From contig NZ_CCBB010000001.1 in NCBI RefSeq assembly GCF_000613185.1, positions 2,542,001 through 2,606,000 on the forward strand: a DNA stretch of 64,000 nucleotides. The letters are read 5' to 3'. Made by a program: the position numbers and the translations under genes. This stretch comes from Mycolicibacterium cosmeticum (lineage in GTDB: Bacteria > Actinomycetota > Actinomycetes > Mycobacteriales > Mycobacteriaceae). The notes below the pieces were generated by a model that worked only from the letters and a program-made list of their open reading frames with translations, ran no database searches and was not told where the DNA came from. This document shows positions 1-64,000 of this stretch, one piece after another. Numbering within the stretch: the stretch's first letter is position 1; each line of letters begins with the position of its first letter.

Positions 1-1
1 G

Positions 2-394
2 ATCAAGGGCGGCATGGACACCTACGGTGTGCACGAGAACGCCATCTTCATGCCCGGTAACACCGATCCGCAGTATTCGGAGTGGATCGCCTTCTCGGGC
101 ACGTCGGTCACCCTGGACGGCGAGCAGAAGTATCTGGACTCCGACCTGGCGTACCAGCGCGCCTGTCTGCACGCCATCGACTATCTGACCAAGTTCGGCT
201 ACAGCCCCGAGCAGGCCTACCTCCTGCTCGGCTCCGCACCCATCGAGGGCCGCCTCTCCGGCGTCGTCGACATCCCGAATTCCTGTGCCACCGTGTACAT
301 TCCGACGGCCATCTTCGACTTCCCGGTCGCGCCGTCCGCGGCGGGCCCCTACCAGATCGATCCCGGAATGGGCGCACCGCACGCCAGCTTCTGA
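2..394 (+). CDS. Acetamidase/formamidase, C-terminal part (5' end outside window)
   Basis: The reading frame is open from base 2, so the start lies upstream of the window; about 130 C-terminal residues are seen. The segment MDTYGVHENAIFMPGN and the ending LSGVVDIPNSCATVYIPTAIFDF are typical of the FmdA/AmdA acetamidase-formamidase family, cytosolic enzymes that hydrolyse short aliphatic amides to acid and ammonia. A MarR regulator and an AmiC-like binding protein follow. Both kinds of gene control the inducible acetamidase of M. smegmatis, which supports the call. A strong hairpin lies just after the stop codon. Confidence 0.85.
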   Translation: MKGGMDTYGVHENAIFMPGNTDPQYSEWIAFSGTSVTLDGEQKYLDSDLAYQRACLHAIDYLTKFGYSPEQAYLLLGSAPIEGRLSGVVDIPNSCATVYIPTAIFDFPVAPSAAGPYQIDPGMGAPHASF

Positions 395-402
395 CCGGGC
401 CG

Positions 403-430
403 GGAGGGGGCCGTCAGCCCGGCCCCCTCC
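403..430. terminator. Bidirectional hairpin between convergent acetamidase and MarR genes
   Basis: A perfect 10-bp inverted repeat (403-412 with 421-430, 8-nt loop) sits between the acetamidase stop at 394 and the MarR stop at 431. It is very GC-rich and has no U-tract, as is common for mycobacterial intrinsic terminators. Confidence 0.6.
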
Positions 431-889
431 TCAGGCCGGTGCCGACGTGGGCGCCAGCTCCTCGCCCCGCAAGTGGGCCAGCATCTCCCCCAGACTCTGC
501 ACCACCCCGGCATTGCGGGTCACCAGTGCCGTCAGGTCCTCGGACTTGGCCAACCGGGCCCTGGCCCGCTGGTAGGCCGCCGCACCGCGGCGGGTCTGGA
601 ACACCAGCACCCTGCGCCGATCGGTCACATCGACCTTGCGCAGCACCAGGTTGTCCTCGACCATGCCGTCGATCAGCCGGGTGAGACTGGGACCGGGCAG
701 CAGGGTGGCCACCCCCAGCGCGGACATCGCCTTGCCCTGGCCGCCCTCGAGCGCGCTCAGCACGTGCCACTGGGCCACCGTCATCCCGTCCAGTTGGGCT
801 GCGACCGCCCGATCCAGTTCCTGCACAACGGTTTTTGCGATCCGTGCGAGTTCTTCGACGGCGGCTGGGGTGTCCGGGGTGGTGTCCAT
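431..889 (-). CDS. MarR-family transcriptional regulator (AmiA-like)
   Basis: This 152-residue protein has the MarR winged-helix layout. The central part (about residues 37-100) holds MTVAQWHVLSALEGG, LGVATLLPGPSLTRLIDGM and the wing DVTDRRRVLVFQTRRG. MarR proteins bind palindromic operators as dimers and usually repress. Its position between an acetamidase gene and a divergent AmiC-like gene matches AmiA, the MarR-type repressor of the M. smegmatis acetamidase system, so regulation of amide use is the likely role. The ATG at 889 fits the family's N-terminal length. Confidence 0.85.
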   Translation of the reverse strand: MDTTPDTPAAVEELARIAKTVVQELDRAVAAQLDGMTVAQWHVLSALEGGQGKAMSALGVATLLPGPSLTRLIDGMVEDNLVLRKVDVTDRRRVLVFQTRRGAAAYQRARARLAKSEDLTALVTRNAGVVQSLGEMLAHLRGEELAPTSAPA

Positions 890-923
890 GTTGCCCAGCA
901 GCTTACCCGGCGCCGACGGGAAG

Positions 924-944
924 TTTCAGCTGGAAAGAAATTTC
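924..944. promoter_or_regulatory. Candidate MarR operator in the MarR/AmiC divergent region
   Basis: The 161-bp region between the two divergent starts holds TTTC-AGCTG-GAAA (924-936) directly followed by the palindrome GAAATTTC (937-944). Repeated TTTC/GAAA half-sites in an otherwise GC-rich region suggest a dimeric repressor site. This is inference from position and symmetry. Confidence 0.4.
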
Positions 945-1050
945 ACGCGCCGCGGAGTATGTTGTCAACCACCGCTGCTGCGGTGCACTCACGTTAGGGG
1001 GATCCGGCGTCGTCGTCCCCACGGCAGGCCTGGGTGAGGTGTTTGACGAT

Positions 1051-2115
1051 ATGGAACACAGCCGCGATGCGGTCGATATCGCATTGGTGGTGCCCCTGAG
1101 CGGACCCGCCGGCATGTTCGGACCCTCCTGCGAGGTCAGCGCCGAATTGGCGGTGGCCGATATCAACGCCGCGGGCGGCATCCTGGACCGCCCGGTGCGG
1201 CTGCACCCGGTCGACGCGGGCGCACCACTGTCGGCGATATCGGCGCAGATGCGGCGGCTGGTCGACACGCATTCCATCGACGCCGTGGTGGGCTGGCACC
1301 TGTCCAACGCCCGCCAGGTGATCACCCCGCACACCGCGGGCCGTGTCCCGTACGTCTACACCACGTTCTACGAGGGCGGCGAGAACACCACGGGTGTCTA
1401 CATGGTGGGCGAGACACCCCAGCAACAGCTCTTCCCCGCGCTGCAGTGGCTGCGTGCCAACGAGGGGATCAGGCGCTGGTGCATCGTCGGCAACGACTAC
1501 ATCTGGCCACGCCAGACCGCCGCCGTCACCAAGGATTACATGCGCGCCAACGGATTCGACTTCGCCGGCGAGACGTTCATCCCGTTGGGCGGGCGGGATT
1601 TCCGCGCGTCGCTGGACCTCGTCAGATCCTCGAGGGCGGACGGGGTGTTGGTACTCATGGTCGGGACCGACAACGCCGCCTTCAACCGCGCTTTCGCCAG
1701 GGCCGGGCTGCACGAGAAGCAGATCCGGCTGTCGCTGATGATCGGCGAGGATGTGCTCTGCGCCAGCGGCACCGGCAGCACGCACGGCCTCTACACGGCG
1801 TGTGGCTATTTCGAGAGTCTGGTGACGCCGGAGAACATGGGTTTCGGCTCACGCTACGAGCAGTTGTTCGGCGCGACCGCACCCACGCTGAACAATATCG
1901 GCGAATCCTGCTACGAAGGCCTGCTCCTGCTGGCCGCCCTCGCGGGCGCCGCGGGCAGCCTGCAGGTGCGGGCGATCGACCGGGTCCGCTCCACGGTGTC
2001 CTATCAGGGGCCGCGGGGCGAGGTGGCGATGCGCGGTGCGCACACCCATCAGCCCGTATTTCTCGCGGACACAACCGATGTGGAGTTCCGGGTCATCGAT
2101 CAGTTGAGCGCCTGA
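1051..2115 (+). CDS. AmiC/UrtA-like amide-binding protein (Peripla_BP_6 fold), likely cytosolic sensor
   Basis: This 354-residue protein belongs to the Leu/Ile/Val-type periplasmic binding family: residues about 9-40 read VVPLSGPAGMFGPSCEVSA followed by ADINAAGGILDRPVRL. The ATG at 1051 gives a protein that begins directly at the domain and has no signal peptide or lipobox. That fits the cytosolic amide sensor AmiC rather than a transporter lipoprotein. No permease genes follow; a strong hairpin does. In Pseudomonas, AmiC releases an antiterminator on binding acetamide, and mycobacterial AmiC homologues also control acetamidase. In-frame codons run upstream to 835 but look non-coding. Confidence 0.8.
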   Translation: MEHSRDAVDIALVVPLSGPAGMFGPSCEVSAELAVADINAAGGILDRPVRLHPVDAGAPLSAISAQMRRLVDTHSIDAVVGWHLSNARQVITPHTAGRVPYVYTTFYEGGENTTGVYMVGETPQQQLFPALQWLRANEGIRRWCIVGNDYIWPRQTAAVTKDYMRANGFDFAGETFIPLGGRDFRASLDLVRSSRADGVLVLMVGTDNAAFNRAFARAGLHEKQIRLSLMIGEDVLCASGTGSTHGLYTACGYFESLVTPENMGFGSRYEQLFGATAPTLNNIGESCYEGLLLLAALAGAAGSLQVRAIDRVRSTVSYQGPRGEVAMRGAHTHQPVFLADTTDVEFRVIDQLSA

Positions 2116-2121
2116 CCGAGT

Positions 2122-2152
2122 CCCGCCGCACCGGTGGTCCCGGTGCGGCGGG
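2122..2152. terminator. Strong bidirectional hairpin between AmiC-like and NCS1 genes
   Basis: A perfect 13-bp inverted repeat (2122-2134 with 2140-2152, 5-nt loop) lies between the convergent stop codons at 2115 and 2174. It probably terminates both transcripts. Confidence 0.7.
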
Positions 2153-2173
2153 GTTCGGTTGCGGTGCGCCGGC

Positions 2174-3910
2174 TCAGGCCCGCTGACTCAGTTCGGCGCG
2201 CAGGGCATCCGAGGCCACCGACTCGGAGTGCTCGCCGTTCTTGCACATGTCGTGGCAGTCCTTGGTCAGGGTGCAGGTCAGCGATGACACCGGGCCGTGG
2301 TGGAACGGGCAGTCGTGCACCATGTCCGGCAGCTCGTAACGCTTGTTGTCGACGATGTCGAGCAGGGTTTGTCCGGCCCACAGCGGTTCCTTCTCGATCT
2401 CCTCGCGCAGCGGGTTGGGCCGGGCCAGGTAGTACTTGCCCTTGGTGGCGATGCAGATCACCGGGGACAGCACGAAGGCCAGGCTCAGGGCCAGGTACGG
2501 CGACCAGGCCGCCAGCAGTGGCCCGAAGGCGTTGAAGAAGGCCAGGATCGAGAAGAACGAGCCCACCATCATCGACACGAAGCCCACCGGGTTGATGCTG
2601 TACAAGTACGCGCGCTTGAACTCCACGTAGGGCGGGCTGAGCTTCAGCAGCGGCTTGTTGATCACCAGGTCGGCCACGATCGCGCCCACCCAGGCGATCG
2701 CCACGTTCGAGTAGAAGCCCAGAATGGTGTTGAGCACGGCGAACATGTTGCCCAGCATCAGCGACAGCGCGATGGCGATGTGCAGCGCGAGGTAGACGAC
2801 GCGGCCCGGGTGCACGTGCAGCACCCGGCTGAAGAAGTTCGACCACGACAGCGAACCCGAGTACGCATTGGTCACGTTGATCTTGACCTGGGACAGCAGC
2901 ACCATCAGCGTCGCGAGCCCCAACGCCACGGTGTCGTTGTGGATCACCGACCCGAAGCCACCGAGGAACTGTTCGATGGGTTCGGTGGCGGCGGTGAAAC
3001 CGACCTTGCCTGCGACGTAGAAGGCGAGGAACGCACCGCAGATCTGCTTGGCCGCGCCGAGGATCACCCAGCCCGGACCGGCGGCGAGCACCGCCGCCCA
3101 CCAGCGCAACGCGGGCGTTTCGGATTTCTCCGGCATGAAGCGCAGATAGTCGACCTGCTCACCGATCTGGGCGATCAGCGACAGCGCCACACCGGCACCG
3201 GCGCCCACCCCGATCGCGGTGACCCGCTCACTGCCGCCGTCGCCCGCCCAGGACAGGAAGCCGTGGAAGCCGGCCGGATCGGCCGTAGCGATGAAGGCGA
3301 TCGGCGCGACGAACAGCACCAGCCACAGCGGCTGGGTCCACACCTGGAACTTGGCCAGGGCGGTCATCCCGTAGAGCACCAACGGGATGATGATCAACGA
3401 GCCGATGATGTAACCCAGGGCCAGCGGCAGATGGAACGCCAGTTTCATCGCCTGCGCCATGATCGCCCCTTCGAGGGCGAAGAAGATGAAACAGAAACTG
3501 GCGTAGATCAGGCTGGTCAGGGTCGACCCGAAATACCCGAACCCCGCGCCCCGGGTGAGCAGGTCCATGTCGATGTTGTACTTCGCGGCGTAATAGGCGA
3601 TCGGGATGCCGGTGAGGAAGATGGTGACGGCGGCGACCAGGATCGCCACCACCGCGCTGGCCGAACCGTGGGTGACCGCGATGGAGGCGCCGATCGAATA
3701 GTCGGCCAGGTAGGCGATACCGCCGAGGGCGGCCACCGCGCAGGCCATCGGGCTCCACTTGCGGAACGATTTGGGCGCATAGCGCAGGGAAAAGTCTTCG
3801 ATGGTGTCCTGGCCGGCCCAGTTGACGAAGCGGGCCCACGGCCCGCTGCCGGGCGGCGCGGCGGTGGGATGTACCTGCACCTCGCCCACCGGTTGCTCAG
3901 ATGACGTCAT
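2174..3910 (-). CDS. NCS1-family (purine/cytosine/hydantoin-type) permease with Cys-rich tail
   Basis: This is a 578-residue integral membrane transporter with about 12 hydrophobic segments. It follows the nucleobase:cation symporter-1 pattern, with an N-terminal amphipathic stretch (FSLRYAPKSFRKWSPMACA) and helices such as IPIAYYAAKYNIDMDLLTRG. Such proteins import purines, cytosine, allantoin or hydantoins; the substrate cannot be read from sequence. The last 70 or so residues are an unusual hydrophilic tail with four closely spaced Cys and several His (DCPFHHGP, TCTLTKDCHDMC). It is divergent from amt, so a role in nitrogen supply is likely. The AGGAG just upstream supports the ATG at 3910. 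Confidence 0.8.
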   Translation of the reverse strand: MTSSEQPVGEVQVHPTAAPPGSGPWARFVNWAGQDTIEDFSLRYAPKSFRKWSPMACAVAALGGIAYLADYSIGASIAVTHGSASAVVAILVAAVTIFLTGIPIAYYAAKYNIDMDLLTRGAGFGYFGSTLTSLIYASFCFIFFALEGAIMAQAMKLAFHLPLALGYIIGSLIIIPLVLYGMTALAKFQVWTQPLWLVLFVAPIAFIATADPAGFHGFLSWAGDGGSERVTAIGVGAGAGVALSLIAQIGEQVDYLRFMPEKSETPALRWWAAVLAAGPGWVILGAAKQICGAFLAFYVAGKVGFTAATEPIEQFLGGFGSVIHNDTVALGLATLMVLLSQVKINVTNAYSGSLSWSNFFSRVLHVHPGRVVYLALHIAIALSLMLGNMFAVLNTILGFYSNVAIAWVGAIVADLVINKPLLKLSPPYVEFKRAYLYSINPVGFVSMMVGSFFSILAFFNAFGPLLAAWSPYLALSLAFVLSPVICIATKGKYYLARPNPLREEIEKEPLWAGQTLLDIVDNKRYELPDMVHDCPFHHGPVSSLTCTLTKDCHDMCKNGEHSESVASDALRAELSQRA

Positions 3911-4245
3911 GTTGTCTCCTCACCGCGTCCCGTGCGGGAGCGGCCGACTGATAAGGGATGTCGCGTTCGGACGGCGCTGGCGACGCGATGGGGTAATGCG
4001 AAGGTACTGCGGCGGAATCTGCTCCGCCGCAGGGAAACTAGCATCGTTACTTCCAAATGGCAGTACTCCAAATGGAAAGTTACGCGCCGGACACGAGGCG
4101 TTTACTTCCTGGCATGGGCGCCGGGCGGTCAGCAACCGGCAGCGGTGATTTACCCAGCGGCAACACGGCAATCCTGTCTACGTAACAGAAACATCGTCTA
4201 CTGCCAGTGATCGGCCTGGCGGCCGCGCCCCCTCAGGAGATGTAT
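3911..4245. promoter_or_regulatory. Divergent control region between NCS1 permease and amt
   Basis: This 335-bp gene-free stretch is less GC-rich than its surroundings. It holds a perfect 10-bp inverted repeat with 6-nt loop (4007-4032), a 9-bp direct repeat TCCAAATGG (4052-4060 and 4067-4075, 15-bp period), and GTTAC-N6-GACAC at 4079-4094. The last differs at one informative position from the inverted GlnR box (GTTNC-N6-GTNAC). GlnR activates amt under nitrogen limitation in mycobacteria, so this is a plausible but unproven GlnR site. Confidence 0.5.
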
Positions 4246-5505
4246 ATGGATACCGGAACCACCGCATTCATGCTCTGTTGCATCATCGGCCTCACGATGA
4301 TGATCCCCGGCCTCGCACTGTTCTACGGGGGCATGGTCTCCGTGAAGAGTTCGACCAACATGATGATGATGACCTTCGGTGCGGTCGCCATCGTCGGCGT
4401 GCTCTGGGTGCTCTTCGGCTTCTCGATGACCTTCGGCACCTCCATCGGCGATGCCGGACTGGTCGGCAGCCTCACCGAGTTCGCCGGCATGAAGGACCTG
4501 CTGCAGTCGCAGACCACCATCAACGGTTTGCCGGTGAGCCTGTTCGCGCTGTTCCAGGCGCTCTTCGCGGCCATCACCGTCGCACTGATCTCCGGCGCCG
4601 CGGCCGACCGGATGAAATTCGGCGCCTGGATGCTGTTCGCCACCCTGTGGGCGGTGCTGGTGTACTTCCCGGTCGCACACTGGGTGTTCGCCTTCGACGG
4701 CGTCGTCACCAAGGACTCGGTCGGCGGCTGGATCGCCAACAGCCTCAAGGCCATCGACTTCGCCGGTGGTACCGCCGTGCACATCAACGCCGGCGCGGCC
4801 GCGCTGGCCGTCGCGATCGTGCTCGGCAAGGCCGCCAACTGGGGCCAGCTGCGCAAACCGCACAACGTCCCGCTGACCCTGCTGGGCGCGGGGCTGCTGT
4901 GGGCCGGCTGGTATGCGTTCAACGGCGGTTCGGCGCTGGCCGCCGGCAACTCGGCCGCCATCGTCATGGTCACCACCTTCGTCGCCACCTGCGCGGCCAC
5001 GCTGGCCTGGCTGGCCGTGGAGAAGTTCAAGGACGGCCACGTCACCGGCGTCGGCGCGGCGGCCGGTGCCATCACCGGCCTGGTCGCCATCACCCCGGCG
5101 TGCGGCGCGGTCACCCCGGTGGGCGCGATCATCCTGGGCCTGGTGGCCGGGGCAATCTGCCCCTTCGCGGTCGGTCTCAAGGAGAAGTTCGGCTACGACG
5201 ACTCGCTGGACGTGGTGGGCGTGCACCTGGTCGGCGGCGTCATCGGCACCCTGATGATCGGCTTCCTCGCCAGTGACTCCATGCCGAATGCCACCAACGG
5301 CCTGTTCTACGGCGGCGGGCTCGGTCAGCTGGCCAAGCAGGCGATCGCCGCCGCGGCCGTCATGGCCTACTCCTTCGTCATCGCCTATGTCATCGCCTTC
5401 GCGATCAAGAAGACGATCGGCATCCGCATCTCGCCCGAGGAAGAGGAGAAGGGCATCGACACCCACGTCCACCGGGACGCGGCCTACGAGCTCGCGTCCG
5501 CCTGA
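4246..5505 (+). CDS. amt: Ammonium transporter (Amt/MEP/Rh family)
   Basis: The product is 419 residues with 11 predicted membrane helices, the normal Amt size. It opens with MDTGTTAFMLCCIIGLTMMI and GLALFYGGMV, the conserved first helix, and contains the FDFAGGTAVHINAG-like signature (AIDFAGGTAVHINAGAAAL) that carries the first pore His, plus DVVGVHLVGG with the second. It forms trimeric channels passing ammonium/ammonia inward and is usually gated by GlnB/GlnK. The start at 4246 is favoured because CAGGAG lies 6-7 nt upstream; a GTG at 4207 would add an untypical tail. It heads the glnT-glx nitrogen cluster. Confidence 0.95.
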   Translation: MDTGTTAFMLCCIIGLTMMIPGLALFYGGMVSVKSSTNMMMMTFGAVAIVGVLWVLFGFSMTFGTSIGDAGLVGSLTEFAGMKDLLQSQTTINGLPVSLFALFQALFAAITVALISGAAADRMKFGAWMLFATLWAVLVYFPVAHWVFAFDGVVTKDSVGGWIANSLKAIDFAGGTAVHINAGAAALAVAIVLGKAANWGQLRKPHNVPLTLLGAGLLWAGWYAFNGGSALAAGNSAAIVMVTTFVATCAATLAWLAVEKFKDGHVTGVGAAAGAITGLVAITPACGAVTPVGAIILGLVAGAICPFAVGLKEKFGYDDSLDVVGVHLVGGVIGTLMIGFLASDSMPNATNGLFYGGGLGQLAKQAIAAAAVMAYSFVIAYVIAFAIKKTIGIRISPEEEEKGIDTHVHRDAAYELASA

Positions 5506-5544
5506 CCCACACCCGCGGACGCGAGGAGCAATCAGGACCCGGCT

Positions 5545-5575
5545 CCAGCCGGCGCAGCGCCCCTGCGCCGGCTGG
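5545..5575 (+). terminator. 13-bp hairpin between amt and glnT
   Basis: Perfect arms 5545-5557 and 5563-5575 enclose a 5-nt loop. No U-tract follows, only a short T-rich stretch. It may end or attenuate the amt transcript. A -10-like TAAGAT (5612-5617) lies downstream, before the glnT ribosome site. Confidence 0.55.
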
Positions 5576-5643
5576 TCACCGGGATTTCTTTGGCCCATCG
5601 AAGTTTCACCGTAAGATACTCTGGTTCCCATTAGGAGACAGTC

Positions 5644-6948
5644 ATGCCGCCCGATCTAGCCACCCAAGCCCAGCAGTCCGGTACCACCTTCATCCTCGCC
5701 CTGTTCGTCGACCTGCGCGGAAAGCCTTGCGCCAAACTGGTTCCCGTCGAAGCCGTCGAGCAGCTGGCCACCGAGGGGGTGGGCTTCGCCGGCTATGCCG
5801 TCGGCGCCATGGGGCAACAGCCCAAGGATCCCGACCTGATGGCGCTGCCCGACCCGGCGTCGTTCACCCCGATCCCGTTCATCAAGGAGGGGCTGGCCCT
5901 GGTGCACTGCGACCCGCACGTACAGGGCGAGCCGTGGCCATACGCACCGCGCGTCATCCTCAAGGGGCTCATCCAGCAGGTCGCCGACGCCGGCTTCGAG
6001 CCCTGGGTGGGTGCGGAGGTCGAGTACTTCCTGCTGCGCCGCGAGGCCGACGGCACCCTGGTCACCGCCGACACCGCCGACACCGCAGCCCAACCCTGTT
6101 ACGACGCACGGGGTGTCACCCGGATGTATGACCACCTCACCGCGATCTCCACGGCGATGAACACCCTGGGGTGGTCCAACTACGCCAACGACCACGAGGA
6201 CGGCAACGGACAGTTCGAGCAGAACTTCCAGTTCGCCGACGCCCTCACCACGGCCGACCGCGTGATCACGCTGCGCTACCTGCTGTCGATGATCGCCGCC
6301 GAGCGCGGCATGGTCGCCACCTTCATGCCCAAACCGTTCGCCGATCGCACCGGCAACGGGCTGCACCTGCACCTGTCGCTGACCAGCGCCGGCACCCCGG
6401 TGTTCCCGGCCGAGCAGGATGCCCGGGGTCTCGGATTGTCCGAGACGGCATACGGATTCATCGGCGGCATCCTGGATCACGCCTGTGCGTTGCAGGCCGT
6501 CGTCGCGCCGACCGTCAACTCCTACAAGCGAACCGGCGCCACCAGCACCGCCTCGGGCGCATCCTGGGCGCCACGCAAACCGAGTTACGGCGGAAACGAC
6601 CGCACCCACTACATCCGGGTGCCGGACAATCAGCGCGTCGAACTGCGCGGCGGCGACGGTGCGGCCAACCCGTACCTGGCGATCGCGGCCGCCCTCGGCG
6701 CCGGCATCGACGGCATCAAGCGCAGCCTGGACCCCGGCGACGTCGGCGCCCAGGGGCCCTCGACGCTGCCGCCCACGTTGTTGCACGCCATCGACGAGCT
6801 GGAGACCGACCCGGTGATCGCCGGAGTCCTCGACACCGCGGGTACGGGCGTCGCCTCGTACTTCGCCGGGATCAAACGCGACGAGTTCTTCGCCTACCAC
6901 GGCACCGTCGCGCCGTGGGAAATCGACCAATACCTGACGGCTTTCTAG
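5644..6948 (+). CDS. glnT: Glutamine synthetase-like GlnT / gamma-glutamylmethylamide synthetase family
   Basis: This 434-residue protein has the glutamine synthetase fold: beta-grasp N-domain (about 1-100), then the catalytic domain with GAEVEYFLL (metal-binding Glu), ANDHEDGNGQFEQNF, GNGLHLHLSL and the nucleotide/Arg loop NSYKRTGA. The NDHEDGNGQFEQNF form marks the GlnT/GmaS branch rather than housekeeping GlnA. Members ligate glutamate with ammonia or, in GmaS, methylamine. It lacks the GlnA-I adenylylation loop. The ATG at 5644 has GGAGA 5 nt upstream, and glxB follows after 11 nt. Substrate (ammonia or methylamine) is undecided from sequence. Confidence 0.85.
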   Translation: MPPDLATQAQQSGTTFILALFVDLRGKPCAKLVPVEAVEQLATEGVGFAGYAVGAMGQQPKDPDLMALPDPASFTPIPFIKEGLALVHCDPHVQGEPWPYAPRVILKGLIQQVADAGFEPWVGAEVEYFLLRREADGTLVTADTADTAAQPCYDARGVTRMYDHLTAISTAMNTLGWSNYANDHEDGNGQFEQNFQFADALTTADRVITLRYLLSMIAAERGMVATFMPKPFADRTGNGLHLHLSLTSAGTPVFPAEQDARGLGLSETAYGFIGGILDHACALQAVVAPTVNSYKRTGATSTASGASWAPRKPSYGGNDRTHYIRVPDNQRVELRGGDGAANPYLAIAAALGAGIDGIKRSLDPGDVGAQGPSTLPPTLLHAIDELETDPVIAGVLDTAGTGVASYFAGIKRDEFFAYHGTVAPWEIDQYLTAF

Positions 6949-6959
6949 AAAGGACCATC

Positions 6960-7829
6960 ATGTGCGGGATCGTGGGGTTACACCTGCGCACACCGGAGCT
7001 CTACCCCCGGCTGGGCGAACTGCTCACCGGGATGCTGTGTGAGATGTCGGACCGCGGCTCGGATTCGGCCGGGGTGGCGGTGTACGGCGACCCGGTGTGG
7101 TCGCCGCCCGGCAAGGGCTGCGTCTCGGTGACCGATATCGGTGCAGCACCCGACCTCGGCCCGGATGTGGCGGTGATCGCGGTTGATTCGACCTACATCC
7201 TGACGGCCGAGGAACCATCCGAGGTGCTGCTGCACCGCGTGCGCGCCTCCTACCCGGACGCCCTGGTGGCCGGGTTCGGCGCCGACCTGGCGGTGCTCAA
7301 GGGCGTCGGTGATCCACGCGCGCTGACCGACGGCTGGGGTCTGGCCAAGGCCCAGGGCTGGCAGGGCGTCGGGCACACCCGGATGGCCACCGAATCCGCG
7401 GTCACCCCGTCGGGCTGCCATCCCTACACCGTGGGGCCGCAGCAATGCCTGGTGCACAACGGCTCGTTCGCCAACCACGCCACCATTCGCCGTGAACTCC
7501 GCAGGGCCGGAGTCGAATTCGACAGCGAGAACGACACCGAGGTGGGCGCGCGATTCGTCGCCGAACAGCTGGCGGCGGGCCGCGACGTGGAGAGCGCGCT
7601 CAAGGAGTTGTGCGCCACGTTCGACGGTTTCTACACGCTGCTGGTGTCCAACCGCGATTCCTTCGCGGTGGTACGCGATGCCATCGCGTGCAAACCGGCG
7701 GTGATCGCCGAGACACCGAACTGGGTGGCGATGGCCAGCGAGTACCGCGCGCTGGCGGGCCTGCCGGGTGTGGAGGCCGCCAAGATCTGGGAACCCGAGC
7801 CGGAGGTGGTGTACGCATGGACACGCTAG
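6960..7829 (+). CDS. glxB: Class II glutamine amidotransferase-like protein GlxB (MgsA type)
   Basis: This 289-residue protein starts MCGIVG, exposing Cys2 as the N-terminal nucleophile of class II (Ntn) amidotransferases, and contains GVGHTRMATESAV, HPYTVGPQQCLVHNGSFAN and SENDTEVGARF. It corresponds to the glutaminase domain of glutamate synthase as a separate subunit. In rhizobia it is GlxB; in methylotrophs the same subunit belongs to N-methylglutamate synthase. It should act with the next two products. It begins 11 nt after glnT and overlaps glxC by 13 nt. Confidence 0.9.
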   Translation: MCGIVGLHLRTPELYPRLGELLTGMLCEMSDRGSDSAGVAVYGDPVWSPPGKGCVSVTDIGAAPDLGPDVAVIAVDSTYILTAEEPSEVLLHRVRASYPDALVAGFGADLAVLKGVGDPRALTDGWGLAKAQGWQGVGHTRMATESAVTPSGCHPYTVGPQQCLVHNGSFANHATIRRELRRAGVEFDSENDTEVGARFVAEQLAAGRDVESALKELCATFDGFYTLLVSNRDSFAVVRDAIACKPAVIAETPNWVAMASEYRALAGLPGVEAAKIWEPEPEVVYAWTR

Positions 7830-8500
7830 TGAAGTACGACCTGGCCAGCACCAGCCTGCGGGAGGTCAACGCCGCCCTGCACAAGCCGGGTGTGACAGGT
7901 GATTTCGTCATCACCCATCCCGACGGTGCCCACAACGTCGCCGTCGGGCTCGACGCACCGATCACGGTGACCGTCGAGGGGCACGTCGGGTACTACGCCG
8001 CGGGCATGAACCAGCGCGCGTCCGTCACCATCGATGGCAACGCCGGCACCGGCGTGGCGGAGAACATGATGAGCGGCACGGTCCGCGTCGCCGGTAACGC
8101 CTCACAGTCGGCCGGGGCCACCGCCCACGGCGGCCTGCTGGTCATCGAGGGCGATGCCGCGGCCCGCTGCGGTATCTCGATGAAGGGCGTCGACATCGTG
8201 GTCGGCGGCAACATCGGCCATATGAGCGCGTTCATGGCCCAGGCCGGGCGCCTGGTGGTGCGCGGCAACGCCGGTGAAGCCCTTGGTGATTCGATCTACG
8301 AGGCGCGGCTGTACGTGCGCGGCGAGGTCGCCTCCCTCGGCGCCGACTGCGTGGCCAAACCGATGCGGCCCGAACACCACGCCGAGCTGGCCGAGCTGCT
8401 CGCCGCGGCGGGCTATGCCGATGACACCGCCGAGTACACCCGGTACGGATCGGCGCGCACCCTCTACCACTTCCACGTCGACAATGCGAGTGCCTACTGA
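7817..8500 (+). CDS. glxC: Glutamate synthase domain-3-like subunit GlxC
   Basis: This 227-residue protein consists mainly of GltB C-terminal-type beta-helix repeats. Glycine-rich rungs run from about residue 45 to 180 (GNAGTGVAENMMSGTVRVAGN, GDAAARCGISMKGVDIVVGGNIG, GNAGEALGDSIYEARLYVRG). In glutamate synthase this domain links the glutaminase and synthase sites. As a separate protein it is the middle subunit of GlxBCD/MgsABC complexes. ATG 7817 lies inside the end of glxB; the stop overlaps the next start by one base, so translation is probably coupled. Confidence 0.88.
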   Translation: MDTLVKYDLASTSLREVNAALHKPGVTGDFVITHPDGAHNVAVGLDAPITVTVEGHVGYYAAGMNQRASVTIDGNAGTGVAENMMSGTVRVAGNASQSAGATAHGGLLVIEGDAAARCGISMKGVDIVVGGNIGHMSAFMAQAGRLVVRGNAGEALGDSIYEARLYVRGEVASLGADCVAKPMRPEHHAELAELLAAAGYADDTAEYTRYGSARTLYHFHVDNASAY

Positions 8501-9798
8501 TGCGTGAATCCGCCACCTTCGACCGAAACACGATCGCCGATATCCAGCGCGCCGCCGAGACCGGCATCTACGACATCCGCGGGTGGGGCGCCAAACGCCC
8601 GCTGCCGCATTTCGACGACCTGCTGTTCCTCGGCGCGTCGATGTCCCGCTATCCGCTGGAAGGCTACCGCGAACGCTGCGGCACCGACGTGGTGCTCGGT
8701 GGGCGGTACGCCAAACACCCTCTGCACCTGGACATCCCGGTCACCATCGCCGGCATGAGTTTCGGCGCGCTGTCCGGCCCGGCCAAGGAGGCGCTGGGCC
8801 GCGGCGCCAGTGAAGCAGGCACGTCGACCACCACCGGTGACGGCGGCATGACCCCCGAAGAGCGCGGGCAGAGCAAACACCTGGTGTACCAGTATCTTCC
8901 GTCGCGGTACGGGATGAATCCCGACGACCTGCGCAAGGCCGACGCCATCGAGGTGGTGCTGGGCCAAGGCGCCAAACCGGGCGGCGGCGGCATGCTGCTG
9001 GGGCAGAAGATCTCCCCGCGGGTGGCCGGGATGCGCACCCTGCCCGAGGGTATCGACCAGCGCTCGGCGTGCCGGCACCCGGATTGGACGGGGCCGGACG
9101 ATCTCACCATCAAGATCAACGAACTGCGGGAGATCACCGACTGGGAGAAGCCGATCTACGTGAAGGTCGGTGCTACCCGCACCTATTACGACGTCAAGCT
9201 GGCCGTGCACGCCGGCGCCGACGTGGTGGTGGTCGACGGCATGCAGGGCGGCACCGCGGCCACCCAGGAGGTGTTCATCGAGCACGTCGGCATTCCGACG
9301 CTGGCCGCGATCCCCCAGGCCGTGCAGGCGCTGCAGGAGCTGGGCGTGCACAGAAGAGTTCAGTTGATCGTGTCCGGTGGGATCCGGTCCGGCGCCGATG
9401 TGGCCAAGGCCCTGGCCCTGGGCGCGGACGCGGTGGCCATCGGCACCGCGGCGTTGATCGCGCTCGGGGACAACCACCCGCGCTACGCGGCCGAATACGA
9501 AAAGCTGGGCAGCGCAGCCGGTTTCTACGACGATTTCCAGGACGGTCGTGATCCCGCCGGGATCACCACGCAGGACCCGGAGCTGGCCGCCCGTTTCGAC
9601 CCGGTGGAGGGCGGCCGACGGCTGGCCAACTATCTGCGGGTGCTGACCATGGAGGCCCAGACCATCGCCCGGGCGTGCGGCAAGGCGCACGTCACCCACC
9701 TGGAGCCCGAGGATCTGGTCGCGATCACCATCGAAGCGGCCGCCATGGCGCGGGTCCCGCTGGCCGGCACGAACTGGATTCCCGGCCATGAGCGTTAG
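8500..9798 (+). CDS. glxD: Glutamate synthase FMN-domain-like subunit GlxD
   Basis: This 432-residue TIM-barrel protein matches the FMN synthase domain of GltB: IAGMSFGALSGPAKEALGRGA, STTTGDGGMTPEERGQSK, IYVKVGATRTYYDVKL, VVVDGMQGGTAATQEV and LIVSGGIRSGADVAKALALGA. I do not see the tight Cys cluster that binds 3Fe-4S in GltB. With GlxB and GlxC it could make glutamate from glutamine and a keto acid, or N-methylglutamate from methylamine and glutamate as in methylotrophs. It overlaps its neighbours by 1 nt (5') and 11 nt (3'), so it is firmly in the operon. Confidence 0.88.
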   Translation: MRESATFDRNTIADIQRAAETGIYDIRGWGAKRPLPHFDDLLFLGASMSRYPLEGYRERCGTDVVLGGRYAKHPLHLDIPVTIAGMSFGALSGPAKEALGRGASEAGTSTTTGDGGMTPEERGQSKHLVYQYLPSRYGMNPDDLRKADAIEVVLGQGAKPGGGGMLLGQKISPRVAGMRTLPEGIDQRSACRHPDWTGPDDLTIKINELREITDWEKPIYVKVGATRTYYDVKLAVHAGADVVVVDGMQGGTAATQEVFIEHVGIPTLAAIPQAVQALQELGVHRRVQLIVSGGIRSGADVAKALALGADAVAIGTAALIALGDNHPRYAAEYEKLGSAAGFYDDFQDGRDPAGITTQDPELAARFDPVEGGRRLANYLRVLTMEAQTIARACGKAHVTHLEPEDLVAITIEAAAMARVPLAGTNWIPGHER

Positions 9799-10975
9799 CG
9801 CGGATGTCGTCATCGTCGGCGGCGGGCTGGAGGGCGCGGCGGCGGCCTGGGCATTGAGTGAACGGGCTGCCGGCGACATTCTGGTCCTCGAGCGCAATAC
9901 GGTCGGATCCGGGATGACGGGTAAGTCCAGCGGTATCGTGCGCTGCCACTACGGGGTCAGTTCGCTGGCGGCGATGGCCGCGGTCGGGCTGGAGGTGTTC
10001 GAGAAGGCGCAGGAGATCTTCGGGACCGATATCGGATTCCGGCAGACCGGCTACGTCGTCGGCGTCGGCGAACCGAATGTCGAGAACCTGCGCAAAAGCC
10101 TGGCCGCCCAACGCGCCGTCGGGGTGCAGACCGAGGAGATCGACCGCTCCGACGTCGCCGCGCTGTGGCCATGGGCCGACCTGGAGCCGTTCGCCGCGTT
10201 CGGTTGGGAGGCCCGCGGCGGTTACGGCGACGCGTACCAGACGGCACAGGCGTTCTCGGTGGCGGCGCGGGCCGCCGGCGTCCGGGTGCGACAGGGCAGC
10301 ACCGTCACCGACCTGCTCCTGGACCGCGGGCGGGTCACCGGGGTGCGGCTGGCCGACGGCACCGAGGTGGCGGCCGGCACCGTCGTCGTCGCCACCGGGG
10401 TGTGGACCCGCCCGTTCCTGGCGCGGTACGGGCTGGACGTGCCGATCGAGGTGGTGCGCGAGCAGATCGTCACCATCGCCCCCGGCCTGGACATCGGGAA
10501 GGTGCCGGTGTTCTCCGATCTGGTCTCGCTGCAGTACGTGCGGCCCGAACTCGGCGGCGAAATCCTGTTCGGGAACAGCGATCTGGCCCACGGCGAGACC
10601 GCGGACCCCGACGACTACCTGAACCGGGCCACCGATGCGTTCATCGACGTGACCGTCGACAAGGTCGGCACCCGGTTCCCGGGCTTCACCGACGCCGCGA
10701 TCACCGGCAGTTACGCCGGTTGCTACGACGTCACCCCGGACTGGAATCCGGTGATCTCGACGACCGGTATCGACGGGCTCATCGTGGCGGCCGGGTTCAG
10801 CGGGCACGGGTTCAAGATCGCCCCCGCGGTCGGCCGGTTGATCGCCGATCTGGTGATGGACGGGCGCAGCTCCGACCCGCGCATCCCGGAATCAGATTTC
10901 CGGTTGGCCCGGTTCGCCGAGCAAGATCTTCTCAGGAGCCCGTACCCGTACGTCGGCGCGGGCGAGATGCGCTAG
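9788..10975 (+). CDS. FAD-dependent oxidoreductase, sarcosine oxidase beta / DAO family
   Basis: This 395-residue protein begins with a dinucleotide-binding motif (DVVIVGGGLEGAAAAWALSE) followed by VLERNTVGSGMTGKSSGIV, and ends with the second FAD motif GLIVAAGFSGHGFKIAPAVG. This is the DAO/GlcD-SoxB group, which oxidises secondary amines (sarcosine, N-methylglutamate) or amino acids. The N-methylglutamate dehydrogenase of methylotrophs has a SoxB-like subunit, but its partner subunits are not seen here, so this may be a stand-alone oxidase. It overlaps glxD by 11 nt and is surely co-transcribed. Confidence 0.85.
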   Translation: MSVSADVVIVGGGLEGAAAAWALSERAAGDILVLERNTVGSGMTGKSSGIVRCHYGVSSLAAMAAVGLEVFEKAQEIFGTDIGFRQTGYVVGVGEPNVENLRKSLAAQRAVGVQTEEIDRSDVAALWPWADLEPFAAFGWEARGGYGDAYQTAQAFSVAARAAGVRVRQGSTVTDLLLDRGRVTGVRLADGTEVAAGTVVVATGVWTRPFLARYGLDVPIEVVREQIVTIAPGLDIGKVPVFSDLVSLQYVRPELGGEILFGNSDLAHGETADPDDYLNRATDAFIDVTVDKVGTRFPGFTDAAITGSYAGCYDVTPDWNPVISTTGIDGLIVAAGFSGHGFKIAPAVGRLIADLVMDGRSSDPRIPESDFRLARFAEQDLLRSPYPYVGAGEMR

Positions 10976-10993
10976 AGGGGAGCGAGTCGACAC

Positions 10994-11638
10994 ATGAGCG
11001 ACGTCCCGCTGCTTCGGAACTCCGGCACCGCCCGCGACCGGGACCCCCAGGTGCCGTCCGACGAACTGGAGTTCGAGGCGGCGATCGGCCGCAACGTACG
11101 GCAGTTGCGGCTCGCCCAGGGGCTGACCGTGGCGGAGATGGCCACCCGGGTGGGCATCTCCAAGGCGATGCTGTCCAAGATCGAGAACGCCCAGACCTCC
11201 TGCAGCCTGTCCACCCTGGCGCTGCTGGCCAAGGGCCTGGACGTCCCGGTGACCAGCCTGTTCCGCGGTGCCGACGTGGAACGCCCGGCCGCGTTCGTGA
11301 AGTCGGGAACGGGAGCGCGGATCGTGCGCAACGGCACCAAGGAGGGGCACGAGTACCAGCTGCTCAGCTCGTTGCGCGGAGAGCACAAGCGGCTGGAGTG
11401 CCTGCACGTGACGCTCACCGAGAAGAGCCGGACCTATCCGCTGTTCCAGCATCCGGGTACCGAGTTCATCTTCATGCTGGAGGGCGTCATGGACTACAGC
11501 CACAGCCGCTCGGTGTATCGGCTGCACCCGGGTGACTCCCTGCAGATGGACGGGGAAGGCGCGCACGGACCGGTCGATCTGGTGGAGCTGCCGATCCGGT
11601 TCCTGTCGGTGATCGCCTTCCCGGATGTTCAGGTGTGA
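10994..11638 (+). CDS. XRE-family regulator with C-terminal cupin domain
   Basis: The product is 214 residues. An HTH-XRE domain spans about 30-90 (IGRNVRQLRLAQGLTVAEMA, VGISKAMLSKIENAQTSCSL). A small beta-barrel cupin follows (about 130-205; QHPGTEFIFMLEGVMDYSHS, LHPGDSLQMDGEGAHG). Such proteins sense small ligands such as amines or amino acids through the cupin. It closes the amt-glnT-glx-FAD run 18 nt after the oxidase, so it is the obvious local regulator, perhaps acting on the inverted repeat upstream of amt. Confidence 0.88.
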   Translation: MSDVPLLRNSGTARDRDPQVPSDELEFEAAIGRNVRQLRLAQGLTVAEMATRVGISKAMLSKIENAQTSCSLSTLALLAKGLDVPVTSLFRGADVERPAAFVKSGTGARIVRNGTKEGHEYQLLSSLRGEHKRLECLHVTLTEKSRTYPLFQHPGTEFIFMLEGVMDYSHSRSVYRLHPGDSLQMDGEGAHGPVDLVELPIRFLSVIAFPDVQV

Positions 11639-11639
11639 A

Positions 11640-11783
11640 TCAGCGATTCGGGTAGGCGGCGTGCGTGGTGGAGGTCTGCAGCCCCGCGATCCCGCCGCCG
11701 GCGCCGAGCAGTCCCAGGGCGGCGGCGCCGAGAACGCCGGCGGACAGGATCGACGCGGTGAGCGCCTTGACGAAGGTGGTCAT
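11640..11783 (-). CDS. Small exported protein, unknown function
   Basis: This is a 47-residue product (MTTFVKALTASILSAGVLGA...) with a basic start, a hydrophobic Ala/Gly/Leu core and a likely signal-peptidase site near THAAYPN. Only a few mature residues would remain, unless the segment stays in the membrane. AAAGGAAC lies 5-6 nt before the ATG at 11783, a good ribosome site. Function is unknown. The reading frame continues upstream to 11939 but that part looks non-coding. Confidence 0.6.
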   Translation of the reverse strand: MTTFVKALTASILSAGVLGAAALGLLGAGGGIAGLQTSTTHAAYPNR

Positions 11784-11904
11784 GGTCGAGTTCCTTTGCC
11801 TGCGTGTGGTGTTCACACAGACGGTGCCCCGATATCGCGTTGTGAGGTGTCGGGCGACCGGAGGATGGGCCGGATGAATCCGGTGTCCCCCGATCAGCGG
11901 ACGA

Positions 11905-12873
11905 TCAACCGAACAGCTTGGCCGCCGTCGCCGCGACACCGGTGACGGTGCCGCACCGCGCCGGGGTGCTCTCGACCGTCACCGCCGGCCGGATCACCAC
12001 GTCACCGGGCTGGAGGTAGTCGCCACCGAGCAGCTTGCGGCGCATCTGGGGACCGAGGAAGACGGTCGCCGCGCACAGCTGGGTGTCGACGAAAGCGACC
12101 ACGCCGTCGCGGCTCTGCCGCAGCCTGTTGTCGGTCTCCGGTTCGAACAACTGGGGTTGCAGGGTGACCCGGATGGCGGTGCCGTCGGCGAGGGTCAGCG
12201 CGCACACGTGGGGCCGCGAGGCGCCGATATCCCACCGCGCCGTGCCGAGCACCGGCACGATCTCGCAGGGGTCACGTTCGGCCAGCCGGACCGGGTAGAC
12301 GCCGACGGCGTCCCGGATCGGGGGCCGATCCGCCGCCGGCAGCGGACCCGTCGAGCGGCCCACGGCGTCGGCGAAGTCGCAGGGCTGGTCGGTGATGGGG
12401 GTGATCCGGAACACCGGCTGCACGGGTCCGGGCAACGGTGGGGCGCCGGGCAGCCGGGACAGCAGCAGCGGCGCCACGTACTGGCAGGCGGCGTGGTCGA
12501 GGGTGCCCAGTTCCACCGAGACACTGAGGTAGCGCCGGGCGGTGGCGCCCGCCATCTTGATGTCGACATCGCACTCGTCGAACGCGAACATGGTTCCGAC
12601 GGCGCCGATTTCACCGATCTTGCCCAGTGACTCGCGGGTCAGCAGGTCACACGGGTCGACCCGGCGCAGCGCCCGCAGATACGCCAACCGGTTGTGCTCG
12701 GCGGGGCTCACCGGGTGTCCGTAGGTGGGCACCGAACCGGCGAAGAAGAAACCGGGATCGGGGCCGACGGCCAGCGGCACCGGGTCGACGACCCGGGCAC
12801 ATCCGGCGAGGCCGAGTGCCGTCACGATGAACAGGACCAGCACTGACCGCGGGGAGCGGAGTTTTGGCGCCAC
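11905..12873 (-). CDS. Lipoprotein, DUF3558-like, mycobacterial
   Basis: This 322-residue protein has a lipoprotein signal peptide ending LGLAGC (Cys25 lipidated). The mature part contains a Cys-bearing segment repeated twice (RVDPCDLLTRESLGKIGEIG near residue 72, and ERDPCEIVPVLGTA near 210). The DPCxLL start is typical of DUF3558-type actinobacterial cell-surface lipoproteins, here apparently as two tandem units. Function unknown. It is divergent from leuA, and its coding start overlaps the leuA promoter region. Confidence 0.7.
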   Translation of the reverse strand: MAPKLRSPRSVLVLFIVTALGLAGCARVVDPVPLAVGPDPGFFFAGSVPTYGHPVSPAEHNRLAYLRALRRVDPCDLLTRESLGKIGEIGAVGTMFAFDECDVDIKMAGATARRYLSVSVELGTLDHAACQYVAPLLLSRLPGAPPLPGPVQPVFRITPITDQPCDFADAVGRSTGPLPAADRPPIRDAVGVYPVRLAERDPCEIVPVLGTARWDIGASRPHVCALTLADGTAIRVTLQPQLFEPETDNRLRQSRDGVVAFVDTQLCAATVFLGPQMRRKLLGGDYLQPGDVVIRPAVTVESTPARCGTVTGVAATAAKLFG

Positions 12874-12891
12874 AAGTATGCGGAGTACAGT
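12864..12891 (+). promoter_or_regulatory. Candidate leuA promoter giving a leaderless leader-peptide mRNA
   Basis: TTGGCG (12864-12869), a 16-bp spacer and TACAGT (12886-12891) fit -35 and -10 elements. Seven bases after the -10 element comes the GTG (12899) of the leader peptide, where transcription should begin. The message would thus start at or next to the GTG, a common arrangement in mycobacteria. Confidence 0.5.
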
Positions 12892-12898
12892 AGCTCAC

Positions 12899-12940
12899 GT
12901 GCAGCGGGTGCTCCTTCTCGGACGCCGCGACGGGGTCTGA
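12899..12940 (+). CDS. leuA leader peptide (MQRVLLLGRRDGV)
   Basis: This 13-codon frame begins with GTG and holds three consecutive Leu codons (CTC CTT CTC, 12911-12919) and two Val codons, and stops at 12940, 88 nt before leuA. Such Leu runs sense leucyl-tRNA in ribosome-mediated attenuation; leader peptides before leuA are known in actinobacteria. The overlapping RNA hairpins downstream support the role. Confidence 0.75.
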   Translation: MQRVLLLGRRDGV

Positions 12941-12985
12941 CCAGACCGGCAACCCGTCGCGGGGGTTTCGCGATGCGCCGGTCTG
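12925..12985 (+). promoter_or_regulatory. leuA attenuator: mutually exclusive RNA hairpins
   Basis: Segment 12925-12934 pairs perfectly (10 bp) with 12953-12962. Segment 12942-12950 pairs perfectly (9 bp) with 12977-12985. The second helix has its 5' arm in the loop of the first, and they cross, so they compete. The first 5' arm lies within the leader peptide codons just after the Leu run, so a ribosome stalled there would mask it and favour the other helix. Confidence 0.65.
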
Positions 12986-12986
12986 A

Positions 12987-14834
<1,848 letters not shown>

Positions 14835-14847
14835 TCGGGCGCCGCTT

Positions 14848-15468
14848 TCAGGTGGGCCGGGCCGAGGCGACGAGCATCGCCAGCCCCCGCTCGAAGGCCC
14901 GGGTGGCGATGGGGTCCGTCGAGTCCTCGTCCTGCAGTGTCGCGTAGGCGGCGGTGAAGCGCGGGAAACGCTCCTCCTGTCCCGTCGGATCGAACACGAC
15001 GCTCGGCCCGGACATGTCCAGGACGCTGCCGAGGATGAACGACTCGAAGGCCGTGAGCAGAGGCAGCACCTCCGCTCTCGGCCATCCGGCGGCTTCGGCG
15101 GCGACGACGAAGTCCTCGTATCCCGCGAGCAACACCGGCGCGGACGCCCGCGTGGTCATGAGCAGTGGCACCGCCCGGGGATGGTTGGCGAAGGCCAGTC
15201 GGTACGACCTGGCCCATGCGATCAGGCCGTCCTCCCACGGCAGTTCGCGCAGTGGCGCGGAATCGATCTTCGCCGACACCAGGGCTCGGACGTCCTCGAC
15301 CATCGCCGCCCGGTCCGGCACGTGGTTGTAGAGCGAGGCCGGGTTGACGTTCAGCTTCTGGGCCACCCGCCGCATGCTGGCACCTTCGGCGCCGTACCGA
15401 TCCACCAGGCCCAGCGCGGTGCGGGCGATCAGGTCACGGCTGAGGATGGGCCGGGATGGTCGAGCGAT
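14848..15468 (-). CDS. TetR-family regulator with apparently non-canonical start
   Basis: From the first canonical start (GTG 15405) the product has 185 residues and begins inside the HTH (MRRVAQKLNVNPASLYNHVPDR). The frame continues upstream with codons for IARPSRPILSRDLIARTALGL, exactly the helix 1 a TetR protein needs, until a stop at 15493-15495. No ATG, GTG or TTG occurs there. AGGAG is followed after 7 nt by ATC (15468-15466), so I extend the gene to that codon as a possible AUC start or a mutated ATG. It diverges from the amidase gene, its probable target. Confidence 0.65.
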   Translation of the reverse strand: MARPSRPILSRDLIARTALGLVDRYGAEGASMRRVAQKLNVNPASLYNHVPDRAAMVEDVRALVSAKIDSAPLRELPWEDGLIAWARSYRLAFANHPRAVPLLMTTRASAPVLLAGYEDFVVAAEAAGWPRAEVLPLLTAFESFILGSVLDMSGPSVVFDPTGQEERFPRFTAAYATLQDEDSTDPIATRAFERGLAMLVASARPT

Positions 15469-15545
15469 GACCGTTCTCCTCTCGAATGCGACTCAGCGTA
15501 CAACCGGTATTCCGGCGTCCTCGCCGAGTCGGACCGCGTGCACAT

Positions 15546-15570
15546 CTTAAACAGACGGTGTATGTTTTAG
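15546..15570. promoter_or_regulatory. Candidate TetR operator between tetR and amidase
   Basis: CTTAAACA (15546-15553) and TGTTTTAG (15563-15570) form an imperfect inverted repeat (7 of 8 pairs) around AGACGGTGTA, in an AT-rich patch of the divergent region. Size and symmetry fit a TetR dimer site overlapping the promoter. Confidence 0.5.
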
Positions 15571-15637
15571 CGCGGTGTCGGACGGAGCGGCGCACCGGTC
15601 ATGTCCGCTCCCCCAGTGAATGAAACCGAGGCGCGTC

Positions 15638-17662
15638 ATGACTACCCCCTCCTTCTCTGTTGTCGAGGCCGATCTCGCCACGCTGCACCGCGCTCTCGAG
15701 GAGGGCACGGTCACGAGTGTCGAGCTGGTGGCGCGCTATCTGAACCGGATCGGCCACTACGACCGCTCCGGGATCACGTTGAACGCCGTGCCCGTGCTCA
15801 ATCCGGCGGCCTTCGACGAGGCCCGCGCATCGGATCTGCGCCGAGCCCGCGGGCAGTCCCACGGCCCCTTGGACGGCATCCCGTACACGGCGAAGGCCAG
15901 TTACATGGTGCGCGGCCTGCCGGTGACGGCCGGTTCCCCGGCCTTCGCCGACCTCGTGGCACATGATGACGCGTTCGCCGTCAGCCGGCTGCGCAACGCC
16001 GGGGCGATCTGCCTGGGGCTGACCAACATGCCGCCTATGGCGGCCGGCGGCATGCAGCGCGGACTCTACGGCCGCGCCGAAAGCCCTTACAACGAAAACT
16101 ATCTCACCGCGGCATTCGGCTCCGGCTCGTCGAACGGATCGGGCACCGCCACGGCGGCGAGCTTCGCCGCCTTCGGCCTCGCAGAAGAGACGTGGTCCTC
16201 CGGTCGCGCCCCCGCGTCCAACAACTCCCTGGTGGCCTACACCCCGTCGCGGGGAGTGATCTCGGTGCGCGGCAACTGGCCCCTGGTACCCACCATGGAT
16301 GTCGTGGTACCCCATGCCCGTTCGGTCGACGACCTGCTGCGCCTGCTCGACACCGTCGTCGGTGACGACCCGGTCGCCGACGGCGACCTGTGGCGCCTGC
16401 AGGACTGGATCGAGCTGCCCGCGGCCTCGCGGGTGCGCCCCGAGTCCTACGTCGACCTGCCGCCACTTCCGCTGCGCGGCTTGCGGTTCGCGGTGCCCCG
16501 CCTGTATGTCAACGGCGATCCGGACAGCGCGTACCCGATCCGCACGCGCGACTCCGTGCTGGCCCTGTGGAAGAACATGCACGACGATCTGGTGGCCGCC
16601 GGGGTGGACGTCGTCGAGACCGATTTCCCGGTCGTCGAGAACTACGAAGGGCTGCACCCGGAAGCCCGCTCCATGATCGACCGCGGTTTCGTCCCCGCCG
16701 AATTCCTGAACCGCGAACTCGGGGAGCTGTCGATCTGGGCGTTCGACGCGTTCCTGCGCGCCATCGGGCAGCCCGGGCTGTCCGGCCTCGCGGAGGTCGA
16801 GGGCGGGCGCATCTTCCCGCACCCGACCGGTGCGTTGCCCGACCGGTACGGCATCTTCCCGTTCGATGTCGCCTACGACCTCGCCGATTACGTCGACCGG
16901 GCGCGCGAGGGTGTCACGCCCTGGAACCGGATCCCGTCGATCGAGGCGGGGATGCGCGGGTTGGAGCACACGCGGAAAGTCGACTTCGAGGAGTGGCTGG
17001 CGCACAACCAGATCGACGCCGTCATCTTCCCGGCGGCGGCCGATGTCGGACCCGCCGATGCCGACGTCAAAACGGATTCGGCCGACATCGCCTGGCGTAA
17101 CGGGGTCTGGGTGTCCAACGGCAACCTAGTGCCCCGCCACCTCGGCATCCCGACGGTGACCATTCCGATGGGCACGATGGACGACACCGGGATGCCGGTC
17201 GGGCTCACCGTGGCCGGGGCCGCTTATTCCGACACCACACTGTTGCGGCTTGCCCGCTCGCTCGAGGCGTTGCGGGCCCGTCGGGTCTCCCCGGCGCGCA
17301 CTCCCCGGCTTCCCGACGAGCAGGTGTTCGAGCACCCGCGTCCCGCGGGTGTCGGCGAACTGGCCGTCGCCATAACCGATGTGCACGCCCGCCGCGAAAA
17401 CGGCGCCATCGCGCTCAGCTTCCGCGTCGAGGTGACCAACGGTGCAGCAGAGGATGTCTCGGTCTTCGTCGACGGGGCCCGGGTGCCCCTGACGGTGACC
17501 GCGAATGCGGCGACGGGTGGCGTCACACTTGCCGCAGACACCCACGACACCCCGCACAGCGAATGGCGAGCGCCGTACGGGCCCCTGATCGTGGCCGTGG
17601 CACGCAGTTCGGACGGCGACGTCGCCGGCGCGGTGGCCACCACCGCGGACGCACCACTGTGA
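15638..17662 (+). CDS. Amidase-signature enzyme with extra C-terminal domain
   Basis: This 674-residue hydrolase shows the amidase-signature layout: catalytic Lys in GIPYTAKASYMVRG (about residue 85), the Ser-cis-Ser region FGSGSSNGSGTATAASFAAF (about 166-185) and a nucleophile segment ETWSSGRAPASNNSLVAY. The last differs from the usual GTDTGGSIRxPA, so substrate choice is probably unusual. The catalytic domain ends near residue 555. The remaining 110 or so residues (ITDVHARRENGAIALSFRVE...) look like a beta-sandwich appendage not found in ordinary amidases. No signal peptide. GAGG 6 nt upstream supports ATG 15638. Function: hydrolysis of an unknown amide. Confidence 0.75.
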   Translation: MTTPSFSVVEADLATLHRALEEGTVTSVELVARYLNRIGHYDRSGITLNAVPVLNPAAFDEARASDLRRARGQSHGPLDGIPYTAKASYMVRGLPVTAGSPAFADLVAHDDAFAVSRLRNAGAICLGLTNMPPMAAGGMQRGLYGRAESPYNENYLTAAFGSGSSNGSGTATAASFAAFGLAEETWSSGRAPASNNSLVAYTPSRGVISVRGNWPLVPTMDVVVPHARSVDDLLRLLDTVVGDDPVADGDLWRLQDWIELPAASRVRPESYVDLPPLPLRGLRFAVPRLYVNGDPDSAYPIRTRDSVLALWKNMHDDLVAAGVDVVETDFPVVENYEGLHPEARSMIDRGFVPAEFLNRELGELSIWAFDAFLRAIGQPGLSGLAEVEGGRIFPHPTGALPDRYGIFPFDVAYDLADYVDRAREGVTPWNRIPSIEAGMRGLEHTRKVDFEEWLAHNQIDAVIFPAAADVGPADADVKTDSADIAWRNGVWVSNGNLVPRHLGIPTVTIPMGTMDDTGMPVGLTVAGAAYSDTTLLRLARSLEALRARRVSPARTPRLPDEQVFEHPRPAGVGELAVAITDVHARRENGAIALSFRVEVTNGAAEDVSVFVDGARVPLTVTANAATGGVTLAADTHDTPHSEWRAPYGPLIVAVARSSDGDVAGAVATTADAPL

Positions 17663-17939
17663 GCTGAGCTCGATACCGAGATCGGACACCAGATGTTGGG
17701 GTCGGATTCGGTCACGGCCACTGCCCATGGTGCGCCGCCAGGGATGCGGCTGCACGGCAAGGGCTTTCGCCGACGAATGTGCGCGCGTAACAGGTCAGCG
17801 CGCAAAGTGTAACGACTTGGCGCACATGCAGACGCCGTAATCACCAGGGTGCTACCAATTCCAGTAACGACGGCTGGATGGAGATCGGTATGCAATCGGG
17901 TTGTCCACCGGCACAGTGCATCGAGACCCGCACCGGCAC
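17663..17939. other. Intergenic stretch upstream of the AurF-like gene
   Basis: These 277 bases hold no convincing gene. A moderately AT-rich part (about 17800-17880) probably carries the promoter for the downstream pair. I see no clear inverted repeat. Confidence 0.4.
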
Positions 17940-19244
17940 ATGACGGCTCTCAGCCATACCGACGATCCGTCGGCGCCGGCCTACACCGACCGGGTGACCT
18001 CGCTCACCGAGGCGATGTCCCGGCTGAGCTTCGATCCTTATGTCGACATCGACTGGGACGCGCCCGAAAACGCCTTGGATGCGAACGACTCTCGCTGGCA
18101 ACTCGATCCGGAAGCGGCTCCGCTGGCGGCGACGGAATGGTACGGCCGGCAGTCACCGCAGCGACGCATCGACATGGGCCGCTGGATGACGGCGAACATC
18201 CTCAAGGTCACGTTGCAGTTCGAGATGATGCTGATCCGCGGTGTCGTGCACTACGCGGGCACACTGCCCAACGGTGCCCAGGTGTTCCGCTACCTGCTGC
18301 ACGAATTGTCCGACGAATGTCATCACATCCAGATGTTCCAGGAGTTCGTCAACCGCACCCGCGAAGACGTGCCGGGCATGCGTCGCGCTTCCCGGATCTT
18401 CGGACCGATCATCGCCTTCATCGGTGGCTACGCCAACGTGTTCCTCTTCATCGGGGTGTTGTGCGGCGAACAACCACTGCACTTTCAGCAGACGCTGCAG
18501 CATCGCGGCGCAGCGCAGGTGCCGCCCCTGCTCAACCGGGTCACCTCCATCCATCTCGCCGAGGAGGCCCGCCATATCACCTTCGCCGATATCCACTTGG
18601 CGCAGCGAATACAGGGTGCCGGACGGATCCGGCGAGCGTTGTACGCCATCACCTTTCCGTTCTTCCTGCGCTGGCTGATCGGTGAAATGCTCACGCCGCC
18701 ACGCGCCTTCGTACGGCAGTTCGACGTCCCGCGACGGGTGTTCAAGGCGGCCTATTGGCGAAGCACCTACTCCCGACGGCTGATGGCCGAATCGGCCGCC
18801 GACGTTCGCCGGCTGGCCGACGAGCTCGGCCTGCGGACGGCGTGGTCGCGCTGGATCTGGCGCCTGCTGGGCATCGACGGCCGGCTGCCGCGCTACCGCG
18901 GCGAGCCGGATCGCAGCCCCGCGATCGGCTTGGTGAACGAGCTTCGTGGCGTGGTCTGGGCACGGATGGCCGCCGCCGCGGCGATGGCGGGTGTGGCGTT
19001 GTCGGTGACACCGGACGGCATGCGCATCATCGGCGTCGCGGCGGCCGGTGCCGGGATCTGGGCGACCTACCACGCACTGCGCCATCGTCGTGGCGGTGTG
19101 GTGGGCAATCAGCCGTTCGAGTGGCCGCGGCTTCTGGTCTGGGTGACGGTGTGCGTCGCCATGATTCCCGCCGGCGGATTGATCGGACTCGCCTTGGTGG
19201 TGTTCACCATCCTGGCTGTGGCGGAGTGGATGCCCACTCCGTGA
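17940..19244 (+). CDS. AurF-like di-iron N-oxygenase fused to a C-terminal membrane region
   Basis: The first 290 or so residues of this 434-residue protein are helical and carry the di-iron pattern of p-aminobenzoate N-oxygenase AurF: LQFEMMLIRG, LHELSDECHHIQMFQEF and the late SIHLAEEARHITFADIH. AurF enzymes oxidise aryl amines to nitro groups. The region from about residue 340 holds three or four hydrophobic segments (WARMAAAAAMAGVALSV, LLVWVTVCVAMIPAGGLIG, LALVVFTILAVAEW), so it is likely membrane-tethered, unlike soluble AurF. The start is uncertain (in-frame TTG 17901, GTG 17916, ATG 17940). A methyltransferase gene follows after 25 nt. Substrate unknown. Confidence 0.75.
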   Translation: MTALSHTDDPSAPAYTDRVTSLTEAMSRLSFDPYVDIDWDAPENALDANDSRWQLDPEAAPLAATEWYGRQSPQRRIDMGRWMTANILKVTLQFEMMLIRGVVHYAGTLPNGAQVFRYLLHELSDECHHIQMFQEFVNRTREDVPGMRRASRIFGPIIAFIGGYANVFLFIGVLCGEQPLHFQQTLQHRGAAQVPPLLNRVTSIHLAEEARHITFADIHLAQRIQGAGRIRRALYAITFPFFLRWLIGEMLTPPRAFVRQFDVPRRVFKAAYWRSTYSRRLMAESAADVRRLADELGLRTAWSRWIWRLLGIDGRLPRYRGEPDRSPAIGLVNELRGVVWARMAAAAAMAGVALSVTPDGMRIIGVAAAGAGIWATYHALRHRRGGVVGNQPFEWPRLLVWVTVCVAMIPAGGLIGLALVVFTILAVAEWMPTP

Positions 19245-19269
19245 CCACGAATCAACGGGAAAGACAACG

Positions 19270-20175
19270 ATGAATCTCTCGACCACCACCGAACCGGAGG
19301 CCCACGAAATGGAAACCCTGTCAGCCCAACGCCTTTCCAAACTCACGCTGCCCTATTTCGACCTGCTCATGGATGAACGCCAGGGCGGCGGTGAAACGGG
19401 CCAGCTCTGGGAGAACCAGGTGCACTGGGGATACTGGGACGACCCCAAGACCGCCACCGGTACCCGGGCGGACTACACCGCCGCCATGGAAGCCATGAAC
19501 GACGTGCTGTTCGAGGCGGGACGGCTCACCGACGGACAGCAGCTGCTCGACGTGGGGTGCGGATTCGGCGGGACGATCCAGCAGATCAACGGCAGCTACT
19601 CCGGTATGGAGCTCACCGGTTTGAACATCGACCCACGCCAACTCGCCGCCGCCGACGCACAGATCACCCCCGCACACGGCAACACCCTGCGCTGGGTCGA
19701 AGCCGACGCGTGCGAGCTGCCGTTCGAGGACAACTCGTTCGACCGCATCCTGGCGGTGGAGTGCATCTTCCACTTCCCGTCGCGGCAGAAGTTCCTCGAC
19801 GAGGCCGCGCGGGTGCTCAAGCCGGGCGGCTGCCTGGCGGTGTCCGACTTCGTCCCCACCATGATGTTCTTCGGCAAGACGCCCATCTGGATGGCGATCC
19901 GGCCCCGCATCGCCAGGTCCTACGGAACGCTCGGTGACGTTCCCTTGCGCGGATACAAGTCGATGGGCAAACACGCGGGACTTGCGCTGGTGGCCAATCG
20001 CAACATCCGGAAGAACACCATGCCGACCTACCCGTTCCTGCTGCGGTTCTTCCGCGAACAGGCGTCGGCGGACGCCCAGGACACCCTCTTCGTCGGCACC
20101 CGCTGGATGAAATGGCTGTCCAAGCTCAGCCTGCTGCAATACCAGGTCTACACGTTCGTCAAACCGGAGGTTTAG
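19270..20175 (+). CDS. SAM-dependent methyltransferase (class I)
   Basis: This 301-residue protein has the Rossmann SAM-binding motif LLDVGCGFGGTIQQI (about residue 94), the acidic loop LTGLNIDPRQL, ADACELPFEDNSFDRILAVE and RVLKPGGCLAVSDFVP. It resembles small-molecule or lipid/sterol-type methyltransferases. It follows the AurF-like oxygenase closely, so the two may act on one metabolite. Its TAG overlaps the stop of the convergent exonuclease gene by three to four bases. An internal ATG at 19309 (METLSAQRL) is an alternative start. Confidence 0.8.
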   Translation: MNLSTTTEPEAHEMETLSAQRLSKLTLPYFDLLMDERQGGGETGQLWENQVHWGYWDDPKTATGTRADYTAAMEAMNDVLFEAGRLTDGQQLLDVGCGFGGTIQQINGSYSGMELTGLNIDPRQLAAADAQITPAHGNTLRWVEADACELPFEDNSFDRILAVECIFHFPSRQKFLDEAARVLKPGGCLAVSDFVPTMMFFGKTPIWMAIRPRIARSYGTLGDVPLRGYKSMGKHAGLALVANRNIRKNTMPTYPFLLRFFREQASADAQDTLFVGTRWMKWLSKLSLLQYQVYTFVKPEV

Positions 20176-21161
20176 AACAGGGCGTACTGGTCGCCGTCGC
20201 CGGTGGTGTCGACGAACTCCTCGACATCCCGGCCCCCGACGGCGTGGTCGATCAGGCGCAGGAACTCGGCATCGGAGAGCAGCGGGATGCCCAGGTCGAC
20301 CGCTTGGTAGCCCTTGCCCTGCTCGGGCGCCGCCTCGTTGCACACCACCACGGAGGTGTGCTGGTCCACATTCTCGGTGTAGGCCAGCCCGGCGTCGAGG
20401 ATGCGCTCGATCACCTCTTCATGGGTCCGGCTCATCTCGGCCGACAGCGCCACCCGCATGCCCTGCACCAGCGGCCGCCCCGCCACGAACGGGCCGGGAT
20501 TCTGGTACGGGCACGGCAACCGGGCGGCCAGCGTCTTCAGCGGCCGCAATTCGTCGTGGGTGACCTGGCCGTTGGGCCACGTCCGGCGGGTCACCGGCCG
20601 GATCGGCAGCCAGGCCTTACGCTCCCGGGCGGCCACCAGCGCGGGTTTGAGGATCTGCGCCAGGACCAGAGCGTCGTCCAGCGCGTCGTGGGGACGCATC
20701 TGGGTGACGCCCCAGTGCGCGGCCAGGGTCTCCAGCCGCAGGTTCTCGGTACCCAACGCCAGCCGGCGGGCCAGCTCCACGGTGCACATCACCGACTCGA
20801 CCGGCAGCTGCGCGCCGACCAGTTCGGCTTCGGCGGCCAGGAAGGCGTAGTCGAAGGCCACGTTGTGGGCCACCAGCGTGCGTCCGTCCAGCACCTCCAT
20901 CAGCCGGGGCGCGATATCGGCGAAGGTCGGCTGGCCGTCCAACATCTCGGTGGTCAGGCCGTGCACGTGGGTGGGGCCGGGATCCACCCCGGGATTGAGC
21001 AGGCTGGCGACACTGTGTTCGACATTGCCGTCATCCCCCACTGCGAGCGCGGCCACACTGACCACCCGGGCCTGGCCGGGACGGAAACCCGTGGTCTCCA
21101 CGTCGACGACCGCCCAGCCGGTGCCCGGTTCGACCGCCGGTCGTCCCCAGGTCTGGCTCAT
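20172..21161 (-). CDS. dnaQ: DnaQ-like DEDDh 3'-5' exonuclease with BRCT-like C-terminus
   Basis: The exonuclease domain (about residues 15-175) of this 329-residue protein has ExoI AVVDVETTGFRPGQ, ExoII LVAHNVAFDYAFL and ExoIII HDALDDA, the DEDDh set of epsilon-type proofreading nucleases. The C-terminal part (about 225-320, GPFVAGRPLVQGMRVALS, VVVCNEAAPEQGKG) looks like a BRCT domain. The gene order leuA-dnaQ-murT is that of Rv3710-Rv3712, annotated dnaQ in M. tuberculosis. In mycobacteria most replicative proofreading is done by the DnaE1 PHP domain, so this enzyme may serve repair. Confidence 0.88.
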   Translation of the reverse strand: MSQTWGRPAVEPGTGWAVVDVETTGFRPGQARVVSVAALAVGDDGNVEHSVASLLNPGVDPGPTHVHGLTTEMLDGQPTFADIAPRLMEVLDGRTLVAHNVAFDYAFLAAEAELVGAQLPVESVMCTVELARRLALGTENLRLETLAAHWGVTQMRPHDALDDALVLAQILKPALVAARERKAWLPIRPVTRRTWPNGQVTHDELRPLKTLAARLPCPYQNPGPFVAGRPLVQGMRVALSAEMSRTHEEVIERILDAGLAYTENVDQHTSVVVCNEAAPEQGKGYQAVDLGIPLLSDAEFLRLIDHAVGGRDVEEFVDTTGDGDQYALF

Positions 21162-21235
21162 GGTTCGAGGATGACACGGTGGTCCGACAACACGCCGATC
21201 GCAGCCGTGCGTGTCGGGCCCCTAAAATTCAGCGG

Positions 21236-22462
21236 ATGGCCGTCACCACTCGGGGAAAGCTGGCGCTGCGCGCCGGCGCGGCGGCGCGTTGGGCGTCGCG
21301 GGTCACCGGCCGCGGGGCCGGTGCGATGATCGGCGGCCTGGTGGCGATGACGCTGGACCGCTCGATCCTGAGCCAGCTCGGGGCCGGCCGCCGTTCGGTG
21401 GTGGTCACCGGCACCAACGGCAAATCCACCACCACCCGGATGACGGCGGCGGCACTGGCCACGCTGGGACCGGTCTCGAGCAATTCCGAGGGCGCCAACA
21501 TGGACGCCGGCCTGGTGGCCGCGCTGGCCGGCGCCAGGGACGCCGAATTGGCCGCGCTGGAGGTCGACGAGATGCACGTCCCACACGTGCTGGACGCGAT
21601 CGACGCCGCGGTGGTCGTGCTGTTGAACCTGTCCCGTGACCAGCTCGACCGGGTCGGCGAGATCAACCACATCGAGCGCACGCTGCGCGCCGGGCTGGCC
21701 CGTCATCCCGGCGCGGTGATCGTCGCCAATTGCGATGACGTGCTGATGACCTCGGCCGCCTACGACAGCCCGAACGTGGTGTGGGTGGCCGCCGGCGGCG
21801 GGTGGGCGCAGGACTCGGTGAGCTGCCCGCGATCCGGTGAGGTGATCGTGCGCGACGGCGTCGATTGGTATTCGACGGGCACCCCGGCCTTCAAACGGCC
21901 CAGCCCGCAGTGGTGGTTCGACGAGACGAACATCTACGGGCCGGACGGTTTTTCGCATCCGATGCAGCTGGCGTTGCCCGGCGCGGTGAATCGCGGCAAC
22001 GCCACCCAGGCCGTCGCCGCGGCGGTGGCCCTAGGCGCCGACCCGGTCCGGGCGGTGGCGGCGGTGTGCACCGTCGACGAGGTCGCCGGGCGGTATCGCA
22101 CGGTACGGGTGGGTGATCACACCGCCCGGCTGCTGCTGGCCAAGAATCCGGCGGGCTGGCAGGAAGCGCTGTCGATGATCGACAAAGACGCTGCGGGCGT
22201 GGTGATCTCGGTCAACGGGCAGGTGCCCGACGGCGAGGACCTGTCGTGGCTGTGGGACGTCCGGTTCGAGCATTTCGAGTCGACGCAGGTGGTGGCCGCC
22301 GGGGAACGCGGCACGGATCTGGCGGTGCGGCTGGGCTACGCCGGTGTGGAGCACACCCTGGTGCACGACACCGTGGCCGCCATCGCATCGTGTCCTCCGG
22401 GGCACGTCGAGGTGATCGCCAACTACACCGCATTCCTGCAACTGAACCGGCGGTTGTCGTGA
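21236..22462 (+). CDS. murT: Lipid II isoglutaminyl synthase, MurT subunit
   Basis: This 408-residue Mur-ligase-like protein has the ATP site VVVTGTNGKSTTTRM (about residue 60), AALEVDEMHVP and a C-terminal DUF1727-type domain (NPAGWQEALSMI...). With GatD it amidates the alpha-carboxyl of D-Glu in lipid II to D-isoglutamine, required for peptidoglycan cross-linking. The Cys4 zinc ribbon of streptococcal MurT is reduced to one Cys (SCPRSGEV). ATG 21236 is chosen because the domain begins there. The stop is inside a 27-bp tandem repeat leading to gatD. Confidence 0.92.
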   Translation: MAVTTRGKLALRAGAAARWASRVTGRGAGAMIGGLVAMTLDRSILSQLGAGRRSVVVTGTNGKSTTTRMTAAALATLGPVSSNSEGANMDAGLVAALAGARDAELAALEVDEMHVPHVLDAIDAAVVVLLNLSRDQLDRVGEINHIERTLRAGLARHPGAVIVANCDDVLMTSAAYDSPNVVWVAAGGGWAQDSVSCPRSGEVIVRDGVDWYSTGTPAFKRPSPQWWFDETNIYGPDGFSHPMQLALPGAVNRGNATQAVAAAVALGADPVRAVAAVCTVDEVAGRYRTVRVGDHTARLLLAKNPAGWQEALSMIDKDAAGVVISVNGQVPDGEDLSWLWDVRFEHFESTQVVAAGERGTDLAVRLGYAGVEHTLVHDTVAAIASCPPGHVEVIANYTAFLQLNRRLS

Positions 22463-22512
22463 CGCGCACGCGAGGAGCAAAGGCGATGACGCGCACGCGA
22501 GGAGCAATGCCG
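22460..22512 (+). repeat. 27-bp tandem duplication at the murT-gatD junction
   Basis: TGACGCGCACGCGAGGAGCAA occurs at 22460-22480 and again at 22487-22507 (27-bp period). Each copy carries a ribosome-binding GAGGAG. The second copy starts within an ATG that opens a nine-codon frame (22486-22515, MTRTRGAMP) ending over the gatD GTG. It may couple translation of the two subunits. Confidence 0.75.
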
Positions 22513-23228
22513 TGACTGTCCGGATCGGGTTGGTGCTGCCCGACGTGATGGGCACCTACGGCGACGGCGGCAACGCGGTGGTACTGCGGCAGCGGTTGCG
22601 GTTACGTGGGATCGACGCCGAGATCGTGGAGATCACGCTCGACGATCGGGTGCCGGAGTCGTTGGATCTCTACACCCTCGGCGGCGCCGAAGATTACGCG
22701 CAGCGGCTGGCCACCAAACACCTGATCCGCCATCCGGGCCTGCAGCGCGCGGTATCCCGCGGCGCCCCGGTGTTGGCCATCTGCGCCGCGATCCAGGTGC
22801 TGGGCCACTGGTATGAGACTTCGGCCGGCGAGCGGGTCGACGGGGTGGGCCTGCTGGATGTCACCACCTCTCCGCAGCAAGCCCGCACCATCGGTGAGGT
22901 GACCTCCGAACCGTTGGTCGACGGCCTCACCGACCCCCTCACCGGTTTCGAAAACCATCGTGGTGGAACGGTTCTGGGCTCAGCGGCGCGGCCGTTGGCC
23001 CGGGTCACCAAGGGTGCGGGCAACCGGCTGGGCGACGGTTTCGACGGTGCGGTGCAGGGCAGCATCGTCGCGACCTATCTGCACGGGCCGTGCCTGGCCC
23101 GCAATCCGCAGCTGGCCGATCACCTGCTCAGCCGGGTCGTCGGTGACCTGCCGCCGCTGGACCTGCCGGAGGTGACGCGGTTGCGCACCGAACGCCTGGG
23201 TGCACCCCGGCGAGCCGCGAATCACTGA
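22512..23228 (+). CDS. gatD: Lipid II isoglutaminyl synthase, GatD glutamine amidotransferase subunit
   Basis: This 238-residue class I-like (CobB/CobQ-type) glutaminase has its nucleophile Cys91 in APVLAICAAIQVLG and catalytic His191 in ATYLHGPCLARN. It supplies ammonia from glutamine to MurT. GTG 22512 is preceded by GAGGAG from the second tandem repeat copy. The gene corresponds to Rv3713 (old name cobQ2). Confidence 0.93.
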   Translation: MTVRIGLVLPDVMGTYGDGGNAVVLRQRLRLRGIDAEIVEITLDDRVPESLDLYTLGGAEDYAQRLATKHLIRHPGLQRAVSRGAPVLAICAAIQVLGHWYETSAGERVDGVGLLDVTTSPQQARTIGEVTSEPLVDGLTDPLTGFENHRGGTVLGSAARPLARVTKGAGNRLGDGFDGAVQGSIVATYLHGPCLARNPQLADHLLSRVVGDLPPLDLPEVTRLRTERLGAPRRAANH

Positions 23229-23233
23229 CGGAG

Positions 23234-23776
23234 TCACACCTTTCGCAGTTCGAACACCGGGATGACCCGTTCGGGTTTGGGGTACGTGCCGATGCGGGGG
23301 CAGAGTTCGATCATCTTCGCCCAGATCGCCTCGCGCTCATCGCCGGTGATCTCGTCGGCGACGACGTCGTATGCCTGCGTGCCGACCTCGACGCGTGCGG
23401 CGGAGTTCACCCGAAGATTGTGAACCCATGCCGGGTGCTGCGGCGCCCCACCTCTGGTGCCGACGATGTACATCCGGCCATCGACAGTGAAGTACTCCAA
23501 GGGCGTTCGGCGCCGCCGGCCTGACTTGGCGCCCGTCATCGTCAAGAGCAGGACATGCGAATCCGCAAAGGGGCCACCGACCTTTCCTCCATTCGACTCG
23601 AATTCCTCCAGGACCGCCGCGTTGAAACGTCGCAGGATCTCCGGATTCGCCCGCGCCTCGGCGTAGGTGGGGATGCGCAGCAGCCTGGAATCAGGGACGG
23701 AACTGTGGTGCGCCGTTGCTGGGGTGGCGGCTGCAGAGGACGCCGAGCCGCCGGGTATCGCGTGGTCGTTGGTCAT
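23234..23776 (-). CDS. F420-type (deazaflavin) nitroreductase family protein
   Basis: The 180-residue protein belongs to the Ddn/FDOR split-barrel family, marked by LLLTMTGAKSGRRRRTPLEY and GAPQHPAWVHNLRVNSAARVEVG. Relatives use F420H2 to reduce quinones, nitro compounds or enones. ATG 23776 gives a typical length; upstream codons in frame look non-coding. It is divergent from an XRE/MmyB-like regulator gene 117 bp away, a common arrangement for regulator and target. Confidence 0.85.
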   Translation of the reverse strand: MTNDHAIPGGSASSAAATPATAHHSSVPDSRLLRIPTYAEARANPEILRRFNAAVLEEFESNGGKVGGPFADSHVLLLTMTGAKSGRRRRTPLEYFTVDGRMYIVGTRGGAPQHPAWVHNLRVNSAARVEVGTQAYDVVADEITGDEREAIWAKMIELCPRIGTYPKPERVIPVFELRKV

Positions 23777-23893
23777 CACACCATCGTCAGCGCGACCGCT
23801 GGGCAGTTCCAGACCCGGCGGTGCCAGGGGTGTCCCGAACCGGGGTACAACCAGACCTATGGTCACCCGCGCCCCGCGGCGTGATGATGGGGC

Positions 23894-24778
23894 ATGCGCA
23901 ATGTCGAACTGGGCGCGTTCTTGCAGGCCCGTCGGGCGGCGGTGTCGCCGACAGCGGTCGGGTTGCCGCACAACGGTGCGCGCCGGCGTGTTCCCGGGTT
24001 ACGCAGGGAAGAGGTCGCCGCATTGGTCGGCCTGTCCACCGACTACTACATACGGCTGGAACAGGGCCGCGCCGGCAGGCCATCGGAGACGGTGCTCGAG
24101 GCCATCGCGAGGGCGCTGTTACTCGACGAGCCCCAGCGTGAACATCTTCGCGACCTTGCCCGCCCGCGTCACGATCGGCCCCGCGCAACTCGCGAACAAC
24201 TCAGCGCCCTGACGCGGATGTTCCTCGACACCCTGACGGTGCCCGCCCTGGTCATGACCGCCAACACCGATGTCATCGGATGGAACGCTCTCGCCGGTAT
24301 CGTGTTCACCGATTTCGCGGCTCGACCGATCCGCGAGCGGAACACCGCTTGGCTGCTGTTCCGTGACGCCGAACTAGCCGCCCGGCACCGCAACTGGGAG
24401 GCGTCGGCACGCGATACCGTCGGCATGCTGCGGATGGCGGCAGGCCGGAACCCGGACGATGCCGGACTGACCGCGCTGGTCGACGAGTTGTCCACGCACA
24501 GCCCGGCGTTTCGTCGGTACTGGAGCAACCACCATGTCTACGCCAAGTCGACCGGCGTGACGCAGCTGCGGCATCCCGATATCGGCGACATCGACCTCGC
24601 CTTCATCGCCTGGAGCACCCCGGCGTCACCGAATCAGACCCTCGTCACCTACACGCCCGAACCCGGATCACCGTCGGCCCGGGCGATCGGCCTTCTCGGC
24701 TCGAACCGTCCCGGCCGGGGGCAGGCGCGGGGTCACGGCCCCTGTCCGGCCGGAGATGACGGTCGAGCGGTCGGCTAG
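23894..24778 (+). CDS. XRE-family regulator with MmyB-like ligand-binding domain
   Basis: The product has 294 residues: an N-terminal HTH (about 8-85; GLRREEVAALVGLSTDYYIRLEQGR) and a PAS-like ligand domain (about 105-265; VPALVMTANTDVIGWNALA, WSNHHVYAKSTGVTQLRHPDIG) found in MmyB/MLTR regulators, which bind fatty-acid-like ligands. It probably controls the divergent F420-dependent reductase gene. The Pro/Gly-rich tail overlaps the stop of the convergent GntR gene by 4 bp. Confidence 0.85.
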   Translation: MRNVELGAFLQARRAAVSPTAVGLPHNGARRRVPGLRREEVAALVGLSTDYYIRLEQGRAGRPSETVLEAIARALLLDEPQREHLRDLARPRHDRPRATREQLSALTRMFLDTLTVPALVMTANTDVIGWNALAGIVFTDFAARPIRERNTAWLLFRDAELAARHRNWEASARDTVGMLRMAAGRNPDDAGLTALVDELSTHSPAFRRYWSNHHVYAKSTGVTQLRHPDIGDIDLAFIAWSTPASPNQTLVTYTPEPGSPSARAIGLLGSNRPGRGQARGHGPCPAGDDGRAVG

Positions 24779-25437
24779 ATCGAGTCGCCGAGACCGGCCA
24801 GCAGCGCCTGCCGGCTGGCCCGCACATGCTCACGCATCACCCGTTCGGCGCTGTCACCGTCCTTGGCCAGGATGAGATCCAGCACCACATGGTGTTCCCG
24901 GTCGGACTGCAGGGGCCGGCCCGGCTGGCTCAGGGAGGTGTGCACCAGGCGCGCGTAGGCGAGCTGGTTCATCAGCATGCGGTAGTGCGCTTCGAGTTTG
25001 CGGTTGTCGGCACCGATGATCAGCAGGTCGTGGAATTCCTCGACGAGTTCGGCATACCGTGCGCGGTCATCATGCGCGACGGCGTCATCGGCCCGGCGGA
25101 GGTTGTCCTCCAGCTTGTCCACCTCCGGCACGCGGCCGCGCTGGGCCAGCAGCCTGGCCGCCGCACCCTCCAGGAGTTCCTTCATCTCGAACAGTTCGGT
25201 GATCTCCCGGCGCGACGGGGTGGTGACGAATGTGCCGACCCGGGGCCGGATCTCGATGAGTCCTTCGGTCTGCAGCTGTTTGAAGGTCTCGCGTACCGGG
25301 GTTCGGGAGACGCCGAACTCCTCGGCGATGGCCAGTTCGGAGATGTTGACACCGGGTGCGATCTCGCCGGCGATGATCCGGCGCCGGATCTCCTCGATCA
25401 ACCGACCTTGGATCGAACCGTTCGAGCTCACCGCCAC
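24775..25437 (-). CDS. GntR-family regulator, FadR/FCD subfamily
   Basis: The product is 220 residues. The winged helix (about 8-75; LIEEIRRRIIAGEIAPGVNI, FGVSRTPVRETFKQLQTEGLI) is followed by an all-helical FCD domain with metal-ligand-like residues (DDRARYAELVEEFHDLLI, YRMLMNQL). FCD regulators usually respond to a carboxylate and repress catabolic genes. It is the last gene of the BCCT-SnoaL-flavin reductase operon, starting 3 bp after the reductase stop. Expected targets are the divergent promoters at 27938-28117. Confidence 0.88.
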   Translation of the reverse strand: MAVSSNGSIQGRLIEEIRRRIIAGEIAPGVNISELAIAEEFGVSRTPVRETFKQLQTEGLIEIRPRVGTFVTTPSRREITELFEMKELLEGAAARLLAQRGRVPEVDKLEDNLRRADDAVAHDDRARYAELVEEFHDLLIIGADNRKLEAHYRMLMNQLAYARLVHTSLSQPGRPLQSDREHHVVLDLILAKDGDSAERVMREHVRASRQALLAGLGDSI

Positions 25438-25440
25438 TCC

Positions 25441-25926
25441 CTAGGACAGTGCGGCCAGGTTGCCGCCGTCGAAGAACTTACCGGCGCTGTACACCATCGG
25501 GTGCAGGTCGGTCACCTCGGCGTGGACCACCCGGCACATGAACACGGTGTGCGTGCTGGCCTGCAGTCGTTCGAGGATGCGCACCTCCATCGCGGCGGCA
25601 CTGCGGCCCAACAGCGGGCTGCCGTGCGGTCCGGGCCGCCACTCCAGACCCGCGAATTTGTCATCCGATTTGGTGGCGAACCGGGTGACGACGTCGAGCT
25701 GGTCGGTGGACAGGATGTTGATGGCCAGATGTTCTGCGCGGAACAGGCATTCATGCGTCGACGACGTGTGTTGCACGGCGACCATGACCGTGGGTGGGTC
25801 CAGCGAGATACTGGCGAACGCGTTGACCGCGAGCCCGCGCGGCAGCTCACCGTCGCGGGCGGTCACGGCGGTCACCCCGGTGACGAACCGACGGTTCACC
25901 TGTTTCATCAGATCGGCATCGGTCAC
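25441..25926 (-). CDS. Flavin reductase (HpaC/NTA-MoB type)
   Basis: A 161-residue split-barrel flavin reductase: RRFVTGVTAVTARDGELPRG, ASISLDPPTVMVAVQ, HLAINILSTDQ. These enzymes use NAD(P)H to supply reduced FMN or FAD to a partner monooxygenase, here most likely the luciferase-like protein at 31678-32721 in the divergent operon. The GTG start at 25926 overlaps the stop of the previous gene (GTGA). Confidence 0.88.
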   Translation of the reverse strand: MTDADLMKQVNRRFVTGVTAVTARDGELPRGLAVNAFASISLDPPTVMVAVQHTSSTHECLFRAEHLAINILSTDQLDVVTRFATKSDDKFAGLEWRPGPHGSPLLGRSAAAMEVRILERLQASTHTVFMCRVVHAEVTDLHPMVYSAGKFFDGGNLAALS

Positions 25927-26351
25927 CGGTCTTGTCCCACCGCGATGATGCCGAGCGCGGTCAGCAGGGTCCGCGGATCCCAGGTGACGTGCTCTTCCAC
26001 GATGTGCTCGCCGTCGAACCGGGCGAAGGTGGCACCGCTGACCTGCACTGTGCGCTTGGTGGCGGGCACCCCGAGGAAGGAGTGCTCATGGCTGCCGGTG
26101 CTGTGCCAGCGCACGGCCGCCCGGTCGCCCTCGACGACGATGTCGTCGATGGTGGTGAGCAGGTCGGGGAACGCGGTGCGCGTCGCGGTGATCGACGCCT
26201 TGAACTCCTCCCGGCCGAGGCCGGTGCCGTTGGCACCGATGCGCCGGTACCGGTCGGCCAACAGCTCGTCGATGGCGTCCACCTCGCCGCGGTCCCACGC
26301 GGCCGCCCAGGCGGCCCGGATGCGGTTGCGGCGGGATGCGTTGTCGGGCAT
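25923..26351 (-). CDS. SnoaL-like/NTF2-fold protein
   Basis: A 142-residue cone-shaped alpha+beta-barrel protein with the SnoaL/ester-cyclase pattern: AWDRGEVDAIDELLADRYRR, GREEFKASITATRTAFPDLLTTIDDIV, RWHSTGSHEHSFLG. Members range from cyclases and isomerases to proteins of unknown role. It lies between a transporter and a flavin reductase, so it may act on the ring-opened intermediate of the pathway; that is inference. Confidence 0.8.
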   Translation of the reverse strand: MPDNASRRNRIRAAWAAAWDRGEVDAIDELLADRYRRIGANGTGLGREEFKASITATRTAFPDLLTTIDDIVVEGDRAAVRWHSTGSHEHSFLGVPATKRTVQVSGATFARFDGEHIVEEHVTWDPRTLLTALGIIAVGQDR

Positions 26352-26359
26352 GGAGTCTC

Positions 26360-27937
26360 CTAGTCGTCGATGAGATCAGCGATGGGCGTCTCGGGCGCGG
26401 TGTGCTTGCGGTCGGCGATGAGGTCCTTCCAGAACGACACCGCCAGGCACGCGATGATGATCAGGAACGGCAGCGAGGCGACGATCACGGTGTTCTGCAA
26501 GGCGTTGAGGCCGCCGGCGAACATCAGCACCACGGCCGTGATCCCGGTCAGCACACCCCACAGGATCAGGACGCCGCGCCGTGGCGTCAGCGTGCCGTCA
26601 CTGGTCATCATGCCCAGCACATAGGTGTTGGCGTCCGCGCCGGAGATGAAGAAGATCAGCACCAGCAGGATGGCCACCACCGAGGTCACCGAGGCGAGCG
26701 GGAAGTGGGCCAAGGTCGCGAAGAACGCGCTGTTGATGTCTGCGGCTGTCTGTTTGGCGATATCCCCGCCCTCGAACATGTCGATGTGGATGGCGGTTCC
26801 GCCGAACACGGTGAACCAGGTGAAGAACACCACGCTCGGTACCACCAGCACACCGACGATGAACCCACGGACGGTGCGGCCCTTGGAAATCCGGGCCAGG
26901 AACACCCCGACGAAGGCGCCCCACGACACCCACCATGCCAGCATGAAATAGGTCCACCACTGCATCCATTCCAGATCACCGAAGGCGGTGCCCTGCAGGC
27001 TCATCCGGAAGAAGTCGGTGGCCCAGGTGCCCAGTGACTCGATGTAGAGGTTGGCGATGAAGACGGTCGGTCCGACGACGAGCATGAACACGAACAGCGC
27101 AACCGCCATCACCGTGCTGCCCTGGCTGAGGAACTTGATGCCCTTGCTGACGCCGGTCACCGCGGACATGGTGAACACGGCCGTCACGGCGGCGATGATG
27201 ACCACCTGGGCGACGTTGTTGACCGGGATGCCGAACAGGGTGAACAGACCGTTGTTGACCTGGAGCGCGCCCAGTCCGAGCGAGGTTGTGGTGCCGAACA
27301 GAGTCGCGAACACCGCCAGCACGTCGATCACCTTGCCGATCGGCCCGTTCGCGCGATCGCCGATCAGCGGCACGAAAAGTTGGCTGACCAGGGTGCGCCG
27401 ACCCATCCGATAGGTGGAGTAGGCGATGGCCAGACCGAACACCGCGAAGATGGCCCAGGCGTGCAGACCCCAGTCGAAGTAGGAGTATTGCATGGCGCGC
27501 ACCGCGGCCTGTGGGCTGCCGGGTTCGGCCAGACCGTGCGGGGGCGCGGCCAGATGCGAGATCGGTTCGGCGACACCGTAGGACACCAATCCGATGCCCA
27601 TGACCGCGCTCAGGATCATCGCCAGCCAGGTGAGGGTGCTGAACTCCGGGCGGTCACTGTCCTTGCCGAGCCGGACGTCGCCGTACGGGCTGAACGCGAG
27701 GAAGACGAGGAACACCAGCAGGCCGAGCGTCACCACCAGGTAGAGCCAGCCGAAGCTGCCGGTCACCCAGTTCAGGGAGGCGGTGGTGACCTTGTTGAGG
27801 TTGTCGGTGAGCACCACGGCCCACGCCACGAAGACGGCGGAGATGCCGACGGAGGTCCAGAAGACCGATCCGAGCCGGCCCGTCCGGGGTGGTGCCGGTA
27901 CTTCCGTGATCGGCTCGGTGCCGAGGTCAGCTGTCAT
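26360..27937 (-). CDS. BCCT-family (betaine/choline/carnitine) transporter
   Basis: The 525-residue protein has 12 hydrophobic segments and BCCT landmarks: the Trp-rich stretch [25 protein letters not shown]-like ([19 protein letters not shown]), [21 protein letters not shown] and [11 protein letters not shown]-like [13 protein letters not shown]. BCCT carriers take up quaternary-ammonium compounds such as betaine, choline, carnitine or methylated heterocycles. ATG 27937 has AGGAG 6 nt upstream. First gene of the minus operon; it points to a betaine-like substrate for the whole island. Confidence 0.92.
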   Translation of the reverse strand: [525 protein letters not shown]

Positions 27938-28117
27938 GGGAAACTCCTGCCGGGCGACTTGTATGCAACAGAATGTAAGTGGAGTCACAGTCACTGTCAA
28001 CGCGAACTGTCGCCGCTACACCTCGGGCGGTGCATATCTTGCACTTATCTGCAGATTCGTCCTCCCTTGGCTGTCCATCCTTGACCGTCGACAACTCGGC
28101 CAACTATCGTCTGTGGC
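27938..28117. promoter_or_regulatory. Divergent control region of the catabolic island with GntR-like operators
   Basis: In 180 bp between BCCT and AA_synth genes lie TTGTATGCAA (27959-27968, near-palindromic, close to the TTGTATACAA form many FCD regulators bind) and GTGCA-TATCT-TGCAC (28030-28044, perfect 5-bp arms). The region is less GC-rich than the genes. Confidence 0.5.
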
Positions 28118-28720
28118 ATGCAACAGATTGGCCTGCGCAAGGTGGTCTCGTACCGCGAGACGGTCGTCACCGAGGCCGGGGCGCACCCGGCACACCCCGC
28201 CGTACAGGCCAGCGTCGCGGCCGTCATCGCCAACCCGTGGGTGGGTACCGGCCCCGGACGTGACCTGTCCGCCGAGGTCACGCAGATCGCTCCCCTGCTC
28301 GCGCGACTGCTCACCGACCGGCTGACCCAGGCCCTCGGCGGGGCCGAAGCGGTCGAGGCGTTCGGCAAGGCGGCCCTCGTCGGTACCGCCGGCGAGATCG
28401 AACACGGCGGCGCACTCATCCATACCCCCTACTTCGGCAACCTGATGCGCGAATTCCTCGGCGGCGAGTCGATCATCTGCTTCGCCGACGCCCGCGCGGA
28501 AGCCGGTGAGCCGCTGGTGATCCCGCTGTGGCACAAGACGCAGGCCGCGACCCGCAGCCACTACCAGACGGTGAGCACCCGGATCTCGGACGGTCCGCGC
28601 GCCGACGAACTGGTCATCGTCGCCGCCGGATCCACCGGCCCCCGCCCGCATCCCCGCATCGGGGACCGCACCACCGACCCCGCCGTCACCGTCAAGAGTC
28701 TGGAGAGTGTCCTGTCATGA
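28118..28720 (+). CDS. AA_synth (PF06684, former DUF1185) family protein, copy 1
   Basis: This 200-residue protein shares a clear pattern with the next gene product: NPWVGTGPGRDL, EAFGKAALVGTAGEIEHGGA, LIHTPYFGNLMRE, IPLWHKTQAATRSHYQTVSTR and ADELVIVAAG. The Pfam name suggests amino acid synthesis, but its biochemical role is not established. It heads the catabolic operon; its stop overlaps the second copy (ATGA). A role in an early or toxic-intermediate step is possible. Confidence 0.75.
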   Translation: MQQIGLRKVVSYRETVVTEAGAHPAHPAVQASVAAVIANPWVGTGPGRDLSAEVTQIAPLLARLLTDRLTQALGGAEAVEAFGKAALVGTAGEIEHGGALIHTPYFGNLMREFLGGESIICFADARAEAGEPLVIPLWHKTQAATRSHYQTVSTRISDGPRADELVIVAAGSTGPRPHPRIGDRTTDPAVTVKSLESVLS

Positions 28721-29268
28721 AGCTGCGCAAGATCGTCACCGTCGTCGAAGAGATCCGCACCGAGGGCGGCCGGGAGGTCAATCCGCCGGCTCGTGTCGCC
28801 GTCGTCGCCGCGGTGATCGAAAATCCGTGGGCTGGGCAGGGATTCGTGGAGAACCTGAACCCGGGCATCGACGCGACAGCGTCCGATCTCGGCGCGCTAC
28901 TCGCTCCCCTGGTGCTCGAAGCCCTCGACGCCCCCGCCGAGGCCTACGGCAAGGCGGCGATCGTCGGGCTCGACGGCGAGATCGAACACGGCTCCGGGTT
29001 GATCCACACGCTGAAGTTCGGCGACCACTTCCGCAAGGCGGCCAACGCCACCACGTTGTTGCCCGCGGTGGAGAAGCGCGGGCCGGCCGGTGTGCTCTTC
29101 GACATCCCGCTCAAACACATCACCGACGCCACCATCCGCTCCCACCACCAGACCGTCGAGGTCCGTGTCGCCGACGCCCCACACGCCGACGAGATCGTCA
29201 TCGCGCTGGCCGCGTCCGCGCAGGGCCGCCCGCAGCAGCGGCTGGCCCCGTTGAGCTCCGAGCAGTGA
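28717..29268 (+). CDS. AA_synth (PF06684) family protein, copy 2
   Basis: This 183-residue paralogue of the previous product keeps the same motifs: NPWAGQGFVENL, EAYGKAAIVGLDGEIEHGSG, LIHTLKFGDHFRK, IPLKHITDATIRSHHQTVEVR and ADEIVIALA. The conserved HG/GEIEHG and SHxQTV segments may form an active or binding site. Two diverged copies, translationally coupled, suggest a heteromeric complex. Function not known. Confidence 0.75.
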   Translation: MKLRKIVTVVEEIRTEGGREVNPPARVAVVAAVIENPWAGQGFVENLNPGIDATASDLGALLAPLVLEALDAPAEAYGKAAIVGLDGEIEHGSGLIHTLKFGDHFRKAANATTLLPAVEKRGPAGVLFDIPLKHITDATIRSHHQTVEVRVADAPHADEIVIALAASAQGRPQQRLAPLSSEQ

Positions 29269-30002
29269 CCGCCGTCGTCCTGCTGCACGGGGTGGGGCTC
29301 GACCACACCGTGTGGGAGCCGGTCACCGCGCTGCTGGACGACCGGTTCACCGTCATCACACCGGACCTGCCCGGCCACGGCGCGCGGCCACCGGCCCCGG
29401 CCGGGGTGACCCTGGCCGACCTGGCCGACGGGGTCGCCGCCGACATTCCGCCCGGTGCACACCTCGTCGGGTTCTCGCTCGGCGCGCTGGTGGCCCAACA
29501 CCTTGCGGTGCACCGGCCCGAACTGGTGGCCTCGCTGGCGTCGGTGGCCTCGGTGTGCCGGCGCACCCCGCAGGAACGGGCCGCCGTGCTGGCCCGGCTG
29601 GACGCCGCGGCCGCCGATATGGCGGCCAGTTCGGCTGCATCGCTGCACCGTTGGTACGACGGCACCGACGTCGGCCCCGAGCAGGTGGCCGCCACCGCCG
29701 CAATGCTGGCGGCCAACGATCGCGACAGCTTCCTGCACTGCTACCGGGTGTTCGCCACCGCGGACGCCGAGATCGGCCCGCAGTTGGGCCGCATCGGGGT
29801 GCCCGCGTTGGCCGTCACCGGATCCGACGACCCCGGCTCCACCCCGGAGATGACGCGGCGACTGGCCGACTCCATTCCGGGTTGTGAGGCCGTCGTCATC
29901 CCCGGCGCGCGACACATGCTCCCCGTCCAGAAGCCGGCCGAACTGGCCGCCTGCCTCACGTCCTTCCACACCCGCGTCCTCGGAGGTCACACCCGTGTCT
30001 GA
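29265..30002 (+). CDS. Alpha/beta hydrolase (3-oxoadipate enol-lactonase-like)
   Basis: This 245-residue hydrolase has the oxyanion HGVGLDHTVWEPV, the nucleophile elbow LVGFSLGALVAQ (Ser near residue 69), a late Asp in AVTGSDDPGSTP and His in IPGARHMLP, so the Ser-Asp-His triad is complete. It resembles lactonases and C-C or amide hydrolases of catabolic pathways. The GTG overlaps the previous stop (GTGA) and the gene overlaps the ALDH gene by 8 nt. Candidate for hydrolysing a ring-opened intermediate or lactone. Confidence 0.85.
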   Translation: MTAVVLLHGVGLDHTVWEPVTALLDDRFTVITPDLPGHGARPPAPAGVTLADLADGVAADIPPGAHLVGFSLGALVAQHLAVHRPELVASLASVASVCRRTPQERAAVLARLDAAAADMAASSAASLHRWYDGTDVGPEQVAATAAMLAANDRDSFLHCYRVFATADAEIGPQLGRIGVPALAVTGSDDPGSTPEMTRRLADSIPGCEAVVIPGARHMLPVQKPAELAACLTSFHTRVLGGHTRV

Positions 30003-31476
30003 AACACTGCAGCACTTCATCGGCGGCGCACCGACCCCACCGAACTCCGGCGAGTACTTCGAGAGCACCAACCCGGCCACCCGGGAGGTGCTGTACCGGG
30101 CCGCACGCGGCAACGCCGCCGATATCGACACGGCCGTGGCCGCGGCGACCGAGGCATTCCACGACCCCCGGTGGCGTGATCTGTCCCAGACCAAACGCGG
30201 TCACCTGCTGCGCCGGCTCGGTGACCTCATCGGTGCACACGCCGAGGAACTGGCCCGCTCGGAGTCGTTGGACAACGGCAAGTTGCTGCGGGAGATGCGG
30301 GGCCAGCTGGCCACGCTGCCCGAGTATTACTACTACTACGCGGGTTTGGCCGACAAGATCCACGGTGAGGTGATCCCCACCTCGAATCGTCAGGTGCTCA
30401 ACTACACCATGCGCGAGCCGCTGGGGGTGGTCGGCGCGATCACCCCGTGGAATTCTCCGTTGACGCTGACCACCAGCAAGCTGGCACCCGCGTTGTGCGT
30501 CGGCAACACCGTGGTGATCAAACCGTCGGAGTACACGTCGGCGACGGTGCTGAAACTCGCCGAACTCGCGATCGAGGCCGGCTTCCCGCCGGGTGCGGTC
30601 AACGTCGTCACCGGCTTCGGCGCCGAAGCCGGCCAGCCGCTGGTGGATCATCGCGGGCTGGCGAAGATCTCGTTCACCGGCAGCACCGCCACCGGTTCAC
30701 GCATCGCCTCGGCGGCGGCCGGCCGGTTCATCGGTTCGACGCTGGAGCTGGGCGGCAAGTCCCCGAACATCGTCTTCGACGACGCCGACATCGCCAACGC
30801 CGCCACCGGTGTGGTGGCGGGCATCTTCGCCGCGGCCGGGCAGACGTGCATCGCGGGCAGCCGAGTGTTCGCCCACCGCGCGATCTACGACGAACTGCTC
30901 GACCGCGTCGCCGAGCGCGCCCGCAGCATCCGGATGGGCAACCCGCTCGACGACGACACCGAACTCGGCCCGCTGGCATTCGAGGATCAACGCGACAAGG
31001 TCGCCTCTTACGTCGACCTTGGCCGCAGCGAGGGCGCCCGGGTGCTCACCGGCGGTCGGGCCACCGATGGCGGCCTCGGCGGATTCTTCTACGAACCAAC
31101 GGTTCTGGTCGACGTGACCAACGAGATGCGGGTGGTCCGCGAGGAGATCTTCGGGCCGGTCGCGGCGGTCATGCCCTTCGACACCGAAGACGAGGTGATC
31201 GCGCTCGCCAATGACACCGACTACGGTCTGGCCGCCGGGATCTGGACCTCGAATCTGGCCCGCGCACACCGGATGGCGGCACGGCTGGACGCCGGCACCA
31301 TCTGGGTGAACACCTACCGGGCCATGTCACCCATGTCCCCCAGGCAAGGCTTCAAGAGCAGCGGTGTCGGCGTCGAGCACGGCACCGAGACCATCAAGGA
31401 GTACACCCGGCTCAAGAGCGTGTGGATCAACACCGACGAGGGCCCGGTGCCCGACCCGTTCGTGATGCGGAGCTGA
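29995..31476 (+). CDS. Aldehyde dehydrogenase
   Basis: A 493-residue NAD(P)-dependent ALDH with PWNSPLTLTTSKLAPALCVGN, KPSEYTSAT, the Glu motif LELGGKSPNIVFDD (near residue 251) and the Cys motif AAGQTCIAGSRVF (near 285). It oxidises an aldehyde to the acid, in this context probably a semialdehyde formed after ring cleavage. GTG 29995 has GGAGG 8 nt upstream. Closest subgroup looks like betaine/2-hydroxymuconic-type ALDHs, but the substrate is not readable. Confidence 0.92.
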   Translation: MSETLQHFIGGAPTPPNSGEYFESTNPATREVLYRAARGNAADIDTAVAAATEAFHDPRWRDLSQTKRGHLLRRLGDLIGAHAEELARSESLDNGKLLREMRGQLATLPEYYYYYAGLADKIHGEVIPTSNRQVLNYTMREPLGVVGAITPWNSPLTLTTSKLAPALCVGNTVVIKPSEYTSATVLKLAELAIEAGFPPGAVNVVTGFGAEAGQPLVDHRGLAKISFTGSTATGSRIASAAAGRFIGSTLELGGKSPNIVFDDADIANAATGVVAGIFAAAGQTCIAGSRVFAHRAIYDELLDRVAERARSIRMGNPLDDDTELGPLAFEDQRDKVASYVDLGRSEGARVLTGGRATDGGLGGFFYEPTVLVDVTNEMRVVREEIFGPVAAVMPFDTEDEVIALANDTDYGLAAGIWTSNLARAHRMAARLDAGTIWVNTYRAMSPMSPRQGFKSSGVGVEHGTETIKEYTRLKSVWINTDEGPVPDPFVMRS

Positions 31477-31477
31477 C

Positions 31478-31681
31478 ATGCCACTCGTCGAGGTCACCAT
31501 CGCCGAGGGCCGGTCGGCCGCGCAGATCCGCGCCATGATGCACGAGGTGCACGAGGCGGTGTTGCGCACCGTGGACACCCGCCCCGAGCACATCCGCGTC
31601 ATCGTCCGGGAGGTTCCCCGGACCCATTGGGCCACAGGCGATCTGACCATCGCCGAAATGAGATCGAAGGAGCCGTCATGA
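31478..31681 (+). CDS. 4-oxalocrotonate tautomerase family protein
   Basis: The product has 67 residues with the N-terminal MPLVEVTIAEGR giving Pro2 as catalytic base, and HIRVIVREVPRTHWATGD, typical of 4-OT. These small oligomeric enzymes interconvert enol and keto acids or act as hydratases in aromatic catabolism. It begins one base after the ALDH stop and overlaps the monooxygenase start (ATGA). Confidence 0.88.
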   Translation: MPLVEVTIAEGRSAAQIRAMMHEVHEAVLRTVDTRPEHIRVIVREVPRTHWATGDLTIAEMRSKEPS

Positions 31682-32721
31682 GATTCTCGCTGTTCGTGCA
31701 CATGGAGCGTTGGGACGAATCGGTCAGCCATCGTGAACTTTTCGAGAACCTGACCGAGCTGACATTATTGGCCGAGGCCGGCGGTTTTTCGACGGTGTGG
31801 ATCGGCGAACACCACGCCATGGAGTACACCATCTCGCCGAGCCCGATGCCGCTGCTGGCGTACCTGGCCGGCCAGACCAGCACCATTCGGCTCGGGGCGG
31901 GAACCATCATCGCGCCGTTCTGGAACCCGATCCGGGTGGCGGGTGAATGCGCCCTGCTCGACGTGATCAGCAACGGTCGCATGGAGGTCGGACTGGCCCG
32001 CGGCGCCTACCAGATCGAGTTCGACCGGATGATGCCCGGACTGGCAGCCTCCGACGGCGGCAAATACCTCCGCGAACTGGTGCCCGCGGTCCGCAACCTG
32101 TGGCAGGGCGACTACGCGCACGACGGGCAGATCTGGCAGTTCCCGACGTCGACCAGCGTACCCAAGCCGGTGCAGAAGCCGACCCCGCCGATGTGGATCG
32201 CCGCCCGCGACCCCGACTCCCACGACTTCGCGGTGGCCCATGGCTGCAATGTGATGGTCACACCCCTGATGAAGGGCGACGAGGAGGTGGTGGCGCTGCG
32301 GGACAAGTTCGAGACCGCCGTCGCCAACCATCCCGAGGTGCCGCGCCCGCAGCTGATGGTGTTGCGCCACACCCATATTCACTCGCCGGCAGATCCCGAC
32401 GGCTGGCGTCCGGCGGCCGCGGCCATCTCGCGGTTCTACCGCACCTTCGATGCCTGGTTCGGGAACTCGACCACACCGGTCAACGGCTTCCTGGACCCCA
32501 GCCCGGAATCGAAATTCGCCGGGCGCCCGGAGTTCGAACTGGAATCGCTGCACCGAACCGCCATGATCGGCACCCCCGACGAGGTCATCGAGCGGTTACA
32601 CACCTACCGGGATCTCGGCGTCGACGAGTACAGCTTCTGGATCGACAACAGCATGAGCCACGACGAGAAGCGCATATCCCTGGAACTGTTCATCAAGGAA
32701 GTCGTCCCCGCTTTCCAGTAA
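31678..32721 (+). CDS. Luciferase-like (LLM) flavin-dependent monooxygenase
   Basis: A 347-residue bacterial-luciferase-type TIM barrel: MRFSLFVHMERWDESVSHRE, LLAEAGGFSTVWIGEHHAMEY, RLGAGTIIAPFWNPIRVAGE, LLDVISNGRMEVGLARGAYQ. Such enzymes use FMNH2 supplied by a separate reductase, present in the divergent operon. In trigonelline and pyridine degradation, LLM enzymes open the N-heterocyclic ring. It is the probable first catabolic enzyme of this island. Confidence 0.88.
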   Translation: MRFSLFVHMERWDESVSHRELFENLTELTLLAEAGGFSTVWIGEHHAMEYTISPSPMPLLAYLAGQTSTIRLGAGTIIAPFWNPIRVAGECALLDVISNGRMEVGLARGAYQIEFDRMMPGLAASDGGKYLRELVPAVRNLWQGDYAHDGQIWQFPTSTSVPKPVQKPTPPMWIAARDPDSHDFAVAHGCNVMVTPLMKGDEEVVALRDKFETAVANHPEVPRPQLMVLRHTHIHSPADPDGWRPAAAAISRFYRTFDAWFGNSTTPVNGFLDPSPESKFAGRPEFELESLHRTAMIGTPDEVIERLHTYRDLGVDEYSFWIDNSMSHDEKRISLELFIKEVVPAFQ

Positions 32722-32731
32722 GGAGCCGGCC

Positions 32732-33040
32732 ATGGACGGTGTGCGTATCGCCGCCGCAGATCTGCAGGACGCCCAACGCCGCGCGGCCAAGGTCCGCGCC
32801 GCGGGAAAGCCGGTGCTGCTCGACATCGAGGTGCTGATCGACCGCGACAGCCGCGCGGCGTTCCGGGCACTGGAGCGGGTGCCCGCCAGCGGCGCGCTGC
32901 GCTACGTCGGCACACCACGCGGCCTGGCCGGGTTGATCGCCGATGTGCAGCGCCTCGGTGTCGCCGACTATGTCGTGCTCAAGCCGCTCGCGGACAGCCC
33001 GGTGGCGGACCTGATGCTGGAGGAACTGCTGGCCGGGTGA
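32732..33040 (+). CDS. Small protein resembling the C-terminal part of LLM monooxygenases
   Basis: This 102-residue product, 10 nt after the monooxygenase gene with GGAG before its ATG, reads LLDIEVLIDRDSRAAFRALE then LRYVGTPRGLAGLIADVQR and ADYVVLKPLA. The VGTP...LGVADYVVLKP end is like the closing barrel elements of luciferase-like enzymes. It could be a regulatory or structural subunit, or a degenerate paralogue. No established family recognised. Confidence 0.65.
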   Translation: MDGVRIAAADLQDAQRRAAKVRAAGKPVLLDIEVLIDRDSRAAFRALERVPASGALRYVGTPRGLAGLIADVQRLGVADYVVLKPLADSPVADLMLEELLAG

Positions 33041-33047
33041 GCCCTGG

Positions 33048-33659
33048 CTAGACCATGGCGCGCCGGCCGGCCAGGGCCCGGCCCAGGGTCAGCTCGTCGG
33101 CGAACTCGAGGTCCCCACCCATCGGCAGGCCGGAGGCGATCCGGGTCACCGTCAGGCCGGGGATGTCGCGCAACATGCGCATCAGATACGTGGCGGTCGC
33201 CTCGCCTTCGGTGTTCGGGTCGGTGGCGATGATCACCTCGGCGACGTCGACACCATCGACCCGCTCGCCGATCCGATTGAGCAGTTCGCGGATCCGCAGC
33301 TGGTCCGGGCCGACCCCGGACAGCGGGTCCAGCGCACCGCCCAGCACGTGGTAGCGGCCGCGGAACTCACGGGTGCGTTCCACCGCCTGGATGTCCTTGG
33401 GCTCCTCGACCACACACACCAGCGAGGCATCACGGCGCGGGTCGTTGCAGATCCGGCAGCGCTGCTCGTCGGAGACGTTGCCGCACACCGCGCAGAACGT
33501 GACACCGTCGCGGATCCGGCCCAGCACCGCGGTCAGCCGGTCGATATCCGGAGGTTCGACCGACAACAGGTGAAAAGCGATGCGCTGCGCGCTTTTCGGC
33601 CCGATACCGGGCAGCTTGCCGAGCTCGTCGATCAGATCCTGGACGGGGCCCTCGAACAC
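33048..33659 (-). CDS. recR: Recombination mediator protein RecR
   Basis: The 203-residue RecR has an N-terminal helix-hairpin-helix ([21 protein letters not shown]), the Cys4 zinc finger [16 protein letters not shown], and a Toprim domain ([35 protein letters not shown]). It acts with RecO/RecF in loading RecA at gaps. It lies downstream of the ybaB/ebfC gene on the same strand, the usual dnaX-ybaB-recR association, here with other genes between. Confidence 0.97.
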
Positions 33660-33669
33660 TCAGGTGCCT

Positions 33670-34002
33670 CTACAGTCCGGGCAACCCGAGGCCACCCAGC
33701 CCGCCGGCCAGCGGGCCCAGCCGCGACTGCGCCAGGATGGTCACCTGCTTGGCGGCATCGGCCAGGGCACCGACGATGAGGTCCTGCAGGGTCTCCGGAT
33801 CCTGCGGGTCGATCACCTTGGGATCGATGGCCACCGCCACCACCTCACCGCTGCCCTTCATCGTGACCTGAACCAGGCCGCCGCCGCCCTGGCCGTGCAC
33901 CTCCGCGTTGGCCAGCGCCTCCTGCGCCTCCATCAGTTGCTGCTGCACCTGCTGGGCCTGCGCGAGCAGCGCGGACATATCGGGCGGGCTGCCGGGTTGC
34001 AT
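33670..34002 (-). CDS. YbaB/EbfC-family nucleoid-associated protein
   Basis: A 110-residue protein with an N-terminal helix ([21 protein letters not shown]) and the core [25 protein letters not shown], the YbaB/EbfC fold that dimerises and binds DNA. Gly/Leu-rich C-terminus ([10 protein letters not shown]). It is followed after 10 bp by recR and is presumably co-transcribed. Confidence 0.93.
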
Positions 34003-34115
34003 GTCGTCCCCTTGCGTCTTGGCTTGGTTGCGTACCGGTCTCGACTTGGTTTCACTCGTGAGCCGACGGCGGTTTGTCCTTCAAGACTAGTCGCCGTCGC
34101 CGCTACGGTGGCGCC

Positions 34116-34874
34116 GTGCACGTCCCCAACAGTTTGCGTGTCTTGGCCACGGCCCTGCTCGTCGCCGGCACCGCCACCGTGACGTCCTCGACCGTGCCGC
34201 CCGCCGCTGCCGCCCCGGCCAACATCGCCGGCATGATCGTGTTCCTAGACCCCGGCCACAACGGCGCCAACGACGCGTCCATCAGCCGCCAGGTGCCCAC
34301 CGGCCGGGGCGGCACGAAGGACTGCCAGGCCAGCGGCACCAGCACCAACTCGGGCTATCCGGAACACACCTTCAACTGGGACACCACGCTGCGGGTGCGG
34401 GCCGCTCTCACCCAGCTCGGGGTGCGCACGGCGATGTCGCGGGGTAACGACGACGCCCTGGGCCCGTGCGTCGACGAGCGCGCCGCCATGGCCAACGCCA
34501 TCCGGCCCAACGCCATCGTGAGCATCCACGCCGACGGCGGACCCGCCAACGGCCGTGGGTTCCACGTGCTGTACTCGTCGCCGCCGCTGAACACCGCCCA
34601 GGCCGGGCCCGCTGTCCAGTTCGCCCAGGTGATGCGCGACCAGATGCAAGGCTCCGGCATCCCGCCGGCGAACTACATCGGGTCCGGCGGGCTGGACGCC
34701 CGCGCCGATATCGCCGGGCTGAACCTGGCGCAGTACCCGTCGATCCTGGTCGAGTGCGGCAACATGAAGAACCCGGCCGATTCGGCGCTGATGGAGTCCG
34801 ACACCGGCCGCCAGAAGTACGCCGACGCCATCGTCCGCGGCATCGTCACCTACCTGGCGGCCGGGGCACGGTAG
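34116..34874 (+). CDS. Secreted N-acetylmuramoyl-L-alanine amidase (Rv3717/Ami1-like)
   Basis: A 252-residue amidase_3 zinc enzyme. A signal peptide (VLATALLVAGTATVTSS ... AAAAPA) exports it. Zn/catalytic residues: His48 in DPGHNG, His138 in VSIHADGG and Glu213 in ILVECGNMK. The two Cys around KDCQASG and LGPCVDE match the disulfide of the M. tuberculosis homologue. It removes stem peptides from peptidoglycan, aiding cell separation. GTG 34116 places the signal peptide correctly; upstream codons are not needed. Confidence 0.92.
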   Translation: MHVPNSLRVLATALLVAGTATVTSSTVPPAAAAPANIAGMIVFLDPGHNGANDASISRQVPTGRGGTKDCQASGTSTNSGYPEHTFNWDTTLRVRAALTQLGVRTAMSRGNDDALGPCVDERAAMANAIRPNAIVSIHADGGPANGRGFHVLYSSPPLNTAQAGPAVQFAQVMRDQMQGSGIPPANYIGSGGLDARADIAGLNLAQYPSILVECGNMKNPADSALMESDTGRQKYADAIVRGIVTYLAAGAR

Positions 34875-34877
34875 CTG

Positions 34878-35315
34878 CTAGCCCTCGAGTTCCTTCTTCA
34901 GGTTGGCCAACACCGCATCCTGGATCTTGCGCAGGCCCAGGGGCGCGAAGGTCTTCTCGAAGAAGCCTTTGACACCGCCCGCACCCTGCCAGGAGGTCTT
35001 GAGGGTCACGGTGGACCCGGTGCCCGCCGGCGCCACCGTCCAGTTGCTCACCAGCGTGGAGTTGGCGTCCTTCTCGATGACGGTCTTGCCGGCCACGTCC
35101 ACGGTGGCCTTGACATCGCGCACTCGCGACTCGGTGGCCTGCAGTTTCCAGGACACCACGGTGCCCGCGCCCTGCCCGCCTTCGAGCACTTGGTAGTTGC
35201 TGTAATGCGAGGACAGGATCTTCGGCCGCACCATCTGGTAATCGGCGACCGCCGCGAGTACGGCGTCGGGAGCCGCGTTGATCAAGACGGTGTTGGATGC
35301 GCTGACCTGTCCCAT
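34878..35315 (-). CDS. SRPBCC (START-like) domain protein
   Basis: A 145-residue single-domain lipid-binding-fold protein: VSASNTVLINAAPDAVLAAV, VVSWKLQATESRVRDVKATV, STLVSNWTVAPAGTGSTVTL and a final amphipathic helix (FFEKTFAPLGLRKIQDAV). It corresponds to Rv3718c. Ligand and role unknown; its place beside a FAD oxidoreductase and a lipid methyltransferase hints at hydrophobic ligand handling. Confidence 0.88.
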   Translation of the reverse strand: MGQVSASNTVLINAAPDAVLAAVADYQMVRPKILSSHYSNYQVLEGGQGAGTVVSWKLQATESRVRDVKATVDVAGKTVIEKDANSTLVSNWTVAPAGTGSTVTLKTSWQGAGGVKGFFEKTFAPLGLRKIQDAVLANLKKELEG

Positions 35316-35387
35316 TACCGCAAAACTCCTGTCGTCTCACCAGCACGTGCGGTCGCATCGTGGGCGACCGAGGACTAGCGTATATGT

Positions 35388-36767
35388 GTGTCTGTTGCCG
35401 CGACCGACGCACAGGGGGCCCATACCGCAGGGGTGCAGCGGCTGCTGGACAGTTACCGCGCCATCCCCGCGACCGCCACCGTGCGCCTGAACAAGCCCAC
35501 GTCCAACCTTTTCCGTGCTCGCGCGAAGAGCGCCGCCAAGGGTTTGGACACCTCCGGACTGACCGGTGTGATCGGTGTCGACCCCGACGCCCGTACCGCC
35601 GACGTGGCCGGAATGTGCACGTACGAGGATCTGGTGGCGGCGACGTTGCCCTACGGGTTGGCGCCCCTGGTGGTGCCCCAGCTCAAGACCATCACCCTCG
35701 GCGGGGCCGTCACGGGCCTGGGCATCGAGTCGACGTCGTTCCGCAACGGTCTGCCGCATGAGTCGGTGCTCGAGCTCGACATCCTCACCGGCGCCGGAGA
35801 TATCGTCACGGCGAGCCGAACCGACCATCCCGACCTGTTCCACGCCTTCCCCAATTCGTATGGCACGCTTGGCTACTCGGTGCGGCTGAAGATCGAGCTG
35901 GAATCGGTCAAACCGTTCGTGAGCCTGCGTCACCTGCGCTTCCACACGATCGAGGAGCTGGTCGCCGCGATGGACCGGATCATCGAAACCGGCGGCCACG
36001 ACGGCGTGCCGGTCGACTATCTGGACGGCGTCGTCTTCAGCGCGTACGAGAGCTACCTGTGCCTGGGAGTGCAGACGGCCACCCCCGGCCCGGTCAGCGA
36101 CTACACCGGTCAGCAGATCTATTACCGCTCCATCCAGCACGCCGACGGCGAGAAGCACGACCGGCTGACCATCCACGACTACCTGTGGCGCTGGGACACC
36201 GACTGGTTCTGGTGTTCAAGGGCTTTCGGGGCGCAGCATCCGGTCATGCGCCGGCTGTGGCCGCGCCGATACCGGCGCAGCAGCTTCTATTGGAAGCTGG
36301 TGGGCTACGACCAGCGGTTCGACATCGCCGACCGCATCGAGAAACGGAACGGCAGGCCGCCGCGCGAGCGGGTGGTGCAGGACATCGAGGTACCCATCGA
36401 ACGGTGCGCCGAGTATCTGCATTGGTTCCTGACCAACGTTCCGATCGAACCGATCTGGTTGTGCCCGCTGCGGTTACGTGGCGACACCGAATGGCCGCTG
36501 TACCCGATCCGGCCGCACCACACCTACGTCAACGTCGGTTTCTGGTCGTCGGTCCCGGTGGGTCCCGAGGAAGGCCATACCAATAAGCTGATCGAACGCA
36601 AGGTCAGTGAACTCGACGGGCACAAATCGTTGTACTCGGACTCGTTCTACACCGCCGAGGAGTTCGACGAACTCTACGGCGGCGAGGCGTACCGGACCGT
36701 GAAGAAGAATTACGATCCCGATTCCCGGCTGCTCGATCTGTATGCGAAGGCGGTGCAAAGACGATGA
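35388..36767 (+). CDS. FAD-binding (DHCR24-like) oxidoreductase
   Basis: This 459-residue protein has a PCMH-type FAD domain (about 50-210; DPDARTADVAGMCTYEDLVA, LKTITLGGAVTGLGIES) and a C-terminal substrate domain, similar to delta-24-sterol reductase. In actinobacteria a related FAD enzyme reduces the methylene group that a cyclopropane-synthase-like methyltransferase puts on oleoyl lipids (tuberculostearate synthesis). The next gene encodes such a methyltransferase and overlaps by 4 bp (ATGA), so a linked lipid-modification role is likely. Confidence 0.88.
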   Translation: MSVAATDAQGAHTAGVQRLLDSYRAIPATATVRLNKPTSNLFRARAKSAAKGLDTSGLTGVIGVDPDARTADVAGMCTYEDLVAATLPYGLAPLVVPQLKTITLGGAVTGLGIESTSFRNGLPHESVLELDILTGAGDIVTASRTDHPDLFHAFPNSYGTLGYSVRLKIELESVKPFVSLRHLRFHTIEELVAAMDRIIETGGHDGVPVDYLDGVVFSAYESYLCLGVQTATPGPVSDYTGQQIYYRSIQHADGEKHDRLTIHDYLWRWDTDWFWCSRAFGAQHPVMRRLWPRRYRRSSFYWKLVGYDQRFDIADRIEKRNGRPPRERVVQDIEVPIERCAEYLHWFLTNVPIEPIWLCPLRLRGDTEWPLYPIRPHHTYVNVGFWSSVPVGPEEGHTNKLIERKVSELDGHKSLYSDSFYTAEEFDELYGGEAYRTVKKNYDPDSRLLDLYAKAVQRR

Positions 36768-38074
36768 CCACATTCAAGGACCGCACGACGGCGCCCACCG
36801 GCAAGCTGACGCTCGCCGAGATCCTGGAGATCTTCGCCGGGGGTGACCTTCCCCTCAAGTTCACCGCCTATGACGGCAGCACCGCGGGGCCCGCGGACGC
36901 GCCCGTCGGCCTGGACCTCAAGACCCCGCGGGGAACCACCTACCTGGCCACTTCTCCCGGCGAGCTCGGGCTGGTGCGGGCCTACGTCTCCGGCGACCTG
37001 GAACCCAAGGGCGTGCACCCGGGTGACCCGTACGACGTGATCCGGGCCCTGTCGGACAAGATGGATTTCAAGCGGCCCCCGGCCCGGGTGCTGGCCAACA
37101 TCATCGCGTCCATCGGCGTGGAGCATCTGCTGCCGATCGCGCCGCCGCCGCAGGAGGCGCTGCCGCGATGGCGACGGCTGGCAGAGGGTTTGCGGCACAG
37201 CAAAACCCGTGACGCGGAGGCCATCCACCACCACTACGACGTGTCGAACACCTTCTACGAGTGGGTGCTCGGCCCGTCGATGACCTACACCTGTGCGTGC
37301 TACCCGGATGCGGACGCCACCCTGGAGCAGGCCCAGGACAACAAGTACCGGTTGGTGTTCGACAAGCTGCGCCTGCAGCCGGGTGACCGGTTGCTCGACG
37401 TCGGTTGCGGCTGGGGCGGCATGGTCCGCTACGCCGCCGCGCGCGGGGTCAAGGCCCTGGGGGTGACGTTGTCGGCGGAGCAGGCCAGCTGGGCCCAGCG
37501 TGCCATCCGGGAGCAGGGCCTGTCGGAGTTCGCGGAGGTCCGGCACGGCGACTACCGCGATGTGCGCGAGGCCAACTTCGACGCGGTGTCCTCGATCGGA
37601 TTGACCGAACACATCGGGGTGGCCAACTACCAGTCGTATTTCCGGTTCCTGCAGTCCAAGATGCGACCGGGGGCGCTGCTGCTCAACCATTGCATCACCC
37701 GGCCGGACAACCGGACGGGGGCGGCTGCCGGGGGTTTCATCGACCGCTACGTCTTCCCCGACGGGGAACTCACCGGCTCCGGGCGCATCATCACCGAGAT
37801 CCAGGACGTGGGCCTGGAGGTGCTGCACGAGGAGAACCTGCGTCAGCACTACGCGATGACACTGCGCGACTGGTGCCGCAACCTCGTCGAGCACTGGGAC
37901 GAGGCGGTGGCCGAGGTGGGGCTGGCGACCGCCAAGGTGTGGGGCCTGTACATGGCCGGATCGCGGTGGGGCTTCGAATCCAACGTCGTTCAGCTGCACC
38001 AGGTTCTGGCGGTCAAGCTCGACGAGCGCGGCGGCGACGGCGGACTGCCGCTGCGGCCGTGGTGGGCTCCGTAA
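36764..38074 (+). CDS. Cyclopropane-fatty-acyl-phospholipid synthase family methyltransferase
   Basis: A 436-residue CmaS/Cfa-type enzyme: HHHYDVSNTFYEWVLGPSMTY, YTCACYPDADATLEQAQDNK, RLLDVGCGWGGMVRYAA (SAM site), GVTLSAEQASWAQ and SIGLTEHIGVANY. It uses SAM to add a methylene or cyclopropane group to an unsaturated acyl chain. Homologue of Rv3720. With the preceding FAD enzyme it may form a TmsA/TmsB-like pair making 10-methyl-branched acyl chains; unproven for this locus. Confidence 0.88.
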   Translation: MTTFKDRTTAPTGKLTLAEILEIFAGGDLPLKFTAYDGSTAGPADAPVGLDLKTPRGTTYLATSPGELGLVRAYVSGDLEPKGVHPGDPYDVIRALSDKMDFKRPPARVLANIIASIGVEHLLPIAPPPQEALPRWRRLAEGLRHSKTRDAEAIHHHYDVSNTFYEWVLGPSMTYTCACYPDADATLEQAQDNKYRLVFDKLRLQPGDRLLDVGCGWGGMVRYAAARGVKALGVTLSAEQASWAQRAIREQGLSEFAEVRHGDYRDVREANFDAVSSIGLTEHIGVANYQSYFRFLQSKMRPGALLLNHCITRPDNRTGAAAGGFIDRYVFPDGELTGSGRIITEIQDVGLEVLHEENLRQHYAMTLRDWCRNLVEHWDEAVAEVGLATAKVWGLYMAGSRWGFESNVVQLHQVLAVKLDERGGDGGLPLRPWWAP

Positions 38075-38077
38075 CCG

Positions 38078-39979
38078 CTAGTTCTTGTCGATCCGGCGCG
38101 CGCCGAGCTCGGACTGCAGCAACTCGATCGCCACTTCCTCGGGGTCGCGGCGCACCACTTCGGAGGTGTCGCTGCTGGCCTCGGCGAGCATGCGTTCCTC
38201 TTCGGCGGCGGGATCGGGCTGCGCCGCGGCCGGGCCTGCGCCCACCGCCACCGCCTCGCCGGTGTCGGGCACACACCGGATCTGCCAGTCCACGCCCAGC
38301 GCGTCCTTGAGCGACTCCCGGATGATGTCGGCGTTCTTCGTCTCGCCGAGGCGTTTCACCAGGGTCGGCGCAGGGTGGCTGAGCACCAGGGTGCCGCCCT
38401 CGACGGTCCGCACGATGGCGTCGGCCAGCATGGCGTTGAGCGCCTTGCTGCGGCCGTTCACCTTCTCCCGCACGGTGTTCCACATGCTGCGGACGGCGGC
38501 CGCATCGGGCTCACCGACCGCGGCCGCAGCGGGCGCGACGGGCGGTGTGGGCACCGGCTCCGGGGTCACCGGTGCAGGTGGCGGGGGCGGCGGTGGCGCC
38601 GCCGCACGCACGGGCTCGGGTTCGGGCCGGGCCGCGACGACCGGCTCCGGTGTGGGCTCCGGCGGGGCAACGGGCTCGGGGGCAGGCTGCGCTGCGGGCG
38701 CGGGCGGGGGCGGAGTTGCCGAGGCGGGCTCGGGCGCCGGTGCCGGCTCGGCACGGCTGGGCCGGACGAACTGCCGGGTCACCGGTGGCGGCGCGGGCGG
38801 CGTCAGCTCGCTGTTCGGGACCGAGACGTCCAACCGGGTCTCGATGCGCTCGATGCGTTGCAGCAGAGCCGATTCGGTATCGCTGGCCGACGGCAGCAGC
38901 AGCCGGGCGCAGAGCACCTCCAGCAGCAGCCGCGGCGCGGTGGCACCGCGCATCTCACCGAGGCCGGCGTGCACCACCTCCGCGTAGCGGGCCAACGTGG
39001 CCGAACCGAGCCGGGCGGCCTGCTCCCGCATCCGTTCCAGCACATCGGCCGGCGCGTCGACCACCCCGCGGTCGGCGGCGTCGGGCACCGCCTTCAGCAC
39101 GATGAGATCGCGGAACCGCTCCAGCAGATCGGTGGCGAAGCGGCGCGGGTCGTGCCCGGCGTCGATCACCGATTCCACCGCACCGAACAGGGCGGCGGCG
39201 TCACCGGCGGTGAGGGCGTCGACCGCGTCGTCGATCAGCGCGACGTCGGTGGCACCCAGCAGCGCCAGCGCCCGCTGGTAGACCACCCGGTTGCCCTCGG
39301 CGCCGGCCACCAGCTGGTCCAGCACCGACAGGCTGTCGCGGGGCGAGCCACCACCGGCGCGGATGACCAGCGGGTAGACGGCATCGTCGACCTCGACACC
39401 CTCCTGGGTGCAGATCCGTTCCAGCAGGCCGCGCATGGTCTTGGGGGCCAGCAGCCGGAACGGGTAGTGGTGGGTGCGGGACCGGATGGTCGGCAACACC
39501 TTGTCCGGTTCGGTGGTCGCGAACACGAAGATCAGGTGGTCCGGTGGCTCCTCGACGATCTTCAGCAGCGCGTTGAACCCGGCGGTGGTCACCATGTGCG
39601 CTTCGTCGACGATGAAGATGCGGTAGCGCGACTGGGCCGGCGCGTAGAACGCGCGGTCACGCAGCTCTCGGGTGTCGTCGACACCGCCGTGGCTGGCCGC
39701 GTCCAACTCGACGACGTCGACGTTGCCCGGCCCGTTGGGGGCCAGCGCCACGCACGAATCGCACACGCCGCACGGTGTCGGGGTGGGGCCCTGCTCGCAG
39801 TTCAGCGAGCGGGCCAGGATGCGCGCCGACGATGTCTTGCCGCAGCCGCGCGGCCCGGAGAACAGGTAGGCGTGGTTGATGCGCCCCGCCGACAGTGCCG
39901 TCGACAGGGGCGCGGTGACATGCTCCTGGCCGACGACCTCGGCGAAGCTTGCGGGTCGGTACTTACGGTAGAGCGCCAC
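38078..39979 (-). CDS. dnaX: DNA polymerase III subunits gamma/tau
   Basis: The 633-residue clamp-loader ATPase starts MALYRKYRPASFAEVVGQEH, with Walker A FSGPRGCGKTSSARIL, the zinc module CEQGPTPTPCGVCDSC, Walker B IFIVDEAHMV and sensor 1 FVFATTEPDKVL. Domain III follows, then a Pro/Ala-rich linker (about 400-510) and a conserved C-terminal tau-like domain. I see no A-rich slippage site of the E. coli kind, so a separate gamma product is not obvious. It loads the beta clamp during replication. Confidence 0.97.
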   Translation of the reverse strand: MALYRKYRPASFAEVVGQEHVTAPLSTALSAGRINHAYLFSGPRGCGKTSSARILARSLNCEQGPTPTPCGVCDSCVALAPNGPGNVDVVELDAASHGGVDDTRELRDRAFYAPAQSRYRIFIVDEAHMVTTAGFNALLKIVEEPPDHLIFVFATTEPDKVLPTIRSRTHHYPFRLLAPKTMRGLLERICTQEGVEVDDAVYPLVIRAGGGSPRDSLSVLDQLVAGAEGNRVVYQRALALLGATDVALIDDAVDALTAGDAAALFGAVESVIDAGHDPRRFATDLLERFRDLIVLKAVPDAADRGVVDAPADVLERMREQAARLGSATLARYAEVVHAGLGEMRGATAPRLLLEVLCARLLLPSASDTESALLQRIERIETRLDVSVPNSELTPPAPPPVTRQFVRPSRAEPAPAPEPASATPPPPAPAAQPAPEPVAPPEPTPEPVVAARPEPEPVRAAAPPPPPPPAPVTPEPVPTPPVAPAAAAVGEPDAAAVRSMWNTVREKVNGRSKALNAMLADAIVRTVEGGTLVLSHPAPTLVKRLGETKNADIIRESLKDALGVDWQIRCVPDTGEAVAVGAGPAAAQPDPAAEEERMLAEASSDTSEVVRRDPEEVAIELLQSELGARRIDKN

Positions 39980-40006
39980 GATCAGCAGGTTACCGAGCGG
40001 GTGCGA

Positions 40007-41512
<1,506 letters not shown>

Positions 41513-41526
41513 CTAACATGGCCGAC

Positions 41527-41612
41527 GGAGGATTCGCCTAGTGGCCTATGGCGCTCGCCTGGAACGCGGGTTGGGTTAACAGCCCTCAGGGGTTCAAATC
41601 CCCTATCCTCCG
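41527..41612 (+). tRNA. tRNA-Ser (anticodon GGA)
   Basis: Acceptor arms GGAGGAT (41527-41533) and ATCCTCC (41605-41611) pair fully. The anticodon stem CTCGC/GCGGG encloses CTGGAAC, giving GGA (reads UCC/UCU). A long variable arm and the T-loop GGTTCAAATCC follow, as expected for a class II tRNA-Ser. The 3' CCA is only partly encoded. Confidence 0.95.
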
Positions 41613-41694
41613 CCGTCGGGTCCGGGGCGCGACCGGCCGTCGTCGTCAGACGATCGCCGCCGGCGCGCCCCGGCCCACCGACCCGAGGAGGACG

Positions 41695-42435
41695 ATGCGG
41701 CGCGGTATCGCGGTGCTGTGGCATGCAGCGTCTCTGGTGCTTGCGGTCGCCTTGTATTTCTTCTTCGTCCTGCCGCGCTGGTTCGAGCTGACCGGGCAGT
41801 GGCCCCACACCCTGGGCACGGCGCTGCGCATCGTGTGCGGTGCGGTCGTGGCGCTGACGGCGCTACCGGTCTTCTTCACCTGGTCGCGCACCCGCAAGCC
41901 GGAGCTCGGCACGCCCACCCTGGCGCTGTCGTTGCGGGTGTGGTCGATGGTGGCGCACGTGCTGGCCGGCCTGCTGATCGCGGGCGCCGGCATCAGTGAG
42001 ATCTGGCTGAGCCTGGATACCGCCGGCCAGTGGCTGTTCGGCATCTACGGTGCCGCCGCCGCCATCGCGCTGCTCGGCGCATTCACGTTCTATCTCGCCT
42101 TCGTGGCCGAGCTGCCCCCACCGCCGCCGAAACCACTCAAGACCAAGGCGGAGAAGACGGGGCGCCGCGGCCGCGGTAAGAGCGCAGGCGACGAGGTTGA
42201 CGACGAGATTTCGGACACATCCGAGGCCGACAGCGCGCCGGCGGACGACGAATCCGTCGAAGATTCCGCAGCCGACGAGGCCGCCGCGAGCGATACGGAT
42301 TCCGTCGCCGGTAACGCGGCCGCTGACGATACCGATACCGAAACCGAGGCCGGTGGGAGCAAACTGCGTAACCGCCGGCCCGCCGGGAAAGCACGGCGCG
42401 GTCGCACGCGCGGCGGGGTAGCCGTCGAAGACTGA
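41695..42435 (+). CDS. Four-helix membrane protein with acidic tail (Rv3723-like)
   Basis: This 246-residue protein has four hydrophobic segments in its first 140 residues (VLWHAASLVLAVALYFFFV, TALRIVCGAVVALTALPVFF, WSMVAHVLAGLLIAGAGI, GIYGAAAAIALLGAFTFYLA). A cytoplasmic tail rich in Asp/Glu (about 170-225) and a final Arg-rich stretch follow. Function unknown. GAGGAGG sits 4 nt before ATG 41695. Its place after ffs and tRNA-Ser matches the M. tuberculosis order. Confidence 0.85.
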   Translation: MRRGIAVLWHAASLVLAVALYFFFVLPRWFELTGQWPHTLGTALRIVCGAVVALTALPVFFTWSRTRKPELGTPTLALSLRVWSMVAHVLAGLLIAGAGISEIWLSLDTAGQWLFGIYGAAAAIALLGAFTFYLAFVAELPPPPPKPLKTKAEKTGRRGRGKSAGDEVDDEISDTSEADSAPADDESVEDSAADEAAASDTDSVAGNAAADDTDTETEAGGSKLRNRRPAGKARRGRTRGGVAVED

Positions 42436-42518
42436 CCGTCAGCGTGTCGACACGTCGACAGTTTCCGGTCGCACCGTCAATATTGAGGGAACACCTCTGG
42501 CGCTCCGGAAGGCGGCGA

Positions 42519-43544
42519 ATGGGCACGTTCCACTTTCGAAGGTGGCTTGTGGCCCTGATCGCCATGCTGGCCGCCGTGCTGCTGGCCGCCCCAGCCGCTC
42601 CCGCCACGGCGGCACCCGCCGATCTGACCGGAGCCATCGCCGCGGTCGAGCCATCCGTGGTGCGCATCGACACCACCGTGGACTACCAGCACGTGATGGG
42701 TACCGGCACCGGCATCGTGCTCGACCCGAACGGCCAGGTGCTGACGAACTACCACGTGATCCAGGGCGCCGACACCATCAACGCGATGGTGGGCGGCCGG
42801 TCGTTCGCCGCCGATATCGTCGGCTTCGACCGCGGCAGGGATATCGCGGTGCTGCAGTTGCGCGGCGCCGGTGGACTGCCCGTCACCCCGCTGGGCGATT
42901 CCGCGCAGCTGGCCGTCGGGGATCCCGTCGTCGCTCTCGGCAACGCCCGCGGTTCCGGCGCCCCGCTGACCCAGGAGACCGGGACCATCAGCGGCTTCGG
43001 CCGCACCATCAGCGCCGAGGACGAGCTCACCGGATCCTCGAATCAGATGACCGGGTTGTTCGAGATCGCCGCGCCCGTGCGGGCCGGGGACTCGGGCGGA
43101 CCGGTGGTCAACGGCGCCGGCCAGGTGGTCGGCATCACCACCGCCGCCTCGGTCAACTTCCGGATGGGTCCGGGCGGGGAGGGCTTCGCGATCCCGATCA
43201 ACGACGCGCTGCCCATCGCCAACCAGATTCGCGCAGGCACCCCGTCGGAGACCGTGCACATCGGCCCGCCGACGCTGCTGGGCGTCGGTGTCAGCACGGC
43301 CGAGCAGCATGAGGCGTTTCCCGGGGTGATCGTGCACGAGGTGTTGCGCGGCGGGCCGGCCGACCTGGCCGGACTGGCCGACGGTGATGTGCTGCTGACC
43401 CTCGACGGGACCCCGCTGGACTCCGCCACGGAGCTGACCGCGGTGCTCGATCGGCACTATCCCGGCGATGTCATCGCCCTGACGTGGATCGACCGGGCCG
43501 GTCAGCACCGGATCGGCAAGGCCACGCTCAACGCCGGCGATTGA
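42519..43544 (+). CDS. Secreted HtrA/DegP-like serine protease with PDZ domain
   Basis: A 341-residue S1C protease. A signal peptide (RRWLVALIAMLAAVLLAAPA) leads to a trypsin-like domain with His79 (LTNYHVIQGAD), Asp108 (RDIAVLQLRG) and Ser192 (VRAGDSGGPVV), a full catalytic triad. A single PDZ domain covers about 250-335 (VIVHEVLRGGPADLAGLADG). Such enzymes degrade or refold misfolded envelope proteins. ATG 42519 fits the signal peptide; in-frame ATG 42444 is less likely. Confidence 0.92.
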   Translation: MGTFHFRRWLVALIAMLAAVLLAAPAAPATAAPADLTGAIAAVEPSVVRIDTTVDYQHVMGTGTGIVLDPNGQVLTNYHVIQGADTINAMVGGRSFAADIVGFDRGRDIAVLQLRGAGGLPVTPLGDSAQLAVGDPVVALGNARGSGAPLTQETGTISGFGRTISAEDELTGSSNQMTGLFEIAAPVRAGDSGGPVVNGAGQVVGITTAASVNFRMGPGGEGFAIPINDALPIANQIRAGTPSETVHIGPPTLLGVGVSTAEQHEAFPGVIVHEVLRGGPADLAGLADGDVLLTLDGTPLDSATELTAVLDRHYPGDVIALTWIDRAGQHRIGKATLNAGD

Positions 43545-44517
43545 CCGTCCCGGCCCGCCCGGAATGCCGGGACACGGCACGAGATGGCCGCGAGATGGCG
43601 CGAGATGGCGCGAGATGGCATAGCCACGCCGCGTCACCAAAAAACTTTTCAAAATTTTCGTCGGCGTCATATGAGTGGGCCCGGCGTTGCTCGCGCAAGC
43701 ATCGGCGACAAAATGTGACGTATTCGTCAAAATTGCCATTGTTAGCGCTCGGCGTCGAATTCATATGGCACTGTCAGTCCGTCCACCCCGCGCCCCGGCC
43801 CCGAGAAGGCGCGCGCCGCCCGCACGAGCCGGTCGCCTCGCTCGCTCGCGCACCGAGGCGTCCCCCGGCTTACCGCGTCCACGCCGCCACACCAGTGCCG
43901 GGGTAGCACGCCCGCGCGGGCCGACCCCGACGCCTCCCGGGGCCGAATCCGGCCACCGGCCGGTCCGTCGACAAGTATCGGCCGCTTCGCACCTGATCTT
44001 GAAAATGACCTTGGCTCAGCCTGTTTCACCGTATCGGCGGTCGGCCGGGGAGCCGGCCGGGAAGGCCGTGCGCCAACCGGTTTCCGCCGCACCCGGCGGC
44101 CGGCGGCGGTCGGCCGTGCACACCGTCGGGCGGACGCCACGATCGCGCCGGCGTTGGTGGGCCTCTCCACCCGGCGCCGCCGGGCGTGTACTCCGCCCGT
44201 CGGTGCGCCCGACGCCCCGGCACACGCACGGGTCGCGGCGGCCGGCCATCCCCGGCCGGCGGTCGCCGTCGGACGACTCGCCGTCGTCACCCAGACGTTG
44301 CACCGGTCGCCGATATCGGCGTCGGCCGTGGCGCGGGCAACCGCCCTGTGCGTTGCTGGAGATTGGCTGAATGCCGTTGACCTGCTGGTTTTCCGTCGCA
44401 CGGGCGTCGCACGGGACTTTCCCGGTCCGCGTCCCGGCGTTACATTTGGCTTAACGACCCGCGGCGGGCTGCTGTGCACAGGGCAACAGCGGGCTCGCCT
44501 GGCAAGGGGGAGACAAC
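43545..44517. other. 973-bp gene-free region: short tandem repeats, AT-rich island, GC-rich filler
   Basis: Four near-copies of CGAGATGGC(G) run from 43580 to 43620. Next is an AT-rich island (about 43625-43770) with AAAATTTT and the palindrome TGACG-TATT-CGTCA (43716-43729), and then about 700 bp of very GC-rich, Arg/Pro-coding-in-all-frames sequence. A minus-strand 78-codon frame (43528-43764) has mixed third-position composition and no ribosome site, so I do not call it. No recognisable gene. Confidence 0.55.
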
Positions 44518-44790
44518 GTGGTCCAAACCGTCATAGCGGCCTATCTCGTCGGTTGGGCGCTCAGTGCAGTGGTCATCTATGTGGCCAGCAGGCGCATGGG
44601 CACCGAGCACGAGCCGGTGCCGTACCAGTTCGCGCTCAGCGCTGCCGCCGGGGCGCTGTGGCCCCTGCTGCTACTGGGTGCCGTCGAGTTCAGCTCGGTG
44701 GCGGCGGCGTCCAGCGCGGCCTCGCATCTGGAGTCGCTGGAGAGCAGCCAACCGGTTCTCGTCAGCGCCGGAGTCGTCCCGCTGCGCTGA
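44518..44790 (+). CDS. Small membrane protein, unknown function
   Basis: The 90-residue product has two hydrophobic segments (VIAAYLVGWALSAVVIYVA and FALSAAAGALWPLLLLGAVEF) joined by a short charged loop (SRRMGTEHEPVPYQ). GTG 44518 is preceded by GGGGGAGA at good spacing. No known family recognised. It converges on the PolD1 gene with 6 bp between stops. Confidence 0.7.
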   Translation: MVQTVIAAYLVGWALSAVVIYVASRRMGTEHEPVPYQFALSAAAGALWPLLLLGAVEFSSVAAASSAASHLESLESSQPVLVSAGVVPLR

Positions 44791-44796
44791 GCGGCC

Positions 44797-45837
44797 TCAG
44801 GTGATCGGGTTGCCCTCGGCGTCCCAGTGGGCGGCGACCTTCTTGCTGGGCTGCACCCGCGGCGGTTCGCCGGGCATTTTCGGATAGCTCGGCGGATAGG
44901 GAAGGTCCCCCAGTCCGCGTTCGTCGTCGGCCGCCACCATCTGCAGTAGCGGCTCCAGCGAGTGCGCGGTCTCGTCGATACCGGCCCACGGGTCGTCCCG
45001 CTCGGCCACCAGGTCCGGCGCCGTGGCGATCGTGTAGTCGTCGGGATCCGCATCGGCCAGCCCGTCCCAGGTCAGCGGCATCGACACCGTCGCGATCGGC
45101 GTCCTGCGCACCGAGTACGCCGAGGCGAACGTGCGGTCCCTGGCGTTCTGGTTGTAATCGATGAACAGCCGGGCGCCGCGTGCCTCCTTCCACCACGAGG
45201 TGGTGACGGCGTCCGGGGCCCGGCGTTCGACCTCGCGGGCCAGGGCGATACCGGCCCGGCGGACCGCGATGAAATCCCACTCGGGCTTGATCCGGATGAA
45301 CACGTGCACGCCACGGCCGCCGGAGGTCTTGGGATATCCCGTGTAACCCAGCTCGTCGAGGAGGGGTTTGAGCACCTCGACGGCGATCCGCCGGGCGTCG
45401 GCGAAGTCGGTGCCGGGTTGCGGGTCCAGGTCCACCCGCAATTCGTCGGGGTGTTCGGTGTCCGGGCAGCGCACCTGCCACGGGTGCAGCGTGATGGTGC
45501 CCATCTGCGCGGCCCAGATGATGGCCGACGGATGCGTGACCTTCAGCGCGTCCGCGGTCCGGCCGGACGGGAACGTCACCGTGCAGGTCTGCAGGTAGTC
45601 GGGGTGTTTCTGCGGCACCCGCTTCTGGTAGATCTCCTCGCCCTCGATACCGTCCGGGAAACGCTGCAGATGGGTGGGCCGGTCCTTGAGCAGGGCGACC
45701 ATCCGGTCGGCGACGGACCGGTAGTAGTCGACGACGTTGCGCTTGGTGTACCCCGGCCCGGGGAAGTACACCTTGTCCGGGTTGGTCAGCCGGACCGCGA
45801 CACCGTCGATGTCGAGTTCTTCGGCGGGCGTGGCCAT
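44797..45837 (-). CDS. LigD-type polymerase/primase domain protein (PolD1-like)
   Basis: A stand-alone 346-residue archaeo-eukaryotic-primase-type polymerase of the NHEJ family: TKRNVVDYYRSVADRMV, HLQRFPDGIEGEEIYQK, the catalytic DELRVDLDPQPGTDF, TSGGRGVHVFIRI and FIDYNQNARDRTFAS. It adds nucleotides or ribonucleotides at breaks and gaps. It lies 2 bp after a LigC gene. M. smegmatis has the same PolD1-LigC1 pair. ATG 45837 begins at the domain. Confidence 0.9.
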   Translation of the reverse strand: MATPAEELDIDGVAVRLTNPDKVYFPGPGYTKRNVVDYYRSVADRMVALLKDRPTHLQRFPDGIEGEEIYQKRVPQKHPDYLQTCTVTFPSGRTADALKVTHPSAIIWAAQMGTITLHPWQVRCPDTEHPDELRVDLDPQPGTDFADARRIAVEVLKPLLDELGYTGYPKTSGGRGVHVFIRIKPEWDFIAVRRAGIALAREVERRAPDAVTTSWWKEARGARLFIDYNQNARDRTFASAYSVRRTPIATVSMPLTWDGLADADPDDYTIATAPDLVAERDDPWAGIDETAHSLEPLLQMVAADDERGLGDLPYPPSYPKMPGEPPRVQPSKKVAAHWDAEGNPIT

Positions 45838-45839
45838 GG

Positions 45840-46913
45840 TCAGTTCCCCCTCAGGACGTCGGACAGGTCGTATCGCAAGGGCACGTCCAGTTGGGCGAAG
45901 GTGCAACTGGCGGGGTCCCGGTCGGGTCGCCAGCGCAGGAATTTCACCGCGTGCCGGAAGCGCAATGCCGTCTCGTCGCTGCCGGCGGTGTAACCCTCCA
46001 TCTGGTCGTAGGCCACCTCGCACACCCGCTCCGGTCGCACGGGGATCCAGCGCTTGTCGGCCGCCGAGTTCCACCGGCTCGGATCGCCCTCGCGAACCTC
46101 GTGCCCTTCGCGCAGCGGCTCCAGGTCGGCCAGCAGTTTGAGCCGGTCCTTCGCCGTGAACGAGGCGGCACCGCCGACCATCTGCAATTCGCCGTCGTCG
46201 CGGTAGAGGCCCAGCAAGATCGATCCGAGGCCTTCACCGCTCTTGTGGATCCGGTAGCCGATCGCCACGCAGTCGGCGTCGCGGTGATGCTTGACCTTCA
46301 CCATCTCGCGCTTACCCGGTAGATAGGGCCCGTCCAGCCGCTTGGCGATGACGCCGTCCAGCCCGGCTCCCTCGAACGTGTCCAGCCATTCGGCGCCCAG
46401 CGCGGGGTCTTCGGTGGTGCGGGTGACATGGCACCAGGTCTCCTCGGCGACCGCGTCGATCAGCGCCGCGCGCCGAACCCGGAACGGCTCGGTGAGCAAC
46501 GACCGGTCACCCAGCGCCAGCGCATCGAATCCGATGAAGTGGGCGGGGGTCTGTTCGGCCAGCAGCTTGATCCGGCTGGCGGCGGGGTGGATCCGCTGGC
46601 TCAGCGACTCCCAGTCCAGCCGTACCCGGCTTGCGATCGTGCGAGGTACCACCACTTCCCCGTCCACCACGCACCGATCGACGAGCTCGTCACGCAGCGC
46701 CTCGATCAGCTCCGGGAAGTACCGGCCCAGTTCCTTGCCGTTACGCGACTGCAGCACCACGTCGTCGCCGTCGCGAAAGGCCAGGGCCCGGAAGCCGTCC
46801 CACTTCGGCTCGTAGGACCACACCCCTGGGTCATCGGGCACCGTGCCGACAGCCTTGGCCAGCATCGGCTCGACCGGCGGCAGCACGGGCAGGTCCACAT
46901 GTTCCATACTCAC
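45840..46913 (-). CDS. ligC1: ATP-dependent DNA ligase LigC (copy 1)
   Basis: A 357-residue minimal ATP ligase: nucleotidyltransferase domain with the lysine motif SYEPKWDGFRALAF (near residue 37), VVDGEVVVP (motif III), GLDGVIAKRLDGPY (motif IV) and VKVKHHRDADCVAIGY (motif V), then an OB-fold domain ending RWRPDRDPASCTFAQLD. LigC enzymes serve excision repair and backup end joining. It is probably transcribed with PolD1. Start is GTG 46913 or ATG 46907. Confidence 0.92.
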   Translation of the reverse strand: MSMEHVDLPVLPPVEPMLAKAVGTVPDDPGVWSYEPKWDGFRALAFRDGDDVVLQSRNGKELGRYFPELIEALRDELVDRCVVDGEVVVPRTIASRVRLDWESLSQRIHPAASRIKLLAEQTPAHFIGFDALALGDRSLLTEPFRVRRAALIDAVAEETWCHVTRTTEDPALGAEWLDTFEGAGLDGVIAKRLDGPYLPGKREMVKVKHHRDADCVAIGYRIHKSGEGLGSILLGLYRDDGELQMVGGAASFTAKDRLKLLADLEPLREGHEVREGDPSRWNSAADKRWIPVRPERVCEVAYDQMEGYTAGSDETALRFRHAVKFLRWRPDRDPASCTFAQLDVPLRYDLSDVLRGN

Positions 46914-46986
46914 GTAGACCGGCGCCGGTGGGCAATGTCATCGTCGATGTCATCGGCGACGTCATCGCGACCGGGCGCGCCGCCGG

Positions 46987-49887
46987 CTACCCGTGGGCGG
47001 CCGCCTCGGGTGCGGATTCCCGCGGTGTCGGCCAGGGCTGCGGCACCGGCCGCGGCCGAACGCGCTGCGGCCACCAGAACCACCGTCCGAGCAGGGTGGC
47101 CAACGACGGGGTCATCAGCGAGCGCACCACGAGCGTGTCGAACAGCAGCCCCAGACCGATGGTGGTGCCGACCTGGCCGATGACGATCAGATCGCTGACC
47201 GCCATCGAGATCATGGTGAAGGCGAACACCAGCCCGGCGGCGGTGACCACCGATCCGGTTCCCGCCATCGAGCGGATGATGCCGGTGTGCAGACCGGCGT
47301 GGATCTCTTCCTTCATCCGCGACACCAGCAGCAGGTTGTAGTCCGCGCCCACGGCGAGCAGCACGATGACCGACATCGGCAGCACCATCCAGTGCAGCGG
47401 GATACCGACCAGATGCTGCCAGATGAGCACCGAAAGGCCAAAGGACGCACCGAGACTCAGCACCACGGTGCCGACGATGACGGTCGCGGCGGCCACCGCC
47501 CTGGTGAGCACCACCATGATCAGGAAGATCAGGATCAGCGAGGCCACGGCCGCGATGAGCAGGTCGTAGTCAGCCCCGGTCTGCATGTCCTTGTACATCG
47601 CCGCGGTGCCGCCGACGTACACCGTCGAGCCCTCCAGCGGCGTGCCCTTGATGGCATCGGCCGCCGCGATCTTCAGCGGTTCGATATGCGAGGTGCCTTC
47701 CTCGCTCAGCGGGTCACCCTGATGAAAGACGGTGAACCGCACCGCATGTCCGTCCGGAGACATGAACAGCTTGATGCCCCGCTTGAAGTCCGCGGTCTGG
47801 AACGCCTCCGGCGGCAGGTAGAAGTTGTCGTCGTTGCGCGCCGCGTCGAACGCCTGCCCCATCGCCGTCTGGTTGTTCTGGTTGGCGATGTTCTGATCCT
47901 GCTGGGCCTTCTGCGCCTGGTACTGGTTGAGCAGGTACTGCTTCTGGTTCTTCATCGTCTGGATCATCGCGGGCATCACCGCGGCCATCTGCGGCGTGAG
48001 CTCGGCCATCCGGTTCAGATCCGGGACGATGTCCTGGAAGTCGTCAGACATCTTGTTGATGCCGTCCAGCGCGTCGAAGATCGACCGCACCGACCAGCAC
48101 ATCGGGATGTCGTAGCAATGCGGTTCCCAGTAGAGGTAATTGCGGATCGGCCGGAAGAAATCGTCGAAGTCGGCCAGGTGATCCCGGACCTCGTTGATGT
48201 CGGTCGAGGTGTTGGCCATCTTGTCGGCCATCCTGCGGGTGACATCGGCCAGTTGCAGGGTGATGTTGTACAGCTTCTCCTGCGAGTCGATGGTCGTCTG
48301 CAGTTCGTTGGCCTGCTTGAGCGTGTTGTCCAGCACGGTCTGCTGATAGTCGTTGTTCATCAGCGTGCCGGTGCCGCTCTGGCTCATCGAGTAGGCCAGC
48401 GAGGCATGTTCGATCGGCTTGCCGTCCGGTCGGGTGATGGTCTGCACCTGGGCGATACCGTGCACCCGCACCATCGCCTTGGCGATCTTGTCGATGATCA
48501 GGAAGTCGGCCGGGTTGCGCAGGTCGTGGTCGGCCTCCACCATCACCAGTTCCGGGTTCATCTTGGCTTCGGAGAAGTGCCGATTGGCCGCTGCCATACC
48601 GACATTCGACGGAATGTCGGCGGGCAGGAAGATCCGGTCGTTGTAGGTGGTGTGGTAGCCGGGCAGCGTCAGCAGACCGACGAGCGCCAGCGCCACGGCC
48701 ATCACCAGCACCGCGCCGGGCCACCGCACGATGGCCGAGCCGATGCGGCGCCAGCCCCGGGCCCGGTCCATCCGCTTGGGATCGAGGATCTTGCCGAAGC
48801 GGGTGACGATCGAGATGAGCGCCGGTCCCATGGTGAGCGCCGCGGCGACCACGATGGTCATGCCGATGGACAACGGGATGCCCATGGTCTGGAAGTACGG
48901 CAGCCGGGTGAAGTGCAGGCACAAGGTGGCCCCGGCGATGGTCAGGCCCGACGCGAGCACGACGTGGGCCGTGCCGTGGAACATGGTGTAGTAGGCCGAT
49001 TCTTTGTCCTCGCCGGACCTTCGCGCTTCCTGATATCGGCCGATCAGGAAGATCGCGTAGTCGGTGGCCGCGGCGATCGCCAGGGTCACCACCATGTTGG
49101 TGGCGAACGTGGTGAGCCCGAAAACGTTGTGGTAGCCCAGGAATGCGATGATGCCGCGAGCCGCCGACAGCCCGACCACCACCATGAACAGGGTGATCAC
49201 CACGGTGATGATCGACCGGTAGACGATCAGCAGCATCACGGTGATGACCGCGAACGTCAGCATTTCGATCATTTCCATGCTGGCGTCACCGACCGCGTTC
49301 TGGTCGGTCGTCGTCGCGGCGGGTCCGGTCACGTAGGCCTTGACACCCGGCGGCGCCTTCGTGGTGTCGACGATGTGCCGGACGGCTTCGACGGACTCGT
49401 TGGCCAGCGCCTCACCCTGGTCACCGGCGATGTACACCTGGACGTAGCTGGCCTTGCCGTCGATGCTCTGCGCGCCGGCCGCGGTGAGGGTGTCACCCCA
49501 GAAATCCTGAACGTGCTGAATGTGTTTGGTGTCCGCGCGCAGGGTCCGGACCATCTCGTCGTAGAACGCGTGCGCGTCCGCGCCGAGTTTGTCCTGGCCT
49601 TCGAGCACGATCATCACCGAGCTGCTGGTGTTGTACTCGTCGAACACATGGCCGACCCGCTTGGTGGCGATCAGCGCCGGTGCGTCGTTCGGGCTCATCG
49701 ACACCGCGCGCATCTTGCCGACTTCTTCGAGCTGCGGCACAACGGTATTGAGCAACCCGACGATGACCAGCCAGCCCAGCACGATCGGGATGGAGAACAT
49801 GCGGATGAAGCGCGGCAGCCAGGGCCGGGCGGCGTGGCCGGCGGGCGGCAGCGCCTCGGTCGGGGTGTCGTCGGTAAACGTGGTCAT
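46987..49887 (-). CDS. MmpL-family RND transporter
   Basis: A 966-residue RND protein with two blocks of membrane helices and two large periplasmic loops. Proton-relay Asp-Tyr pairs lie in [16 protein letters not shown] (near 276) and [16 protein letters not shown] (near 849), as in MmpL3/4/5. MmpL proteins export lipids or siderophores, or efflux drugs, across the inner membrane. The ATG overlaps the MmpS stop (ATGA), so MmpS and MmpL are made together. A TetR gene and operator lie upstream. Confidence 0.93.
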
Positions 49888-50312
49888 GCGGCCTTCACCA
49901 GGCAATACGTCGCGGCGTTCACGCCGGTCGCCGTCCTCTCATCTTTGACCTCGTCGTCGACGGTGACGCGGCAGCCGATCGACTGGCCGTCACCTTGGGC
50001 GAGGAGGTTGGGCTGCACGGACGGGATGGTCGTCTCCAGCCGCAGGGTCCAGGGCAGTGCGGCTTGCGTGCGCTGCGGGAGACCCTGGAGGTCCATGTAG
50101 TTGATGGTTGCGGTGGTTCCGGTGCCGAAGACCTCGTACACGACGACCTTCGGGTTGAACTTGTCCGCGGTATCCGAGCCGACCGGCGTCACCACCGCGC
50201 CGTCGGAACCGAACACCGACCGCAGATACGAAACGCTCACCCCACCGATCGCCACCGCCGCCACGATCAGGACGGGCAGCCAGACGCGTTTGAGTACCGC
50301 AATCAAGGTCAA
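49884..50312 (-). CDS. MmpS-family membrane protein
   Basis: A 142-residue protein: one N-terminal membrane helix ([19 protein letters not shown]), then a periplasmic beta-domain with [19 protein letters not shown] and a final [12 protein letters not shown]...[10 protein letters not shown] containing two Cys, typical of MmpS. It partners the MmpL encoded by the overlapping next gene. Probably controlled by the palindrome at 50380-50406. Confidence 0.92.
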
Positions 50313-50379
50313 GCCTTTCCGGAATGTGACAGCCGCAGGTCAGGCGACGGCGAGTGACCTAGCTAGGCAATCTAAAAGG

Positions 50380-50406
50380 ATAAGTGGATAGAGTCAATCC
50401 ACTTAT
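50380..50406. promoter_or_regulatory. Perfect palindromic operator between mmpS and tetR
   Basis: ATAAGTGGAT (50380-50389) and ATCCACTTAT (50397-50406) are perfect inverted arms with a 7-bp spacer, midway between the divergent mmpS and tetR starts in an AT-rich patch. A second palindrome, CCTAGCTAGG, is at 50358-50367. A TetR dimer site is very likely. Confidence 0.75.
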
Positions 50407-50441
50407 TGGCATACGTAAGGCACGTCACTAATGTGGGGCCT

Positions 50442-51101
50442 GTGATTGACAAGCCATGCCGCGGGCTGCGCAAGGACGCCGAACGCAATCGGCAGCGCGT
50501 GCTCGCGGCTGCCCGCGAGCTGTTCGCGGTCAAAGGCATGGAGGCCACGCTCAACGACGTGGCCCATTACGCCAATGTCGGCGTGGGAACGGTGTACCGC
50601 CGCTTCGCCACCAAAGAGGATCTCATCGACGCGATCTTCGAAGACGCTATCGAAGAGATCGTGGCGCTCGCCGAACAGGCGCTGCGGCATGAAGATTCGT
50701 GGGATGGCTTCGTCTGGTTCGTGCAGCACATGTGCGAACTGACCGCGACGGATCGTGGTCTCCGAGAAATGGTGTACAGCAGGGCCCATGGCGGGTACGG
50801 CGTCGACTGCGCACGAGACCGCCTCGCACCGTTCATCTCGACGTTGGTCGAGCGGGCTCGCGACGACGGACACCTGCGCCCGGATATCGAGCACACCGAC
50901 ATGCCGGTGATGGGCCTGCTGGCCGGCACCGTCAGCGAATGGGCCGGGCATGTGCAGCCGGACCTGTGGCGCCGCTACGTGGCGCTGCTGCTGGAGGGTA
51001 TGCGCAGCCGGGATGACTGCCGTTCCCTGCAGGTCGACGCGCTGGACGAGGATCAGACCGATGCGGCAATGCAGGGCTCGGGACGGGCAGGCGACGCCTA
51101 A
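50442..51101 (+). CDS. TetR-family regulator of the divergent mmpS-mmpL operon
   Basis: The 219-residue TetR protein has an N-terminal HTH (about 12-60; QRVLAAARELFAVKGMEATL, YANVGVGTVYRRFATKEDLI) and a helical ligand domain. It is divergent from MmpS/MmpL with a perfect palindrome between, so it is likely their repressor and autoregulated. GTG 50442 is preferred; an upstream TTG (50406) would lie inside the palindrome. Confidence 0.88.
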   Translation: MIDKPCRGLRKDAERNRQRVLAAARELFAVKGMEATLNDVAHYANVGVGTVYRRFATKEDLIDAIFEDAIEEIVALAEQALRHEDSWDGFVWFVQHMCELTATDRGLREMVYSRAHGGYGVDCARDRLAPFISTLVERARDDGHLRPDIEHTDMPVMGLLAGTVSEWAGHVQPDLWRRYVALLLEGMRSRDDCRSLQVDALDEDQTDAAMQGSGRAGDA

Positions 51102-52174
51102 ACCAGGCCGGGGATGATGCGCTGCAGGTCGACGTGTGCCGGTTGTTCCAGCTGGGTGAAGGTGCACGAGCCCGGGTCTCGGTCGGGCCGCCAGCGGTTG
51201 AATTGCGCAGTGTGGCGGAACCTTTCACCTTCCATGTAGTCGTAGCGCACCTCAACCACCCGCTCCGGGCGTAACGGGACGAACGACAGATCCTTACCCG
51301 CATTCCAGCGCGAGCCGCCGCCGTAGCGGCCCGCCAACTCGGGATCCGCCGCCACCTGTGCCGCCCAGTTCCACGGGTGGTGCTCGAAATCGGTGACCAG
51401 CGGCTGCAATTCGGCGATCAATGCTCGCCGGGTGGCCATCGGGAAGGCACCGATCACACCCACCGAGGCCAGGCTGCGGTCATTCTTGTACAGCCCCAAC
51501 AGCAAGGACCCCACGGCGTCGGGACCCGATTTGTGCGGCCGGTACCCGGCCACCACACAATCGGCGGTGCGTTGATGTTTGATCTTGAACATGACCCGTT
51601 TGTCCGGCAGATAGCGCAGGGCGGCGGGCTTGGCGATGATCCCGTCCAAGCCGGCGCCCTCGAACTCGGCGAACCAGCGTCGCGCCGTGTCCAGGTCGGT
51701 GGTCGCGGGCGTGAGATGGAACCGCGCACCCGCCCGGTGCAGCTCTTCGGCAAGCCGGGCCCGCCGGAGGTCGAACGGCTGCTCCATCAGGTTCTCGGCA
51801 CCGACGGCCAGCAGGTCGAAGGCGACGAACGAGGCCCTGGTCTTCACCGCGAGCATCCGCACGCGGCTGTCGGCCGGGTGGATACGTTGTTGCAGCGCTT
51901 CGAAATCGAGCCCGGATGCGGTGGTCACCACGATCTCGCCGTCGACGACGCAGCGCTCGGGAAGCTCGGCCCTGGCGGCCTCGACGAGTTCGGGAAAATA
52001 CCGGGTCAAGGGTCGCTCGTTGCGGCTACCCAACACGATGTCATCCCCGTCGCGGAAGCAGATCGACCGGAAGCCGTCCCACTTCGGCTCGTAGATCGCA
52101 TCCGGCGGGATCGCTGCGACGGCCTTGGCGAGCATCGGCTTGATCGGCGGTACGACCGGCGGTGGCGTGCGCAT
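51098..52174 (-). CDS. ligC2: ATP-dependent DNA ligase LigC (copy 2)
   Basis: This 358-residue paralogue of the LigC at 45.8 kb has the lysine motif IYEPKWDGFRSICF, CVVDGEIVVTT, GLDGIIAKPAALRY, MFKIKHQRTADCVVAGY and an OB-fold ending RWRPDRDPGSCTFTQLEQP. ATG 52174 follows AGAAAGAGAT; longer in-frame extension to 52297 is non-coding in character. M. smegmatis also has LigC1 and LigC2 close together; here the mmpSL/tetR genes separate them. Its stop overlaps the tetR stop by 4 bp. Confidence 0.92.
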   Translation of the reverse strand: MRTPPPVVPPIKPMLAKAVAAIPPDAIYEPKWDGFRSICFRDGDDIVLGSRNERPLTRYFPELVEAARAELPERCVVDGEIVVTTASGLDFEALQQRIHPADSRVRMLAVKTRASFVAFDLLAVGAENLMEQPFDLRRARLAEELHRAGARFHLTPATTDLDTARRWFAEFEGAGLDGIIAKPAALRYLPDKRVMFKIKHQRTADCVVAGYRPHKSGPDAVGSLLLGLYKNDRSLASVGVIGAFPMATRRALIAELQPLVTDFEHHPWNWAAQVAADPELAGRYGGGSRWNAGKDLSFVPLRPERVVEVRYDYMEGERFRHTAQFNRWRPDRDPGSCTFTQLEQPAHVDLQRIIPGLV

Positions 52175-52299
52175 ATCTCTTTCTAGCCGCGCAACCGTGG
52201 GATGTGGTGATGCCACCAGCGCGGCGCCGCCGAAATATTCGCTTGACCTCAACCGCGGTTGATGTTGAAGGCTGTAGCCATTGCAGCGAGGAGGCACCC

Positions 52300-52944
52300 A
52301 TGCGACAGATCCGCGCCGACCTGTGGGAAACCAGCGTCGATCGGCCGTTTCCCGGACTCACCACCCACGCGTACCTGTGGACGGGCGGCGAATCCGGCAA
52401 CGTCCTGTTCTACAGCACCCAGACCGACCGTGACTTCGCCGACTTCGAAGCCCTCGGGGGCGTCGCCCACCAATACCTGTCGCACCGCGACGAGGCGGGC
52501 CCGATGCTGCGGTCCATCCGCGAACGGTTCGGCGCCAGCCTGCACGCCCCGGCGACCGAGTTGCTCGAGATCGGGATGCACGCCCACGTCGACGTCCCGC
52601 TCGGCAGCAGGCACGTCGACCGCAACGGTATCGAGGTGATCCCCACACCCGGCCACTCGCCGGGCAGCACCTGCTATCTGGTGCCCGGGGTCAACGGGCA
52701 GACCTACCTGTTCACCGGCGACACCATCGTGCTGGATGCCGACGGAACCTGGGTTGCCGGTTATATCCCGTCGTTCAGCGAGGCAGCGCCCCTGGCGCAG
52801 AGCCTGCAGGTGCTGGCGGGCCTGCATCCGGATCTCGTGATCACCAGCGCCTTTCCCGGTAAGTCCGGTGTGCATGCGCCCGGCGCGCAACGCTGGGCCG
52901 AGTGCGTCGAGCAGGCCAGGGAGCGACTCGCGCTGGTGGCGTGA
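52300..52944 (+). CDS. MBL-fold (metallo-beta-lactamase-like) protein
   Basis: A 214-residue product with the MBL fold pattern: LTTHAYLWTGGESGNVLFYS, TPGHSPGSTCYLVPG, LFTGDTIVLD. The usual HxHxDH metal site is altered (LSHRDEAGPM), so it may have an unusual metal site or be non-enzymatic. GAGGAGG precedes ATG 52300. It lies 24 bp before gluQ on the same strand. Function unknown. Confidence 0.78.
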   Translation: MRQIRADLWETSVDRPFPGLTTHAYLWTGGESGNVLFYSTQTDRDFADFEALGGVAHQYLSHRDEAGPMLRSIRERFGASLHAPATELLEIGMHAHVDVPLGSRHVDRNGIEVIPTPGHSPGSTCYLVPGVNGQTYLFTGDTIVLDADGTWVAGYIPSFSEAAPLAQSLQVLAGLHPDLVITSAFPGKSGVHAPGAQRWAECVEQARERLALVA

Positions 52945-52968
52945 CCGCGCCGGGCTAACCTGGCGAGC

Positions 52969-53829
52969 ATGACAGCAGCCGGCCGGTTCGCGCCCAGCCC
53001 GTCGGCCGACCTGCACATCGGCAATCTCCGCACGGCGCTGCTGGCCTGGCTGTTCGCCAGATCCACCGCGCGCAGATTCCTGGTGCGCGTGGAAGACCTC
53101 GACGATCGCACCTTCGCCGACGTGGCAGCGCGTCAGATCGCCGACCTGGCAGCGATCGGCCTGACCTGGGACGCGCCGCCGGAATACCAGCGCAGCCACC
53201 GGGATCGCTACGCGGCGGTGATCGCGGGGCTGACCGAGCGCGGCCTGGTGTACGAATGCTATTGCAGCAGAAAGGACATCCTTTCGGCGCCGCGCGCACC
53301 GCACGCTCCCGAGGGCGCATATCCGGGCACCTGCCGGGATATGCCCCGGCACCGCGCCCGGGCAGACCGGCCACCGGCGCTGCGGTTGCGCAGTGACGTC
53401 ACCGAGTACACGGTCACCGATCTGCTCCATGGCCAATACAGCGGTGTGGTGGACGATTTCGTGTTGCGGCGCGGCGACGGGGTCGTCGCCTACAACCTGG
53501 CCGTGGTGGTCGACGATGCCGCCCAGGGTGTCGACCAGGTGGTGCGTGGCGACGACCTGTTGTCCTCGTCACCGCGGCAGGCCTATCTGGCCCAGTTGCT
53601 CGGCCACCCGATTCCGGTGTATGCGCACGTGCCGCTGGTGCTCAATGCCGAAGGCAAGCGGCTGGCCAAGCGCGACGGGGCAGTCACCCTGGCCGAGATC
53701 GGGGTACCGCGGGCACTCGGCCAGATCGCTGCGTCGCTGGGTCTTTCGGGCGCCACACCGGCCGAGATGCTGACCGGTTTCGACCCCGCCGCGCTGCCCA
53801 CCGGACCCTGGATTTACCAGCCGGGTTGA
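52969..53829 (+). CDS. gluQ: Glutamyl-Q tRNA(Asp) synthetase
   Basis: The 286-residue protein resembles the catalytic half of glutamyl-tRNA synthetase without an anticodon domain: [20 protein letters not shown] (HIGH-like), [12 protein letters not shown], zinc-binding-type CYCS...C and [15 protein letters not shown] (KMSKS-like). GluQ (YadB) attaches glutamate to the queuosine base of tRNA(Asp). The tgt gene for queuosine insertion lies 5 kb away, which supports the call over GltX. Confidence 0.92.
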
Positions 53830-53873
53830 TCCAAACCGTTGGGTTATTCGCAGCGGGTTGCTAGGTTGCGCCG

Positions 53874-56087
53874 GTGAGCTCCCCTCTTCGACGACCTGCC
53901 AGGTTGCGCGCGGCGCTGTTGGTGATCGCCCTGCTCGGCATGCTGCTGGCCGCATGCGGCACCGAGAAGGCCGGCACCGACCCGATCAAGTCCGCCGGCG
54001 TGCTGCGCATCGGCACCGAGGGAACGTATGCGCCGTTCAGCTACCACGACCCCAAGACCGGGGAACTGACCGGTTATGACGTGGACGTGGCCAAGGCGGT
54101 CGGCGAGAAGCTGGGCGTAAAGGTCGAATTCGTCGAGACGCCGTGGGATTCGATCTTCGCCGGGCTGGAGGCGCAGCGGTTCGACGTGGTGGCCAACGAG
54201 GTCACCATCAACCCGGAACGCCAAGCCAAATACGACCTTTCCCAGCCATATTCGGTTGGCGAAGGGGTGATCGTCACCCGCGCCGGTGACACCTCGATCA
54301 GATCGCTTGCCGATGTCAAGGGCAAGACCGCGGGCGAGAGCGCCACCAGCAACTGGTCGGAGGTGGCGCGCAAGGCCGGTGCACGGGTCGAGTCGGTCGA
54401 GGGCTTCGCCCAGGCCATCACGCTGCTCAACCAGGGCCGCGTCGACGTGGTGATCAACGACAGCATCGCCGTGTACGCGTACCTGGCGCAGACCGGGGAC
54501 AAGTCGGTGAAGATCGCCGGCACCGTCGGGGAGAAGAGCGAACAGGGTTTCGCAGCCCGCAAGGACAGCGGCTACATGCCCGAACTCAACGGCGCGCTCA
54601 ACGAGTTGCGCGCCGACGGCACGCTGGCCAAGATCTCGCAGAAGTATCTGAAGACCGACGCCACCGGCGCCCCACCGGACACCCCGATCAGATCGTCCGG
54701 CGTGCTGCGGGTCGGCACGGAGGGCACCTACTCACCGTTCAGTTATCACGACCAGGCGACCGGTCAGCTGACCGGATACGACGTGGACGTGGCCAAGGCG
54801 ATCGGTGAGAAGCTGGGCGTCAAGGTCGAATTCGTCGAGACGCCGTGGGATTCCATCTTCGCCGGGCTGGAGGCCAAGCGATTCGACGTGGTGGCCAACG
54901 AGGTCACCATCAACCCGGAACGCCAAGCCAAATACGACCTTTCCCAACCATATTCGGTGGGCGAAGGGGTGATCGTCACCCGCGCCGACGACACCTCCAT
55001 CAGCTCGCTTGCCGACCTCAAGGGTAAGACCACCGCGCAGTCGAGCACCAGCAACTGGGCCAAGGTGGCCCGGGACGCCGGCGCCAACGTGGAGGCCGTG
55101 GAGGGCTTCGCGCAGGCCATCACCCTGCTCAACCAGGGCCGCATCGACGCGACGGTGAACGACAGCATCGCCGTGTACGCCTACCTGGCCGAGACCGGCG
55201 ACAAGTCGGTGAAGATCGCGGCCCAGACCGGCGAGAAGAGCGAGCAGGGCCTGGCCGCCCGCAAGGACAGCGGCTACCTGCCCGAGCTCAACGGCGCACT
55301 CGACGAACTGCGCGCCGACGGCACGCTGGCCGAGATCTCGCAGCGCTACCTCAAGGCCGACGCCACCGGTGCCGCCGGCCAGCAGGCTAAACAGGGCGGC
55401 CAGGGCGCGCCGGCGCCTGCCGTTCGGTCCGGACTGCAGCTGGTGCTGGACAACCTGTGGCCGCTGGCCAAGGCCGCGATCACCGCGACCATCCCGCTCA
55501 CGATCATCAGCTTCGCGGTCGGGCTGGTCATCGCGCTGGCGGTGGCGCTGGCCCGGATGTCCTCGAATGTGGTGCTGAGCAATATCGCCCGGTTCTACAT
55601 CTCGATCATCCGCGGAACTCCGCTGCTGGTGCAGTTGGTGATCGTCTTCTACGGCCTGCCGAAGTTCGGGGTGACGCTGCCGGCGTTCACCGCCGCCGTC
55701 ATCGCCTTCAGCCTGAACGTGGGCGGGTATGCCGCCGAGATCATCCGCTCGGCGATCCTGAGCATCCCCAAGGGTCAATGGGAGGCGGCCGAAACCATCG
55801 GGCTGAGCTATGCCGGATCCCTGCGCCGGATCATCCTGCCGCAGGCCGCCCGGGTCGCCGTGCCACCGCTGTCCAATACGTTGATCTCCCTGGTCAAGGA
55901 CACCTCGCTGGCCTCGGTGATCCTGGTGACCGAGCTGTTCCGCAAGGCTCAGGAGATCGGCGCGCCCACCTTCGACTTCTTCTCGACCTACACCGCGGCC
56001 GCCGTGTACTACTGGGTGATCTGCCTGGTGTTGTCGTTCGGCCAGAGCCGCCTGGAACGCCGACTGGAAAGGTATGTGGCGCGATGA
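53874..56087 (+). CDS. GlnP-like amino acid ABC transporter: two binding domains fused to a permease
   Basis: A 737-residue protein with a lipobox (LLAAC, Cys28), two tandem SBP_bac_3 amino-acid-binding domains (about 42-265 and 276-500, both starting [10 protein letters not shown](A/S)PFSYHD-like), then a HisM-type permease (about 518-737) with the EAA loop [17 protein letters not shown]. The domain order is that of lactococcal GlnP, which takes up glutamine/glutamate. The two binding domains are nearly identical in long DNA stretches (702-bp offset), showing recent duplication or conversion. The ATPase gene overlaps by 4 bp. Confidence 0.9.
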
Positions 56088-56851
56088 CCGAGGACGTGAC
56101 CGACTACCGGGTCCAAGCCGATGGCGTCGAAAAGGCCTTCGGCGACAACAAGGTTCTCAAAGGCGTCTCGTTCAAGGTGGCACGCGGGACCGCCACCACC
56201 ATCATCGGGCCGTCCGGGTCGGGTAAGACCACACTGCTGCGGGCGCTGGCCGCCCTCGACCTTCCCGACGCCGGGGTCATCCAGGTCGGCGGCGAGCAGA
56301 TCGATTTCGCCGGACCGGTCACCAAGGATCAGCTGCGTCGATACCGGGCGCAGAGCGGTTTCGTGTTCCAGGGCCACAATCTGTTCCCGCACAAGACGGT
56401 GCTGCAGAACGTCACCGAGGGTCCGGTGATCGTGCAGAAGCGGCCGAAGGACGAGGCCGAGGCCGAAGCGCTGGAGTTGCTCGACAAGGTCGGGTTGGCC
56501 GACAAGCGCGACCAGTACCCGTTCCAGCTGTCCGGTGGCCAACAACAGCGGGTGGGGATCGCCAGGGCGCTCGCGCTCAAGCCCAAGGTGGTGCTGTTCG
56601 ACGAACCGACCTCCGCGCTGGATCCCGAACTGGTCGGCGAGGTGCTCTCGGTGATCAAGGATCTGGCCGTCGAGGGCTGGACACTGGTGATCGTCACCCA
56701 CGAAATCCAGTTCGCCAAGCAGGTTTCCGACCAGGTGCTGTTCACCGACCAGGGTGTCATCCTGGAGCAGGGACCGCCGGCCGAGGTGATCGGAAACCCG
56801 CGCGAGGACCGCACCAAACAGTTCCTCGACCGCATCCTGAACCCGCTGTGA
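56084..56851 (+). CDS. Amino acid ABC transporter ATP-binding protein (GlnQ-like)
   Basis: A 255-residue polar-amino-acid ABC ATPase: Walker [19 protein letters not shown]-loop [14 protein letters not shown], signature [16 protein letters not shown], Walker [16 protein letters not shown] and H-loop [12 protein letters not shown]. It drives the fused transporter encoded just upstream; the ATGA overlap implies coupled translation. Confidence 0.95.
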
Positions 56852-56877
56852 CGCCGAGGTGGCGACAAACCAAACGG

Positions 56878-56926
56878 TATGTCACCAATCGCTGACATAC
56901 CCCTATGTTTGTTTGTCTGGACATAG
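56878..56926. promoter_or_regulatory. Repeated TATGTC/GACATA motif upstream of whiB
   Basis: TATGTCA (56878-56884) and TGACATA (56893-56899) form a perfect inverted repeat with an 8-bp spacer. A second, looser pair, CTATG (56903-56907) with GACATAG (56920-56926), follows. These lie in the AT-richer 158-bp promoter region of the whiB gene and probably bind a dimeric regulator. Confidence 0.55.
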
Positions 56927-57009
56927 TCGAGAGGTGCCGTTACCGTCATGCCCGGACGGTGACCGCGGTCACTTTTCGGTACGCACGGCAACAGCTAGGA
57001 ATCGCAACG

Positions 57010-57306
57010 ATGGGCGCAGTCACAGCACCTGAGACGCCAGCGGTACGGCGACGTCAGGACCGGGAATGGCAATTGCATGCCCGGTGCCGCTATGAGGACC
57101 CCAGCCTGTTCTTCCATCCCGACGGGGAGCGAGGTTGGGCCCGCAAGAACCGGCAACAGCGAGCCAGGGCGGTCTGCGCGGCCTGCCCGGTGGCGCGCGA
57201 ATGCGGCGAGTACTCGATCTCGTTCCAGGAGGCGTTCGGCACCTGGGGCGGGTTGTCCGAGGACGACCGGAAACGGTACCTGCAGGACGGCATCACCCGC
57301 CGGTAA
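57010..57306 (+). CDS. WhiB-family Fe-S transcription factor
   Basis: This 98-residue WhiB protein has four cluster ligands at Cys26, Cys56, Cys59 and Cys65 (VCAACPVARECGEY) and the DNA/sigma-binding turn GTWGGLSEDDRKRYL followed by a basic end. WhiB proteins bind [4Fe-4S], respond to NO/O2/redox and partner the primary sigma factor. I cannot assign the exact WhiB subgroup. Upstream repeats suggest tight control. Confidence 0.92.
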   Translation: MGAVTAPETPAVRRRQDREWQLHARCRYEDPSLFFHPDGERGWARKNRQQRARAVCAACPVARECGEYSISFQEAFGTWGGLSEDDRKRYLQDGITRR

Positions 57307-57495
57307 CCGCTGGGTGGCCAAAGTGCCACTGCGACAACACCATCGACGCGGTCGGCGATGCCGACCCACTCTGTCGACGGCGGGGCCCGAGGCGCCGCGC
57401 TGGGGATAACCCCCGCAGAGATGTCGGGCCAGCACCGCTGTCCCGGGAGGACGAAACAGCCAGGCTGAATTCATCCCTCCCGAAAGGACAGTTAC

Positions 57496-57732
57496 ATGCG
57501 CACCGTCTCGCTCCTCGTCACCACCGGATTGGCCGCCGGAACCCTGGCCGCCGCCATCGCCATCGCCGCGCCGGCCGCGGCCGCACCGTCGGGGCCGCCC
57601 TGTGAACCCCTGGGCACCGGCGCCACCATCTGTCAGACCGCCGGCCACATCCTGGTCAGTGCCACCCCGACGGTCAAGGCTCCGCAGGCTCCCCAGTTCA
57701 ACGGTTGGGTGGGCATGGTGCACCACCCCTAG
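57496..57732 (+). CDS. Small secreted protein, unknown function
   Basis: A 78-residue product with a clear signal peptide (TVSLLVTTGLAAGTLAAAIA...AAAA) and a short mature part with two Cys (PPCEPLGTG, TICQTAGH) likely disulfide-bonded. GAAAGGAC lies before ATG 57496. Its stop overlaps the convergent P450 stop by 4 bp. Confidence 0.8.
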   Translation: MRTVSLLVTTGLAAGTLAAAIAIAAPAAAAPSGPPCEPLGTGATICQTAGHILVSATPTVKAPQAPQFNGWVGMVHHP

Positions 57733-58967
57733 CCCAGCGGCAGCGACGCCAGCCCGCGCAGGGTCACGTTCGGCTTGTACACCGGCGCGCCGCGCAGGTG
57801 AGCGTCCGGCCACCGCCGAGCCAGCTCCGCCAGCGCGATACGCGCCTCCAGCCGGGCCAGCGGCGCACCCAGGCAGAAATGCGGACCTTTGCCGAAAGCC
57901 AAGTGCCGCAGGTCTTCCCGATCCGGATCGAAGGCGTCCGGCCGGCCGAAGGCGTCCGGGTCGCGCTGGGCCGCGGCCAGCAGCAACAGCATGCTGTCGC
58001 CTTGGCGAACCACCACCGAGTCCCGGTCGCCGATCGTCATGTCCGCGCCGGCGATCCGCATCACCAGCTGCACCGGCGGGTCGTACCGCAACGTCTCCTC
58101 GACGATCGCGTTGGCCCGTTCCGGGTCGGCCGCCAGCGCGCGCCAGTGCTCCGGTTCACGCAGCATCGCCAGCACCGCATTGCCGATCAGGTTGACCGTC
58201 GTCTCGTGCCCGGCGATGAGCAGCAGGTTGCAGGTCGCGACGATCTCGTCGGCGGTGAGCTGATCGCCGTCTTCCTCGGCAGCGATGAGCGCCGAGATCA
58301 TGTCCTCGCGCGGTGTCGCCCGGCGGCGCTCGATGAGATCGACGAGGTACTCGCGCATCCACTCGCCGGCCTGCAGTCGTTCGTCGGCGTCCTCGGAGGC
58401 CTGGCCGGTCAGCGTCATGATCGGATCCAGGCCCTGCGCCAACAGCGCGGCCGCCCGGCTGAACTGCGGTTCGTCGTCCAGGGGAACGCCCAGCAGCCGG
58501 CATATCACCGCGACCGGCAGCGGGTAGGCCAGATCGGTCACCACGTCCAGTTCACCGGAGGTGGGCACCTTGTCGAGCAGTTCGCCGACCAATGCGCCGA
58601 TCTCGGGCTCCAGGGCCCGGACCGCCTTGGGCGAGAAGGCTTGTTGCGCGAGCTTGCGCAGCCGGGTGTGGTCTGGTGGATCCAGGAACAGAAATCCCGG
58701 CGTGGCGGTGCGCTGCGGCGTGACGCCCTCGGCGATCTGGCGTTGCACCACCGCGGATTTCATCCCGTCGCTGCACGACGCCGGGTGCCGCAGTACCTCG
58801 TCGCAATGCGCGAAGCCGGAGAACACCACCATGTTCATCTCCGGCAGCGCCATCGGCCCGAGCTCTCGGATGCGCGCGAACAGCGGGTAGGGGTCGGCCC
58901 GGATCGCCGGGTCCAGCATCTGGACCAGCAGCGTCTGCGCTTCCGCGGTTCTCGCGCCCGTCGTCAT
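57729..58967 (-). CDS. Cytochrome P450
   Basis: A 412-residue soluble bacterial P450: I-helix LLIAGHETTVNLIG, the ExxR of VEETLRYDPPVQ, and heme-ligand loop FGKGPHFCLGAPLARLE (Cys near 364). The substrate is unknown; electron partners (ferredoxin, reductase) are not next to it. ATG 58967 begins the family N-terminus; longer upstream frame antisense to tgt is not coding. Confidence 0.92.
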   Translation of the reverse strand: MTTGARTAEAQTLLVQMLDPAIRADPYPLFARIRELGPMALPEMNMVVFSGFAHCDEVLRHPASCSDGMKSAVVQRQIAEGVTPQRTATPGFLFLDPPDHTRLRKLAQQAFSPKAVRALEPEIGALVGELLDKVPTSGELDVVTDLAYPLPVAVICRLLGVPLDDEPQFSRAAALLAQGLDPIMTLTGQASEDADERLQAGEWMREYLVDLIERRRATPREDMISALIAAEEDGDQLTADEIVATCNLLLIAGHETTVNLIGNAVLAMLREPEHWRALAADPERANAIVEETLRYDPPVQLVMRIAGADMTIGDRDSVVVRQGDSMLLLLAAAQRDPDAFGRPDAFDPDREDLRHLAFGKGPHFCLGAPLARLEARIALAELARRWPDAHLRGAPVYKPNVTLRGLASLPLG

Positions 58968-58986
58968 GCACTTATTGTGCACGCGT

Positions 58987-60249
<1,263 letters not shown>

Positions 60250-60300
60250 TCAACAGCGAACTCCACGCGTTCGGCCCGTGTCGGTCGTAGATTTCACTCC

Positions 60301-60750
60301 ATGAGGACGCGATCGGTGATCGGCACTGCGATACTGGCCGGCGTCACGGCGGGCGCCGCCGCATGCTCGTCGTCCCCGCCGCAGGCGACCACCCCGCCGG
60401 GTGCGCTCAGCCCGGGAACGGCCCAGTTCACCATCGACGGCCGCGACGCCGGGACCACCCATGCGGTCCGCTGCTCCCCCGCCGGTTTCCTCACCACCAT
60501 CAGCACCGGTGACGACACCTCCGGGATCAGCGCGATGGTGTCCAACGAGGACGAGCTCACCGCGGAATCGGTCAGCTTCCGCGACGTGGGCGGATTCACC
60601 GGCAGCTACAACGCCGGCCTCGGCGAACCCGCCGCCACGGTCAGCATGACCGGACGCACCTACGACATCTCCGGCACCGCCCGCGGCTTCCGGACCGACA
60701 ACGCCAGCTTCAGCACCCAGAGCCGGTTCACTGTGAAGGTTGCCTGCTGA
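60301..60750 (+). CDS. LpqH/19-kDa-type lipoprotein (copy 1)
   Basis: A 149-residue product with lipobox GAAAC (Cys22) and the LpqH-family domain (AQFTIDGRDAGTTHAVRCSP ... TYDISGTARGFRTDN ... FTVKVAC) with two Cys. LpqH-type lipoproteins are surface-exposed and TLR2-active in pathogens; the cell function is unclear. A divergent pair with tgt. Confidence 0.85.
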   Translation: MRTRSVIGTAILAGVTAGAAACSSSPPQATTPPGALSPGTAQFTIDGRDAGTTHAVRCSPAGFLTTISTGDDTSGISAMVSNEDELTAESVSFRDVGGFTGSYNAGLGEPAATVSMTGRTYDISGTARGFRTDNASFSTQSRFTVKVAC

Positions 60751-60885
60751 ACTGGGGATTACCCGCCGATGACCCGTAGTCAAGTATTTAGCGCATAACG
60801 GTGTCTGTGTGTCCGCTGAGCACCATACTGCTCTGGGATCATCAGGCGATCTTGAAACGGATCGCTCAACGTAAGGAGATCAGTG

Positions 60886-61392
60886 GTGAAGCGTGAACTC
60901 GTGGTCGCCCTGGGCGGTGCGGCGGTAGTCATCGCCGGGCTGGCCGGCTGTTCCTCGGATGACAAGAAGTCCTCCAGCTCGTCGAGCGAGGAGAAGACCA
61001 CCACCTCGGCGGCCGCCAGCGCATCGGCGTCGCCGACGGCGGCAGCGGGCACCGGTGGTACCAAGGTGACCATCGACGGCGCGGACCAGGCCGTGAACGG
61101 CCAGGTCGTGTGCGCCACCATGGGCGGCAACGTCAACATCGCGATCGGCGAGGCCGCCACCGGTATCGCCGCCGTCCTCAGCGAGGGCGATTCCCCGACC
61201 GTCACCTCCGTCGGTCTCGGCAACGTCAACGGCGTCACCCTCGGCTACCAGGCCGGCGCCGGCCAGGGCGAGGCCAAGGCCGAGAAGGACGGCAAGACCT
61301 ACAAGATCAGCGGCACCGCGACCGGTATCGACATGGCCAACCCCATGACCCCGGTGAACAAGCCGTTCACGATCGAGGTCACCTGCCCCTGA
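60886..61392 (+). CDS. LpqH/19-kDa-type lipoprotein (copy 2)
   Basis: A 168-residue lipoprotein: lipobox GLAGC (Cys22), a low-complexity Ser/Glu/Thr/Ala linker ([16 protein letters not shown]) and the same beta-domain as copy 1 ([19 protein letters not shown] ... [12 protein letters not shown] ... IEVTC). The second GTG (60886) is preferred because AAGGAG is 7 nt upstream, though GTG 60883 is possible. Closest in form to classical LpqH (MKRxL start). Confidence 0.88.
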
Positions 61393-61415
61393 CCGGATCT
61401 CCCCGGCCGACACCG

Positions 61416-61446
61416 ACGGCGGCGTCCCTACCCGGGGCGCCGCCGT
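61416..61446. terminator. Hairpin between convergent lipoprotein and DUF732 genes
   Basis: ACGGCGGCG (61416-61424) pairs with CGCCGCCGT (61438-61446) around a 13-nt loop, between the stops at 61392 and 61459. It probably terminates both transcripts. Confidence 0.5.
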
Positions 61447-61458
61447 TGTCGTCGGTAC

Positions 61459-61818
61459 TCAGGCCGGGACGGTGTAGCCGCCGGCCGACTGGCGCAACTG
61501 CCAGATCTGCGCCGGGCACAATTCGTTGACCGCCTGGTTGATCAGATAGGCGCCCTGGTAGTAGTCCGAGGTGTTGAAGTCCGCCTTCACCTGCTCGACC
61601 AGCTGGCCGTACGGCATCAGCGCGGCCACCCGGTCACAGATGCTGTTCCCGTAGCCGACGGCGGCGTCGGCGTTGGGGAAGTTGTAGCCGGGCCGCACCG
61701 TGACATTCACCAGGTACGCGACGACGTCCGCGTGCGCGTCGGGAGCGGGCAGGGTTGCGGCCCCGACCAGTCCGGCGGCGACCGCACCGGCCAGCACCGC
61801 TGCTCGTAATGCGCGCAT
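61459..61818 (-). CDS. DUF732 secreted protein
   Basis: A 119-residue protein with a signal peptide (LRAAVLAGAVAAGLVGAATL...AHA) and the mycobacterial DUF732 pattern (NADAAVGYGNSICDRVAAL ... YYQGAYLINQAVNELCPAQI) with two conserved Cys. Small exported proteins of unknown role, common in mycobacteria. Confidence 0.85.
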   Translation of the reverse strand: MRALRAAVLAGAVAAGLVGAATLPAPDAHADVVAYLVNVTVRPGYNFPNADAAVGYGNSICDRVAALMPYGQLVEQVKADFNTSDYYQGAYLINQAVNELCPAQIWQLRQSAGGYTVPA

Positions 61819-61857
61819 GGCAGAACTCTAGCGCCTCGGCACCGGCGCGGAACCCGA

Positions 61858-62001
61858 TCAGGGACGCCCAGAGACCGGCGCCGGCGCGGGGTGCCGGCGC
61901 TGATGCCGCCGCAAACGCGCCAGCAACACCCGCCGGTGCACCTCGAAGGACAACGACAACGGGTCACGCCACATCGCCGGCCTCTTGCTGGGGTTCGTCA
62001 T
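61858..62001 (-). CDS. Small basic protein, doubtful
   Basis: A 47-codon frame (MTNPSKRPAMWRDPLSLSFE... ending RRHPAPAPVSGRP) with GGAG 5 nt before its ATG. The product is very basic (FEVHRRVLLARLRRHQRRH), perhaps nucleic-acid or membrane associated. No family recognised; it might not be a gene. Confidence 0.4.
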   Translation of the reverse strand: MTNPSKRPAMWRDPLSLSFEVHRRVLLARLRRHQRRHPAPAPVSGRP

Positions 62002-62211
62002 GATGACTCCACTGTGACACAGGTCGGCCGCCAATTCTTCTGCCGCGCCGGACCTTTGACCAATCTCACGAACATGCCGAATAGGCGGTGAACGTATCCC
62101 GACGACGCGCACACCGCAACGTGACGCGGATGTGTCAAAGCCCACACAGCAACTTCACCACGGAGTAACCTGCGGTTCAGGTGCCCTACGGCAGTGCACC
62201 GAGGGGGAATC

Positions 62212-63462
62212 ATGGCGACCCATACTTCGACCCGAAAACTGCCCGCACTGTTCGCAGCGCTGGGAATGGCGATTGCCCTGGCCCTCTCTCAGGTCCCCGA
62301 ACCGCCGCTGCACGGTCTCCTGCCCAGGCTGCTGAACACCGTCATCGGGATCGGCGGCCGCGACGACCCAGACGCGGCGAACATTCCACACAAACTGCGC
62401 GGCGAGGTCATCCCCGACGGTTACGCATACGTTCCGCTGTCCTACCCGGCTTCGCTGGACATGATCGGCAGCGTCCGCACCGGCATGCCAGCGCTGCACC
62501 AACTGGTGACGACCACGCCGGGCAAGGTCATCGTCGTGTCCTACTCCGAAGGTTCCCTGCTGGCCGAGCAGGAGAAACGCAACCTGCGCGGCGGCGCCGG
62601 CGCGCCCAAACCCCAGGACCTCAGCTTCCTCGAGATCGCCGCGCCGTTCATCCCGAACGGGGGGATTTTCGCCCGGTTCCCCGGTGTCGGGATCCCGCTC
62701 ATGATCCCGGGGATGGGCCCGGCGCAGCCCTCGGCGTACGACACCACCTACGTGACCAACGAGTACGACACGTACGCCGACTTCCCGGCCTATTTCAATC
62801 CGCTCGCGCTGCTCAATTCCCTGGCGGCGGTCGCCTACGCGCACCCCGACGCGTATTACGACAGCGACGACATCGGCAGCCCGGACAATTACGTCAAGGT
62901 GGTCAAGAACCCGGCGGGCGGTACCGACACCTACGTCCTGATCCCGAGCGCGCATCTGCCGCTGCTCGCCCCGGTGCGCCAGGCGGCCGCCGCGCTGCGC
63001 CTCACCGAACCGGCCGAACGCCTGCTCGGCGCGGTCGAACCGGTACTGAAGGTGATGGTCGACATGGCCTACACCGATCGCCAGAACCTCAACCCCGAAG
63101 TCCACCAGCCCTTCTCGATGGTGACACCGCCGCACAAGGTCGCCGAGGCGCTCGCCGCCACGCCCAGGGCGTTGCGCGAAGGACTGGACAACCTGCTGGG
63201 CCGCAATCCCAAGAAGCCCGCGCCGGTCACGACCACGACGACGGCCACCGCGGGGGCGGCCCGTGGCCCCACCGACATGACCGACGGCAACAAGGTGTCG
63301 CCGACGACGTTCGCCGGGACGAAGCCGGCCGACACCGACCCGGTGAAAACCCCGCCGAGCGTCGATGGCCCCCCGGAACCGACGGGCACCGCACCGGCCG
63401 ACGCCGAGCAGCCCGAACCGGACGAGCCGGATAACACCGAGCCGGCAGCAGCCGCGGCCTGA
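62212..63462 (+). CDS. Secreted PE-PPE-domain (alpha/beta-hydrolase-like) protein
   Basis: A 416-residue product: a signal-like N-terminus (LPALFAALGMAIALALSQVP), then a PE-PPE (PF08237) domain with the esterase-type elbow VIVVSYSEGSLLAEQEKR (Ser near residue 106), FLEIAAPFIPNGGIFARFPG and NEYDTYADFPAYFNP. The last 80 residues are a Pro/Thr/Ala-rich tail. No PE or PPE domain is attached. Likely an exported esterase or lipase; the Ser-containing GxSxG appears as YSEGS. Confidence 0.85.
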   Translation: MATHTSTRKLPALFAALGMAIALALSQVPEPPLHGLLPRLLNTVIGIGGRDDPDAANIPHKLRGEVIPDGYAYVPLSYPASLDMIGSVRTGMPALHQLVTTTPGKVIVVSYSEGSLLAEQEKRNLRGGAGAPKPQDLSFLEIAAPFIPNGGIFARFPGVGIPLMIPGMGPAQPSAYDTTYVTNEYDTYADFPAYFNPLALLNSLAAVAYAHPDAYYDSDDIGSPDNYVKVVKNPAGGTDTYVLIPSAHLPLLAPVRQAAAALRLTEPAERLLGAVEPVLKVMVDMAYTDRQNLNPEVHQPFSMVTPPHKVAEALAATPRALREGLDNLLGRNPKKPAPVTTTTTATAGAARGPTDMTDGNKVSPTTFAGTKPADTDPVKTPPSVDGPPEPTGTAPADAEQPEPDEPDNTEPAAAAA

Positions 63463-63531
63463 CCCATTCCGGCCCCACAACTGCTGACACCTGTCAAGAT
63501 CGGGACGGGTTCGTGTGAGAAGGGGTCCGCT

Positions 63532-64000
63532 GTGCAGCGTTTGTCGACGTGGGTGAGTGCCGGTCTGCTCACCGCGGGTCTATCGGCCGCGCTGCTGAGC
63601 GGGGCCGGTCTCGCCGCGGCGGACGCCGGCTCGCCGCCCACCGACTCGACGTCGTCCGCCGCCGCGGCGGAACCGTCATCGTCGGGATCGACCACCGGCG
63701 CCACCGAGACGGAGCCGTCGGACACCAAACCGGTCGAGTCTGCCCCACCCAAGAAGAAAAAGAAGAAGAAACCGGGCACCGGTGTGGCCGCCGCGCCCGA
63801 GGCCCGCCCCAAGACCGGATCCGGCACCGACGGCCCCGAGTCCGGCTCCGAGTCCGCTTCAGCCAAGACCGAGCCGAAGAGCGTGCCGGATTCCGAGCCG
63901 GCCGCCCCGGCCATCACGGTCAAGCCCACGACGTTGCGGTTGGCCCAGGACCCGATCACACCCAAAGCCGCCGCCGCGCCGCCCAATCCGATCAAGGTGG
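63532..64000 (+). CDS. N-terminus of a secreted low-complexity protein (runs off window)
   Basis: From GTG 63532, with GAAGGGG upstream, the frame is open to the window end (156 residues). A signal peptide (LSTWVSAGLLTAGLSAALLSG...AAADA) precedes a disordered Ser/Thr/Glu/Pro/Lys region with seven successive Lys (63749-63769). Such linkers precede enzymatic domains in mycobacterial secreted proteins; the domain itself is outside the window. Confidence 0.75.
   Translation, partial: MQRLSTWVSAGLLTAGLSAALLSGAGLAAADAGSPPTDSTSSAAAAEPSSSGSTTGATETEPSDTKPVESAPPKKKKKKKPGTGVAAAPEARPKTGSGTDGPESGSESASAKTEPKSVPDSEPAAPAITVKPTTLRLAQDPITPKAAAAPPNPIKV

What the first reader, a model, noticed from the sequence alone, without database searches (positions are those of the whole stretch)
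24775..33040. Candidate catabolic island for a betaine-like N-compound (trigonelline-type logic)
Seen: two divergent operons. Minus: BCCT transporter, SnoaL, flavin reductase, GntR-FCD. Plus: two AA_synth paralogues, alpha/beta hydrolase, ALDH, 4-OT tautomerase, LLM monooxygenase, LLM-tail protein. Known: trigonelline degradation in Acinetobacter uses an LLM oxygenase with a flavin reductase, an aldehyde dehydrogenase and a hydrolase, releasing methylamine and formate. BCCT carriers import quaternary amines. Inferred: this island opens a methylated N-heterocycle or similar betaine. The tautomerase, SnoaL and AA_synth genes are extra, so the pathway may be new.
Basis: partly seen in the sequence, partly recalled or inferred. 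Interest (0 to 1): 0.75.

Follow-up and report, generated by a model that had tools for sequence, protein, structure and literature searches.

The report
Mycobacterial trigonelline-type breakdown gene cluster
A soil-type mycobacterium carries an inserted set of about ten genes that most likely lets it eat trigonelline, a common plant compound, by a pathway known from other bacteria but assembled here with several swapped or added parts.

Summary
The island is real: 10 of 11 genes have the stated families; only the "LLM-tail" label is unconfirmed. It is best read as an actinobacterial version of the known trigonelline (tgn) pathway. RefSeq-named TgnB and TgnC from an Acinetobacter plasmid find the window LLM (50% identity, 408 bits, next 84) and ALDH (46%) as best matches in the whole genome. 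AA_synth is not "extra": TgnF of that pathway is, by one paper, a homologue of an AA_synth-type protein. Sinorhizobium pSymA, needed for growth on trigonelline, carries an AA_synth-hydrolase-reductase-LLM-ALDH set. The core genes keep order and strand in 40 of 42 actinobacterial loci. Importers there: BCCT alone 21, NCS1 permease alone 16, both 3, neither 2; some proteobacterial clusters use the same families. SnoaL shares an ORF with the reductase in 4 of 42. Real additions are a 4-OT tautomerase and a second AA_synth. The cluster sits between gatD and recR, where 8 of 11 relatives have at most 1.4 kb. A near-palindrome at both divergent starts suggests GntR control. Trigonelline is the best-supported substrate but unproven: the window LLM lies in a clade separate from TgnB. 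New variant of a known kind.

The parts
24775..25437 (-). GntR-family regulator with FCD domain, probable repressor of the cluster
   Evidence: Pfam GntR and FCD above cut-off; a GntR gene within 9 kb in 40 of 42 actinobacterial loci
25441..25926 (-). short-chain flavin reductase, TgnA-like reductase partner of the LLM (lacks the Nudix-like C-terminal half of TgnA)
   Evidence: Pfam Flavin_Reduct 130.6 bits; 34.7% to the N-terminal half of annotated TgnA
25923..26351 (-). SnoaL-like protein, probable partner of the flavin reductase
   Evidence: Pfam SnoaL 97.4 bits; in one ORF with the reductase in L048, L055, L068, L117 (Pfam domains for L117)
26360..27937 (-). BCCT transporter, inferred importer of the pyridinium betaine
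   Evidence: Pfam BCCT 593 bits; PDB match to BetP E 9e-102; an NCS1 permease is found instead in 16 of 42 loci and in addition in 3
27959..27968 (.). operator-like near-palindrome TTGTATGCAA, 21 bases before the BCCT start codon
28081..28120 (+). sigma-70-like promoter TTGACC-18-TATCGT ending 7 nt before the ATG (leaderless mRNA suggested)
   Evidence: same layout or close variants in 27 of 42 regions; the pattern occurs once in the window, both strands counted
28114..28123 (.). operator-like near-palindrome TGGCATGCAA overlapping the AA_synth start codon
   Evidence: motif in 34 of 42 regions (two or more sites in 20, one in 14), about 0.04 expected per region
28118..28720 (+). AA_synth (PF06684) paralogue 1, TgnF-like
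   Evidence: Pfam 181.5 bits; conserved residues kept
28717..29268 (+). AA_synth (PF06684) paralogue 2, TgnF-like
   Evidence: Pfam 202 bits; the search found only these two AA_synth copies in the genome
29265..30002 (+). alpha/beta hydrolase in the TgnD position
   Evidence: Pfam Abhydrolase_6 90.5 bits; nucleophile elbow G-x-S-x-G and Asp/His columns conserved across the 6 sequences aligned
29995..31476 (+). aldehyde dehydrogenase, TgnC orthologue candidate
   Evidence: best hit of annotated TgnC in the genome, 443 vs 365 bits
31478..31681 (+). 4-oxalocrotonate-tautomerase-type enzyme with Pro1, Arg11 and Arg39
   Evidence: translation, NCBIfam below cut-off; 34 of 42 actinobacterial loci
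31678..32721 (+). luciferase-like flavin monooxygenase, TgnB orthologue candidate
   Evidence: Pfam 197 bits; best hit of annotated TgnB, 408 vs 84 bits for the next
32732..33040 (+). small protein of unknown role, seen only in mycobacterial loci; membership of the pathway uncertain

Best explanation
The island is a horizontally acquired trigonelline (N-methylnicotinate) catabolic cluster, the actinobacterial form of the tgn pathway. BCCT imports the pyridinium betaine. The flavin reductase (with SnoaL) supplies reduced flavin to the LLM, which opens the N-methylpyridinium ring. The ALDH oxidises the resulting hydroxylactone/aldehyde, and the alpha/beta hydrolase splits the N-methylformamido-enamine, releasing methylamine, formate and a formyl-succinate that loses CO2 to succinic semialdehyde. 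A succinic semialdehyde dehydrogenase encoded elsewhere finishes the route to succinate, with the AA_synth proteins as TgnF-like accessory factors. The 4-OT tautomerase probably handles the enol/keto forms of the formyl-succinate stage, where many proteobacterial clusters have a CMD-family protein. GntR represses both divergent promoters through TTGYATGCAA-type sites. Shown here: homology, conserved gene order, shared importer families, insertion site, conserved motifs. Inferred: every enzymatic step, the substrate and the regulation. Steps are taken from the annotated enzyme names and recalled knowledge of Perchat et al. 2018.
For: Acinetobacter sp. PK01 plasmid holds, named by RefSeq, tgnA, tgnB and tgnC with AA_synth, alpha/beta hydrolase, GntR, cytosine permease, SSADH and CMD. 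Best hit in the genome: TgnB to the window LLM, TgnC to the window ALDH. TgnF is called a homologue of a DUF1185-type protein (PMC7913881). S. meliloti pSymA (strain ABS7) has AA_synth-ABH-FR-LLM-ALDH, and PMC4207669 states that only wild type, not a strain without pSymA, grows on trigonelline (methods passage). Core genes together in 41 of 42 actinobacterial loci, same order in 40; importers BCCT alone 21, NCS1 alone 16, both 3, neither 2. 8 of 8 Pseudomonas genomes tested, all with the roughly 80%-identical LLM, also carry an AA_synth-ABH-TgnC module. Bridging cluster on Arthrobacter plasmid pDCT5 with SSADH and SnoaL-FR fusion. One match only per positive genome (4 of 4, E at most 1e-60; 11 of 390, E at most 1e-70, at most 5 candidates scored per genome; 16 of 105, E at most 1e-60); G061 and G427 are each in two of these.
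Against: The window LLM is only 50% identical to TgnB and lies in its own strongly supported clade; how that clade joins the TgnB clade is unresolved. The reductase matches only half of TgnA (35%), the hydrolase only 31%, the regulator 37% over 81 residues. No SSADH in the cluster; the best candidates elsewhere are 45%. A paralogous cluster with the same gene set exists on R. etli p42f beside a tgn-like one on p42c, so the gene set alone does not fix the substrate. Three loci have both importers, so the two are not strict alternatives. PMC7913881 reports that its authors could not show a stimulating effect for the AA_synth-type protein they tested. No actinobacterial growth data were found. 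The SoxD search for a methylamine route was negative but its controls were silent too.
Confidence: 0.64

Rival explanations
1. Same chemistry, different substrate: the actinobacterial/Pseudomonas clade opens another N-alkylpyridinium betaine (homarine, N-methylnicotinamide, N-methylpyridinium or a similar alkaloid).
For: Separate LLM clade, 45-54% identical to the 10 TgnB-clade rows aligned; changed stretch around residues 48-60 of the LLM; paralogous clusters in one rhizobium; added tautomerase and second AA_synth; two importer types side by side in 3 loci.
Against: The same importer families (BCCT, NCS1) and the same lower pathway occur in some TgnB-type clusters and in this clade; the positive genomes each gave one match. 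For homarine, PMC8269262 argues that TgnA/TgnB-type ring opening is sterically hindered (passage), though that paper's homarine standard was later found contaminated (PMC10134881, abstract start in the search listing).
Confidence: 0.21
2. Catabolism of an acyclic betaine (glycine betaine, carnitine, choline): BCCT plus a betaine-aldehyde-type dehydrogenase.
For: BCCT matches BetP best among solved structures; ALDH scores 517 bits against the betaine-aldehyde dehydrogenase model.
Against: That score is below the curated 668.6; annotated TgnC scores similarly (479 bits). A ring-opening type LLM, its reductase and AA_synth have no place in those pathways (recalled).
Confidence: 0.05
3. Pyrimidine-type ring opening (Rut-like: LLM, flavin reductase, alpha/beta hydrolase).
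For: Similar class composition (recalled).
Against: Reductase 65 bits against a RutF cut-off of 254.75, hydrolase 48 against RutD 238.5; RutA is not among the 25 LLM models listed of 29 that match.
Confidence: 0.02

Closest known systems
Trigonelline degradation (tgn) cluster of Acinetobacter (TgnA-F; Perchat et al. 2018, recalled, paper not held; RefSeq-named in Acinetobacter sp. PK01)
   Same: Best-hit LLM and ALDH, flavin reductase, alpha/beta hydrolase, AA_synth, GntR regulator
   Different: LLM in a separate clade; two AA_synth copies instead of one; SnoaL protein, and no Nudix-like extension on the reductase; 4-OT gene and no CMD; BCCT instead of cytosine permease; no SSADH in the cluster
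Sinorhizobium meliloti pSymA cluster (strain ABS7)
   Same: AA_synth-ABH-FR-LLM-ALDH set; pSymA needed for growth on trigonelline (PMC4207669, passage)
   Different: ABC transporter, NIPSNAP gene, one-strand order, LLM 52% identical
Arthrobacter dokdonellae plasmid pDCT5 cluster
   Same: Two AA_synth, ABH, ALDH, tautomerase and LLM in the same order; LLM 80% identical
   Different: SnoaL fused to the reductase; cytosine permease; SSADH, Nudix and riboflavin kinase genes next to it
R. etli p42f / A. fabrum pAt paralogous clusters
   Same: Same enzyme families
   Different: More distant LLM (44-45%), CMD present; ProX-type betaine genes nearby in pAt, amino-acid-type ABC genes in p42f; substrate unknown

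Membership tests
tgn (trigonelline) pathway | LLM oxygenase orthologous to TgnB | tested here: met
   Best hit of TgnB in the genome, 408 vs 84 bits; full length, 50%. Separate clade, so orthology in function is not shown
tgn (trigonelline) pathway | flavin reductase partner TgnA | tested here: inconclusive
   Reductase present in 41 of 42 loci, but the window one matches only the N-terminal half of TgnA at 35% and lacks its Nudix-like extension
tgn (trigonelline) pathway | dehydrogenase TgnC | tested here: met
   Best hit in the genome, 443 vs 365 bits; ELGGK and GQTC motifs
tgn (trigonelline) pathway | alpha/beta hydrolase TgnD | tested here: inconclusive
   Catalytic columns conserved but 31% identity; that TgnD is this kind of gene is recalled
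tgn (trigonelline) pathway | succinic semialdehyde dehydrogenase TgnE | tested here: inconclusive
   Not in the cluster; 45% candidates elsewhere in the genome
tgn (trigonelline) pathway | AA_synth protein TgnF | tested here: met
   Two copies here, no other found in the genome; TgnF homology to this family from PMC7913881, TgnF itself not compared
tgn (trigonelline) pathway | activity on trigonelline | not testable with these tools
   needs enzyme assay or growth test
Rut pyrimidine pathway | RutF and RutD above curated cut-offs | tested here: not met
   65 vs 254.75 and 48 vs 238.5 bits
Glycine betaine/choline catabolism | betaine-aldehyde dehydrogenase above cut-off | tested here: not met
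   517 vs 668.6 bits

The most novel reading that the evidence does not exclude
The actinobacterial/Pseudomonas clade is a parallel pathway for a different pyridinium betaine, in which a canonical Pro1 tautomerase takes over the step done by the CMD-family protein in proteobacterial clusters and a SnoaL protein is a structural or shielding part of the reductase, so that flavin supply and ring opening are coupled in a new way.
Probability: 0.2. Interest if true: 0.6.

Novelty: new variant of a known kind. Interest (0 to 1): 0.4.

Why it matters
Trigonelline is abundant in plants and soil (recalled). The cluster would extend its catabolism to mycobacteria and other actinobacteria, give testable roles to AA_synth, SnoaL and a 4-OT enzyme in one pathway, and predict a pyridinium betaine as a BCCT substrate. 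The natural variations (BCCT, NCS1 or both; tautomerase or CMD or neither; SnoaL fused or separate) make a good comparative system.

Tried and rejected
Rejected: SnoaL as the separated C-terminal domain of TgnA. Profile comparison gave probability 0.5%, and that domain is Nudix-like instead (a free-standing Nudix protein matches all 11 of 11 C-terminal pieces, best E 1.8e-20, weakest 7.4e-5). Rejected: AA_synth as an extra. Rejected: one dead AA_synth paralogue; all ten residues compared (Arg7, Glu19, Glu90, Glu92, His93, His98, Gly102, His144, Arg172, Arg176 of BB2672) are kept in both.

Rejected: strict replacement of CMD by 4-OT. In the 42 actinobacterial and 16 other proteobacterial loci they occur together only in L056, where CMD lies over 2 kb beyond the LLM, but 8 of 42 and 6 of 16 have neither, so the slot is accessory. 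With the 9 kb limit no locus had both, but with the limit at 10 kb three do (L038, L040, L042: NCS1 just beyond the GntR gene). Led nowhere: the dyad search for operators by fixed gaps (the motif was then seen by eye in the same sequences and counted, so its count is not blind); the SoxD search (controls silent); NCBIfam (no Tgn-named model among those listed for the PK01 proteins); homarine gene literature; base composition (no shift in the island). No structure prediction was run.

Counting notes: loci related by descent are not independent. The 42 actinobacterial loci are all actinobacterial ones among the 80 kept plus the Arthrobacter plasmid; L054 holds only ALDH, tautomerase and LLM. The 80 kept loci are the best of 588, so counts describe the near family. 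The tree used 50 of 143 available proteins. The TgnC and SSADH profiles cross-match, so its SSADH counts are not used. Twelve of the 30 other genomes were fetched at recR; one of them (L190) was cut by a contig end and is left out of the count.
Full report
What is there. Two divergent operons occupy 24775-32721. Pfam confirms GntR-FCD, flavin reductase, SnoaL, BCCT, two AA_synth, alpha/beta hydrolase, ALDH and LLM. A 67-residue tautomerase lies between ALDH and LLM (NCBIfam 4-OT models below cut-off), and it keeps Pro1, Arg11 and Arg39 of 4-OT (numbering recalled, residues read). Several start codons overlap the preceding stop. The small ORF 32732-33040 has no Pfam match and no significant profile match to LLMs; among 99 loci searched it was found only in mycobacterial ones, in 10 of the 11.

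Host. The genome is 6.46 Mb in 5 contigs. The nearest named relative seen is Mycolicibacterium canariasense (LLM 98% identical; DNA 95.5% identical over 14.8 kb), so this is a close relative, probably a distinct species. The LLM at 80% identity or more is found in 2 of 60 other relatives. In a sample across the phylum, members of the family (E at most 1e-60) occur in 3 of 396 genomes, the window's own included. The distribution is sporadic.

Insertion. In the window the gatD-recR interval is 9.8 kb. Of 30 other genomes with recR I fetched 12; 11 have both flanks on the stretch. The interval is 89-1369 bp in 8 and 4.4-7.2 kb in 3, and no gene of the cluster was matched there in any (G014 has the cluster elsewhere). 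Among the 11 mycobacterial loci with the cluster, recR lies beyond the LLM in 5 (L033, L035-L038), and both flanks were in the fetched stretch in 2 of these (L033, L035); in the other six neither gatD nor recR was in the stretch. The related Arthrobacter cluster is on a plasmid typed as mobilizable, with an IS256 transposase and a recombinase within the 25 kb shown. Base composition gives no sign of foreign origin.

Link to the trigonelline pathway. A search seeded with an unnamed relative of the cluster (L135) led to Acinetobacter sp. PK01, whose plasmid carries genes named tgnA, tgnB and tgnC by RefSeq beside AA_synth, alpha/beta hydrolase, GntR, cytosine permease, SSADH and a CMD-family gene. 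I did not have the A. baylyi proteins themselves, and the original paper (PMC5948990) is not held; names rest on RefSeq annotation. Against PK01 the window proteins score: LLM-TgnB 49.7% over 346 residues, ALDH-TgnC 45.8%, reductase-TgnA 34.7% over its N-terminal half, hydrolase 31%, AA_synth 43-44%, regulator 37% over 81 residues. In the whole genome TgnB finds the window LLM first (408 bits, next 84) and TgnC finds the window ALDH first (443 bits, next 365). AA_synth was found twice in the genome, both copies here. [quoted passage not shown] baylyi; its authors could not show a comparable effect for HcdD. SSADH candidates of 45% lie elsewhere in the genome.

An experimental anchor for the family. 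S. meliloti pSymA (strain ABS7) carries AA_synth-ABH-FR-LLM-ALDH between noeB and nifT. PMC4207669 (methods passage) used growth on trigonelline to tell wild type from a strain lacking pSymA, because only the wild type grows. This ties pSymA, not this operon by itself, to trigonelline; that the paper's strain has the same operon was not checked.

Comparative anatomy. In 42 actinobacterial loci, within 9 kb of the LLM: ALDH 42, reductase 41, SnoaL 41, hydrolase 41, two AA_synth copies 41, GntR 40, tautomerase 34, CMD 1 (outside the operon). The core genes keep order and strand in 40 of 42; L094 is rearranged and L054 partial. Importers over the whole fetched stretch: BCCT alone 21, NCS1 alone 16, both 3, neither 2. 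In 39 Pseudomonas loci: NCS1 and reductase 38, tautomerase 0, SnoaL 0; the lower module is adjacent in one (L096) and about 8 kb away in another (L093). In 8 of 8 Pseudomonas genomes tested, an AA_synth-hydrolase-TgnC module is present in the genome. In 16 other proteobacterial loci: ALDH, hydrolase and AA_synth 16, CMD 10, tautomerase 0, SnoaL 0, BCCT only 3, NCS1 only 4, both 1, neither 8. Two unrelated importer families recurring beside the same enzymes across phyla is an argument that the cargo is the same, though the three actinobacterial loci and one other with both weaken it. Fusions back functional links: SnoaL with reductase in L048, L055, L068 and L117 (Pfam for L117), hydrolase with reductase in Mesorhizobium.

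Phylogeny. In a tree of 50 LLMs the window protein falls in a clade of actinobacterial and Pseudomonas proteins (100/100); TgnB of PK01, pSymA and others form a second clade (100/99). How the two join, with three intermediate sequences and the long-stemmed p42f/pAt paralogues, is not resolved. The positive genomes (4 of 4; 11 of 390, at most 5 candidates scored each; 16 of 105) each gave one match under the E limits used; R. etli does carry two members, one of each of two other clades.

Regulation. A near-palindrome of the type TTGYATGCAA occurs 21 bases before the BCCT start (27959-27968) and over the AA_synth start codon (28114-28123). It is found in 34 of 42 upstream regions (41 loci and the window), twice or more in 20 and once in 14, against about 0.04 expected per region; a promoter TTGAC-18-TATCGT placed 7 nt before the ATG, or close variants of it, occurs in 27 of 42. 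The motif was picked by eye from these sequences and the loci share ancestry, so the counts overstate the evidence. GntR as the binder is inferred.

BCCT. The transporter matches BetP best among solved structures. In that alignment the tryptophans of the two aromatic stretches FxWxLHxWAI and AWWxSW are kept, with Phe for one Tyr; that these form the betaine box is recalled.

Mechanism proposed. Import by BCCT; ring opening by LLM with reduced flavin; oxidation by ALDH; hydrolysis to methylamine, formate and a formyl-succinate; loss of CO2 to succinic semialdehyde; oxidation to succinate by a dehydrogenase encoded elsewhere. The tautomerase is best placed at the enol/keto stage of formyl-succinate, where proteobacterial clusters often have a CMD-family gene. 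It is not essential to the cluster, since 8 of 42 actinobacterial loci lack it and have only 12-76 bp between ALDH and LLM.

Literature. Nine searches of the held library (two of them with lists cut at 40 of 3,474 and 30 of 37) listed no paper that I recognised as reporting trigonelline catabolism genes in actinobacteria. Ten papers were seen as passages; the rest only as listings.

Noticed in passing
L155:3523-11270 and L157:6466-12255: R. etli p42f and A. fabrum pAt hold a paralogous LLM cluster (reductase, ALDH, LLM, hydrolase, CMD, AA_synth) with a large helix-turn-helix protein and betaine or amino-acid ABC transporter genes nearby; R. etli also has the tgn-like cluster on p42c. Substrate unknown.
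   Followed up: partly
window 23229-33047: The gatD-recR interval of mycobacteria looks like an insertion hot spot: 89 bp to 7.2 kb in 11 relatives.
   Followed up: partly
L118:9066-10004, L154:7311-8243 (C-terminal halves): TgnA-type reductases end in a Nudix-like domain related to a free-standing Nudix protein at L096:16591-17151.
   Followed up: partly
L070-L112 (Pseudomonas): NCS1 permease, reductase and LLM form a three-gene module mostly split from the lower pathway; both lie on the same contig in the 4 genomes (G061-G064) where both were placed by handle.
   Followed up: partly
L038:369-2036, L040:415-1980, L042:409-1890: Three mycobacterial loci have an NCS1 permease just beyond the GntR gene in addition to BCCT; whether both carry the same cargo is unknown.
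   Followed up: partly
window 32732-33040: Small protein after the LLM, seen only in mycobacterial loci, no family; aligns in register with the LLM C-terminus but not significantly.
   Followed up: partly
L117:3881-4830: Riboflavin kinase and Nudix genes beside the Arthrobacter plasmid cluster, perhaps supplying flavin.
   Followed up: no
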